Shown here: piece after piece, positions 1-64,000 of the stretch | How the letters are laid out: each line of letters begins with the position of its first letter | How positions within the stretch are numbered: the first letter of the stretch is position 1 | Assembly: GCA_030386875.1 (NCBI GenBank) | Contig: CM059578.1 | Location: 26,397,009 to 26,461,008 of the forward strand | Direction: 5' to 3' | Length of the DNA stretch: 64,000 bases | Source of the DNA: Morinoia aosen | Taxonomy: Eukaryota > Arthropoda > Malacostraca > Amphipoda > Talitridae | Made by a program: the position numbers and the translations under genes | Notes under the pieces: model-generated | The model's input: the letters and a program-made list of their open reading frames with translations, nothing else | What the model was told of the DNA's origin: nothing | Database searches by the model: none

Positions 1-215
1 TTTCTATTGATTTTCATTTCCATTTTATGAAAGCAATAAATGTACACGAATCCACTGATATCATTTCATTTTCATTTTTTCTTTATTTTCGTTTTCACTT
101 TATTAAAGTAATAAATGTACACGAATCCCATGATATCTTTTCATTTTTTCTATATTTTCGTTTTCACTTTTTAAAGTAATAAATGTACACGAATCCACTG
201 ACATCATTTCAGCCT
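1..215. repeat. ~70-bp tandem repeat, about 3 copies
   Basis: 'aataaatgtacacgaatcc' recurs at 35, 110 and 178, separated by T-rich 'ttttcatttttt' stretches. The array probably extends off the left edge. Confidence 0.88.
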
Positions 216-1959
216 TCTCTGCCCGTTTTACGCTACAAAAGTAACATGAGTGAAAAAATGGATAAAGAAAAACAAAATCATTCAGGACGCAGCGGGCTGT
301 AAGATAGGGACTAGGATAACGAACCAAATCGGGATGTGAAATTTTTTTATATTCTATTTCATTTTTCAATGTTATAAAGAAGGCCCCATCACGAGGAGAA
401 TTTCTTTCCGGAACATGATGAAAAATTGTATCAAAATGCCTGTGCTGATGGGGGATTCGTTCACTTCGCACTGCTCTTAGAAGTCATATGATTTAATATT
501 TTTAAACTAACTGCAATTCATAACAAAACTGCTATCATCGTAAATTTTTCAGGCATCCACTCTACGAGAAGCGTGTGGGGTCACAAGGGATGATACTTGG
601 TGTTGCTAAGGTCTTATTGCAGTGAATAATTATTAGCTGAAGCCTACACGACCTGTTAGCGGGACCGTCTGGCAAATGATAATCAGAATTCATTGCACAA
701 TCCACTGATTTTGTCCACTGACTAAATTCGGTCCTGAATACCTTCTGAACGCAATTTCTGTGTGTAAAATTGACTCCATAAAGTCGAAGTGAAGTCTTGT
801 AGTTGATTAGTTTGTGCACTTACTGTAATTAACTGGATTACAATTGCTCATATTACCTATTTCAACGCTCCTGTGCGTGTCGCGATTAAACTTGGCCCTC
901 ATTTCCGTATTTCTAACCCTGGCAGGTCTTCATTTAGGCAACCTGAAACAAATAAGTGAGATTACAGCGGTAACTAAGCTAGAAATGCTAGATGGATTTC
1001 AGGGATAGCTAAATTATAGTCACTACAGTCTTAACGCTACTAAAGGTGTTCAGTCAGTTGAAAACTGTGAGAAGAGTTGCAACCCTTGTAAAATCTAAAA
1101 TTGTTATACACTATGTTGCTTTTCTAGCATTAACTTTCTCCTTTTCATGTAAAACAATACATTATAAAATGTAATTCCAAACCATCAGGCAGTTCAACGC
1201 TATTTCATGTCTGAGGTCAATGACCGCTAGAAGTCTACGCAGCCATGAAGCCCTGTCAAATCTCTTACTACCTGCATATCCTAATACCTAAATTGTTCCG
1301 CAATACCGTCTCATTATCATTCCATGGGTCTACGTATATCCCTTGGTTCAAGCCACCTTGTAGTGTATCAAATACCATAGTAATTGTTTTAGATTCTTAT
1401 ATATATGTGTATAAAATGATCAACAATTATTACACTACCATTATTGAATTATATACCTTATGAGAAATCCTAACCGAAAAACAAAACACCACGTCACTTC
1501 TACTAGTAGACAACGTATTCAATGAGCGTAATTATAGAGTCTGTTTATATTCTCATCCAAAAAGCCCCGCATGTAGTACAGACAAAAAAGCTGAATATGT
1601 TCAGCTGTTTGCATCATCAACAGCAGCGCCTCTGCAGCTGTTTGATTAACTAAAAGAGATGGTCGCAGCTGTTGCGTCGTCCGTCATCTCTGCCTCAGAA
1701 AAAAATGAGCCCAGCTTTCCCAAGTGGTCTGTGGGCAACGGCGCAAGTCAAATGCTGTCAGACTTAGCCTTCAAGTTTTAGTTCAAAACAAAATATGCTC
1801 CACTTATGCTTGCTAAACGAGACGTGCAACTTGCGTTTCGGGGAGTGCATCGTTCTCAAAAAAGCGACCTTGAAGCGAAATAAATTCTAGATGAAACAAC
1901 ATTTAGATCCCTTGATAATGCACGCAGATTTTTAAGATCTATAATGTGGTTATTAATAC
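216..1959. other. Non-coding, nothing recognised
   Basis: AT-rich sequence with no convincing coding segment, repeat or mobile element. The short open frames have no recognisable domain or splice context. Confidence 0.6.
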
Positions 1960-2288
1960 ATGCTGCAACAATTATTCACGCTATGAAATTTAATGCTCAT
2001 AAAAATATAGAATTAAAGTTATTAAAAACGACAGTAGGACTCGGAAGGCGCTGTTAGACACTTTTAAAGTGACATTTATATGGAGTTATGGTGTCGTGCA
2101 GCACAGGCTTCTTCACAACACTCGCTGACATGCCGTGGAGCAGGTATCAGCAGCTGAGCAGGTTCCATATAAATGTCACTTTAAAAGTGTCTAACAGCGC
2201 CTTCTGAGTCCTACTGTCGTTTTTAATAACTTTAATTCTATATTTTTATGAGCATTAAATTTCATAGCGTGAATAGTTGTTGCAGCAT
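1960..2288. mobile_element. Foldback/MITE-like element, 125-bp inverted arms
   Basis: 1960-2084 and 2164-2288 are reverse complements with only a few mismatches, separated by a 79-bp spacer. Ends read 'atgctgcaacaattattcac'. There is no coding capacity. It is likely a non-autonomous foldback element; its superfamily is not determined and no clear target-site duplication was found. Confidence 0.85.
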
Positions 2289-2330
2289 ATATTACAACGA
2301 CAACGGTCGGTAAAATTTAATAGTACTCTT

Positions 2331-2655
2331 AAAGGAAAAACAATGGCAATAGATCGAGTCAGATTCAACTTACGCTGTACACATTTCTCAGTCATAGGAT
2401 GCTATGATTCTGAAAGAAAGAAAGAAGAGAAAAGAAAAGAAAGAAAAACCGTTCATTTCCAAAAAAGTTGGTGCATGAGAACTGAACGAAAAATAATGGC
2501 AACAGATCGAGTCAGATTTAAGTTACGCTTAAGATACATTTCTCCATCATACGGTGGCTATAATCTTGAAGGAAAAACAATGGCAACCTATCGATTCAGG
2601 TTACGTTACACCTTTGTACATTTATTAGTCACTGGTTGGCTATAATCTTGAAGAA
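2331..2655. repeat. Imperfect tandem repeat, 3 units
   Basis: Units begin with 'ggaaaaacaatggcaa' (or 'gaaaaataatggcaaca') at about 2334, 2488 and 2571, each followed by 'atcgagtcagatt'-like sequence. The 122-codon open frame across it has no recognised domain. Confidence 0.7.
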
Positions 2656-3101
2656 GTGGAGCACAAATTGTCTAATATTATGTTTGATATAAGGAAATTG
2701 TAGAATGATAGAACGACGAGGAAAAAATGTTCAGTAAACGAGCTACTCAGCTCCAAGGAGTAAATTTTAATTATCATCATAGGTGTGTAACCCGATTCAG
2801 AAGTTAGACAGTATTTATAAAATCAAAATAAATCTCCACTTCAGATTGGCCGTTGTGATACGAACGTAACTGATGCTGCAAGCGAAATATGAAGGTAAAA
2901 CTTTATATAATTTATCCTACGTTTGTCAAGCACTGGGGTCGAAAATAAGCAAAAACTTATACAATACTCTTGAAGATCAGAATCTTGAGCTGGACAAAAG
3001 AAGGCTAGAAAACATCTCCTTCACGGCAAAAAGGAGCGAGTAATGATTATAGTAAATGACATGTACAATTAAGCATCGAATCTTGAGCAAACAAGTTCAT
3101 T

Positions 3102-3345
3102 GATCAGTCTAGTACGCAAGTAGGTTAAGTGAATTAGGGTAAACATAAATGTACACCTTTAAATAGCGTTGATGATATAAAGCCGTACAAGGCGATGAAC
3201 TCATTACGGCCCACAAGTAGCTACGCTTAAATGGGCTCAATGTAATAGACTCGAGAATAAACCACTGATATAGTTCTTGTGGTATTGAAATCCAAATTAT
3301 TCAAATTGTTATTTGATTTTTCCAAATTGCTTAAATTGTTTTGTT
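3102..3345 (+). mobile_element. LINE 3'-tail fragment
   Basis: Aligns over its length with the LINE 3' end at 15951-16169: 'gatcagtct', 'taggttaag', 'gcccacaagtagct' and a terminal 'aaattgcttaaattg' repeat. It is an older, diverged 5'-truncated copy or a SINE sharing that tail. Confidence 0.72.
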
Positions 3346-3911
3346 ATCAAGTTCAGTTAAATTTTTGCCAAGCAATGTCATTGCTCTAATTAGCAAATCA
3401 TTTTAGAGGTTTCCTGCATTTTAGATGTTCAACTGTTCAATATTCCGCTAGAAAAGTTATCAAACTTGCAAGCACTTTTTTCAATATGATTACGCGCACT
3501 AAATTTAATTGACAATCGTGAAAACATTTTATTAAATATAATAATTCTGCTATCAAATTTTTGCAGCTCACCGTTCACTCATTCAATAAAAGTCCAAGTT
3601 TTTAAGGCATAGTAGTGAGCGAATAAAAAAAACTTGAAATGATTGTGATGGGTTAAGTTTTTATTGAAGTCTTTCATGCATATGAATTTTAAAATATCAT
3701 CATTGTTAAAACCTAATCAGCTCCTTTTTCAACCCCGCAAATAGGCTCCCGGCAGCTATACCCTCTTGTGTTATCTATCTCCATATTTGCGCACAATATG
3801 TGTCTGAGTACGTGGGCACGACCACCAGAGCGCTTCTTATTTGTGTTGCAGAGCACGCCGACCGGAGCACGCGCCCCGACCATCTCCTCGCCAATCCTCT
3901 TCAATCAGTCC
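3346..3911. other. Non-coding; small GC-rich patch
   Basis: No feature recognised. 3785-3900 is more GC-rich and open on both strands, but nothing in the translations is recognisable. Confidence 0.5.
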
Positions 3912-4215
3912 TCATGCCAAAAAGTGCAATCTGTAAAGCTAGATGAATTCAATGTTTAAGATTCAGTTTCCAAAAGCCAAAAAGTGAAATCTGTAAAGCT
4001 AGATGAATTCATTGTTCAAGATTCAGTTTCCAAAAGCCAAAAAGTGCAATCAGTATAACTAGAAGAATTCATTATTTAAGACTCAGTTTCTAAACGTCCA
4101 AAAGGGCAATCTACAGAACTAGATGAACTCAATTAAGCGCAGTTTCCAAGTGCCAAAATGTACAATTTATAAAACTAGATGAAATTCAATGTTCAAGACT
4201 CACTTTCAAGCCCTG
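3912..4215. repeat. 60-bp tandem repeat, 5 decaying copies
   Basis: The unit includes 'gccaaaaagtgcaatctgta' and 'ctagatgaattcattgtt'. Divergence increases to the right. Confidence 0.92.
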
Positions 4216-4454
4216 CTGACCTTTCGATGATGGAGATTTCTAAAACAGTAGTCTTTTAAATAAACCTAACCCCAATATGGCAAAAATTTTCAGATAAACA
4301 ATTTAAAAACATTTCAAGACTGCTGTTTTGGAAATCTTTCTTCATGTTGAGGAGTCACGCTGGTTCGTAAATTTTATTGTTCTCATTTTCGGAGTCCAGG
4401 GTTCTTCGGGTGACACCTGACAGAGTTTTAAGGCTAACATCGCTCTTATTTTCG

Positions 4455-4715
4455 GAAGAGAAAGTGGTTTTCTCCCATTCAATAACACGAAGCTCATGAG
4501 TAACAAGAGATGTGCTACTTGATAGCAAAAGCCAGGAAGAGAAAGCCTGAGGGATTTTCTCCCATTCATTAATACGAAGCGCAGAAGAAAATATAACAAG
4601 AGAGGTGCTACTTGACAGCACAAGTCAGAAAGAGAAAGCCTTAGGGATTTTCTCCCATTCATTAATACGAAGAATAGAAGATAATATAACAAAGGGGTCC
4701 TAGTTGATAGCACAA
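4455..4715. repeat. ~90-bp tandem repeat x 3
   Basis: 'ttttctcccattcattaata' recurs near 4468, 4554 and 4647, with shared 'aagagaggtgctacttgaca' segments. Confidence 0.9.
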
Positions 4716-7700
4716 GTCTTATTTGTCATCGTAAACCCAACAGGGAAACGGTTTTCGGTCTGCCTAGGCGAGCGTGAACAATGTCACCTCGTAGCTGGAT
4801 GACCAGCCCTATCTAATTAAACGTTGTACTTGATTTCTTGACACGCGCAAAAGGAACTCGGTGTACAATAACGAATTGTGTGTCATCGGAATGATCCAAA
4901 ACCGAGCAAACGAGACGAAGAAGCGTAATTTAATTTTTGGGATAGAATCTTAGTGACGGGATAAATGGTCAGCTCATTCTTAGATTCGCTTCTTAAATCT
5001 CGATACCGTGCATCATCAAAATGCTGATTGCAATAGTTGAATTAATATGATATAAGGATGAAACTTAACTCCATGACATTCATAACACATTTCTCACTCA
5101 GTGCTTCAAGATAAATTCTTTAATTACGATCAATTTCATATCTCTGCATTCTCGTCCAACCAGTTCATGGCCACATTCATAACGATACACCTATTTCTGA
5201 ACCAATATAAAACCGCAGAAGAAATAAATATAGTTCTTAACCAAGTACCCTTCGCTTATTTTAGTATTACAGCCCACAAAATAGCTGCTATATATAAAGC
5301 TGTCGCTCAGTAAAAGCGAATAGTGAAGTCTTTATTGAAATATCGCACTTGTAATTTAGCCCGAGTTAAGCCTCAGGTCAGGCATTCTTTATCTCGTTTA
5401 GACTAAACTTGTGTTTAAGTTAAAAATAAAAATAAAAGGTAAAACATCACTTGAATCAAAATCGTTACCGTTATCAATCAAGTTCTTTATTGAAATATAT
5501 GAAAATAGCAAAACACGCGTAAGCTCAGCATTGTTGTGTTGCGTGCATATCTAACGTATACATATGCCAGGAAGGAGAAAGACACTTAAACTCCCGCTGT
5601 ATTGGATGCTGAAGCAATGAAGCTGATGAGCTAAAACTCAGCAGCCTATGGTAAGGAATTCGAAGATTATCGTCATACTATCCCACACTCGACATTTTTG
5701 AAGCCGAGTCAATTGTTTCAAGTAAACTTCTATCTGAAAGTAACATAAACTTTAGCCATACTCTTATGCAAATAACAAAACCCTGAACCTCATTTGTGGC
5801 AGAAACGTTCAATTGATAAGTAAAATACGAACAAACCTCACTCATCGTTTGTTCTACGTTCTTGTCGACGATTTTCAGCAGTGTACTTGAAAGGAAAGGA
5901 ATTTGCGTCACAGTGTGTCTATAGAGAAATGAATTGGGCGACTAATCTCAGTAAGCAAAATGAACAAGATTAGGTGCTTACAATGCTCGACAATTGCTCT
6001 CTTCTGTCATTTATTTACTCGAAGACTTGGTACGATATTTGCGTAAAAAGTTGTCTCGCGTGCCGGCATTCTGGGAATCTTGCGTAAAAACCTCGTAAAG
6101 CAGCAGTAAACAATTCGGGAAAATGGATGCTTTATGCTCCTGGCGGTGTGCGACCAGTTTGTTGTTTCATTTTTATTATCAAAGGTTAAAATCCTCGTCC
6201 CTCTGACCAGTACTTTTACTACTACCGAGTCTACAATCATCTGTTATTTGATTCTATTTTGTTCAAACAGACGAGACTCTTGGCATTCATCTTTGAATTT
6301 TAGGTGAGGAAATTCTGCGTCGTAATGGCATAGTTTGAAAGACTGGTACTCTTGCTTGCACTTTTTTTCGCAAATAAAAGAATTCATAAGACAATGTTTT
6401 TAAACTCGCTTCAAAAAGTGACTGCATTTTTTACATGGTGGCTGTTCTTGTACTTTGATAAAAAGAATGTTCCACGAAAAAATATTACCACATAGCTAGA
6501 TATTTTGGAAGTATTTTTCAGCTGTGCAAATTTTAGAATAAATATATTCACATTAGTGAAAAAAATGTTTTCATGTAAGAGGAATGTTTTGCACTTTGTT
6601 TCACTATTTTTTTTTCGCAGTGAATATTTCGCTCAAAAATAAATTTTTCGCCACGAATCACGTGTTCAGATTACGTCAAGCAGAGTTAAACCAAATTACA
6701 ATTTCTGCCAAGATCAGAGGTTGACAAACCTAAGCGCAGAATTGTTCGTCGGTAAAAAAATTGAACGAGAAAGGAGGTCATTGGAAAATGAAGTTTTCTT
6801 ATATCTTAAAATAACCATAATAAAAAAAATACTAAAATAGAGAATCGAAAACTTGAAAGTCATTTTCACAAAGAAATAAGTGCATGAACTAAACAGTCAT
6901 GTACATTAATGAAAATGGATACTTAAAATTAACTTTCTACTTTCAGCCCAAGTACTTATGAGAACCAGATTATCTAATGAATTTTGTAGGACCTCCATCA
7001 TTCGTTCGGAGGTTTATAGGACAACAAAAATGAAGCAATGATCGTCAAATCATCCAAGAGAAGAAGAGGCGGAGCATTTCTATGAGACAATGACTAGGGT
7101 ATTTTGACCGACTAGTTCCCTTATTTGCCTTTATTTCCAAGCAGAAGATTTCATTAGACAGTGACAAGGGTGATAGAAGATGTGGTGAAAGACCGATACA
7201 GAAGCTCCAGGCTGCGCTCTCTGCCAAAGAATAGCTGAGTGTAGAATAGTGAAGGGATGTTAGTCAGGATTTATTGAGTGAAAGAAAAGAGCATCTTTTC
7301 TGGAAGTTTTTCATGGCAATTTAAGTAAGAAATTTTCTTGTATCTATTATACCACCTTCGCAAAATAAAATACGCAAACGCATTAGTGGGTTTTTCACTC
7401 ACGGAAGACACTGCCCGTAGTAGTGAAAGCAATTGAGTGAGATGCAATACGATGATGCAGGAGGTTAACATAGAAGTAAGATGAGGGAACATAGCCTAAT
7501 TCATGCACAGACTTCATCTTAAAACTAAGTGTGAGTCATTTGTGGCCGAGACAAAATAACAACATAACATACAGCACGATGTACATATGAGATGCTCTTC
7601 GATGCTCTTCGTGTACATATCTGAAGATTTCTCGGATCAAACGCAAGAGCTTACCATAAATCTCCAGCACACCTCCACGACTTCTTTGGAGACAGAGAAA

Positions 7701-8283
7701 AGCTGGATATGTTTTTTTCGTTAGTGTTCGGAAACTCCTATATATTCGGGAAAAGAATTTCAGAACGTTAGGAATATATGTTCTTAATATGTGAAATTGC
7801 CCAAGTATGTGTGATTCTATGCTTAAACGTTGCATGCTGATTTCAAATTAAAATTTTCATACTAAATAGGGACGTTTGTTAGGCGACAGCACATTTCTTG
7901 ATATTCGAAAAATCATTTTAAATTCCATGTATGAATTAAGTTTAAACGCAGATGAATGAGAAAACCAATGAAATTTACTGTGAAAAGTTAATTATCCAGT
8001 TCAATGAAGAAAACATACATAAATGTCACGTTTTCTCTTATTTGAGGTTTGTGAAAATATGAAGCAAATTATAGTTAATGATTTTCATGACATAAAATAT
8101 GGTTTCCTGCATGTTACTGGCATTCTGAAAAACACCTCATAAAAACATCCAAGCTGCTGAATATTTTTTTCTAATGTTTTAATCACATAAAAAGGCATGG
8201 TTATCCCTGAAAATTTAGCCACAAATTAACTGGACAGTGAGATGCTGTCCGTAAAGAAACGATTCAACATCTGCAGCAGCAGC
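4716..8283. other. Non-coding, nothing recognised
   Basis: 3.6 kb of AT-rich sequence. Short open frames (up to 99 codons) show no recognised domain, and no repeat or mobile element was seen. Confidence 0.55.
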
Positions 8284-9558
8284 AAAATTGCAGGTCTCAG
8301 TGAATTTTTATTTAGTAAAATTATGATTAATGTTCTGCAAAACTGTGACGTATTCTTAATCGAAATAGGGGTCAAGTTTTTGATGAGTAAAGAAGTTTAG
8401 TCAAAATTCTTCAGTGGTACCTTCTAAAATATTATTTGGAATACTTTTCAAGCAATTCAAAATATGGCTCCTCTTTACGCTCTCGGTCTTTAAAAGATGT
8501 ACGGTGAGACGTAAAAATTCATTCAATCGAACCCTTTTTCAGCCTAGCCCAAGTGCATTAACTTTGTCTTTTTAACGTCATTGCATTTTGTGAGTAGACG
8601 CAGCTCGATCATATATTTTTGTCCATAATATTTAACGATTAGACACTTAATCCTATCAAGCAACATCTTGATCTTACACGTTCATCATCACATCTTCTCA
8701 TTTCTCACTCAATACCGTATTTCTTCCTTTATGTATCTCAAAGAATATCTCATTCCTCATATTTTTGACCTCTTTCAGTTTGCTTAACCATGCTAAGCTT
8801 TCTCAAAAATTTCACTAAAATTATTTAAGTTAGCAATATACAGCATAAGTTGCACAACGTGTTTAGTTCTTTCTTACTTTTTTAAACGGTCTTTATTTTT
8901 TTTCATCTGCACTTGCACCACAAGCGGATCGACAACCTGCGACTTGAAATTTAAGCAATTCACGGTGTATATGTTGATAGTATTCAGCGAGACCGCTCAT
9001 CATTGACACTGTAATTCAACAATTTAAACAATTTTAACAATTTAAACAATTTATTTACCACAGGTGATACAGAGGTAGAATGTTTCTTAAGTCTCGTACA
9101 ATGGTCAAATTTGAGTATAGCTACCTGTGGGCCCGAATAAGTTCAGCGACTTCTGGGGCATCCTACCATCGACGTTATTCTAAGGTGTACAATAATGTTT
9201 AACCTAATTCACTTAACCTAGTTTCGTGGCACAGGCATTCCAACCATATCAACCTGCTCTCCAGCTTGTTTCTGAAAATCTATGAAGGCGATATTGTATT
9301 TCTACTTACCTGCACTCTATATATTCTTCCATATCATAATAAACTAATTTGTTAATAAATTTTGATTTCAAAAAGATCATTTGTGCGCCGTGAAAAAGTA
9401 TTCCAAATAATATTTTAGAAGATACCACTGACGAATTATGACAGAACTTCTTTACTCATCGAAAACTTGACCCCTTTTTAGATTGAGAATACGTCACAGC
9501 TTTGCAGAACATTAACCAAAATTTCACTAAATAAAAATTAACTGAGACCTGCAATTTT
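8284..9558. mobile_element. Long inverted repeat, ~168-bp arms, ~940-bp interior
   Basis: 8284-8450 and 9391-9558 are reverse complements with scattered mismatches; shared words include 'ttgcaggtctcag' and 'ttctaaaatattatttgga'. No open frame lies inside. It could be a foldback or non-autonomous DNA transposon, or two inverted copies of a dispersed repeat. The interior holds a LINE 3'-tail fragment. Confidence 0.75.
9016..9227 (-). mobile_element. LINE 3'-tail fragment inside the inverted repeat
   Basis: Reverse complement of the LINE 3' end. It contains 'ctacctgtgggcccgaataa', 'ggggcatcctaccatcgacg' and 'caatttaaacaatttattta', close to 15951-16169 and clearly younger than the copy at 45258-45420. 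Confidence 0.85.
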
Positions 9559-9823
9559 AAAGAGTTAAAATTGGAGTTCAGCTCTCCTTGCCGACTCCCA
9601 AGCCTGGCTTCAAGTATTCAAAAAAAACAGATAAAAAAGTCATCATTTGGGTAGAACTTTCCGACAAGTTATAAAATGGCCCCTTTTTCATTCAAATGTT
9701 AGCAGAAAAGCCCGACTAGGATTTCATTATCACACCTATCTTTAATTCAAGCGTTAGCAGGAGCTCTGTCGGAGCCATTTCCGTCCGTAAATAACACGTG
9801 GGCGTCGCTGCCATGTTAATTAT

Positions 9824-9915
9824 CGCTCTGCTCATTGTGCTCAGAGCGAGATCAGAACTCTGCTCATTGTGCTCAGAGCGAGATTATAACTCTACCATTT
9901 GTCTCAGAATGAGCG
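9824..9915. repeat. 39-bp repeat, about 2.5 copies
   Basis: 'ctgctcattgtgctcagagc' is repeated, with a third partial degenerate copy. Confidence 0.85.
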
Positions 9916-10369
9916 TCAGGCTAAAATGACCAGGCATGTGAGTCATATTTGTGCCACATTCCTCGCCCCCGATCAAAAAACGACCTTTTAAAAGGCATCT
10001 CACATAAAAAAGACACGCATGTCATCCAACGTTTTACTGCCAACACCTAGGAAAGGAAGACGAGGAACATAGAGAATGTTGTGCGATTTGGAAGGGATTT
10101 TTCCGGAGAAATTGCTTCGGTGTCATTTAACTTCATGTATGCACAACATGGTAAATAAACCCTCTCCAGGTATGAGTTGATTCCTTCCATTTGTTAACAT
10201 TTCATGACTTACAAAGGTAATGATATATGCAGTACATAGATAGAAGTTTTGAGCTTTGGATTAAAATGATATCCATTTAAGAGATGTTTGCTTTATTACA
10301 GAACCACACATTCTTAGTTCTTTTGCTTTTGATGTCTCTCTACCGCTAATCAAAATTTGAAGACCGACT

Positions 10370-10462
10370 CTCGTCAACCAGTCCAACGTCGGCAAGCAAA
10401 ATCGAACCCGATACTGAAATGGGCGATCGCTCAAGCGCTCATTGGGAGTTCTTACCAATGAT
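10370..10462 (-). mobile_element. Possible decayed tRNA-derived SINE head
   Basis: On the minus strand, 'ttgagcgatcgcccatttca' is followed by 'tatcgggttcgattttgc'. This resembles the distance and content of a pol III A-box region and B-box (GGTTCGANTCC). No full tRNA fold was established. Confidence 0.35.
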
Positions 10463-10769
10463 GAGTTTGGTGCGTGAAACCGCGTTGTAAGTTTAATGAA
10501 TTCACCGCAGAAACCAATGACTGGATAAATCTGTGCACGCACGAAAGAGTGTGTGAGAAAGATGGGCTGATGTTTCAGTGGGAATCTTTTAGCGTTGCAA
10601 GAAGGGAGGTTCTTATATACCTAAAGCCGACGTTAACAAATATAAGAAATTCTCAAAATATTTCACGACGAACATTTTGGTACCATTCCTTAAAACGTTT
10701 ATGAAAGATTAAAAATTAAAAATACAACCCCTAAAGTGTAAACAAGTTTAAACAAGGTTAAAAGTTTGA

Positions 10770-11065
10770 ACAAGATTAAAAATAGATGCCCTACAGTTTT
10801 TAAACATGCAATATTGATATCACTTTGTAGAATTTGAAAGAATTTGCATGTTGATGACATTTCTTAAAGCACTTATGAGAAACTAAAAGTAGATCCTCTA
10901 AAGCCTTTCAAACATGTAGAATTAATATCGCTTTGTAGAATTTTGAAGATTTCACATATTGGTAATATTTCTTAAAGCAGTTATGAGGGACTGAAAACAG
11001 ATCTCCTAAAGCATTTCAAACGTGTAAAATTGTTATCGCTAAGTAGAACTTGAAAGATTTGACGT
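10770..11065. repeat. ~115-bp tandem repeat, about 3 copies
   Basis: Units share 'catttcttaaagca.ttatga', 'agcatttcaaacgtgtaaaa' and 'cgctttgtagaattttgaag'. Confidence 0.85.
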
Positions 11066-12809
11066 CAGTGTCCGGTCTACTAGAATATTTACCCAGGGAA
11101 CACAGTTTACCCAAGAATGTAAGCTGCTGCGCGCAGTTTACTAGAACATTTGAACTGTGAGCGCCATCTATTCGAGTGGTCAGAGTCTCGAAGTCAACAT
11201 CAGGTTATAAACAAAAATAAATCTCGGCAGTTGGTCAACAAGCGACGAGTTAAGAGCAAATTTCTTATATTTCTGTTGCATGCACTGCTGTGGTTGTCCT
11301 GTACAGTGAAGAAGTGAAAAGGTTGAAGCATTTTATTGAAACGGTTGAGTGTATTATTACTTCAAATGTATGAAATTTTCATAAAGCTGGATATGACTCA
11401 GCTGTACTCTGCAAAATGGGAATGCATTTTATCTTCAGTGCTTTTTCTGGTAGCCTAGAACCTGGAAAAATTCAGTTCGATTTATTGAATGAGAATAACA
11501 TGGTTATATTTCAAACAAGAGTATGCACTGAAGTATTCGAATGTTCTGCACATTTGTGACATACCCTGGGCAAATTTATGGCTCGTTGAATTGAAATGCG
11601 AGTCTTGAAAATAAGTAAAAAATATCCCATCGATTGAAAAAAACACCCACAGAACATTTTTCTTTCGCCATAACAAAACAAAATCTAGACAGAATGTGGA
11701 TGCTTCCCTAGAATCAAGTTGACACTTGTTATTTCACGCGTTAATTTCTTAAATGTTTTATAATTATTGGCAGGATGTACTGACAGTCAAGTCCGGTTGA
11801 ACTCATTTCAAGTATCCCGGATGGGTGAGGTATTATACCAATTTTTAAGTTTCCACCAAGAAGAAACACCAGGCTCGATCAGCAGATGGATGAGTCCAGA
11901 GTCAGTTTGTATGACAGATGAGTGTTTTCAGCCCTTTGCGTGCAACTTCCCAGCTTGGAAAGCCTCTCCCTCAGTACCACTAGCCAAATATTGAAGCTTT
12001 GACCTGCCCTCCCTAGTATACTGATGACTTACCGATGTACGCGTAGAATACCGAATCATTTTTCAGCTTTTATTTTTATATAGAAGGTAAACTTTACCAC
12101 CCTCACATATCTGTGTCTCACGGGGGAGTCATTTACGGTGTACAGTGCACTGATAAATTAGAATCCTTGATTTAAAGAGTTTAGCACTAGACCAAGGTTA
12201 TTCACTAATTTTTTGAAGGAGAGCCACTTCGGTTAAATGCATTGGTTGAGAGAGCCGCAGCTACTACAGCGTATCGTATATTACATAAATTAAATATTAA
12301 TTACCTAATTTAAATACTTTTCAATGGCCACGCAATGGATACCACTGCACTAGGCCATGTTCAGCGCAGTAAGAAATCTAACCTAATCAGAAATTTGAAG
12401 AAAAAACTAAAACTAACTAAAAACTGAACTCTAACTTATACAAGAAAGTGTACCATCGAACTTAGGAATCTCCTAAAAATTAATTCAACCTTTCCACGCC
12501 TGGAAAGGTTTAGCAGAAGGAATGAAGGATAAAACTCAATCATTGAATACTTTTTTCGTTGACTTTAACTCAACACGGTTCAAGCTAACGCGGTAGGTAT
12601 GCCAAATATCAAACAAAGTCTAATTTTGTTTGTTCATTAGAAAATCATGAGCGAACGCGATGTTAAAAAGTGCAGAACACGATGAAGTGGCCCTTGAGAT
12701 CAACGAAAATTTACCATGGCTTTCTTTATCATAAATCTGTATTGTACTCTTACACTGGCCAAGCTGTATTATATGATCTATACTTTACCAACACTGGACG
12801 ATCATTCTT
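11066..12809. other. Non-coding, nothing firm
   Basis: No gene recognised. 12190-12270 faintly resembles hAT-type element termini ('ggagagccacttcgg'), but this is not supported further. Confidence 0.5.
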
Positions 12810-12868
12810 ACAAATACGTACATAGTAAAAAGTAATGAATTACGAACACAGTGAAAAGTAATGAATTA
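12810..12868. repeat. 26-bp minisatellite, left flank of LINE
   Basis: About two copies of 'cacagtaaaaagtaatgaat' plus 'tacgta'. The same unit resumes at 16170-16290 on the other side of the LINE, so the LINE split this array. A different short repeat, 'tggataataatgcaa', follows at 12869-12920. Confidence 0.85.
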
Positions 12869-12992
12869 CTGGATAATGATGCAATTATTGGATAATAATG
12901 CAACTGGATAATAATGCAATTAACATTGATCAAGCAATACTAAATCTAACTGAAATATAACGACCGCACACAACCAGTGTTGTCCAATAATC

Positions 12993-13487
12993 ACCCGCAC
13001 AATTACGCCGAAAAATAGACAAAAGCCTTGGATTACTGAAGATATCGTGATCAATATAAAGAAACGTCAAGCTTATCTAGCCTTACTATACGAAGTACGA
13101 ATATCTAGAGTAACATATAACAGATTCAGGAATCATATGACAAATCAAATACGAACACCGAAACAAAACTACTTTACGCGTAAATTTACTGAATACAAAA
13201 CTGATATTAAAAAAACTTGGCGCCTGCTAAATTCATGCTATAGACCGAACAATAATGTTACAAAAACAATTGAGTCCATCATTCACGAAAATATAAAATA
13301 TCACGACAAACAAGATATCGCAACCGTGTTTAACAACTTTTTTATAAATATAGGGAAAAATATCGCCGATAGTGTCGTTAGTGAACCTACAGACCCCCTG
13401 CAATACATGGACCATGTCCGTGAACACAACTCTTTCTTTTTCACGCCATCTAATCCCTCCGATGTAATTACGTGCATAAACAACTTG
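12993..13487 (+). pseudogene. LINE ORF2, part 1 (endonuclease end to pre-RT)
   Basis: The open frame reads KPWITEDIVINIKKRQAYLA, then FRNHMTNQIRTPKQNYFTRK and FNNFFINIGKNIADSVVSEP, ending in CINNL. The KPWIT..I pattern followed by a Lys/Arg-rich helix and FNNFFxNIG is typical of the linker between endonuclease and RT in these LINEs. The frame is cut by the inserted element; it resumes in phase in the second target-site duplication at 14265. Confidence 0.85.
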
Positions 13488-13488
13488 A

Positions 13489-14264
13489 CTCCCTATTTTT
13501 ATCGAGAGTTCACAGTCTAGTAAACTCCCAGAAACAGATAATGATTCTGGTACGAGAAGCTGCTGCTTCCACAAGTTGAAACGAAATAAATGTACACAAG
13601 GAGTTCCGAGACTCGAACTCAGGACTTAGAAATTACCGCGCCGGCACGCTACCGACTGAGCTATCGATCACAAGGTGACCGAAGCCCAACGATAGCAATG
13701 CTTGGCCCAGTGCAGGTACGTGCTGTCCCGACATATATTTTACTCCCTATTTTTATCGAGAGTTCACAGTCTAGTAAACTCCCAGAAACAGATAATGATT
13801 CTGGTACGAGAAGCTGCTGCTTCCACAAGTTGAAACGAAATAAATGTACACAAGGAGTTCCGAGACTCGAACTCAGGACTTAGAAATTACCGCGCCGGCA
13901 AGCATTGCTATCGTTGGGCTTCGGTCACCTTGTGATCGATAGCTCAGTCGGTAGCGTGCCGGCGCGGTAATTTCTAAGTCCTGAGTTCGAGTCTCGGAAC
14001 TCCTTGTGTACATTTATTTCGTTTCAACTTGTGGAAGCAGCAGCTTCTCGTACCAGAATCATTATCTGTTTCTGGGAGTTTACTAGACTGTGAACTCTCG
14101 ATAAAAATAGGGAGTAAAATATATGTCGGGACAGCACGTACCTGCACTGGGCCAAGCATTGCTATCGTTGGGCTTCGGTCACCTTGTGATCGATAGCTCA
14201 GTCGGTAGCGTGCCGGCGCGGTAATTTCTAAGTCCTGAGTTCGAGTCTCGGAACTCCTTGTGTA
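13489..14264. mobile_element. Palindromic tRNA-derived SINE insertion inside the LINE
   Basis: A 776-bp insert flanked by the 14-bp direct repeat CATAAACAACTTGA (13475-13488 and 14265-14278). Its arms (about 13593-13899 and 13958-14264, ~307 bp) are inverted copies with a 58-bp loop, and each half is partly dimeric with an exact 254-bp period. Pol III-like boxes are present: A-box tagctcagtcgg at 13940 and 14194 (+) and 13652-13663 (-); B-box gagttcgagtc at 13983 and 14237 (+), with reverse copies at 13610 and 13864. Copies are nearly identical, so the event is recent. An assembly artefact is possible, but the target-site duplication argues for real insertion. Confidence 0.88.
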
Positions 14265-15765
14265 CATAAACAACTTGAAAAACAAATCAAATAGATTAAA
14301 TACATTCTCAGCTAAAGTTATTAAGGCTATAGCTGATATAATAGCACCTTGCGTATCTAATATTATCAACCATTCACTTTCTCAAGGTATCTTCCCCAAC
14401 TCTCTCAAAACCGCCAGAGTGACCCCTATTTTTAAAAATGGTGATAAAAATTGCATTAATAATTATAGACCTATCTCTGTACTGCCAATTATTAGCAAAA
14501 TATTTGAAAAAATTGTGTATAAAAAAGTTCATTCGTATTTTGAACAAAATTCTTTTCTCTACGGCAAACAATACGGTTTTCGTTCTAAAAAATCAACGAC
14601 ACAAGCTATTTTAAATCATTTACAGTACCTTTACTCTAATGTAGATGAAGGAAAGCTTGTTTTCTCCGTGTTTCTTGACTTTCGAAAAGCATTCAATTGT
14701 GTGGACCATAACATATTACTCTCGAAACTACACTGTTATGGCATTCGAGGAATCGCCCATGATTGGTTCAAATCATACCTAACAAACCGGAAACAATACG
14801 TTGTCATTGACAATGCAAAATCAGACCCACAGAAAATTAGCCATGGAGTTCCACAAGGATCTGTCCTTGGGCCTCTCCTATTTCTGATATTTATAAATGA
14901 TATTATCAAATCTACATCATTTTTCAATTTCATACTTTTTGCCAATGACAGCACGCTTTCTGCGGTCCTTCCGAACCAAAATCACGCTATGATTGCGGAG
15001 AGTATAAATAATGAACACCATAAGGTTTCATTATGGCTTAAAGCTAATAAAATAAGCCTCAACATCGATAAAACAAAATATATTACATTCTCATACAAGA
15101 AAAATATATCTCTCCCAGGCATAAAAATTGGCGAAGGTGAAATCGAAGAAACCAACTCATGCAAGTTTCTGGGTATCATAATTGATAAACACCTGACCTT
15201 TGACGAGCACATCGCTCATATTAGTTCTAAATTATCAAAATCCATCGGAATCCTGAATAAAGTTGAAAATTACCTGCCTGAAACAGCTTTACGAATGCTC
15301 TACCGAACGCTAATTTCACCATACTTGCAATACGGAATAGAAGCATGGCACGGAACTAATAAAAATAAAACCAATAAAATTTTTACTCTGCAAAAAAGAG
15401 CCATCAGAGCGGTAAAGAATCTAGAATATAATGTTCACACAAATGATTCATTCAAAAATTTACAAATACTTAAACTTTCGGATCTCTACAAAATCTCCAT
15501 TTGCAATTTCATTTACAAAACATTATCAATTGATGGCGACAATAGCCTAAAAAAATTATTAACTGCGAAAACTGGTCATCAAGACCATTTAACCCGAAAT
15601 AGAGGTAAATTCATGCTTCCTTATTATTCAAAGGCCCGGTCGCAACACAGTATCCTCTTCGTTGGAACTAAAACTTGGAACTCAATACCTGCGGAGATCC
15701 GTGATAGTAATTCTTACAAGGTATTCAAAAGAAATCTTCAATCTCACTTCCTATCGAAATGTTAG
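14265..15765 (+). pseudogene. LINE ORF2, part 2 (reverse transcriptase and C-terminus)
   Basis: An open frame of about 500 codons. RT blocks: NYRPISVLPIISKIFEKIVY, YGFRSKKSTTQAI, VFLDFRKAFNCVDH (first catalytic Asp present), HGVPQGSVLGPLLFLIFIND, then FANDS where the family has FADD. The first Asp of the catalytic pair is Asn (codon at 14944-14946, AAT), so the enzyme is probably inactive even without the insertion. The C-terminal region contains TKYITFSYKK, FLGIIID, SKSIGILNKV and the LQKRAIRAV segment usual for this group. Stop codon at 15763-15765. Confidence 0.93.
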
Positions 15766-15950
15766 TCGTGTAAGATCACCAAATCAAAATCTTGTCTCCT
15801 ACATGACTGTTTCCAATAATGTAATATGCCATGGGTAATATCGCCGATATTCAATCTACTGTTAAATCGTTTATCGAGTGTACTGTTAATACAGTCCATA
15901 TGACCTATATTGTAAAATGAAATATCTGATATTGAGTAAATTATCTCACT

Positions 15951-16169
15951 GATCAGTCTAATGCGAAACTAGGTTAAATGATTTAGGTAAAACAGTATTG
16001 TAAACCTTAGAATAACGTGATGGTAGGATGCCCCAGAAGTCGCTGAACTTATTCGGGCCCACAGGTAGCTATATTCAAACTTGTCCATTGTACTATGTAG
16101 ACTTAAGAAACATTCTACCTCTGTATCTCCTGTGGTAGATAAATTGTTTAAATTGTTTAAATTGTTTGA
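15951..16169 (+). mobile_element. LINE 3' UTR tail module
   Basis: This 3' segment has relatives at 3102-3345, 9016-9227 (reverse) and 45258-45420 (reverse), so it is the reference tail of a dispersed family. It ends in an 'aaattgtttaaattgtttaa' repeat. Confidence 0.85.
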
Positions 16170-16290
16170 ATTACGTACATATTAAAAAGTAATGAATTAC
16201 GTACACTGTAAAAGTAATGAATTACGTACACAGTAAAAAGTAATGAATTACGTACACTGTAAAAAGTAATGAATTACGTACACAGTAAAG
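16170..16290. repeat. 26-bp minisatellite, right flank of LINE
   Basis: About 4.5 copies of 'gtacacagtaaaaagtaatg' plus 'aattac'; continuation of the array at 12810-12868. Confidence 0.93.
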
Positions 16291-16842
16291 AGAGCTGTAA
16301 CTCGAGCTTCACGCAAAGCTAGGCTTATCGTTCGCCTTGACACGTTGACTACGGTTGTGCGGTTGCTACGGTCGGTTTGGTTTGATTGAAAAAAGTCGTA
16401 TTGAAAAACTGGCTTTACAGTTCGAATACATTTTTAAACTTTCTAAAAAGTTTAAAAATACAATTGAACCGTAATATGTTGCCTCATCCGTTTAAATTTA
16501 TTTATTTATAAGGGACCAAAATAGGTGATATGTTATTTGTTTATTCCGGCAGGTATATATATATATAAATGATGAAATTTACCTACGGGTGCACATACGT
16601 ACCTATACGTAGTCAACGTGTTAAATGTAATCCAGTTAAGATAAGACTTATTTTTGACCATACTACCCATGAGACAGCGCAGCTGTAAGCATCTCTTCGA
16701 TTGTAGACCGTTCATTGGCGTTATTGTATAATTTAGCCTCGTCTGAAGCGATGATGGAAAATTGTGTCTTGTGAGGACACTAAAATCAAATCAGAATCAT
16801 CAGCGACGGCAATAACCTCACGTGTATCAGTTATAATAATGA
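16291..16842. other. Non-coding, short TA run
   Basis: No feature recognised apart from a short TA run near 16555. Confidence 0.6.
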
Positions 16843-17092
16843 TATCAGAAATATCAATCACGGCATCAGGCATATTAATATCAGAAATATCAATCATGAC
16901 ACCATTCATAACAATGCCTGAAATTTCAATCATGACACCATTCGTAACAATATTAGAAATATCAGTCAGTGTATGCCATACCAATATCAGAAATATCAAT
17001 GATGACACCAGTCATAATGATATCAGAAATATCGGTCAGTGTATCAGTCACAACCATGTCAGAAATATCACTCAGTACATCCGCGTCAGGAG
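16843..17092. repeat. ~36-bp tandem array, 7 copies
   Basis: Units are built on 'atcagaaatatcaatcatga' and 'caccattcataa'. The period is near a multiple of three, so several frames stay open on both strands. These are repeat artefacts, not genes. Confidence 0.92.
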
Positions 17093-17864
17093 CATTGGTC
17101 ACTACAGAGAATAATGACGTTACAAATATTCCAAATGGTGCCCAAATGTAGGGGACCATTTGAAAAGTATGATGGTGCCATCTCACTCGTCTCAGCTGCG
17201 CTGAAAAATAAAGATCCCCTAAAGAATTCGTCGAAGAGATCAACAGCAGCCAAACCACAAGAAAAGTTCTATCAGCCTTAACTAAAATGATTTTCTCTTA
17301 TTTTTTGAACAAAGAGCGAATCGTGGGATCTTAGAAATAAGGAATGAGGAATTCATTGAGTCTTTTTTGCGTAAAAAACAATTACTCATTTTATTTGCCA
17401 GAATCCAGTGCAAAAGTGAGAGGTCTCTCTTGCTTTCTCGACCATGCGAAATAGGCAAAGTTTCACGGTCGAGAGATGCAAAGTTTCTAAGATAATTTTC
17501 GACTTCCATTCTGACTTCGGATGACGGCCTGACCGAAGTTAACATGAAAGTAATGCACACATTTCCCAACGCTGCCTGTCTATGTCAGTTTCAACACTCG
17601 GTGTCACTTTCCACGCCGCGTGTGATAACCCACAAAATGACCACCAAAAATTAAACGGATAAAAAATTAAATTCCTCACTTACAAAAATCAAGTAGACAC
17701 ATAATGTCTTGAACTTCATGCCCATACCATGAAATTCAACTTTGGCCTGTGATGCTGAAGCAGTAATCCAGCAATCCGTCCAACTTGGAGATGTTGAAGG
17801 TTCATTCGTAAAGAACTGGTTCTGCGTCAGCTCGCCTTTGAGTGGTGACTTTCGTACACGCTAT
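17093..17864. other. Non-coding, nothing recognised
   Basis: No recognisable gene or repeat. Confidence 0.55.
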
Positions 17865-18015
17865 CAGCAATACAATGCGCTGCTCAGGTAAGATTGTGAG
17901 TGTGCATTAGGTTACAGGTAAGATTAAGAGTGTGCATTAGGTTACAGGTTAGATTGTGAGTGTATACTCTAGGCTACATGCTATCAGCAACACAATGGAC
18001 TGCTCAGGTAAGATG
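17865..18015. repeat. Short nested repeats
   Basis: 'gctatcagcaatacaatg' occurs twice, and 'ggtaagattgtgagtgtgca' occurs three times in between. A GC-rich, non-coding stretch follows (18020-18180). Confidence 0.8.
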
Positions 18016-18229
18016 GTGCACACCACGCGGGGGGTCCATTTGCCGCGGCAGGCGTGGCGGCTTCTATCGAGAGATCAACACAACGTTTAGTGACCAAAAA
18101 TAGCCCACGGGGGGACGCGTTATTTTCCCTCCTATGACGCGCACACCTTCTGCGGCGGGCAAGCGTTTAAAGGGACTCACTCATTAGTGGGTCTTGCCTG
18201 ACAGATGGGTGAGGGTAAAATTCATTATC

Positions 18230-18400
18230 ATAAATTTATTTATTGCTCAATCGTCTTAATTTTCAGTTGTGTTTTTGATTGACAATATACAACTTTAATT
18301 ATTATGTTCTTGATTGACATAGATGCATCAATATTTCATTTATTGTTCTATCATCTTAATTCCCAGATTTCAGATGTGTTCTTGATTGTAATAGCAGCAT
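18230..18400. repeat. ~110-bp duplication
   Basis: 'tttatttattgctcaatcgtcttaatt' and 'gtgtttttgattgacaatat'-like blocks recur once (for example 'ttcatttattgttctatcat'). Confidence 0.65.
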
Positions 18401-19949
18401 TAATATCATTATTTTCATTAGTACTGTTTACACTGAGAAAGGTACATTCAAAAACCCCTGTAAGAACTTGCAAGACAGCATGGCGTCGTTTCTTAAGTTT
18501 GAAAAAGACTGGCAAGTATCAAAAAAGTTAAAGAAAGCACACTACAGCTCTGATATCCTGTGATGAGCAAAGCAGCATTTGCAGTTTTTAAAACTGTTGC
18601 TTTAACTACGCGGGTATTTTTCTCCTCAAGAAAAATAGGACGGGTTCCATGAAAATTACCAAATAAAAGTTATATTTGTAAATGCAAACAGACATGGACA
18701 TCCGCACTCGAGTATGTTTCAAAATGTATATTTCTCTGACTGGATCGTAAATCGTAAAGGTATAATCGCATCATGGTCTACATTTTTGTCACGGTGCTCG
18801 AAAGAATTATTTGTGTCATTGAGGAGATTCCTGACAACCAACACCATTTTTCATTCTCAATAGTTGAATTTGTTTTTACCATTAGTTTGAAGCAAGATAA
18901 TGTTTTCATAGCATGTCTGCTACGCCCACCAAAATTTTACAGGACATCCGAAATTTGAGTTTTGCCATAGCCTGTTTTTGCTCTCAGAAAGTTTCAGATT
19001 TTACGAATCTGAACTCAAAGATCTTTACGATCTTTAACTCAAAGATCGCTGACAACATACCAGACACGAGTACGTCGAGAGAGACTTTAAAGAACTTACT
19101 GCATTAGTCAACGTGTGTTTAACAAGAAGTTTTGGAAGAGTGTAGAGATTCCAACCATTTCGCACGTTACTGTGAATAGCAAAGAGAGGAATGTAAACAG
19201 CGTTAGAATTGAGACGTTTGGATTGCAGCATATAAGGAACAACATTTCATCAAGTCAAAAACGAACAAGAGCTACGGAGGTTACATGCTCAGGGAATTGT
19301 TGCACAAGGTCAAGAGCACCTAAAGTCACTGGTGAGTTTGGCCCTGAAGGAAAATAGATTGAAACGTCTAAAGAAGGTGATGGAGTCAGCAGCAGGAAGA
19401 AAGCGTGCAGGAGGTTCACTGAAAGATGAATTAGTCAATAGAGTGTAAAACACAGCCGAATAAAAGTAAAGTGCGTACAGAGAGGGGGAAACTTTGAATA
19501 GAGGACTTTAAAGGATGAAGATTACTTCGCTATATATGATTCGAAACATCTTCCATTCGGGCTCAAGTTCAAACCTAAACGCGTTTCTTGAAGAATAAGG
19601 GAAGCCGGAGAGGTAAGTGTAGCAAAGGACGAGGAGAAGCGTACCAGTGAAAGGCTCACTGTATACATTTATTTCTCACGCAAACGTGACATACGTTCAT
19701 CACTGATAGATTTTTTAGTGTTGATTGAACGCACATCTTCAATGTCCTTTCGATACGCTAGATAATCTCGAAATAAGGTGTGCTTCATATGCATCTGAAA
19801 TCTAATAAAACGATTTTTTTAATATGATAGTCAGAAAGTATTGACACAGCAAAGCACCAAATTCGCGAGCAAAAACAGTATGTAAGATAGCCAAGTTGAC
19901 TGTGAATTTTTACTACAGGCTGTACCTTTACAACAACGTAAAATGTTTC
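18401..19949. other. Non-coding, nothing recognised
   Basis: Several open frames of 60-80 codons; none shows a known domain or splice-flanked coding character. Confidence 0.5.
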
Positions 19950-20135
19950 AGCATCCCGCCCACGACTCTCGTTGAACGATTGTGTTGTGCCTCATCAAAA
20001 CGTGCATCAAAATCCCGCCACAGGTCTCTTGTTTGACGATTGCGCGGTGTCTCACCTAAACAGGCGGCTAATCCAGCCCCATGGGCAGGTCTCTTGTTTG
20101 ACGATTGCGTGGTGTCTCACCGAAACAGGATAGTG
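19950..20135. repeat. ~65-85-bp repeat, 3 imperfect copies
   Basis: 'ggtctcttgtttgacgattg' and 'ggtgtctcac.gaaacagg' recur, with a third diverged copy on the left ('actctcgttgaacgattgtg'). Confidence 0.8.
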
Positions 20136-21839
20136 TATTGAGGAATCTACCGTGAAATCGCAGGACGACGCACGCATGTTCCGTGCTTGCGATTGCGACA
20201 GGCAAGAAAAGCACCTACTACCATCTGCATGACACTCCTGGACACGAGCGACATATTACTCACTGAATTCCGTACTGCCTTCGGAACATGTTTCCGTTCT
20301 TAAATATCATTGAAAGTGCAGTGCGGTCTCCATTACCGTTTCATTTTCAATACAAGTTGAATTCAAGAGTAAGTCATCAAAAGCGCGCTGTTTTTCATTT
20401 CTTACCGAAGCTGTTTAACATTTGCAAGCTGCTTGTGTGTCAAGATTCATGCCCCAATGATGTCTTCAAGAGTCGACTTAGGAAGAAGCCAGTCTGAAAA
20501 AAATTTTTATACCGTATGAGTGTTCACTGTTCACAGAAGATAAAACAGCGGCGTCACTGAAGCATGCTTTGCTCCTATGTTCTCAATTATTCGCGTGGGT
20601 TGCTTTATTTGTAAATCAAAGTACTTCCCGTATCCATTAATTTGATTCTACATAAAATATAGATAAGTTGTATCTATGTAACATAATAAAGTCCTTTTTA
20701 TACTTTTCCAGAATTTACATATTTTGAAGAATGCTTTAACTTATATTTTTGCGTAATTCAACCATTGAGATTTAATTTATACTAATTCAATCCAGGCTAC
20801 TCGTAAGAACATCGTATATGAAACGGACGACATAATTTAAATAATGAAAATTACCACGCTCACGTTCGTTTCTTCGTGCCATTTAAGTTCCGACGTTCAC
20901 CGTAGTTAACATTCTTATTCCTACCGACGTTGTCAAGCTGCCGTACACTGAAAAAAAGCGAGCCAACAAAGCCCGCAGAAGACGAAGTGCCGCTTGCGAA
21001 CTTCATCTGAGGTCGAAAAAATGCACGAAAAACACAGGCTACTCGGCAAATTGACCTAAAACTGCGCTCTATTTCGAATTGCATTGTCATCAAGTGAAAC
21101 ACATTACCTGTTGAGTGGATTAAACTTTTTTCCTCGCACGGTATAAGAAATGCTATTAGAATTATTGTTAAGATATTATTCCTCGAAATTGACCTTCGCG
21201 ACAATCGATCTCTGAGTGCAGTGGATTTTTGAGTTATACAACATCGTCTTGTGCAATTCGTTATTCACACAGAAGGAAATTCCTCCCCGTTATACAACTA
21301 ACACGATGCTTAACTCAGGTGATCAATAACTGAGACCAGTATTTATTCGAATAAGTTACGGCTCGCATAAGATGAGATCGTTCAAATCGTTGATGCGCTG
21401 CATTTCATTTGGCACTCGCTTAAAATATCATTACGTGCGTAGTTTTAAATACCCATTGCAAAGAATAGGAAGTGTGCTAAGAGCACCGGCGCTAAAATAT
21501 TGCCTTGCATCGTCAATGAAAGGTGCGCTGGCGAAGGCTGACTGTAGCACTGCCTGGAGGATTCCACCTCTAAATGACCTATTCTAGAGTTCTTTCATCA
21601 GACATATACATACCAGAAGATTCCGTCATGTTAACCAGAAAATGACATGACTGAATTTATTATAACGCGAATGGAAAAATTAGGCTGAATACTTTCATTT
21701 CCTGTTTCCGAATATCATCCTCATTCACACTCTAACTGTTTTATATCATCAAAAATTAAATCTAATTTTTATGGGAAAGTTTATCACTGAATGGAAAGAA
21801 AGTAAAACTCTGATATACGGTTTAGTTATCACAGGTCAC
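20136..21839. other. Non-coding, nothing recognised
   Basis: No gene, repeat or mobile element recognised. Confidence 0.5.
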
Positions 21840-21998
21840 AATAGCTTCAATTATGGTGTGTTTTCCCAATTCAGTCTTACGGATTCCCTAGTACAATAGC
21901 ATCAATTACGGTGTGTTTTCCCAATTCAGTCTTACGGATTCCCTAGTACAATAGCATCAATTACGGTGTGTTTTCCCAATTCAGTCTTACGGATTCCC
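21840..21998. repeat. 55-bp tandem repeat x 3
   Basis: Nearly identical copies starting at 21840, 21895 and 21950, with core 'ttcccaattcagtcttacgg'. Confidence 0.95.
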
Positions 21999-22559
21999 GT
22001 TCCATCCATACTCGGCAATTGTGCACCTCCTAACAGAATTTGCACTTCGAAATTTTTCCTACCATTGTTTGAAAATTTCGTGCGAAAATCTCTCCTCAAG
22101 TGAAATTCCCACTATTGAGTTTTCAAACTGATGATCTTAAATATACAATGAACCGAAATGGGAGAGGAGAAAGAAACAAGACATATAATGGGCGTTTGTC
22201 TAAAATTTATCCCCGCTAAGGACGAGACAATTTATTTGGAACGGATGTAATTGGAAAAATGATATGAGATTCCGAATTCGCCTTCTTTCAGAACGCTAAG
22301 TATGAAGGTATGGGAATAGTCCCATGAAGCTATGGATCGATCTATTTCGCATCTCAACTGTTCACGCATATGGATGCAGTTTAATGCTTTGAGGCTGTTT
22401 TTGCCAGGATGAACAGGGATCTGCCACTCTTCGCAATGATAAAATAAACTTTCACGACTGTTTGCAAGTATTTTCTAGCCATGTTCTTCTTTCCCTGGAA
22501 TTATATTTTCCTGACAACAACTGTATCTTTAGGACATCAATGGGTGTCCTGGGCTAAAA

Positions 22560-22792
22560 ATATTCTAGAGTACTTTATTCCAAATGAGTGAATATCTGAG
22601 CACATGGACTCGCCGGCACAATCTCCTGATTTAAACCCTAATGAAAATTTATGGGATGAGCATGAGATTAACGAACGTGACTCATCTCCCTTCCCTTTTA
22701 CATTGACTGCTTTGAAGAACAGCTTACTTCAATTACGGCCAAAAACAAAGGGGCTTAGGATCCAATATCTTGCAGAATCCTATGCCAGGTAG
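22560..22792 (+). pseudogene. Tc1/mariner transposase C-terminal fragment
   Basis: The reading DSPAQSPDLNPNENLWDEHE matches the conserved Tc1-family end of the DDE domain (W-P-x-Q-S-P-D-L-N-P-I-E-N-L-W). An in-frame stop lies just upstream (about 22586-22588) and no N-terminal half or inverted repeats were found, so it is a dead remnant. Confidence 0.85.
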
Positions 22793-23836
22793 AATGAAAG
22801 CTGTAATTCGAGCTAAAGATAGTCCAATAGCTTGCTGATGAATCTATGAACCTCGCAATTTTTTTTACCATTCAGTGAATGTAGTTGCTTTGTGGTACTC
22901 TTTTATCTCAAACCATTGCGCTGTCATAGATTGGATCTTTTTAATGCTATAATGGGAGCAAGAAGATCAATAGCATCTGGGGTATTCAAAGGACGGAAGT
23001 TAATTAAATAGATGGGAAAAGAGCTTCAACATTTCGAACTTTGGAAGTGGTGCAGCAAGCAGCACTGCAGCATTGGTTAAATGGATAAAAATAGAAGAGC
23101 ACTCAGAAACAGAGTTCAAGGTACGAAGGGCCCATACAGAGCAGCGAAGAGAAGAGACAGGGTATGGGTGCATGGGTGCAAAAAGATCATAAGAGCGGGC
23201 GACCATCCCAAATCTAAACCTGGCATATGGTGCGAGGATTTAGAGACAGGCAAAGTAAAGGTATTTGATATGAGCCTTCGAGTGTAATGATTGTGAAGGT
23301 GAAAGAAAAAATTCGGCAATGTATGCTCAAAATCTCTTAGCAAACTGTCAAGATTCTTAGTAGGTAACTATACAATTATAAGTATTAATACAGTCATGTC
23401 AACGAGAAAAAATTGCGAGAAAAACATGGAAATTTATTCCCTTACATAGTTTATTGTAAGGTTTAAAAGGCTTGTAAATACGGTGAAAAACTATAGACGT
23501 TGGGAAAAAATTTCTTAGAGGACACAGTTTTCATTTACAGCGGCACATGACCTCCTCGATTCTCCGACAGTTACCAGTGTTATTGAAAGTATAATAAACA
23601 TGAATAATGATCTAATCCGCAAAACAAAATGCAGGCTCTTTAGTTTAGAGACTCGAGTTTAGTTTTTAACTCCGTGGTCGTTACCCTCTGAAAGGCTATT
23701 TGGAGTTTCTCGGGCACAGCAATTCTTAATGAGGGAATCTGATTCATCAACTTTATATCCGATACAGCCAGTTTGCTTTTGATAGTTTTGTGTGACGACA
23801 TTCATCACTCTTGAAGTAGTCTTGTACCGTTACCTC
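22793..23836. other. Non-coding, one unexplained 68-codon frame
   Basis: The plus-strand frame 23081-23287 (hydrophilic, Lys/Arg-rich, with WCEDLETGKVKVFDM) is not recognised and has no supporting context. Confidence 0.4.
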
Positions 23837-24055
23837 ATCAAATGCAAAATGGCTGTTCACAGTTAATGAAATTAACATCAAATACAAAATGACTGTTCAC
23901 AGTTAATGAAATTAACATCAAATACAAAATGGCTGTTCACAGTTAATGAAATTAACATCAAATACAAAATGGCTGTTCACAGTTAATAAAATTAACATCA
24001 AATACAAAATGGCTGTTCACAGGTAATGAAATTAACATCAAATACAAAATGGCCG
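23837..24055. repeat. 40-bp tandem array, 5.5 copies
   Basis: The unit is 'catcaaatacaaaatggctg' plus 'ttcacagttaatgaaattaa'; copies are almost identical. Confidence 0.95.
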
Positions 24056-24244
24056 ATATCTCTCTATAACACTCTCGCCCCGCCAATCCCAAAAAATTGC
24101 ACATGTGTTTTGGAAACTTTCCTCAACAAGGAAGTCAAGCTATGTAGTTTTCTTGCATTTGTTGTATGATAGAAAGCCAACAAGCTTTTAACTAAAGTGG
24201 CACAAACAGTCAATCATCGCAAGGGAGCAAAGCACACTACAACC

Positions 24245-24543
24245 AAATTCTCGCTAAGTAACTGCAATTGCTTCAACTACTTGCTGAAGTATCCCCTGAA
24301 CGCTTGCGTTTACTATCTATTCTAACGCCGAACACAAAAGAGCCGCCCGCTGAAAACATCACTTATACCTAGAGCTCCTTTGCTGACCGTCAATTCGAAA
24401 TGCTTCAATTACTTGCTCAATAATCCTCTGAACGTTTGCGTTTACCATCTATTCAGACACCGAACACGACAGTGCAAGCCGATGAAAACATCATTTCAAC
24501 CGAAAGCTCCTTTGCTGACCGTCAATTCGAAATGCATGCCGGA
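24245..24543. repeat. ~145-bp tandem duplication
   Basis: 'ctcctttgctgaccgtcaat' and 'tgaacg.ttgcgttta' occur in both halves. Confidence 0.88.
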
Positions 24544-24639
24544 GGCCACTTAGCCAAGTGATTGTGGTAGCGAGCAAACGGCACACACAACGATTCTGCT
24601 CCTGTTGCTCTGCTCAAACTTTTCTCTACTGCTACTAGA

Positions 24640-24965
24640 AAGTAGATTAGTCAGGAATTTCTCACCGCAATTGTCGAAATAATAAAATGGTTAATAAATC
24701 AGTTCTCCCTACAACATTAAACACATAAGTGATTGATTAAGAGGTTCTCACTGTGATTGTCAATATTATAAATGATTAATTACGAAGTTCTCAGTGCAAT
24801 TGTCGATATTATAAATGATTTTTATTGAAGTTCTCACTGGAACTGTCAATATTATAAATTATCAATAATTAAGTTCTCACCGTCACTGTCCACGTTATAA
24901 ACGAATAATCAAGATGTTCTCACTGCTATTGTCAATGTTATACATGATTTCCAAGTGAGTGCAAG
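24640..24965. repeat. ~55-bp degenerate tandem array, about 6 copies
   Basis: Each unit contains a version of 'gttctcactgcaattgtcaa' and 'tattataaatgatta'. Confidence 0.85.
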
Positions 24966-25655
24966 GTTTTAAAGATTGCACAAGTGCTCTGTGAATGAGA
25001 GGACACCGACTTCTCTGTTCTAGTTCACAAGGACTTTAACATTCACGATGTAAGTTTCTGAAAAATTAGCATTTGAAAATGAGAATGACAATAATGCTGA
25101 ATTGAAGGCGCATTTTTTCTTCGTGGAAAGATGCAGGATGGATGACTGTATTGCCGCAAAAGGTGTCTCAATATCAGATTTTTCTTTAAAATGCAGCACC
25201 TAAAAATTTCGTTTCCAGGAAATGTTAACATGCTGTTCATTGCTGGTGATAAACTGGTTCATTGAAAGTCAGGCAGCTTTATAATATTTTAAAATACAGA
25301 AAAATGATTCAGAACAGAATAACAGCTCATTCACGCACATCATGAATAACGAGGATTCCATAACATATTTAGAATGCAGTTTACACAATATCGGAAATCA
25401 TCTTTTTACCATGAGAGACACCTTCAATAATAGTTTTCTACAACTTAACAACCGCAGCACAGATGCACAGATCTGCAGATCATAAAGTATGTAATTTATG
25501 AGTCGACATCAGACAAAAGTGCTATCAGACTTCATGCATTAAGCAAAATCCAATTTCTTTAAGCTCGTGAGAATTTTCAACTAAAAGTCGACCTCACAAA
25601 ACAAGGTTTCTTGAGATTTTTGTCAAAATATTGCGACGCTTGCCTCATTTACTTC
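24966..25655. other. Non-coding, nothing recognised
   Basis: No recognisable gene or repeat. Confidence 0.55.
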
Positions 25656-26646
25656 ACGTCCACTCTGACCATGCTAATGTAGTATTCACGTCCACTCTGA
25701 CCATGCTAATGTAGTATTCACGTCCGCTCTGACCATGCTGATTTAATATTCACGTCCGCTCTGACCATGCTGATGTAGTATTCACGTCCACTCTTACCAT
25801 GCTAATGTAGTATTCACGTCCGCTCTGACCATGCTAATGTAGTATTCACGTCCGCTCTGACCATGCTAATGTAGTATTCACGCCCGCTCTGACCATGCTA
25901 ACGTAGTATTCACGTCCGCTCTGGCCATGCTAATGTAGTATTCACGTCCACTCTGACCATGCTAATGTAGTATTCACGTCCGCTCTGGCCATGCTAATGT
26001 AGTATTCACGTCCGCTCTGACCATGCTAATGTAGTATTCACGTCCACTCTGACCATGCTAATGTAGTATTCACGTCCGCTCTGGCCATGCTAATGTAGTA
26101 TTCACGTCCGCTCTGACCAAGCTAATGTAGTATTCACGTCCGCTCTGACCATGCTAATGTAGTATTCACGTCCGCTCTGACCATGCTAATGTAGTATTCA
26201 CGTCCGCTCTGGCCATGCTAATGTAGTATTCACGTCCGCTCTGACCAAGCTAATGTAGTATTCACGTCCGCTCTGACCATGCTAATGTAGTATTCACGTC
26301 CGCTCTGGCCATGCTAATGTAGTATTCACGTCTGCTCTGACCATGCTAATGTAGTATTCACGTCCGCTCTGACCATGCTAATGTAGTATTCACGTCCGCT
26401 CTGACCATGCTAATGTAGTATTCACGTCTGCTCTGACCATGCTAATGTAGTATTCACGTCCGCTCTGACCATGCTAATGTAGTATTCACGTCCGCTCTGA
26501 CCATGCTAATGTAGTATTCACGTCCGCTCTGACCAAGCTAATGTAGTATTCACGTCCGCTCTGACCATGCTAATGTAGTATTCACGTCCGCTCTGACCAT
26601 GCTAATGTAGTATTCACGTCCGCTCTGACCATGCTAATGTAGTATT
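25656..26646. repeat. 32-bp minisatellite, about 31 copies
   Basis: The unit is 'cacgtccgctctgaccatgc' plus 'taatgtagtatt', in perfect register over almost 1 kb. Variant sites (tccact/tccgct/tctgct, gaccatg/ggccatg/gaccaag) recur in runs, pointing to multi-unit copying. There are no unique spacers, so this is not a CRISPR array. Confidence 0.97.
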
Positions 26647-27097
26647 TCTCCTCAACTTTCCGCAGCAAGTTGGATTTTGAACTTCGGAACCTCCGGGACG
26701 GCAGCACGCAACAGCACAGCTAAAACCCATTTATAACCCGTAGTTGTTGTTGCGTTACTAGGTTACTCAAATACCACACAAAAAGCAACAAAACAGGTTT
26801 AGGCACTTATGAATCATAGCTAAAAGCCTCATAACTTCAGTAAGGTCATCTTAATCCCAAGAATTACTTGAAATTCTAACCAACTAGGTTATGGATGTAA
26901 GATTTCTTCCGACCTAAAAGATGCAAGAGTTCTTCTGTTATTATCCCCTTTGTTGTAGAACTAATGAATGAACATGAGCATTTTCAGAAAATTATGATGA
27001 ACAAGGTACAGTAGATGCGTAACTACAAACCTCATGGTTGCAGTACCGTTGCCTGTCGATCATGTACCGGTCGTGAGGTATTCTTCGATGCCCCCCG
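26647..27097. other. Non-coding, nothing recognised
   Basis: No recognisable gene or repeat. Confidence 0.5.
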
Positions 27098-27205
27098 ATG
27101 TTGCTGCTGCTGCTGCCGCTCGTGCTCGTCGTCTGTGTCCTCTTTTTCGTAGCTCCACCGGTGAACATCATCTTGTATCGGCAATGGAAGAATATTCCTG
27201 AATAG
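27098..27205 (+). CDS. Tiny open frame coding a signal-peptide-like sequence; possible first exon
   Basis: ATG at 27098-27100 followed by MLLLLLPLVLVVCVLFFVAP and then PVNIILYRQWKNIPE-stop: 35 codons, with a leucine/valine-rich core like a secretory signal. The segment is GC-rich against an AT-rich background. A possible donor CCACCG|GTGAAC lies at 27161-27162, right after the hydrophobic core, so it might be the first coding exon of an unidentified plus-strand gene. No downstream exon could be matched. A CTG-repeat coincidence is the main alternative. Confidence 0.3.
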   Translation: MLLLLLPLVLVVCVLFFVAPPVNIILYRQWKNIPE

Positions 27206-27465
27206 TGAACTTCTCAGTAGGAATATTTTACGCCCAAAGTAAAAATATTTCAGGGATCTGATGGTGAACTTCTCAGTACGAATCTCTTTGCGCTCAATGG
27301 AAGAATATTTCAGGGATCTGAATGGTGCACTTCTCAGAAGGAATACGTTTGTGACAAATGTAAAAATATTTCAGGGATCTGAATGGCGCACTTCTCAGAA
27401 GGAATACGTTTGCACCCAATGGAAGAATATTTCAGGGATCTGATGGTGAACTTCTCAGAAGGAAT
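27160..27465. repeat. ~61-bp tandem array, 5 copies
   Basis: Units of the form 'ggtgaacttctcagaaggaa' ... 'aatggaagaatatttcaggg' + 'atctgat'. The first, most diverged unit starts at the putative donor of the small signal-peptide-like frame. Confidence 0.9.
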
Positions 27466-29725
27466 CTCTGTCCGCACCGTTTTGTGAGTTTCTGCCGGCT
27501 TGAGTGCTAAGGGATTCGATGAAATTGACAGCGAGCTTCGTTTAGTCGAGGAACCGCAGTGGTAACGATGTTTGGAGTAATCGAAGTTAAGTTCCCATCT
27601 GGTTTTGAAATTTTGTGCTACAAATTGACTACGAGACTGAAATTGGTGCTCGTTGGAGTGTTTTCTTCATTAGATGGGTCGTATTTTCCCGATGAGCTAG
27701 ATTCTAACTTCGAAATCTTGATGCCCTAATGATAGATTCAAACTTGAAAATTATAGTCGACCATTCTCTTGGGCAGAAGCGAGACGTCGGCGTACGCAAC
27801 TTCCGGTAAAGTAAAAGGTCTTTTTTGCAATTGAAAAGGTCTTCCGTGATCTAGTCAGATATCATTGCATTCAATAGCAGTATGAGTCGTGGCCACATAG
27901 AAAGTTTAATATGACTTCTGAAGTCACAAATGGGAACTATCCCAATCTGATTTTGCATGGCGTAGGAAAAGGGTTAAATCGTTTTCCTTGAAAAATACTT
28001 CCTTATCGGGTGCCGTGAGATGTAATATATTTGTAGCAAAATTTCAGCTCAAAACTTTCGAGCAAGTACTTCAACGGCGAAATGTATTAATTGGAATGTT
28101 TCTAGCTTTTGACATCTTTTTTGTTCGTCTTAGGATCCAAAAACCAACTATTATGGAGAACAAGTAGCACACTGTTAAACGCGCTGGTAGTAGAATGTTG
28201 CCTCAAAAGAGACGATCGCTTCGCATATCTAAGTAATATATGAACGGAATGATAAATTTTTTGGACTGTACACTTTAGTTGCTTCTCATAAAATAATAAT
28301 TTTATTCAGTTTATGTTATCCAAGTGGAGACAACAATGTTTCTTCAGCTTTCTGGTCTTCTTTAACTAAGTTATTTTCTCGGGGCTAATGACTTATATTA
28401 TTGTATTTCAGAATCTCCTTAACTTTTTCCGAACTCACTCAACTTTTCATTGTTCATCAATATTTGTGGGTTACATTTGGGTTACACACTTCGGTTGTTT
28501 AGATTTCCAATGCGTTTCTACAGTAAGTCCTTAGATATAAACGTAAACTACACGAAATACTGATAACAAGAATGGTCCAAAAACAAGAAAAATGTGCGAG
28601 CAAAAGCTCTGGACGAACTGTGCCCAAACAAGAAGGGACTGACAAATCCCTCCACACGCGAAGAAGAGCGTGTACACACTCGTTCACCAAGCTTCAAAAG
28701 AAGCAAAACCAACTTTATCAGGCAAAGTTTTGAGCGCTGGTTCAGCACGCCCAAAGTGGAATTGCGTGAAGAAGCCTTTCAAACAAACACCAAACAATTA
28801 GGTGCACCAACTACACGATAAATTACCTTAATAAGCTACTTTGAAAGAGTGAGAGTCGTCGCTTTTCAAAATTAGGACTTCAGCAATCCCTGTAAATTTG
28901 CTTCGGTTTCTGTCTCCTTTAAGACCCACCTTGAGCCCTCAATCACGAAACTTTGGACCGACTATACGGGTCTCTTGTTTTTCTTACGTCGATAGTTATC
29001 CTTTTCCAATGCAGGTGGTAGTACAAGTATCCTCTGAGCGTGGCACCTGATAAGGTTTCTGGGACAGGTATTGGATTGGGGCAGGACTTGTAGAAACAGG
29101 AGGTAAAGGAGGTAAAGGATCCTGTCAGATTGCACCAGTTGGCCAGCATATCGAGTCATCTACTGATCACACTGGACATCCAAGAAGAAGTCATAGCAAG
29201 GAAGATGAATGATGGGAGAGGTTGATAGATGCACTGCTTGGTTCCGGTAGAATGTCTTACAAAGAGGGCAACCGGATCATGCGGATTTGTCAAGATCCAA
29301 CATGACCGGTTGAATATTGTAGATCTTCATTTCACTGGCTTCGCCTTCACTGGAGGTATTCCAAATCGTGTGTCAGGCTGTACGCATTACCGAATCAAGA
29401 TAGGTACATTAGAAAATATAAATTTTCATTTTTCGTAAGTTGTCTCGGTGTTGAAACTTGCACTTTAATTCACTCGAGAATAACTTTGATTTCTAGTCGT
29501 AGATGTAGAATTAAAACACCTGAATGAACACCCTTTATCTTTTTTCACAACGAATTTTTGAACACTTGCACTGTGGAGATATAATTAGACTTCATGGCAG
29601 AAGCTCAGGTACACAAGCTTCAAACGTTATCACTTTGAAAGGCTCACTCACTGACGTCTGTCGAGCCAAAGCTTTAGACAGCTATGACCTGACTGCTTCA
29701 GTATCACCGCGGAACTCGCACTAGA
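27466..29725. other. Non-coding, nothing firm
   Basis: Short frames of up to 75 codons (for example 28594-28821, Arg/Lys-rich) have no recognisable domain. No repeat or element recognised. Confidence 0.5.
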
Positions 29726-29890
29726 AAATCACCAAAGCAGTTCACCACTAGTTCACTCCCTTTGTTTTGAGCACGAATTTCGTACACATCTTAAAAAAAG
29801 ATCTAGCGATCGCAGAAGAAGAAGAATCAAAAATCACCAAAGCAGTTCACCACTAGTTCACTCCCTTTGTTTTGAGCACGAATTTCGCGT
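29726..29890. repeat. ~60-bp duplicated block, ~100 bp apart
   Basis: 'aaaatcaccaaagcagttca' through 'gagcacgaatttcg' occurs at about 29726-29783 and 29828-29887. Confidence 0.9.
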
Positions 29891-30149
29891 AGATCTTTAA
29901 AGAATTTCGCGTAGAAGAATAAGAAGAATGGGGCATTTTCTTGAAAGCGTCAGTGGCGGGCTCATTATAGCGTCGTATATTCACAGCTTAGGAAGCTCTT
30001 GTCGTCATGTTGGTCGGGGTAGACATGAAGAAGAGCGTGAGCTGAGAGAAGAGGAGGGATGTGCTCTACGTGGCAGCCAGCCAGATGTACTGACTGAATG
30101 TTTGTAGCTAGCTACCCTCTTGCTCCCACCTTCCTCGCTTAGATTGTCT

Positions 30150-30870
30150 CGCGTCGCGTGCCTTGCTTTGCATCGGAACCTATTGCCAATGCTTCTCGGT
30201 AACTCCCCTCCTCTTCTCCCATGTAAAATGAAGATTACCCCACGGAAAATAAAGATTACCTTGTGTAAAATGAAGATTGCCTCATGTAAACCACCCCATG
30301 TGAAATGAAGACCACACCATTTAAATGCTTTGCATCGGAACCTACTGCCAATGCTTCCCGGTAACTCCCCTGTTCTTCTCCCGTGTAAAATGAAGATCAC
30401 CCTATGTTAAATGATGACTTCCTCATGTAAAATGAAGATTCCCTCATGTAAAATGGAGATCATACCATGTAAAATGGAGATCACCCCATGACAAATGAAA
30501 ATTTCCTCATGTAAACTGAAGATTCCCTTATGTAATTTGGAGATCACCCCCATCTAAAATGAATATCGCCCCATGTAAAATGAAGATCACCTTATGTCAA
30601 ATGAAGATCACCCTGTGTAAAACGAATACCACCCTATGTAAAATGAAGATCGCTTCATGTAAAATGAAGATCGCCTCATGTAAAATGAAGATCACCCCAT
30701 GTGAAATGAAGATCACCTTTTGTCAAATGAAGATCACCCTGTGTAAAATGAATATCACCCCATGTAAAATGAAGATCACCTTATGTCAAATGAAGATCAC
30801 CCTGTGTAAAGTGAATATCACCCCATGTAAAATGAAGATCATCCATTTAAAATGAGGATCACCTTATCAA
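30150..30870. repeat. ~21-bp minisatellite with embedded 167-bp duplication
   Basis: About 30 copies of 'catgtaaaatgaagatcacc'. A larger block starting 'gctttgcatcggaacctact' occurs at 30162 and 30329. Because 21 is a multiple of 3, a frame at 30559-30855 stays open and reads as a seven-residue repeat (MKITLCK-like). It is not considered a gene. Confidence 0.93.
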
Positions 30871-32394
30871 AATCAAACCCAGAACCTTAGCAAACATGAT
30901 CATCGCTTTTGCAGGCTTGCTAGCTGATCATCTGATCAGAAGCATTGATCATTGGGAAAATTTTATTCTTCACAGGTTTCCTTAGATAAACTGTCTTGTC
31001 AAACGCATTCAACGTCGAAATCTCTTGTCAATTTGACCAGTTTAGGGTTAACTTAATTCTTCTCTAAAAATCTGATTTATCATAATACATCCACGTCACC
31101 TTCTAGGATGTGGCGAGAGAAGACAAGTTATTAGTGGTTGGTTACTTCTTTTTATTTTTTAAGTTTTTAGGTACTAAAAAGATTTTAGCAATCAATAATG
31201 CAATCATTGTGTATTAGAGGCATCATTCCAGTTTTTGTATGTTTCAATTTGTGATCTACGAATATATTATGTTTAGGCAATCTTTAGAATTGTTGATGTA
31301 GTCTAACATCGTCTTCCTGCATTCATATCTTCCCCTTATTTTAAGCAAGATCTAAATTCCTCATGAATATTTCAATATAATGAAACAACGCTGTCGAGCA
31401 TATATCATGTTGATGCATATTTTTACATGCATGAACAGTAAATTACAGAATTTTCCTGATAATTTTCCTAAGTTCTCGTGATTATCTATCAAGAGCTTTT
31501 GCGGTTTTCATGTCCTTATTCTTTCCAAAGTATGTCTAATTTTTGCTCTGAGTTTCAGACATTTCTCAGTTAGAGATGTTCATAGGAGCTTCATCTCACG
31601 TATAACAGATCTAAGAAATTACCTTATTTAATTTTAGACTACTAAATTATACATGGAAATGATGTCCTCATGGAAATGATGGAAATATACATACATGGAA
31701 ATGATATATATTTGGAAACGATGTCCACACAAAATAATTTCAGTGAAACAAAATCATTCAAGTGAAAGTTGCATCCTGAAAGCAGGTTATTGCGCCCTAA
31801 ATTGAGCACTCTATATGCATTAAAACAATCTTTAATGTAGGCCAATTAGAGGTTGATTAATTTTACTCATTTCACGAACATAAATTCTGATAATTTATTG
31901 ATCTCACGGTGCTGTAGCGAAGAAGAAAATAGCAACTCTTTTTCAACCCTGATTCAAGATAAGACGTTACTTTTTAACGTTCCTTACCAAGAAGAATTGT
32001 TGAAATTTATTTGTATAATTTTTCTCTCCTGAGAAATGCCCAAAAGGATATTTTTCGTAACGAAGTCGTCCTTAGGGTTGATAGGCATTAAAAACACCAA
32101 TTAATTCATCAAAAGTGTTTATAATATCTGACTGGCAAACAAAACTTGATAGTATTTTAAACTGATTTTTCGATTAAAAAGTTAACTTTTATTTTCTGTA
32201 CATGAAAGAAAAGAAACAGCTCACAGTTCGTTCATTATGTTTTTAATAAAAGTGATGAATGCTTCTCATCACGTATATTTGTACATAGATAAAATAGAAA
32301 TCTTTTCTGCACTCTCTACTGAAAAAGATGAATACGTATAACTTGAATTCATATTGATCTCATGACCAACGAAAAAATCACCATAAGAGATCAC
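30871..32394. other. Non-coding, nothing recognised
   Basis: No gene recognised. A short 'catggaaatgatg' repetition near 31650-31730 is the only structure seen. Confidence 0.55.
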
Positions 32395-32660
32395 GAACGG
32401 AAACGATGAGAATATATTACTTGAATAGACATGAAATTGTTGTTAATGTTTGGGTTACAGAAGCCCTTATGAAAAATTAGAAAATAAAGAGAACAGCGTG
32501 AGTGAAGTGCCAACCATCCTTATCGTTCACGAAAGTGAACAGCGTGAATATATTACTGGAATGATACTGAAATTTTTGTTAATTTAAACATATTTTAAAC
32601 CCCTAATAAAAACATAAGGAAATTAAAGTACAGCGTGCATGCAAGGCTAAGCGCTTTCAT
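32395..32660. repeat. ~130-bp duplication just downstream of the monooxygenase gene
   Basis: 'gaatatattacttgaatagac' ... 'tgttgttaatgtt' and the later 'gaatatattactggaatgat' ... 'ttttgttaattt', both followed by 'acagcgtg', form two diverged copies. It may lie in the 3' UTR. Confidence 0.65.
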
Positions 32661-32691
32661 ACACGTTATTTTGTGGGATAGACAACTCTTT

Positions 32692-32697
32692 TTTATT
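32692..32697 (-). terminator. Possible polyadenylation hexamer
   Basis: AATAAA on the minus strand, about 20 bp after the stop codon of the monooxygenase gene. It would give an unusually short 3' UTR; other hexamers occur further downstream, for example near 32189. Weak call. Confidence 0.25.
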
Positions 32698-32713
32698 ACT
32701 TCATGTTTATGTA

Positions 32714-33157
32714 TCAGTAGATTATGAAGGCGAGTGAGAAGATGCAGGAGTAAAGTACGAATCGCATCACTTCTAACACCGGAGCTGCAGACTCCACGTG
32801 GCTATCGTGTTTGAATTCGTCCTCTTGATCCAGAAGCCAGAAATCCTCATCGTCAAATGGGACCGGCATATCACCTTCGTCTTGGAGACCCGTACCTTCG
32901 TCACCATGGTCATGATGCTCATGACCACCCCTCTCATGATGGTGATTGTGACCTTGATCGTCGGGATTTCCACTCTCCTCATGATAGTGAACATGACCCT
33001 CCTGATTTCCACTCTCCTCATGATGGTGATCGTGATCATGGTGACTCTGGACGGCGTAGAAATCTTTCTCTGGCATGCCGTCACACTGTCCTATGAGCGG
33101 AGCAGCCCGAGTGTAGGGAGACGAGCCGGCGGGGTAGGTCGTGGTGTTGTAGGGTAG
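32714..33157 (-). CDS. MOXD1-like: Exon 13: C-terminal tail, His/Asp/Glu-rich, hydrophobic end
   Basis: Residues 608-754 and the stop codon. LPYNTTTYPAGSSPYTRAAP is followed by a run of His, Asp, Glu and Gly (about 646-692) that includes the near-repeats HHEESGNQ and HYHEESGNP. An acidic stretch follows, then VLEVMRFVLYSCIFSLAFII at the extreme C-terminus. The tail could be a membrane anchor or a GPI signal; the sequence does not decide. The His-rich run is built from tandem DNA repeats at about 32955-33035. Acceptor TCACTTGCAG|CTACCC, phase 0. Confidence 0.9.
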   Translation of the reverse strand, partial: LPYNTTTYPAGSSPYTRAAPLIGQCDGMPEKDFYAVQSHHDHDHHHEESGNQEGHVHYHEESGNPDDQGHNHHHERGGHEHHDHGDEGTGLQDEGDMPVPFDDEDFWLLDQEDEFKHDSHVESAAPVLEVMRFVLYSCIFSLAFIIY

Positions 33158-36100
33158 CTGCAAGTGATAGAATAACTGATGAATTATACAAGCAGTCCGA
33201 AAATTTCGCACTTCATGGATCACGTAACTGGCAGAACGAGGAAAACATTATTTTCGAACTTATACTCTTGTACTTAAATATTGTCGTAAAAATATACTAA
33301 TACTGACTTAAAAACTTACCACTAGTTAGAATATACTCATATTGTCATAAGAACACATCTTTGATGTAATATAAGGTAAGTAATACGGCATCATGTCATA
33401 CAAGAATGTAATGAACTTTTTTAGTAAAAAGCAAAAGTAAATGATAAGAACGATATTGTCAAGTTAACCAGTAACGAAACAGAGTTGACAAAAGATGAAA
33501 ATGAAATATAATAGGTAATCTTTATGAAAGGTAATTTTTATGAAATATAATATTTGTTTATGTTTTATTTTCATCTTTTGTCAACTTTGTTTCGTAACTG
33601 GTAAACTTGGCAATATCGTAAGTCTTTATTTTTTAACTTTCTACCTCACGATATCCTCATTTTGCAATAACGTTTACTTTTTGGTGTACGCTCAAGAAAC
33701 TGCGCTTGCTAGTCTGAATTAATATTTTCACCAGCAGAGGATAACATGCCACGGTTCACTTCCTTCCTAAATTTCATTACATACTAAAGTACATATTCTT
33801 CATCTATGCACAAGCTGCGTATCAGCAAAAGATTTCCTGCCCATCAAAATAGTAACTTAAAAAGGAACAGCAAGCCGAGTATAAGGTGGGATCTCGAACA
33901 ACATCAACAACTTCCTCCTAAACTGAATTATCTGCACAACCTAAACTTTACTTTAATTGTTTTGAAGATGCATAGCATTGAAAGCTTATAAATCTCAATT
34001 TCTTTAATTGAAAGCTTATAAATCTCAATTTCTTTAATTGAAAGCTTATAAATCTCAATTTCTTTAATTGAAAGCTTATAAATCTCAATTTATTTAAATG
34101 CTCCAACAATTGCAATGTTGCTTCCTCCCAGCCCACTGCATAGAATATAGTTAAAACTTAGTACGTATAATATTATTAGTATACACATATCATTGGCATT
34201 TAATTAAAAACGGAAAAAAGTAAATTTAACGTTGCATGATGAACGCGAAATTTGAACTAATGAAGAAAGACATGAATATAAGTATTCTGATGGGTGCCTG
34301 TAAGGTCAGGAACACTATTCTTTTCAAAGTCAGGGAGCAGAAGCATAAGCTATTGAACCAACTCTATCATTTTTCATTAGAAAAATGTTTTTAATTTCGA
34401 ATTGCGTACAATAAGTTTATATCATATACGTAGTTTAAAACTGTAAGTCACTTACTTCCATTCTGCACTTATTTTCTTCAAAAACTTGAACTGTAACTGG
34501 AAACTACGTGGGTTCCGTCTCAGGAATTCTATATAGTGTATTAAAATGTCGACAATCAGCTCTTTCCTTATCTCTTGAGATCGTCATTATGCACCTTTTC
34601 CACGAGTAATTAATGCATGTTTCTGTAGAATTTTATAAGAACAACCCATTCAATCGCAGAAAACAATATTGTCTCGTTGTTTTGATGTTTCATCAAAAGT
34701 TTTCATTATTCTTTCGAAGTTGTTTTCGTTTACAGTTTGGGACACAAATGACCATGTCCATAACATCAGAAAAGATTACAAAAACTGTCTTATTTTCGGC
34801 ATGTTCCATGTCAGTAGCCCGAAAAATTTATTTGCTCAGAATGTACTCCTTTTCGGATCCATCTTTTCTGTGTACTGCTTAGCCAGAGGAAAAATTTCAA
34901 GCAATTTTTTTCAATTTAAATAGCTGAGTAAACCAATCGACAGCCAACCATTACTACGATTCTGTTATTAGCTTAAATTTCCCTTTAATTTTGCATTGAA
35001 TTTAGATGAAGGGATCTCTCACGATGAAACGGTGCTATGGATATGACTAACGTTTGTTCACCTCCATCTTCAACCTGCCGTGAGTGAGACACTTGATGTA
35101 GTGCTCCCCTCGCGCCATAATTTCATTAGCGTGACGAATGTCCCTCTGTGTCCAGTCAATTGCCTTCACCGAGGCTTGGTAGTGCTTGCCGTCCAGTAAC
35201 TCCATGCAAAAGATGAACTCGGAAAGGTCGACATCTCTGCAATGAAAAAGTTCCGTTGCAGTTTACGACAGCTTCGCTTCTGCGCTGCTTGATGCTATTC
35301 CTACGTCTAACGATTTAATGTTGAAACTCTGATAGTCTTGTTAATTTTATTAGTTGGTTGGTCGCTATTCACGTTCTGCTGTAAGTAATTCCGTGAGTTA
35401 AAGTTCAATTATGGAATAAGATCAGGCAAATTCAACTGTCTTTTTATACAAAGACAGTACTAGTTCAGCACGAATACGATGGGAGAAAATTGCGTTCTTC
35501 TTGATTCAACATTTTGCATTAATCCCACTCGTTGCATTGTGAAGACGGTCTGTTAGGATTATTAATTTTTTCAAAAATATTTCCATTGACTCATCAAATT
35601 GTTTTTTAGCAGGAATATTTGAAAACATCATCACATTAATTTACTCGTGGTAAAATAGTGTAAGATACTGGTATATATTTCACTTATTTTATCGATGTAA
35701 AAATAAATTTTATAAAAATCGAACACAATGGATTACGGGTGGACTCGTGCAACCTAATATGGATACATATTATGATGGTCACTTGACTTAACACTACTTG
35801 AAATTAAGTCGATGAAAACGCTGTGATAACGATATGCCCTGTAGCTTTTCTTTTAACTGAAATCAATGTGGTTGAACAGACTTGATATTTGAGATCAACT
35901 TTTGCTGTTTTTTTTTTGCGTAATTTATCAGAAGAGAGCTTGCCTCATCCATGTCTGTATGAGTGTACAATGAAGTTTTGGGTACCCCGAATGAACTACT
36001 ATTTGAACCATGCTGCCAACATTTTTTTAATCTAAGAAGTCTCGAATAAGAGAAGCACAGCGGAGTGAAGCTTCCATATCATTGAATTTTTTGACTGCTC

Positions 36101-39100
36101 GGTCAACATTGAAAGGGTTACATGTATAGCAACTAAGACGTCAAGTGCGACTACGTTGATACTACCGTAGAACAGTACTCGTCGCTGCTTGTAAATGCAT
36201 TTGACTTCACGTTAAATATAAATCTTTTTAATATTACGGTACTGAAAGTTTAAGTCTCGCACATCTTCAGTAAGAAAATATGTACATGAGTAAAGACGCA
36301 CTAGTGACTGTGGAGCAACATTTGGTGTGAGAAAGTGAGGAATTTTTTTGCACTTTGAGCTCCTAAACGTGGATGAAGTTCGCATCACTGAGTACACAGC
36401 ACAGGCAAAAAATACTACTATACACTCTCGCTAAATGCCTTAATTGGGCTATCAAAACTTGGACGCCGGCAGGTAAAACTGAAGTTTAATATTCAACACA
36501 AATTTATAGTCAACTGTAGTAAGCGATGTTGAAAAAGGCAAACCTTAACTGGATCGTGCTTAACTTCTATTAAGTATTTATGAAATTTGAGTTTGTGACC
36601 ACTGATCGATGAGCAAAATTATGAAAATTTCCTCTGTATGGCTCACGTCGCAGCCGAAGTGTGCACGCGTTGACTGCGTATTGGAACATATGTGAACCAC
36701 TTGATAAATTACTCATTCACGTACCGGTACAAATGAATAGCATTTCATCCATTTCGTGACCTTTTTAAAAAATGAATGTCATCATACGAGGTAAAATGTT
36801 ATCGAGCAGTTTCATTTTTCACCTTTCTTTGAAAGGAAAGAAATACGTGTATTCGAGAAGTTAAGTTGATTTTTCAATTTAGCCGCTTACAACCTGACCA
36901 AACCAATCGTAACAACTTCGAAAACGAAGTCAAAGTGTTAAGGTTAGCCCATTATTTACCCAGGAATTTGCGGCATCTGTAAGGCCGCCCTCATCGTCGG
37001 GACGGTGGGAGTAGACCTGCAGAGCGCCAGGTCGGACCGGGGGTAATAGTTGATGAAAGCCTGGCACATCTCGTCCTTAGCCTCCCACCCAGAAAAGGTG
37101 GCGTCTTTTCGGTCCGTGGAATCGTAGTCGCATTCTGCAGTACGTCAGTTTGGAATTGTGTATGCTCGCATTCTCACTTGGATGCTGCCACTTTGCTAAA
37201 AACTTTCACGACCTTTGGTTATGAAATTGAAACGTTTCATTGACAAGGCAAAGAATCGTTCATCTCTACCTCAATATCGACTGCTAAACTGACTTTCACT
37301 ATAACATTTTTGCAAAAATTTTACATTTTTCCAAGAGTTAATGCTGAAAGAAAAGCTCGGAAGTTGGTGGTCAAACCAACACCGCAAGCCAATCAACAAG
37401 ATCATCGGAGATTTATGAAGATATAGATAGACAGCTTCTCACCCACAGTTAGATGATCTCCTGGCAAGATAAGAATTTCTTCGGGGAGCTTTCTTGATTG
37501 TTGGAAATCTGCTGCGAAATGAGAGTCCTGGAAATTCATACGACAGGTCAGTATTCGTTGTTCATCTGAAATATTATTTATTACGCCATCATTATAGAAA
37601 TACATTTTTAACTATTAATTTGACTATTAGAAAATGATAGAATTACAGAAAGCTTCGCCATTTTACGTAGCTCTAATTAATTGAAAATACAATTTCCATT
37701 ATTTGAGCGAATAATTTTAGACGAAAGAATAATTAATGAATTATTCATTAATTAAGTTATGATTTCCACAATTAGACCTGCCGTATATATAAACAATAAA
37801 CAGAAGTGTTAGAATACGAGTCAAAGGTTACCGTACGATGAAATTTCAGTGCACCTCTTTCTACATTTGAATACCTGTGCTGAAAAAAAGTATTAATGAC
37901 ACCATCGAATAAATAAATGTTCTGGACAAAATATTCCCGTGCGTTTGCGGTATTTTTGGGGTCACATTTTCAAACATTTCACGTTGTTGTAGCTATAAAA
38001 CCGAGAGTAAAAGCATTTATTTTCCATTAGGCTACGCTACATGCTTTTGTTTTTTGGTTCACGTCCTCACATTTAGCTTTCATCAGTACTTTTCGCCGGG
38101 GTAACAAGCATTATTAATGAGTCATATTCATGGAATTGGCTGTTGCAACACTTGAGGAAAACGACTCAAAAAAAACTTTGTTTCCATCGCCTTTCGAGAA
38201 AACGACTCAAATTTTAATATTATCTTTGACAGTGTATACTTTGACAGTGTATATTATTTATATTATACAGTGTATAATATACATAAACAACTTTAGCCTC
38301 TTGGACGTTATTTACCGCGCTATTTGAGAAAATTACGTGATTTAAAATTGTCTTGCTGGCCCTGATGGTGTTGCTCAGCCATGGGCGTGTCATCGAAAAA
38401 ATAAATCCCACCACAGGACTAAATTACAGCAAAAAAGATAATGTTTATCCAATGAGCCTTTTTTCACACACGTTCAGTTTGTCGGAAACATTGTCCAATG
38501 TAGAATGTTTTTTTTTCTGGTTAGAAAGAATGGGTTGTTTCTGATTGTCGTGATTTTTGTTAAAATATCAGCATTTATTTAAGTATAAGGTAGATAAGGT
38601 TTACTTTAGTTTGTATTAATTGCGCACATTGAAGCATTTACACCACAATGGATGCACGTCAAACAGAGCGAATAACAAACCACACCGATTTTTAAAAGTA
38701 GAAAACTAGCCAGTAACTCGAGAAAACGGTTTCTAGGGAGGCCTCACTTTAACTTTATCAAAATCAACGCACATCAACAACCTTTTCGTGTATTTCTACT
38801 CAAATAAACAATACTTTTACCTTAAATTCCACACCAACCGTGCAGCAAACTGACCTGCGTCAATATGGGCAGCTCCTCGCCGTCTCGAAAATGACGCACT
38901 CTGATGGCGCGGGCTGAACGAAGAAGAGAATTTCTTTAATAATTACAACAAGTCCAACCCCTTTATTTGAAATAAGAAAGAAGGCGAAGTAAAAGAAAGG
39001 CAGTGAGCAATGAAAAAATTCAATTTCTCGAGAGTTGATGAGGCCGAGTGCACACGGCCCGTCAAAACTCTATAATAATGTTCGACAAATCAAATGACAC

Positions 39101-42100
39101 ACGTTCCTATTTCCTAAGCTGGTATCACAGATACACTCATCCCACTTTTGACTGGCTTCGGACAGACGAACGCGGCTCTTATTATAGCATAGATTCATTG
39201 CCTCGGGCTGACGTGGTCATGGTTGGTAAAACATCACGTTACCTTTCAACACATAACGGGACTATTCGGGCCACGTTCAAAAATAGGTTCAATATATTGT
39301 GCTTCTCATGAAATTTTTTCACTAATGTGTCCTTTGAATTTCGCTGCCGAGTGGCAGTTCCTTCCCCATCCTGATATTGGTGAAAACCTAATGCCTGTGC
39401 TAGTTTAGTGATGGGGGTAGAAATACCGGTAATATGAGTATAAAAATTTGGACGTTAAAGGGTTAAATTGTACTCAATGGTTACACATTTGATGACTTAA
39501 TCGCATTTGAAATGTTGTCTTGTTCAACAACCCTCCAAACATGCTTAGCTGATGTGAAATTGACGCAGCAAGGTAGAATGTAGCACGCAATTTCCTAAAA
39601 TAACTAACCTCAGAAGTCATTGACAGCTTTTTACCTAACATTATGATTCCTAATACGTACATTCGGGAATTTTTCCTCTCGAAAAAGAAAGAAAAGTTAT
39701 TTGAAAACTATTTGATAACTTGAAATTCGTTTATTTTTCTTGCTTTCATAGTTTTATTAGCGAGAGGAAGCGCAAGATTATCTTGGCTCTTCTTTACTAT
39801 TATTATTAACTCGGTGACACAGAATTAACCACAGCTCTCGCTCAAGTGAATCGATCAGGTGACTATTGCTGTCGTAATTCCTATTCTACACAGTATCATT
39901 ATTTCAGAAAGAAATTTCTAGACAATTTTTCAGATTTGAAAGATGTTTTCGCACTGATGTGCTGTTTGTCGTTAAATAAAACACTTATTTTTTCTATGAA
40001 AAACCGATTGCTTTCTATTTTTCTTTTAACTCATATCGAAATTATGTGTGTATTACACACATTGCAAATATCACACCTTACATAATACTGAAAAAATACA
40101 AATAGCGCATAAAAAGGTTTGAATACGAAAAACAAAGACCTTAACAAGTTTTCACCGAGTCTATAATTTAAAACAGCAGATCATAAACACATACACCAAA
40201 TGAATAACCAGGTTTTACTTTTACTTCAAGAAACGTGAATCTAACGTTCTCTCAACACTGATGTTCAGAAGCCACATCAGGGAGCTAGCAGAAGACGCAA
40301 AATTACTTTCCCAAGTATGCAATATCGTCACCAGCGGTTGCAAATGAACATTATGTTGGACGTTAAACTAAATAATAAAAATATTAGCGCTAATTTTACA
40401 ACCTCCTGTTCCTTCTATCTCATATACTTACAGTTGCTTTCGGTAACAGAGGATTCATGAACGATTTTAATTAGAATAGGAAGTGCAAATTTTCCACAGG
40501 ACTTCCATCACCCACAAGGTTTCCAAAGGACTTTCATCACCCTCCAAGTTTCCAAAGGACTTCCATCACCCTCAAAGTTTCCAAAGGACTTCCATAACCC
40601 ACAAAGTTTCCAAAGGACTTCCATCACCCACAAAGTTTCCAAAGGACTTCTATCATCCATAAATTTTCCAGAAGACTTCCATCCCCCTCAAAGTTTCCAT
40701 AAGACTTCCATCACCCACAAAGTTTCAAAAAGACTTTCATCACCCATAAAGTTCCACAGGACTTGCATCACCCTCAAAGTATACAAAGGACTTCCATCAC
40801 CCACAAAGTTTCCAAAGGACTTCTATCATCCATAAATTTTCCAGAAGACTTCCATCACCCACAAAGTTTCCAAAAGACTTCCATCACCCACAAAGTTTCA
40901 AAAAGACTTTCATCACCCATAAAGTTCCACAGGACTTGCATCACCCTCAAAGTATACAAAGGACTTCCATCACCCACAAAGTTCCACAGGACTTCCATCA
41001 CCCACAAAGTTTCCAATGGACTTCCATCACCCACATAGTTTCCAAAGGACTTCCATCACCCCCACCCTGCAATATCGTCACTCATGAAAATTGGATGTGT
41101 AAAGTTTCCATAAGACTTCCATCACCCACAAAGTTTCAAAAAGACTTTCATCACCCATAAAGTTCCACAGGACTTGCATCACCCTCAAAGTATACAAAGG
41201 ACTTCCATCACCCACAAAGTTTCCAAAGGACTTCTATCATCCATAAATTTTCCAGAAGACTTCCATCACCCACAAAGTTTCCAAAAGACTTCCATCACCC
41301 ACAAAGTTTCAAAAAGACTTTCATCACCCATAAAGTTCCACAGGACTTGCATCACCCTCAAAGTATACAAAGGACTTCCATCACCCACAAAGTTCCACAG
41401 GACTTCCATCACCCACAAAGTTTCCAATGGACTTCCATCACCCACATAGTTTCCAAAGGACTTCCATCACCCCCACCCTGCAATATCGTCACTCATGAAA
41501 ATTGGATGTGTAAAGTTTCCAAAAGACTACCATCACCCACAACTCACCCAAATAATGAGCATGCAAGAAGACCATGAAGACTTTGACCCCGCTGGGTGGC
41601 AGAGCGTCCCTGGTGCAGTGCTCGGAGCAGTGTCCCGCAGTCACCCAGGCGGGTACCCGCGGCGGGATCGTCAGGCCGAAGTTGATGGCGTGACCGATCC
41701 CGAAATTTCCGGCTTCGTTTGGTCTATTTCGTCCATTATACGAAATCAAACAAAGATAATGGTCTGTTTTGTCAACAAAACGGAACCAAACATCGATAAT
41801 TTGATACACGGATATATGGTCAGGCCGAAGTTGATGGTATGACCGATCCCGAAATTGCCGGCTTCGTTTGGTCTGCTTCGTGAACAAAACATATCTAAAC
41901 AAAGATAATTTCATACATGAACAAATATAAATGGTTTACCTTTCGCCAATTCGAATTATAAATAAGAGTGCGAAGAAACACGTCTCTTTCATTAACACGT
42001 GTTTCTTTGCGCTTATATTTATAATTTAATACATTTGTGGAAGGCTATAAAAAGGGAAAAGAATCATGTGGCGTGTATCACCAGTTGTGGATAGTCTAAC

Positions 42101-45100
42101 ATGTTTCGTAAAAAGATGCGCTCTGGGAAATAAAGGCTTACAACCGTGAGTTCTCAAATCCATTATTTTTCACGAAGTACAGTAAGTGCAGCATAACTTT
42201 TTTTCTAGGTACTACGTTGTTTTTACTTCAATTTTTTTGCCATTCTCTCCCAAAGCATGAGAATTTTTTCGCATCTGAACATAAAGGATGTATTCAACAT
42301 GTGGGAATTATTAGCAATTGTTTCTACTGTCAAGACCCTTGCTAAATATTTCTACGTTGTAACATTAATATGTAAAAACATCAACTGAGTGAAAATATTT
42401 AGGCTGCTTGAGAGATACGACAGGAGCGACATCACCTATGTACACATTTATACATGTACACCCCAATATACATGTACACCCCAATTCTTCTCGGGGATGA
42501 ACATCCGGTTGAGAATCAAGGAATCGGCATTGAAGGCTCTATTCCTTAATTTCCTGAATTCTCAGTCTTCCGGATATAACAATTTGCATGTGATGCAAAT
42601 CAGAAAGAGAAATTATACACTCGTATTAAAAAACTGAATCAAAAACCAAAAGAATGCAATCGATTTAAAAGAAGAGAGAAATAATATGTTAACAAAGAGG
42701 GACCGATATAATCAGAGACTGAGGGACTGATACAATAAGAAAGGAATTGAGGGACTTATATATTAAGAAAGAAAGAAACTGAGGAACTGATAGAATAAGG
42801 AAAAGACTAAGAGACTGATAATGATAAGAAAAAGACTGAGGGACTGATATAATAAGAAAGAGACTGAAGGAATGATATGATAAGAAGGCGACTTAGGGAC
42901 TGTTATAATAAGAAAGTGACTGACACAATAAGACATAAAACAAGTTGCGTCTCGTTTAACGCACCTCGATCGCTCGTATGCACCAAGACGCACCTGAGCT
43001 CGTCTGTATAATAAATGTCCATCCCCCAAGCCACAGACACGTCTTGCTTCAGGTGCGGGTTGTCGTAGTGGGTCTGGAAAAGAATATAATCCGCCCCTCC
43101 GTGCCTCTCCCCCAGTGGCACCCCTGCATTGGTTGGCAGTAGTTCTCCCTGGTGATGAGAATTGTAGAGCAACATTAGCATTTGTGTTATTAAAATTTGC
43201 TATCATTCACATTGGAGTTTTCACTCACTCTTCTCTCGCTCGTCGGCAATGAACGTGCTTTGTGATAAATTTTCAAGCCATAGCGCCCCCTGGTGACGAG
43301 AATAGTAGAGAAGCATTGGCAGTATTTCATTACAATTGTCATCATTTATACTGGAACTAGTACTGAATCATTTATACTGAAGACGTCATGCTGCACTTTT
43401 CACTCAGCCTTCTCTCCCTCGTCGGCAATGAACGTGCTTTGCGATCAATTTTCAACCCATGGAATTTCAGTTCAAGCCAGCTAATTTCAACTAAATTTCC
43501 CAATTATTTTAAGCTTAACCAGATATATCTCATGTATCTTCTACATCACAAATAACACTGAGGTAACCATGAGTTATTCTGTAAGGCAAACGCCTACTGA
43601 CTGAGTTCCTTAAACTGAAAAGGTATTCGTTTGCGCTCAACTCTTAAAATTATTTTTTCATCCCCTACTCAATTAATTTAAGCTCTAGCGAGCTTTACTG
43701 CCTCAGTAGAAACACGGAACGTTTCAAAACGATGAACCTGGAAAATATTGCTTTACACAAAATGAAAAGATACCAATAACAATAGCTCTCATTTAATGCA
43801 AATAGCAATATCTGATAACATACCATCGTTCGGCTTAACTAAAAGATATGTCAGTGTTTGTTTCTCAGAAACACTTTTGGAAAGTAACTCTTCAAACCAT
43901 ACCATGAATCTGTGAACAACTATTCTTATTTACCACTGTTTGTACGATAACTGTAATTAATTTTAATTCCCGAGTTTAATATCAAATTCGGCAACTAGCC
44001 GCAGCCAATTTTCACACTCGCACATGAGTCTATCCTATACAACCGCGTCATCACTTAAACAATTTCTCGCAACCCCACAAACCTCGCTTCCAACAACCCA
44101 GTTGATGAAGAAAGTTTCGCAAAAGTTGAAATCGTCCGGCATGCCAGGAGTGTAGCATTCATACCCGGGCTGTCCGACGTACTTCTCATACACCTCCGCC
44201 GCGGTCTGCCCGGAGTGAGAGCCGGCACACTCGAACGACACTGAGTGATGCAGGAACTCCCGGGCATTTTGTCCGTATTCCATGCTGAACTGAGGGGAGA
44301 AGCAAGGCTGATGAAAATTGCGCATACTTTTAAAGACTGCATTGCGTGAACTTTGGGGATAACAAAAAGTATTATGGTGTGTTGGATAACGTTTACTTTT
44401 CTCTCATGTTAGCCAGTGGTGAGTTTTTCGCGTACTTTCTACGTTGCCAAAAATTCAAACACCTTTATTTGCTTATTTTTTGCAAATTTTCTCTGTATTG
44501 TCAAGGAAATAATGTTAATGGAATTTAGAAAGCTAAAATTAAAGTGACTTAAGGTTATACAGCAGAGGAGAAGGCATTATACGAGAAAGAAGCGATGCTT
44601 CAACATCATTCAAAAGAGTATTCAAAAAACATCGTTGACTAGATGGACCATCGAATACAAGTTCACAATATTTGCTGTACGAGAACGATTTCATTCGGTT
44701 CCTCAACACCATCAAGAACACAAACGTTGAAGTCGTTATTTGCGTAACGAATGGCTCATAATTATTCCTGAACTTAGTATGATTTAACGGAAAGTTAGTC
44801 TTTGAAGCAAGCACCATTCTCGGCGACTGATTCCGCTCTGGAGTCAGATTTCGAACAGCTTACGTCATAGTAGCAGCTCAGCTGGTAAATCAAGTTTTTT
44901 TAGGTCAACTTAGAACTAATGCAGCGAGTTGAACTGCTTGAACGACGTAAATTGCTTGAAATAGTTCCCTTGGTCTGAAGAGATATGATTTTATTGCTTA
45001 GTAGCGGTATACTAAAGCTGTATTTCAAAATTTCGTCTAGTACCAGCACAAATATAGGAAATATTGCTATCGCATCACGAGGGAGGATAAAAACAGCGCT

Positions 45101-48100
45101 GGGATTTGCGCAGTGCAAAATTTATGCGAGTAAGTGGAGACTCCAGAATTGTGAATGTCAAAATTTCGATTAGGGTTGCAAATGAACGTCCCATGAGATC
45201 CCTTCATCATCAAAAAAAACACCACGGCCCTCAGCTGGGTATCAATCAGATTGAACATTGATTTAAACAATTTAAATAATTTATTTTTGCAAGCAATACA
45301 CTGGTAGAATCTTTACTTAGAGCTATTATAGTGAAAAGATTGAGATAAAACTATTTGCTGGCCCGTCTAAGTTCATTGACTTCTATGGTATCCTATGGAA
45401 ACCTTGTTCTCGTTAACTATTCCGTTTATTGAAGGACACTAAACTTGAACTTTCACTAGACGTACCGGAAAATTTTTTGGCGCAACAGGATGAAAAAAAG
45501 TCTCAATCTGTTTTATTCTTAAGATATCAATGTAAGCGATAACTTCGAACTCAGAAATAGATTTAGGATAAGTTTTATTTCCGCGCAATATCATTTTGAG
45601 CCATCGAATATAGAAAACCTAGTTATTTCCCAACAGCTAGCTTTCTCAATTTACATAAATAAGAAATGACATCCGAGACTCTTTTTGAATGCTCCTCAAG
45701 AGTTTTGCTTACAGATCTCAGAAGGCCTGTAGTTCCAAGCCTTAATTCCAGTGATGGGGAAACTGTATTATACTAACGGCTTTTTTATGGTAAGAGAGTT
45801 TGAACTTGCTTCTCTTATTTGTTAAATGATTTTGATGGGCGGTTTGAGAGGATACAAATTGTTGAAGATCTTTATTTCTCTCACCGTTCAAGGTTTTATA
45901 CTTTAAATTACTCAGGGAAAACTGATTGAAATTTGAGAGCTCAAGTATTTCTAAATATTTGAATAATCATTTTGTACAGGCATTGTCCGATCAATTTTTT
46001 CGCTCTGTTTTTATTTTATATTTTATTCATTATTCGCAGAGTTAGTAGTACACTCGTACAGTTAGAGTCAGTTCTCTCGGCCAACACTCGATTTTGAGTT
46101 CAACTCTAAAGTATTCCAGCAGAAATAGATTTCTCAATCATGAAAATACAAATCTTCCTTTTTGCTCATAGTGGGCTGTCAGTCTAATCAACGAGGCGTT
46201 TATTTTTAATAAATTATGGAAAGTTTGTTGGTATAAACGTTTAATACTAACGCCAAAGATGCTGAAGTGTAGCAAGCACTGATAAAATAGGCTTTCAACT
46301 GATCTTTAGATTAATATTTTTTCTCTATTGTCCTTTTTTAAACGAATACGATAGAATGGCTATCAATTTATTGTTGATATGTTTCGTCCTGCGTCATCAG
46401 TCATCAGCGTAAGATTCGTTTTTATTGAAGTTAAGAACTGATAGTCTTTTATCTTATCTACATGAAACCACAATGAATACTCCACTTTTTGAGGTTTAAA
46501 TTGCAAATAAACATAAGTAGAACATTAGACAAAATGATAAAAAAAAATTTAGATTGTAAATAAACATAAGTAGAACATTAAACTAAATAATAAAAGGTTT
46601 TAGCGCTAATTTCAGAACCTGCTGTTCCTTCTATCCGCTATGGTAGCAATTACTGTAGGCAACAAAGGATTCATCTCCGATTTTCTTTACAGCGATCATT
46701 GCCGCGAGAAATTGGATTAGAACTCATCCCGAACTCGTTCAACACGTCCTTTGAGTTGTTTCAGGCAGGGTTCAAGCGCGTGACAGCTTAAGCAAAAGCA
46801 GAATTCGAACCTGCTATTTTTTTCGAAAGACTTCAATTCCTATTCAAGATAAATCATGACGCAATGAAAGCAGAGTATTCAGAACAGCGGAATTTAATTT
46901 ATAACATCTACCTACAGAAGAACTTGAATCGTGATTATAAGCTATTGGGAGGCTAAATCGAGCTAAAACTCACCCCAATGTACTGATGCTTTTTGTCCAT
47001 AGGCGGAATTTTCTCGATATGACACCAATAGAAAGTTTTCTTGTCGTTAGGCAGAGCAGTCTCGAGGGAAACCCGCCAAGTTTCGTAATTTTCTGATGTC
47101 GGTGCGGGCTTGTGGAACGGGAGCAGAGCTAAGGCAAATCTGAGAAGATGTGCCGTGTAACGTTGTGAGTGACTCACTATGTTAACATGATGTCTCCACA
47201 TATATAAAAGGGAGGTCAGAGGCATAGAGTTACACGGAAAGAACAAAACCCCAGTCCTGGAAATACCTAATTTTCAGCTCTTGAGAATACAAACAGTAGC
47301 ATTTTGCATAACTAACTAGTACCTGAATTATAGCTGAAAACAGGGACATAGTCCGCTACTAACATATTAGTAACAGACTCTGCTACCGTGACTGAAAGAA
47401 TACTCAAAAGAGAGCTATAATAAAAAGCGTTCAAATACTATCTAGTGAGTGGAGAAAATTTCTAAAACATGTAACAAAGTACATTTTAAAAGAACTTAAA
47501 CAAAGATACGTATTAGTAACGGATTATGCTACTGTGACTGAAATTGCAATGCAATTTCAAAAATTTTGGCAAATACACTAATTGTTGTCATCGATTCAAA
47601 CGAAGGGCAGCAAACGGTTGTACTAGAAATAAGCAACGCTCGCCCTTGAAGAAAGAAGGAAATGCTTATATTTCCTCACCAGTTGCTCTAGGCTTACAGG
47701 CCAGCATATGCCAAAAAAAGAAAAACTTTTAAATAAACGTATTACTAGCATGCGTATATCTAAAGGGATTTGTATATGCAACATATCAGCTTTTAATAGA
47801 CAGCACCTTGAGCTGAATTTAGTTAGGGGAAAACATTACAATCTATCCCCTATTTGATTATTTCTCCGTAGAGATACATAATCACGAAAAATTCTTCGTG
47901 AACATGCCGTGCGGCTCTACTTCGCATGCATATTAAGTTTTGAGCATGATTGTTGTACACATTTACAGTATAAGGATTTATATAGTGTGCCTGCGGAATA
48001 TTAGCAGCGAAGGACTCCCAGTCCTAACTGAAAATATTTATAAAGCCTTTCAATCGAGAATTTCCCAACACAATCAAACTTTGCCTCTTAACTTTCAGTC

Positions 48101-51100
48101 ACGTAGCCTTTCTTAAGTTCACGTGTAGGCCTAATTTGGTTCTTAATTTGCTTTCAATTAGCTTATGCAAGCTTCTTCCAATGATTATATCCAGGTCTTA
48201 CTAAATTCACTCTTAGCCTTTAAGTGCGGCACACTCACCTGATCTGATTTAACTCTTACTTACCTTCTACTCTTAACTCAACTAACCTATCTCATGTCAG
48301 GCCTAATTTAGCTCTTACTTAGCTCTCAAGTCCGACACATTTATCTGATCTGATTTAACTCTATCCTACCATTTACTCTTAACCGAACTAACCTACTCAT
48401 GTCAGGCCTAATTTAGCTCTTACTTAGCCCTCAAGTCCGGCACATTTATCTGATCTTATTTAACTCTATCCTACCATTTACTCTAAACCGAACTAACCTA
48501 CTCATGTCAGGCCTAATTTAGCTCTTACTTAGCTCTCAAGTCCGACACATTTATCTGATCTGATTTAACTCTATCCTACCATTTACTCTTAACCGAACTA
48601 ACCTACCTCATGTCAGGCTTAATTTCTCTCAAGTGCGGCGCATTTATCTGATCAGATTTAACACTTACTCTAACCTACTACCGCCAAGTTTCGTAATCTT
48701 CTGATGTCGGTGCTGGCTTGTGGAACGGGAGCAGAGCCAAGGCAAATCTGAGAAGTTCTGCTGTGTAACGTTGTGAGCGACTCACTATGTTAACATAATG
48801 TCTCTTCAAATATAAAAGAGAGTCAGACGCAAAACTCAACTAACCTATCACACTATATTTAGCTCTCACTTAGCTCCTCGGTAGCGTCCGTGGTACGGGG
48901 GAGACCTTCCGGATGGGTCAGCTTCTCCCCAAGCGTAAATGAATCGCGTAGTTTCGTTCTGAAAATAACGAGAACCATAGGACATGAGTATACTGCGTAT
49001 GAATATAAAAGTTTGCCTTTTTCTTATCCGAATTATAAATAAAAATCTTAGGAAACAAGTCTTTAATGTGATCATTATCTTATCTAGCGTGCTTCGGCAT
49101 GTACATACATGTGGCTGACACATGCTCTGAGCAACCCGACCTATATATATATCTATGAAATGAAATCACCGATGCCTTTCAGTTCATTGGAATTGTGAGG
49201 GTGATAACCGTCAAAAATTTTGATACTCTAGAACATCCTTACTCTTACCGCAGTCGACAGACCTGTATCCGTTGTCAGTGAATGTCTCCATGAAACAATT
49301 GAGCTAAAGCTTGTGCCCATTTATTCGATCTGAGCGTAATTTTAATATGAAATGTAGAACGTAAAATATCCTACGACCTCTAGGACCTCGACTATTTTGT
49401 GCCTATTACCTCATCGTAATTTAGTTGCAAGATCTTTTTTCTAGCCTTCATTGCTTGAATATCTTGTGTCTCATGCAAGATCCGCCAGATCCCCTTCAAA
49501 GTTCGGCAGCCTCATGTCTTGCGAGATCCGTCAGATCCCTTTCACAGTACGGCAGCCTCGTGTCTGTTTCAGGATCTGTTAGATCCCCTTCACTGTCAGG
49601 ATACCTCGAGTCAGAGACGATCCTTCTAATTCCTTTACGTAGAGCCCGGTGTAATCTGAGTGACGGGATATAACTTATCCTTGAAGGTCATCCTCGGGTG
49701 CGCTTTCTGAGCTGCAGGAACTTTGAGTTTATCCTATTTGATCAAATCATCTCCTCTCGGAGATCGTTCAGGTCACCACGGTGTGACGAACTGTGCCTTT
49801 CTAGGCAATCTCTGGGCCTTCTCAATTAATTCATACTAAGTTGTATTTTCTTTATTTTTCTATTTTTTCTTTTGGTTAAGTTTATACGTATGTGTGACTT
49901 TTGAGTCTCCTATCTTGATGAAAATTATGAAATTAAAACTTCCAGGGGTTGCCACTTTTCCCGAGTGTCACTAACGTTTGTCTTGAACATGTAACTTAGT
50001 GTCGAATCAATGAGCTTATAGAGCATGGAAAATGGTGATAATTGTCCGTTAATCACCATCATCAGAAGCAACTAATTTTAACCGAGTAGGTGTAAAGTGT
50101 AAACTCCCAATAATGCCATTCGTATACTAAGTTATGAAGTTACTTCAACACAAAACCTCGCATAGCCCCCGACACGCTCACCGTGAGAGGGAAGTCCTGG
50201 TGGTCACAGGTGTTGACGGCCCTCCTGAGGGTGACGACCGTGTGGGTGTCGTTCTCGCTCGCCGCCACCGCTACCCAGTCGCCGTGGTCGTCGATGGGCG
50301 GGTTGCTGTGGCCTTCTCCGTGGCGGTCCTGCACGTACAGGCGGCCGTCCTTCACCCACGCGGTAACTGCGGAAGATTACAATGAATTCCCTAATATACT
50401 TGACTGCACAGCCCAAAATCAGAGCCCTACCTCATTGCTTTATTCATTAGAGAATTACGAGTACAAAATTTAACGGATCCAGGTACAACTTGGCTCTTCA
50501 CTCTCGAACTGAATTTATAGTTTTGCTTGTAAGCTCAGTTAAAGAAAAGTGAGGTATTGCTTAATTGCAAATGGTATAACTCGAAAATAATTTTCCAAGA
50601 GTTGATATTTGAAAGTTTAAGCCGAATAATTTTTCTCAGGCAGTGACATTGCGTTGATACACCTTGTACTTATACTATCAAAAGTCTATTGAAAATACTT
50701 TCAGGAAAATGGGAATTCATGTGTAAAAGAATGGGTAAAACTATCAAAAATACTTTCAGGAGAATGGAAATTCAGTTCCTACACTAATAGAAAAGCAACG
50801 AATTTTCTACACTGTTTGAATCAAGCATCAGAATATACAAGAGCGATGGAGCTACCCATAACTTCCTACACATAAGCTCATTTTACATTTTTTATAGAGG
50901 CGTGTAAATCATCGAGCCTGGCTGACTTACGAGCCAATGCTTACGACCATGTCTTAATAAACTCAATCCCTCTTGTCATCTTAAATGTTTCCCTGTTCTA
51001 TCCTCAATGAATATAAATCATTGAAAAGTTATTCTTCAAGTTTTCTGCTTAGACCTCTACAGCACACAGACTTTTCATTTTACGCTGTTGTGTCTAAAAT

Positions 51101-53759
51101 AGACAATAACATGTGATACAACGATGCACAGATGCGTAATTTAAGTGTAAATAAGGATAAAGAAGAAGAGAAACACTAATTAGAAGAGGCAATTATAACA
51201 TTTTCGTTGATTGTAAAGAATATGACTCTTTGCCCACAAGCGAAAAACAACTTCAGACCAGAGACCTTATCTGGCCTAAAAATCTCAGTACCTCAAAATA
51301 AATGAGCTTTCACCTTGTGAAAAAAATTGAATGTTTGGAAATTAGAATTGGTTTGATAAAACAGCAAGTTTGATTTTAAACTCGGTCCGCCTACTTGCCA
51401 TGGCTTTACTTAACTTTACTTTTTTGTTATTCTTTCCAATTACAGCCTCTTAACATACCAATACTCTGACTTTTTAAAGAACGCATAATTTGTTCAAAGA
51501 CCAGAAAGACGTATTCTATTTACGCAGGTTTCTTTGATGCGCATTCGTTCGCCCTCAACACAACGCACATCGTTACTGTTTTGTTACTGATGTCTTGGAC
51601 TTTAAATTCTGTTTTTAAGGTAGAAATGCTTTTGTCCCTTTTATTTTTTCTCCGTGGTGTAACAAAAACTGTTCAGTTGAAATCTATAAGAGCCTTTAAT
51701 GCGTCTACCACTTCTTGAAACGCTGAGAAATACTTAACGGCCGGCAATCGTATCCGTCCAGTCCATGAAATGAAGGAACACAGCATTCTGAGATATACTT
51801 TGAGGTCATCTGCAGCACTGAGCATTGTTTGAATCCGACGTGTTTACTTAGAGTTGTATTTTAAACAGATTTGGTTCTTTTGTAACAGAAACTACAAATT
51901 AGTACTTTTATGATATTTCTTCGAGAAAAATTCGAATGGTATAGTAATTTATACGGTGAGCAAATGATGGAAATTATTATCATGTTACTTTTTTCATAAT
52001 TGTAATATTTGGCTTTACAAATGTGTTAAAGAATGATCAATCAATAAATTAGTCTGAACATGATGGTTATGCCTTGATACCATACATAATCCTATTTACT
52101 GGTTTGTTTAATTTTGGTCACCATAGTTTTTACTACCGTACAATGATTATAACTATTGAAGGAGGTGAAGTATAGTAATTTGTAGGGTTCAGAGAAAATT
52201 TCATCGTGTAGGCATTTTCTGTTCGTAGAAGCTTCTTCCTCACCACATTGATTATGTAATGGGGAAGAATGCCATTGTGTCGAATGATAAAAATTATTAT
52301 TATCAATGAGGGCGAAACGTTCCAAATATTTACGTTCCTTGACTTTCTTAAATGAGAAAATGATCTCATTAAAGACGAGTTCCTTGCACTTATATTTTTA
52401 ATTCAACTTTGCAACAGGCACTATATATACCTATTATTAGCACTGTTCTATATTTTATACTACAATGAGGGACAATTCTCTCACCGATGTCAGCGCCGTC
52501 CATGGCGCCGTTGCTGCTGATGCCGAAGCCTATCCAGCCGAGCGTCTGAGCCTCTATTGTGAACGTCACTTCCTGAAAGAATAACAAGAAAGACAGTTAA
52601 GTTCGCTAACAAAATTATGAATCTTCTAGCGCATCAAATTAGTTGAATTTTTTTTGTTTACCTATGCTAAAAAAGAAAACTGAAGCGTATTTATTTTATG
52701 AGTATTTTTATATGTTTACCTATGCTAGAAGAACGAACTGAAGCGTATTTATTTTGTGAGTATTTTTATATGTTTACCTATGCTAGAAGAACAAACTGAA
52801 GCGTATTTATTTTGTGAGTATTTGTATATGTTTACCTATGCTAGAAGAACAAACTGAAGCGTATATATTTTGTGAGTATTTTTATATGTTTACCTATGCT
52901 AGAAGAACAAACTGAAGCGTATTTATTTTGTGAGTATTTGTATATGTTTACCTATGCTAGAAGAACAAACTAAAGCGTATATATTTTGTGAGTATTTTTA
53001 TATGTTTACCTATGCTAGAAGAACAAACTGAAGCGTATTTATTTTGTGAGTATTTTTATATGTTTTCCTATGCTAGAAGAACACACTGAAGCGTATTTAT
53101 TTTGTGAGTATTTTTCTATGTTTACCTATGCTAGAAGAACAAACTGAAGCGTATATATTTTGTGAGTATTTTTATATGTTTACCTATGCTAGAAGAACAA
53201 ACTGAAGCGTATATATTTTGTGAGTATTTTTATATGTTTACCTATGCTAGAAGAACAAACTGAAGCGCATTAATTTTGCGAGTATTTTTATATGTTTACC
53301 TATGCTAGAAGTACGAACTGATATGTATTTATTTTGTGAGTATTTTTGTATGTTTACCTATGCTAGAAGAACACACAGAAGCGTATTTATTTTGTGAGTA
53401 TTTTTATATGTTTACCTATGCTAGAAGAACAAACTGAAGTGAAAATAGATGTGAACTTATTAAAACACATTCTCCTTTCAACTTCATGATGCAGATGGTA
53501 CTCACAAAATATAATCAACTAAACTCTCACTAATCCAGGGTATAAATACAAATTGAATATGAATGAAGCAGAAAACGTCTTTCGGAGTAGAAAAACCCTC
53601 CATGAAATGCAATTAAATGCCTGTACCAATTCCATTTCCTTCTTTAAAATAGTATTACTTCTATCAGTACTTTTCACTTTTGTATTTTTTACACTTCCTT
53701 TTCTAATCTTGATTAAATTTTGAGCGTGATATATTCAATGCAGCTATTCCATAACCTCA

Positions 53760-53830
<71 letters not shown>

Positions 53831-54648
53831 TTAAAATTTTCTTTGCTAATTTACGAGGAGTTTGCTTTAGTTAGCATATTTTGTAGTTCGTCGCAATCTT
53901 CTTCAATAATAGGATAAGTGAGAGTTTGTGAAGCATCACGCTGTGCAAATTTCCAGAGAAGCCGAAGACAATTTATATTTTGACAATAATATGTAATTAG
54001 AATGAATTATTTAAAAGCCCAATCTGAACGAATTAGTACAATTTTTTTATTTGAACTTAAAAACGTTTTAAAACATTTCTTTCCGACGACACCAACAAGA
54101 GAAAAATTACTTTAAAGGCATTTTCACACGTACATTTCACTTTGCTGAACCGATTAGACGTTTTCTGGTTATTCTTCTGACTGAAAACTCAAAACGACTG
54201 AATGAGTAGCACTGTAGTGACTCGAACACCTCACTCACTTGCTTATCTAGATCAGGTGTCCAACTCAACATCATGATACCATCAGGGTCTAAAGAAGTGC
54301 TTAACCGAGTAGATGTTTTCTGATTTTTCTTATGATTGAAAAATTATCGAGCGAGTAGCACTGCAATGACTCGATCACCTCACTCACTTGCTTATCGAGA
54401 TCAGGGGTCCAACTCAACATCATTACTCCGTCGGGATCAAGAGAGGTGCGGTGTGTGTGCTGGAGTGGGGCGGTCACATCGAGCTGGGAGAATGAGACAT
54501 CGTAATTCGATGGACTGCCCACACTGTCTTCTGAGTCGTCACTGCCATGATGATGGTCTCCGTGGTCGTGATTTTCATGAGCGCTTGATGAGAGGATCTT
54601 CGAAAACAGTGCTATGTAAATGAAGATCTCACTCCGCAATTTACCCAT
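32714..54648 (-). CDS. MOXD1-like: DBH/MOXD1-type copper-dependent monooxygenase, complete 13-exon gene
   Basis: Secretory-pathway copper type II, ascorbate-dependent monooxygenase of the dopamine-beta-hydroxylase / tyramine-beta-hydroxylase / MOXD1 family. Coding exons (minus strand): 54388-54648, 52485-52572, 50182-50366, 48870-48958, 46974-47139, 44083-44289, 42994-43148, 41548-41723, 38855-38913, 37443-37527, 36960-37134, 35062-35236, 32714-33157. Total 2265 bp, 754 aa; all junctions are GT-AG and phases agree. Order: signal peptide (about 1-23), His-rich stretch 24-34, DOMON about 65-180, Cu2 monooxygenase N domain about 205-385, C domain about 386-550, acidic/His-rich tail about 640-727, hydrophobic C-terminus about 735-754. 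Copper ligands seen: H277, H278, H359 (CuH); H438, H440, M513 (CuM). Family membership is certain. MOXD1-like rather than TBH is inferred from the hydrophobic C-terminal tail, and the substrate is unknown. 5' UTR, promoter and polyadenylation site were not established. Confidence 0.95.
33977..34096. repeat. 30-bp tandem repeat x 4, intron 12
   Basis: Four essentially identical copies of a unit starting 'attgaaagcttataaatctc'. The rest of intron 12 (33158-35061) has no recognised feature. Confidence 0.95.
35062..35236 (-). CDS. MOXD1-like: Exon 12: end of catalytic core
   Basis: Residues 549-607. It reads DVDLSEFIFCMELLDGKHYQ, then ASVKAIDWTQRDIRHANEIM and ends ECs-free with KCLTHGRLKME. This position is variable in the family, but the segment has exon-like GC content, an acceptor TTTTTCATTGCAG|AGATGT and a phase-0 donor GAG|GTGAAC that joins in frame on both sides. 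Confidence 0.85.
35237..36959 (-). other. Intron 11, no further feature seen
   Basis: AT-rich intron between exons 11 and 12. No repeat, coding segment or mobile element recognised. Confidence 0.7.
36960..37134 (-). CDS. MOXD1-like: Exon 11: CuM methionine exon
   Basis: Residues 491-548 plus two bases of codon 549. It encodes ECDYDSTDRKDATFSGWEAK then DEMCQAFINYYPRSDLALCR. M513 in DEMC is the expected CuM methionine and YYP...L..C is a family hallmark. Acceptor GTACTGCAG|AATGCG; donor CCTGG|GTAAAT, phase 2. Confidence 0.95.
37443..37527 (-). CDS. MOXD1-like: Exon 10: C domain
   Basis: Residues 463-490 plus one base of codon 491. DSHFAADFQQSRKLPEEILI then LPGDHLTV matches the family's D-F-x-x-Q-x-x-R-x-L...I-L-P-G-D-x-L-x-V. 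The acceptor ATGAATTTCCAG|GACTCT is used; the upstream TTTCAG at 37566-37568 would be out of phase after exon 9. Donor GTGG|GTGAGA, phase 1. Confidence 0.93.
38855..38913 (-). CDS. MOXD1-like: Exon 9: 59-bp micro-exon in C domain
   Basis: Residues 443-462, found by searching for the segment missing between exons 8 and 10; it is too short for an ORF scan. It encodes RAIRVRHFRDGEELPILTQ, the family motif after HxHxxG (R-x-I-R-x-R-H-F-R-x-G-x-E). Acceptor TTCTCTTCTTCGTTCAG|CCCGCG has a good pyrimidine tract; donor ACGCAG|GTCAGT. Phase 1 in, phase 0 out, consistent with both neighbours. Confidence 0.93.
40346..40465. repeat. Dispersed repeat, copy in intron 8
   Basis: Partner of 46576-46690. The rest of intron 8 (38914-40345) shows nothing recognisable. 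Confidence 0.7.
40495..41525. repeat. 29-bp minisatellite with 411-bp higher-order duplication, intron 8
   Basis: About 35 copies of a unit like 'aaagtttccaaaggacttcc' plus 'atcacccac'. A 411-bp block (about 40700-41110) is repeated almost exactly at about 41110-41520, including a non-repeat insert 'caatatcgtcactcatgaaa'. The array ends about 25 bp from the exon 8 donor. Open frames here are repeat artefacts. Confidence 0.93.
41548..41723 (-). CDS. MOXD1-like: Exon 8: N/C domain junction and CuM HxH motif
   Basis: Residues 384-442 plus one base of codon 443. PNEAGNFGIGHAINFGLTIP is followed by PRVPAWVTAGHCSEHC and then VKVFMVFLHAHYL. H438-x-H440 are CuM ligands; the two cysteines fit the family disulfide. 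Phase requires the acceptor GGACGAAATAG|ACCAAAC, which lacks a clear polypyrimidine tract. Donor TTGG|GTGAGT, phase 1. The 5' half is duplicated in intron 7 at 41815-41890. Confidence 0.92.
41815..41890 (-). pseudogene. Partial copy of exon 8 5' end with acceptor, intron 7
   Basis: About 75 bp match 41667-41740 (exon 8 start plus acceptor). On the minus strand it reads CAG|ACCAAACGAAGCCGGCAATT and continues in the exon 8 frame for about 15 codons before diverging. Its acceptor (GAAGCAG) is closer to consensus than the true one (GAAATAG). Confidence 0.85.
42695..42945. repeat. ~28-bp tandem array, about 9 copies, intron 7
   Basis: The imperfect unit is 'gagggactgatataataaga' plus an 'aagagact' tail. 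It lies about 50 bp from the exon 7 donor. Confidence 0.85.
42994..43148 (-). CDS. MOXD1-like: Exon 7: third CuH histidine
   Basis: Residues 333-383 plus two bases of codon 384. It encodes GELLPTNAGVPLGERHGGAD then YILFQTHYDNPHLKQDVSVA and WGMDIYYTDEL. HYDNP carries H359, the third CuH ligand. Acceptor CTCATCACCAG|GGAGAA; donor CTCAG|GTGCGT, phase 2. The acceptor and upstream intron are duplicated at 43284-43460. Confidence 0.95.
43143..43460 (-). repeat. Tandem duplication of exon 7 acceptor region (2 copies)
   Basis: 43143-43281 (exon 7 edge, acceptor and upstream intron) is repeated at about 43284-43460. Shared blocks include 'ccctggtga.gagaat' and 'tcgtcggcaatgaacgtgct'. The second copy keeps the ACCAG acceptor but the following sequence is not exon 7. 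Confidence 0.82.
44083..44289 (-). CDS. MOXD1-like: Exon 6: CuH-site exon
   Basis: Residues 264-332. It contains REFLHHSVSFECAG, which supplies the paired CuH histidines H277 and H278, and GYECYTPGMPDDFNFCETFF followed by INWVVGSE, matching the family's Y-E-C...P...C-E-T-x-x-x-x-W-x-x-G. Acceptor TTCTCCCCTCAG|TTCAGC. The donor GAG|GTTTGT is weak but is the only site that keeps frame with exon 7 (phase 0). Confidence 0.94.
45258..45420 (-). mobile_element. LINE 3'-tail fragment, diverged, intron 5
   Basis: Reverse-complement match to the 3' end of the LINE at 15951-16169: a (TTTAAATTG)-type terminal repeat followed by 'gcccgtctaagttcattgac' and 'tatggtatcctatgg'. It is the most diverged of the four copies in the window. 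Confidence 0.7.
46576..46690. repeat. Dispersed repeat, copy in intron 5
   Basis: The segment with 'attaaactaaataataaaa', 'agcgctaattt' and 'ctgttccttctatc' also occurs at 40346-40465 in intron 8. Nature unknown; possibly an old mobile-element fragment. Confidence 0.7.
46974..47139 (-). CDS. MOXD1-like: Exon 5: start of Cu2 monooxygenase N domain
   Basis: Residues 208-263. It encodes FALALLPFHKPAPTSENYET ... FYWCHIEKIPPMDKKHQYIG. YWC followed by KKHxxIG is the conserved opening of the N domain (family: T-Y-W-C-x-x-x-x-x-P...K-x-H-x-I). Acceptor CATCTTCTCAG|ATTTGCC; donor ATTGGG|GTGAGT, phase 0. A degenerate copy of its 5' part and acceptor lies in intron 4 at 48683-48836. Confidence 0.95.
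48110..48682. repeat. ~106-bp tandem array, 4-5 copies, intron 4
   Basis: The unit contains 'ctcatgtcaggcctaattta' and 'gctcttacttagctctcaag'; unit starts lie near 48291, 48395, 48501 and 48608, with more diverged units before. On the gene strand each unit carries GAGAGCTAAGTAAGAGC, closely similar to the true exon 4 donor GGAGCTAA|GTGAGAGC at 48869. Confidence 0.88.
48683..48836 (-). pseudogene. Partial copy of exon 5 with acceptor, in intron 4
   Basis: Matches 47072-47225 closely over about 150 bp, including the intron upstream of exon 5, its acceptor (TTCTCAG) and the first ~70 coding bases (FALALLPFHKPAPTSEDYET then WR). It then stops at the edge of the 106-bp array, where in-frame stops follow. 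It has no donor of its own. It lies between exon 4 and the true exon 5. Confidence 0.88.
48870..48958 (-). CDS. MOXD1-like: Exon 4: DOMON end / linker to Cu domain
   Basis: Residues 179-207 plus two bases of codon 208. It reads NETTRFIYAWGEADPSGRSP then PYHGRYRGA, matching the family segment D-T-T-R-x-I-x-A-x-G followed by Y-H-G. Acceptor TTATTTTCAG|AACGAA; donor GGAGCTAA|GTGAGAGC, phase 2. The donor region resembles the repeat unit of the adjoining intronic array at 48110-48682. Confidence 0.94.
49465..49625. repeat. ~60-bp repeat x 3, intron 3
   Basis: Three imperfect units built around 'gatccgccagatccccttca' and 'ggcagcctcatgtct'. The remainder of intron 3 (48959-50181) is unremarkable apart from a short TA run near 49143. 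Confidence 0.8.
50182..50366 (-). CDS. MOXD1-like: Exon 3: DOMON C-terminal half
   Basis: Residues 117-178. It reads VTAWVKDGRLYVQDRHGEGH, then SNPPIDDHGDWVAVAASEND and ends in CDHQDFPLT. This matches the family's W-V-x-D-G..x-D-R segment, the D-x-x-x-D-W segment and the T-C-D-x-x-D-x-P motif. Acceptor CTTCCGCAG|TTACCG completes a Val codon; donor CTCACG|GTGAGC, phase 0. It is clearly more GC-rich than the flanking intron. Confidence 0.96.
50650..50790. repeat. Short ~60-bp duplication, intron 2
   Basis: The motif 'aatactttcaggaaaatggg' and its flanks occur twice about 60 bp apart. The rest of intron 2 (50367-52484) shows no recognisable feature. Confidence 0.6.
52485..52572 (-). CDS. MOXD1-like: Exon 2: DOMON core
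   Basis: Residues 88-116 plus the first base of codon 117. It encodes EVTFTIEAQTLGWIGFGISS then NGAMDGADI, the canonical DOMON core (family pattern T-x-G-[YW]-x-G-x-G-x-S...G-x-M-x-x-A-D). Acceptor TTCTTTCAG before GAAGTG; donor ATCG|GTGAGA, phase 1. Confidence 0.95.
52672..53437. repeat. 58-bp tandem array, about 13 copies, intron 1
   Basis: The unit contains 'cctatgctagaagaacaaac' and 'tttgtgagtatttttatatg'. On the transcribed (minus) strand every unit holds TTTGTTCTTCTAG followed five bases later by GTAAAC, so each resembles a splice acceptor plus donor. The array begins about 100 bp upstream of the exon 2 acceptor. Confidence 0.93.
53756..53826. repeat. (AT)n microsatellite in intron 1
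   Basis: About 70 bp of nearly pure AT dinucleotide with a single 'acat' interruption. Confidence 0.95.
54147..54452 (-). repeat. Tandem duplication of exon 1 donor end (about 152 bp x 2)
   Basis: The segment 54302-54452, which includes the last ~65 bp of exon 1, its donor and ~85 bp of intron, recurs at 54147-54301. The intronic copy still encodes SLDPDGIMMLSWTPDLDKQ (one V-to-I change) and keeps the GTGAGTGAG donor after 54239. A pyrimidine-AG (CTTCTTTAG) lies just before it, so a 50-bp pseudo-exon 54239-54288 is conceivable but would shift the frame. Confidence 0.85.
54388..54648 (-). CDS. MOXD1-like: Exon 1: signal peptide, His-rich stretch, start of DOMON
   Basis: Residues 1-87. The start ATG at 54648 is chosen because it is followed by a basic then hydrophobic signal-peptide segment (MGKLRSEIFIYIALFSKILS). 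Next comes a His/Asp-rich stretch (AHENHDHGDHHHG), then the first DOMON strand ending TPDLDKQ. The donor is CAA|GTGAGTGAG at 54387, phase 0. The 3' edge of this exon with its donor is duplicated just downstream in the intron (54147-54301). Confidence 0.93.
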
Positions 54649-57600
54649 GATTGAATGAGTTCACAATATAGACTTTACTTTCGTTTTTCTTGCTTTTTCA
54701 ATTACTTTGTTTCTTCTCCGTATTTTTGCTTCCTATTTTACTCGTTTTTTTTTCTAATGACTTTTTGTTACCTACAATTGTAGAAAAATTAAACGTTTAT
54801 ACAGCAACTCAACACCTGTTAAAAACAATGTTTTGGGACTGAATTTGCGTATCGAATACAAATATTAATTTATTCACAGAAAAAGAAAAGACAAAAGGGT
54901 TGTTCAAAGTCATTGTGATTCTCATTCACATCCGTAATTTTTTATGGGTATTTTGAACATTAAATGGCTTAATTAGAAGGATGAACCACCACATTCTATT
55001 CTCATTCACCCTCTCAATATCGAAATATTACTCAGTTCATTTTTCTGATTAGGTACCTTTCAGTACAGGTACTTGAAAGGAAAATTTAGCAAAAAAATTT
55101 AATGTCAAATACTTTAAAAACTATAAACAATCCTCACTCGTGGTTGCCCTCGAGTAAATTTTTGAGACACACTATATTTAATATACGAAAATTAAATTTT
55201 TTACCTTCACTCATACGTTTCCAGCTCACCAGCATAATGAAATTAAATATTTTGAATTAACTGCCAACAATAATCGTATAGATTAGTTTCTCTTGTCCAT
55301 TAATTTCCTCTACGAAAGAAAAAGAGACTTACCTGCCTTAATTTTGAATTGAAAACAAAATAATATCAAATTACACTCAGCTCGTGAAAAACGAATCCTT
55401 TTAAAAAATTTTTTAGTTGATAAATTATGGAAACTACATAGTAGACTGAATTAAGTTTGGGTAAACTTAGTTTATTTTAGTTTCATTGTATCAATGTTCA
55501 TCTTTCAAAATGATCTCCGTTTTCAAATTTTTAATAAAAACTACAGGCAGCAATATGACAATAGCACGTATGTCTCCAAATTCTTGAATTCACAAAATCG
55601 AAAAATGTTACTCCATTAACGCAGTTTGTCGTGCACCTCTAAGAAACATTTTTCACGTCGTGCGTGATGTAATAAGGAATATTTCCAATTGCCTTGAATT
55701 CCGGGATAATAAAATACCCTTGCAGTTCAGAACATTGTTTCAAGAAGAGGCAGAACTCAGCCACTTAACCTTCAACTTGCCATGCAACAGCAAAAGATAT
55801 CCAAGTGGCTTTAAATTCGAGTAGCATTGTTGAGACGACAGCCGCAGATCGTACAAAGTCTACGGAAATTACTACCCGGTTTCGTGCGCGAGTAACCCAA
55901 TCTGTTTGCTACAAATCGTGTTCATTTCAATTTTTAGCCGTAGGAAAGAGATAGTCCACTCTCTTGTATCAACTGGCAGGTAAGCAGACGTCTGATAACA
56001 GAGCTAGCAGTTTTCCACAAATCCCTGACTTCAGAGATGATAAGACAAAATATACGCTCGAATTCACTTACGCTATCTTGTAATGACGCGAATTCAAATA
56101 ACATGATGCATTGAAAATAATAATATCTCAACATTACATTTAAATCTAATCCGTTATTCCAGACCCGATCGCAAATAAGACAATTTTTGATTATTTTGTT
56201 AATGACGTATCACCCTCTATCACGATCACATTTTGTCTCAACATGAAGCTGCTGCTGTTCTTCACAGAAGCTACGGTTCAGCAGGCTTCGCCTGAACTAG
56301 ACATCAGATGGACGACACAACCCCTGGGAAGGTCCAGAGGTCTGTCAGTGCATCACACTTCTTGATATTGTACTGCTGACCATTCGTGAGCAGAATTCAT
56401 TACCAACCAAGGTAAACTCAAATGTTGTGTTGAAAATTGTTTACAACTTTGTCTGATATAACCGAAGGTTAACGTCTAGCTGTACGGCCGTGTCAACCCA
56501 TTGTAGTCTCAAGGTTTAAAACGGTGACATTCTTCTCGCTGTTGATGTCATATTAAGGAGGTATTTAACTTACTAGCTCAAACAAGATATCTATATGTAC
56601 AAATACTAGGAACGTTTTTCTACGTTTTTAAGCAACGTATGGGTTTAAATAAAATAAGATCGTTGCTAGACGCAATATTATCTATAAAATTGTTTCATTT
56701 ATACATAATGATTATACGTACTCCTGTTTTGCAAATGGAATCAACCTTTTATGACTATACTCCGGCGCTTATTGAGCGTCAACATCCACATGATTTAATC
56801 TCCATACTCCATTAGAGTTTTATTAAATAGAAACTCCCTTATTTCTTTTTAATTCTGTTCAAATTAAACGTAGTGCCAGAGGTTCCCTGTAACGGTCAAG
56901 GCTCTAAGTTACTCCACAGTTCGTTTATGCAATGAAACAAGGCAGCGGTTTGACTTCAACCGAAATATCGATTTTACTCCCAGTGGATCTTAAAGAAGGA
57001 AGAGAAATCTTATGAAAATACATAGCCAACTTTAACGCAAATTCTGAAGTAACCTTGAAAAACCTCCACCAATCATTACAGGAATGGAACAATAACAGTG
57101 AAGTGAACGTGAAAAAACTGAAAAATTCTTACTCGAATGTTAGTTAGTTGAAAACTTAGTCAGAATTGAGAGTATATTATAGATAAATAATTATCGTGTT
57201 AGATAACCTTGAAAACACAGTTTATGATCCAGAAACTTTCAACTTCTACCTCACTGTTCTTGTATAATAGAAAATTCACTGCAAAATATAATTTTGGACT
57301 TGAAATGCAGTCGAGGGCCAACTTGGCGCTGAAGATACCACTCTTTAGCGCTCACAAAAAATTGTGCACTCGAGCCCATCTTTTAATTCTGAAACATTTC
57401 ATTCAAAAACCTGTTCTAAAAATACATTAACCTGAATACGAAAAACCTTTCACAATTGGAAAGTATATGTGTTCTTTTATGGTATACACTCTCCAAAGGA
57501 AAAGGAAATGATTTTTGAAATTCAACAGCTTAAACACGAATGGTTTAGTGAAGTTCTTTGAAATTTCACGTGAACTACATGTCTTAAATTATTTTATTCA

Positions 57601-58409
57601 TTCTTGAGGTAGACCGCTCATGTCAGAGTGGCGTAGCTTAAATAAAACTTGCTGTGATCTATACTTTCGAATGTCTTTCTTAATTCATGGAAAATCAAGA
57701 AGACCAGATTTTCCTCCTTAATATTATAATAAAGAAATCGTAGATGATTTAGAATGGCCTGAATTGTTGATTTCTGAGTCGAAAAAATAAATTACGGTAA
57801 CAGAACTGAAGAACTTAGCAAAGGGATCCATTCTGGAGTTGTCTAAAACGAATTACTTGTCAAAGCGAAATGAATAACACTGTAGATAAAGGTATATTTT
57901 GCGTAAACTCTGTTTTTCAAAAATCTTACTAAACCTCGACAGCGCAGAAATTTACCTATAGTTCTTGATGCAAATTTTGTCATTGTTGTTAAAGTTACTC
58001 AAGTAATTTATTTTAATTCGTGAAGATTTCAGAAGGAAATAATTTATTTATAATATAGGTAACAATAAATGAAATTAGATGAGCTACGAGTTTGAAAACG
58101 CTAATGATGATCAACAATGACTTTAAAATGATCAACAACATGATGAAATGCAAATGAAATATTTCCCAAAATAAAATGCTCTACATTCTCAACTCTACAT
58201 TTTACTACATTTACACGCACGTGGAACCTTAAATATGTTCACAGACGCCACCACTGAAGATATGTTTATATGCAAAGCAGGAAGACGTGAACGCTTGATG
58301 TGTTATCCCTAATGGAGATAAAAAAGTTCTCATTTTTCACCGTTTCAGAATAGCATTGATCGTAGACGACAGTATTTTTTTGGGTGTTGGAAACAACCCA
58401 ACTCTGTGT
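54649..58409. other. Upstream of the monooxygenase gene; nothing recognised
   Basis: Must contain the promoter and probably non-coding 5' exon(s) of the minus-strand gene, but no TATA or other core element could be called with confidence. No other coding segment recognised. Confidence 0.45.
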
Positions 58410-58530
58410 TATTGAATCCCCCTCATTATTTCACCATCATCCTTTTAATACTCCCTCAACTCAGTTGTGTTTTTGAACCCCTCTCATTATTTCACCATCA
58501 TCCTTTTAAGACTCCCTTAAACACTGGGTA
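58410..58530. repeat. ~60-bp tandem duplication
   Basis: 'ctcattatttcaccatcatc' followed by 'cttttaa.actccct' occurs twice. Confidence 0.9.
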
Positions 58531-58783
58531 ATTTTAAACTGTTTTGGTTAACAGAATGGAAATTTTTCGCTTGTATGTACTATATTCAAGGTAAAATAAT
58601 TTCTTACGACGGAAAATTTCGTAAGGACTATGGTTAGGAGCACATTGCCCTCAATCATTTCTTTTCGACTAGTGACATGGGTATTACAAGACTCATGTGT
58701 GTGTGTATCATCTAAGTGTATTAATTTTAAGATATTTAAAAACCAATGATTGTAATATTGTACAATCTCTATTGGAAGTAAAG

Positions 58784-58788
58784 TTTTT

Positions 58789-58860
<72 letters not shown>

Positions 58861-58863
58861 TCG
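58784..58863. repeat. (TTTC)n microsatellite, about 20 copies
   Basis: Perfect tetranucleotide tract; overlapping open frames (poly-FLSF or KERK repeats) are artefacts. Confidence 0.98.
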
Positions 58864-61174
58864 TTCTTGCAGTTTTAGTTTTGAATTGATTTCTTCTGAT
58901 TTTAGCTAGTGCAAATTTGCATAGGGTACCAGCTAGCTTTTTGTTTTGCAATCATGAAGGAGAATAACCTCTTGTTTTTATAATGTTGAAAGAGTCATTT
59001 GTACTGACATCGTATTTCGGGTTGACGTAGCCCCAATAGCATTTTGTTAAAAGTTTTCACTCTCAGTTTTATTTTTTACTGAGCCATGTATCATTTATCC
59101 CTTAATGTTACGAGTTCCAATAACTTATATTTAATTGTATTAAACTACAATGCGTGTGTTGTTGCTTTACTGCTCTTGTATTAGCATTTGTGTATTCTTT
59201 CTAACTCACAATCTGGTGCACTAGAAAATTACTCGTGCTGATGCCCCATCACAGACGCAGCGCATGACTCAGAATCTTTGATCCAGAAAAACATTGGCTG
59301 CAACGCTCATTCGAGTTTTGTCTGGTTGGTTTGCAAAAATATGCGAGCGATTTTTAGAACACAGGCGCGATCTCTAAAAAATTAAGAAGAGTAACGCAAA
59401 ATATTGCCACGATGAACTTTCCTTCAAAACACTTCAAAAAAACAATGTTTCCTTCAGAAACATTGAACCGTGTCCACGCATTTAAACTTAAGATGTTTGT
59501 TCGTAACTGTTACTTGGTACATTTTAGACCGTAAGGTACAAACAATTATTTATTACAATTACTGAAACTTGAAATAAAGAGACGAAACTTGTAACGGATG
59601 TGCACTAATTATGGCTTCTATTTTAAAGCATTTTAAAAGCCAGTTTTGTTGTATTTACACTCCACGTATCACCATTGTTAGAAAGGTATTGTTTTTTCGG
59701 TTATATTCTACAGCGACAATAACTTTATTTCAGGGTACCCTACTTTACAAGACATAATATCTCTACAGGAGCACAGAAAACCTGTCTCTGGCGTACTGAT
59801 ACGCACACCCTACTGTGTACTCTACAACCGAGGCTTGACAAAAAACACAATCGCTGTGGCTGTGAATAAGGCTTTTAATGTGAAATTATGATTCGAAAGC
59901 CCAGATGAAAACGATTTTCATTTGAGGAAATACTACTTATCGAGACAGACTTAACATTGTGTAAATTTGCAGGCAAAGAAGCGTTTGGAAATTAGTGCAA
60001 TCAAAAAATGCATTCACGGGAATCACGATTAACTATTATGACTGAATAGTTTGCGTGATCAAGCAAAAATAAAAGCAGCTGCGGGTAAAATTTTCGATGA
60101 TAAAAAAACAGAAAAATTGTTGATTTAAATCCCGATATCGTCGTCGCGGAAAAAAATTAACCAGGAAGCACGATGGTCATCATATACCTGCAGTGTGTGA
60201 TGATCATCGTTGATATAAAACTCATGGGATTATCATAAACATCGAATTATTAGTTCAACATAATTTATACATCATCATTGTGTATAAGATGATACTAAAA
60301 AGAAAAAATACTTCTGAACTTCAAAACTAAGACTTGAATTCGGTTTGTTACGAATAACAAAAATGTAAGTTAGTGTAACGTGGATATGAAGCGTAGACAG
60401 AAAAACAGGAACGCTGGAAAAATGTACATAATGAAAGATGATATGACCTACACACGATAACTGCATTATGTAGTATATTAGTCCAGATATGATGAAATAA
60501 TAGTGAGCTCGTCAAGAACGGTTCATTCAACCGTTTCTTTTCATCGATTTCCCACCTAAGTTGCTTATCGGGACTTTTAAAAAGTTTATTTGCTGTGCAG
60601 CCTATTCCACAAAAAAGATACTCGGAGGTAATATTACACTTATAATTTGAACACTGAACACTGAACTGAACATTCACAAAAATTAGAACATTATCTTCAT
60701 GTAGAAAGCACAAAAAAATAGAGCGTTTGAAAATAACTACTATTATCAGAAATAAATGAAATAAAAATGTTTCAAATAAACCCAAGATATGTCAGTACCA
60801 AAGCTTTATATGAGGAATGAGTTTTAAAATGTAACAGAGCGAGCAACGAAGATTAATGATTTTGTATGAATATTATAATTTAGAACGTCACCGACAGGAA
60901 AAAATAACCCAGTAAGTACTTTGTTCGTTACAACTTATGAATTATAAATATAAACTTCTCTAATGTAAATAATTATTCCGTACTGTTTATATAGTTTACT
61001 GGAGAAACATTATTCATGTATTGTTAATTGAAAGACCTTACTGGTCACCGGCAGTGAGAAAAACTAACAGGTTTAAACACCTGCGTCCCATAATGAGGGC
61101 AGAGTTCAATGTCCACTCATGATGATCAAGGAAGTCAAACCAGCTTCAATTTTACGCTGTTTGTGAACTGATGT
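58864..61174. other. Non-coding, nothing recognised
   Basis: The open frame at 60348-60785 (minus, 145 codons) is Phe/Leu/Cys-rich, lacks a recognisable domain and is not supported as a gene. Confidence 0.5.
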
Positions 61175-61830
61175 AGGGAATGGTGATACAACGCTAGTGC
61201 TCTCAACTCGATGTGAAACCTCCCTTAAATAAAACCCTAAGTATTGATTAAGTTGCTCATATGGTTAAATGTTAAAATGGGTGCTCTTCCTGTTTGGAAC
61301 TTGAATATTTTGCAGAAATATAAAGACTATAAAGTAGGGTGTTGTGCTACAGCGCTAGTGCTCTTAACTCGATGTGAAACCTCTCTTTTTTCAATAAAAC
61401 CTTAAGTATTGATTATGTTGCTCATATGGTCAAATGTTAAAATCAGTGCTCTTCCTGTTTGGAACTTGAATATTTTGCAGAAATATAAAGACTATAAAGT
61501 AGGGTGTTGTGCTACAGCGCTAGTGCTCTTAACTCGATGTGAAACCTCTCTTTTTTCAATAAAATCCTAAGTATTAATTATGTTGTTTATATGGTCAAAT
61601 GTTAAAATGAGTGCTCTTCTTGTTCGGAGCTTAAATATTTATCAGAAATATATAGACTACAAAGTATGGAACGGTACTCCAGCGCAATTGCTCTCAATGT
61701 GAAACTTCTCTGTACTAAAAACCGAAGTATTGATTAAGTTGTAAATTTGGCTGGTAAAATGTAAAATGTAGATGCTTCCCTCCTGTTTGGGGCTCAAATA
61801 TTTACAAAAAATAAATTGTTGATTAGACTT
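61175..61830. repeat. ~160-170-bp tandem array, about 4 copies
   Basis: Each unit contains 'agcgctagtgctcttaactc', 'gatgtgaaacctctc' and 'gcagaaatataaagactata'. Units 2 and 3 are nearly identical and the outer ones more diverged. Confidence 0.93.
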
Positions 61831-64000
61831 CGCTGCTTATTAGTGAGCAAAGAAGTAGCGTTGCCCAGCCCCGGCTGTGAAGGGCATTGAAGGAAGCATG
61901 TCAGTTTTAAATCTGAAATATGCACCGTTACAGAACATAATTATTCAAGATTTTGAAATTTACAAGCCGGTAAAGCACTTTAGATCCCCCGCGGCCAAAC
62001 CAATATTCCATGTTGTCCGTCTGCTGAAAAAGGTTGGGGGATTTAAATAAATTAATTTTTGTCTTGTGTGGAACCGCAAAAATACAAACTTGTAGCAGAC
62101 TCAGCTCCACATAATTTAAAAAACTTTAACAAGCTATTAGAGTACCAGAAGTTCTTAAATAGTTTCTGTGGAATAACACCTGATCTGATAAGATCTTTCT
62201 AGTCTTCTACCTCAGCAGGAGACCTTCTAGGGACATCGTCTGAGATTTTATGATGCCCCTAAAAATGGTATCCCATAACACGTTATCGTCTTGACAGTTT
62301 CTTCTCATTCGCCCAATTAATTACATTCTCCTAGAAATAGAAGCTTCTCTGGCACTGTGTTGGGTGCAGTATTGTCCGCCGGTAAACTGACGCAATGTAT
62401 CTATGTCAACTGACAAGTATGTTGGTTTTTTAGCGAAAAATTTTACATTGGTTTTCAATTTGCATGCTCTGGTAATTTAGAATTCCTCGGCCCATAAAAT
62501 TCGGCTCGTATTTTAAAAGTTTTTTCGAGTGCTACTTATGGTGTTAGTCAATTAAAGAAAACTTCGGAACAGTGCAAAGTTATTTTCTTTTCTGTCCAGA
62601 AGTATGATCTAACACAATACAGCTTCGATGTATAACTTTGCGAAGGAATTCAAAAATATTTTTTCCTCTTTGCGGCAAGCTTTGCTTTAACGTTTTTACC
62701 TGGAATACATTCCATACTGTTAATCTTATTTGAAAATCGTAGCATGGTCACAAAGAGAAGCAATATTGTCGTCACTTACTAGAAAACAAAATCTCTCTAC
62801 CCTGCAAATTAATCGTGAAAGAAAAACGAACCCATTAAGAAAAAATTCTCTTACAATTGCTGGCAGATGTGGGTAACAATCTCATGGAAATAGATTTTAA
62901 TTTTTCTGCTGGTTGAATCTTAGCCAATTTCAAAATTATCATTATGAACCTTGGCTCATTTGAGACCCATGTGTGGTGTTACCGCATGAAACCGGTACTA
63001 GACGATTCCAACATCACTCCTGCACAGCAGTAGACAACCACAGACGTCAATAGCGATACACACCTGCTTATTTTTTTAGAATCTGATTTCCTACACTGAT
63101 ACCATGAAAAAAAATCGAGGTTGTAACTCCACCCGATTCCAAATTTGAATATTCCAAGCGGTATATACCATGAAAAAAATTCATGTAATCACTCCACCCG
63201 AAAAATTTGTTTTATCAAAGCGGTGCCAAATAAAATGCATAATTTTGCCACCATGAATGTAAAGTAGAATTGAATAGAAACGATCTGAGTGACTTAATCT
63301 CAGGTGCCTATCCAAGTCATGTGCTATATAAGGCACCTATCACGGGCAGGCATTAGAAGAGGAGTAGCAGGAAAATATTAGCGATCTCGTTCTCGGTAAT
63401 TAATTTTCACTCGCGAGCGTACGTTCGCTGTTATATAATGAAACGATGAAGCAGCCGTTTCACAGGAGTGTGACTTTATTATATGAATTTTCACTGCATT
63501 CAATAAGGAAGTTAAGAGCAGTTTGAAAACGCGTTTTCTATCCTTCGTTGACCGGTAAAGACTTAAGACTATCGGAAAAGACTTCAACACTATTATTGTA
63601 AATACATCATATATAAACTCACACTTTTCAGACAAAGACTATAAACTAAGCACATGGTAATTTTTTTATGTATCCCTGCAATCTCGGTCAACTTGTGGAG
63701 ATGGAGAATTTCCAACCCAGGGTTGAACTAGACGATTCTGTGTATCGGTAACTGGTTCCGGCTTCTAGCAATTTCAGCTAGAAAGGAATTTAGGAATAAC
63801 GTTGTCCTATAATTTTTTTCAATTAATTTTTTACTGTTATTGATAGTTGACCGTTATTACTGATTGAGACATTGTCCTTGGAGCCAAAGAGTTTTTTTGG
63901 GTTAATATCGTTGAATTTATTCAGATATTGTTGGCTTCGATTAATTGACTCCGCAAGCGTCTTTGTTCAAGGAAAATGAATTCAAACCATTGAAACGTAA
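61831..64000. other. Non-coding, nothing recognised except a small duplication
   Basis: A ~65-bp near-duplicate occurs at 63100-63215 ('taccatgaaaaaaa' ... 'ctccacccga'). No gene recognised up to the right edge. Confidence 0.5.

Follow-up and report, generated by a model that had tools for sequence, protein, structure and literature searches.

Among described systems, the one closest to the present case is an RdRp gene of potato, where a tandem duplication over an intron–exon boundary is described as having produced a new intron whose splicing is supported by RNA, and where a second, purely intronic duplication of 83 bp is also described (PMC4974935). In Drosophila, intron gain has been described as the outcome of a tandem duplication internal to an exon, at a proto-splice site (PMC2891723), and tandem duplication of exons is described as leading to mutually exclusive exons (PMC9013439, PMC6071210).

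The locus analysed here, in a gene for a copper monooxygenase, resembles the potato gene in that the end of an intron, the acceptor and the start of the following exon are copied together, at exons 5 and 8 (E5 and E8) and, barely, at exon 7 (E7). It differs from the events in that account in that use of the copies would meet stop codons, and in that donor-side copies, at exons 1 and 4 (E1 and E4), are also present (PMC4974935). As in the Drosophila case, local tandem duplication provides extra splice sites, but the duplication described there lies within coding sequence, whereas the one here crosses the edge of an exon already present and leaves its surplus in an intron (PMC2891723). With the mutually exclusive exon cases as described, the present gene shares the duplication of exon sequence into an adjacent intron; unlike those cases, the edges alone are copied here, and no complete exon copy was found by a tblastn search of the window detailed below (PMC9013439, PMC6071210). 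Judged from sequence alone, the present case is a group of several potato-like events in a single gene, and a new intron is not implied. Human introns have reportedly been traced to tandem arrays, in work by Zhuo et al. from 2007, and the E4 donor of the present gene recalls those arrays in that intronic direct repeats carry splice-site sequence, here in the form of candidate sites.

The host gene

The window, by which we mean the whole stretch of 64,000 nucleotides that was analysed, is located at C23:26397009-26461008 in the 1.99-Gb genome of Morinoia aosen, and the gene occupies its minus strand. In a gene model built by hand, joining of the first eight exons gives an open reading frame for a DBH-like protein of 442 amino acids, and more exons follow downstream. 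E1 (54388..54648) extends from the start codon to the donor CAA|GTGAGT, is placed by frame and splice signals, and contains the beginning of the DOMON domain. E5 (46974..47139) and E7 (42994..43148) are likewise placed by frame and splice signals, and exons 2 (E2, 52485..52572), 3 (E3, 50182..50366) and 6 (E6, 44083..44289) are those of the hand-built model. The last 7 bp of E4 (48870..48958) match, together with the donor, a unit of a 105-bp array, and E8 (41548..41723) is followed by a tandem array that begins at the sixth base of the next intron.

The 442-residue protein contains a DOMON domain and the N- and C-terminal Cu2_monooxygen domains, which score 104.9, 83.1 and 31.3 bits, respectively, all over the Pfam cut-offs of 32.7, 30 and 23. 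The single solved structure matched by the protein is that of dopamine beta-hydroxylase (4zel, E 8.9e-41). To judge from its domains, the host gene is a DBH/MOXD1-like copper monooxygenase.

Copies of exon edges

Copies were found by self-alignment of the window and then aligned pair by pair; those described below are on the minus strand, as is the gene. At E1, the unit comprises 62 bp of the exon end, the donor and 90 bp of intron 1 (first copy, 54298..54449), and is followed in intron 1 by a second copy (54143..54300) that is 79% identical to the first and carries a decoy donor at 54238. Pairwise alignment shows a clean head-to-tail duplication of 152-158 bp with GCA at each boundary. A copy of the acceptor side of E5 lies in intron 4 (48681..48831), and consists of 84 bp of intron end and 67 bp of exon, after which it is truncated and runs into stop codons; the two members of this pair (47224-47073 and 48831-48681) are 91% identical and 1.6 kb apart. 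The acceptor-side copy of E8 (41816..41909) consists of 37 bp of intron end and 57 bp of exon, and the pair (41760-41667 and 41909-41816) is 85% identical. At E7, the copy (43288..43460) includes the end of intron 6 and the E7 acceptor, and in the alignment of the pair (43281-43147 and 43460-43288) only about 2 exonic bases are matched, so that the term exon edge is generous in this case.

Inside the window, these pairwise matches are above chance, with E values of about 4e-18 to 6e-54 for the E1, E5, E7 and E8 pairs and 2e-4 for E4. Copies that cross the boundary, i.e., with exonic and intronic sequence over the splice site, are clear at E1, E5 and E8, and include 7 exonic bp at E4 and 2 at E7. 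An intact GT or AG is retained in the copies of E1, E5 and E8, which are on the same strand as their sources, truncated, and 79-91% identical to them. When the window was searched by tblastn with the eight-exon protein, the listed matches above 22 bits included no edge copies of E2, E3 or E6, and no whole-exon copies.

The original prediction, that exons 1, 5, 7 and 8 each have a copy of one edge with its splice site, is borne out at E1, E5 and E8 and only barely at E7, where the acceptor is copied with about two exonic bases. That the copies are local, same-strand and truncated is confirmed by self-alignment and pairwise alignment. The copies of E1, E7 and E8 are located at most 60 bp from their sources, in exact head-to-tail arrangement at E1, and that of E5 at 1.6 kb. 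The proposal that every copy is a tandem duplication with a breakpoint inside an exon agrees with the head-to-tail units at E1 and with the short distances at E7 and E8.

Tandem arrays in and beside the gene

Intron 1 contains a 58-bp tandem array of 13.7 copies (52647..53439, no strand assigned), and intron 4 a 105-bp array (48212..48625, minus strand). Within the latter, the 20-base E4 donor motif GAGCTAAGTAAGAGCTAAAT occurs exactly or with one mismatch in three units, at 48306, 48411 and 48516, compared with 0 expected from shuffles. The E4 donor aligns to one 105-bp unit over 44 bp, of which 7 are exonic and 37 intronic, and the suggested resemblance of the exon 4 donor to an intronic array unit therefore holds. 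Downstream of E8, an array of 29-bp units with a 411-bp higher order (40486-41542) adjoins the E8 donor without containing it. This array halts five bases from the exon edge, as though its growth had reached a constrained splice site.

Three copies of the locus

The locus is present twice more on the same contig, at about 24.72 Mb on the same strand and at about 29.32 Mb on the opposite strand, the window copy being at about 26.43 Mb. Identity among the three is 93-100% per kilobase over the compared stretch, and all eight exons are open in each of them. The E1, E5 and E8 copies are seen beside all three genes, and the E7 copy and the E4 array likewise recur in all three loci; a 725-base query composed of exon 5 and adjoining intron 4 matched the three loci and three exon 5 edge copies, with no further matches. 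Because the copies recur in all three loci, the duplications predate the locus split and do not represent a local assembly fault. The loci may be true segmental duplications or uncollapsed haplotypes, both of which are compatible with the data.

Between 45 and 51 kb in the window, 6 kb are 100.0% identical to the 29.3-Mb copy, and the rest of the segment is 93.7-99.7% identical per kilobase. This tract could stem from recent exchange or from a shared haplotype, so that sequence is either passed between the copies or they are allelic. In the 29.3-Mb copy, exon 1 has 10 differences from the window in its 261 bases, 5 amino acids being changed, and exons 2-8 together have a single-base difference.

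Exon-edge copies in other genes

For comparison, 37 exon loci outside the gene were drawn from six families (PF03712, PF01082, PF00069, PF00153, PF00083 and PF00135), with flanks of about 400 bp for 5 loci (L058-L062), 700 bp for 20 (L038-L057) and 1500 bp for 12 (L001-L003 and L029-L037); exon ends at these loci are the ends of the family match and not annotated ends. Four of the 37 loci have matches (L032, L033, L046 and L048). In the kinase exon L048, the last 15 bases and the donor GAG|GTGAC form a decaying array that runs on into the intron (approximately 890-1272), and in the kinase exon L046 the donor merges with a short-unit array, with only 3 exonic bp involved. The start of a sugar transporter exon, L032, and of its near-duplicate L033 is copied upstream with the acceptor region. 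Exon-edge copies also occur, then, in genes other than the copper monooxygenase.

Short tandem duplications as the probable origin

We consider it probable that the exon-edge copies are scars of ordinary short tandem duplications, some of which crossed an exon boundary, and we propose as part of this explanation that the genome makes and keeps such duplications in large numbers. Where the two breakpoints of a duplication fall on either side of a splice site, one exonic and one intronic, the exon would keep its full edge and the adjacent intron would gain an extra, truncated one. As the protein would be unaltered, selection should tolerate the event, or let it drift, much as it would a purely intronic duplication, which agrees with the similar frequencies at exon edges and random points reported below. 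Some units would have multiplied onward into arrays, as at the exon 4 donor, and the duplications would be older than the split of the three loci. Exon-derived copies should also stay recognisable for longer, because their exonic partner is constrained. Against this explanation speak the richness of the gene in duplications (5 in 13.15 kb), the higher proportion of its exons that are touched compared with other exons, and the silent divergence of the copies.

If the origin is ordinary, the gene provides a clear example of introns lengthened and decoys left behind by tandem duplication with the protein unchanged. It also serves as a warning for gene finders, which should not call such intronic edges exons.

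Divergence of the copies

Over their exonic stretches, the E1, E5 and E8 copies differ from the exons by 13 synonymous and 3 nonsynonymous codons, and the changes at codon positions 1, 2 and 3 number 4, 0 and 14. When a neutral copy is simulated beside a constrained exon, with divergence set to that of the adjoining intron parts and with mismatches only, the expected ratio is about 6:11, and the probability of three or fewer nonsynonymous differences is 0.0012 in this test, which was chosen post hoc. Of the 16 codon differences, three vary among the loci, and those fixed across all three are distributed 11:2; with fixed differences and halved intron divergence, the probability of two or fewer nonsynonymous differences is 0.07. 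Variation among the loci is 2:3 inside the copies, compared with 5:0 in the corresponding parts of the real exons, and the comparison of fixed (11:2) with polymorphic (2:3) differences in the copies has a Fisher p of 0.10. Most of the silent excess is supplied by E1 (8:1). Outside the host gene, the ratios are 2:1 at L033, which was counted for the L032/L033 pair, and 2:2 at L048; when both are added, the total becomes 17:6 (P 0.003, in a simulation with hand counts that include gaps). By these counts, the older differences of the copies resemble those of coding sequence, their present variation looks unconstrained, and the silent bias is a feature that in-place duplication followed by neutral decay would leave unexplained.

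The silent bias would be accounted for if the exon-edge copies marked, inside introns, the places where diverged and functional copies of the gene, either lost paralogs or ancient alleles, had once exchanged sequence; the fragments would then be recognisable by their mostly silent differences from the living exon, although they look untranslated today. We regard this reading as possible but doubtful. Unequal exchange or template switching between such gene copies, or gene conversion of the real exons, would then have made each edge the seam of a chimera, and the differences would be silent since both edges had evolved as code beforehand, or since the real exon was overwritten afterwards. Consistent with exchange are the codon differences and their positions, set against the simulated expectation, the fixed differences combined with variation in the copies that looks unconstrained beside that of the exon parts, and the existence of three loci, one of which shares the 6-kb identical tract with the window. 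A close donor, however, is missing from the protein matches listed, where the best match outside the three loci is 52% identical, and a living paralog that could have served as source was found neither by the 725-base DNA query of the exon 5 region nor by the protein search (listed matches at most 52% identical). The exact head-to-tail arrangement at E1 is, moreover, compatible with a simple duplication. Because the test is post hoc and the numbers are small, with most of the signal in exon 1, little added by L033 and no silent bias at L048, and with the P of 0.07 and Fisher p of 0.10 given above, we hold such exchange, by whichever of these routes, to be only an outside candidate. Should a more extensive set show the silent bias as well, fragments of exons in introns might serve as an archive of recombination among gene copies since lost.

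Exon edges compared with random points

A different kind of explanation is that a process aimed at exon edges, linked for instance to splice sites or to transcription, causes introns to grow and decoys to form. Two-copy duplications were counted in the gene, in the remainder of the window, and in 12 random 10-kb stretches (120 kb), the latter being few, of unknown gene content and uneven, with arrays that cover 0-51% of each. Five two-copy local duplications are found in the gene (13.15 kb), compared with nine in the 120 kb of random sequence and seven in the other 50.85 kb of the window, and the host gene is somewhat rich in such duplications. Three of its five, all of which lie outside the arrays, overlap exons, and a fourth, at E7, reaches an exon once aligned with gaps. 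These overlaps would be expected from a process aimed at exon edges, as would the arrays that adjoin the E8 donor and share the E4 donor sequence, and the similar situation at the kinase exon L046.

A splice site or point was regarded as spanned when a local copy covers 10 bp on either side of it. Within 2 kb, this applies to 3 of the 15 splice sites of the gene, compared with 79 of 360 random points and 32 of 200 window points outside 36-56 kb (Fisher p 1.0 and 0.72, respectively). Within 700 bp, the corresponding numbers are 2/15, 103/516 and 27/214. Without the four stretches richest in arrays, the random points yield 23/240 at 2 kb (p 0.19) and 28/344 at 700 bp (p 0.36). Within 700 bp, a local copy touches the bodies of 2 of 8 exons of the gene, compared with 65 of 252 random 170-bp positions, 13 of 53 positions in introns of the same gene, and 2 of the 20 exons examined in other genes.

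Compared with other exons, those of the gene are touched more often. Within 2 kb, 3 of 8 exons are touched, compared with 3 of 35 outside exons (p 0.07) after removal of L029, which belongs to a suspected bacterial stretch of contig C27, and of L033, the near-duplicate of L032, or with 2 of 35 (p 0.04) when L046, with its 3 exonic bp in the match, is also left out; flank sizes are unequal in this comparison. Within 700 bp, 2 of the 8 exons are touched (p 0.23 and 0.15 against other exons).

In this small sample from one gene, the proportion of spanned splice sites does not sustain the earlier view that five events amount to a special process and not to coincidence. The comparison with random positions, by which that view was itself to be refuted and which was run on the same small scale, reveals no excess at the splice sites, and the weak excess is confined to the comparison with other exons (p 0.04-0.07). 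The touched fraction of exons in other genes (2/35 or 3/35) is low for a process of this kind, and exon-derived copies are probably easier to see, with their exon side constrained. A process aimed at exon edges is in our judgement improbable. As the main explanation, it was set aside on the random-point and other-exon controls, the latter of which leans slightly towards targeting.

Decoy splice sites

The copies could also be remnants of whole duplicated, mutually exclusive exons that were later cut by deletions. The mostly silent differences and the intact GT and AG of the decoys would agree with such an origin, but the E1 copy starts at the end of the first unit, with GCA at the boundaries, as in a partial tandem duplication, no full exon copy is present among the tblastn matches in the window, and the frames meet stops. 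We find this origin slightly harder still to accept than a process aimed at exon edges.

As had been proposed, the copies lengthen introns and leave decoy splice sites, four of which keep their GT or AG. Translation shows that use of the E1 decoy donor would lead to a stop at codon 116, ahead of the decoy, and that use of the decoy acceptors at 48747, 43289 and 41872 would lead to stops 24, 23 and 43 codons past the junction for E5, E7 and E8, respectively, provided that everything as far as the real exon stays in the transcript. Since use of a decoy would result in an early stop, the decoys are most likely unused, and the truncated copies would most likely be no more than decoys in the present gene. 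Early stops from four intact sites, which by inspection are also intact in the other two loci, are at the same time what functional decoys or poison exons would need in order to control the gene through nonsense-mediated decay; present-day variation in the copies, however, is not coding-like (2 synonymous to 3 nonsynonymous), and a regulatory role of this type seems very unlikely.

Features of the assembly

That the copies result from assembly error can practically be dismissed, for although the assembly looks imperfect, with paired gene matches and the C27 stretch described below, the copies have diverged by 9-21% from their sources and are found at corresponding places in three separately placed loci. 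Pairs and triples of near-equal gene matches are common in the assembly, mostly 0.3-15 Mb apart on one contig and in some cases inverted, e.g., C2:13.01/15.38, C6:3.08/5.72, C10:2.98/3.99 and C24:88.08/89.35 Mb. They may represent uncollapsed haplotypes or many recent segmental duplications.

Among the matches listed, 39 of 52 DEAD/helicase matches fall at 55.2-72.6 Mb of contig C27, each in an open frame of 249-1161 amino acids without stops. The same stretch contains a nearly full-length sugar transporter in an open frame, and an esterase in two neighbouring pieces, and has the appearance of bacterial genomes that were joined to the contig in scaffolding. Repeats of TTAGG, the usual telomere unit of arthropods, are abundant in the genome, where a 50-base pattern matches 14,777 times with overlaps counted, compared with 0 for a reversed control.
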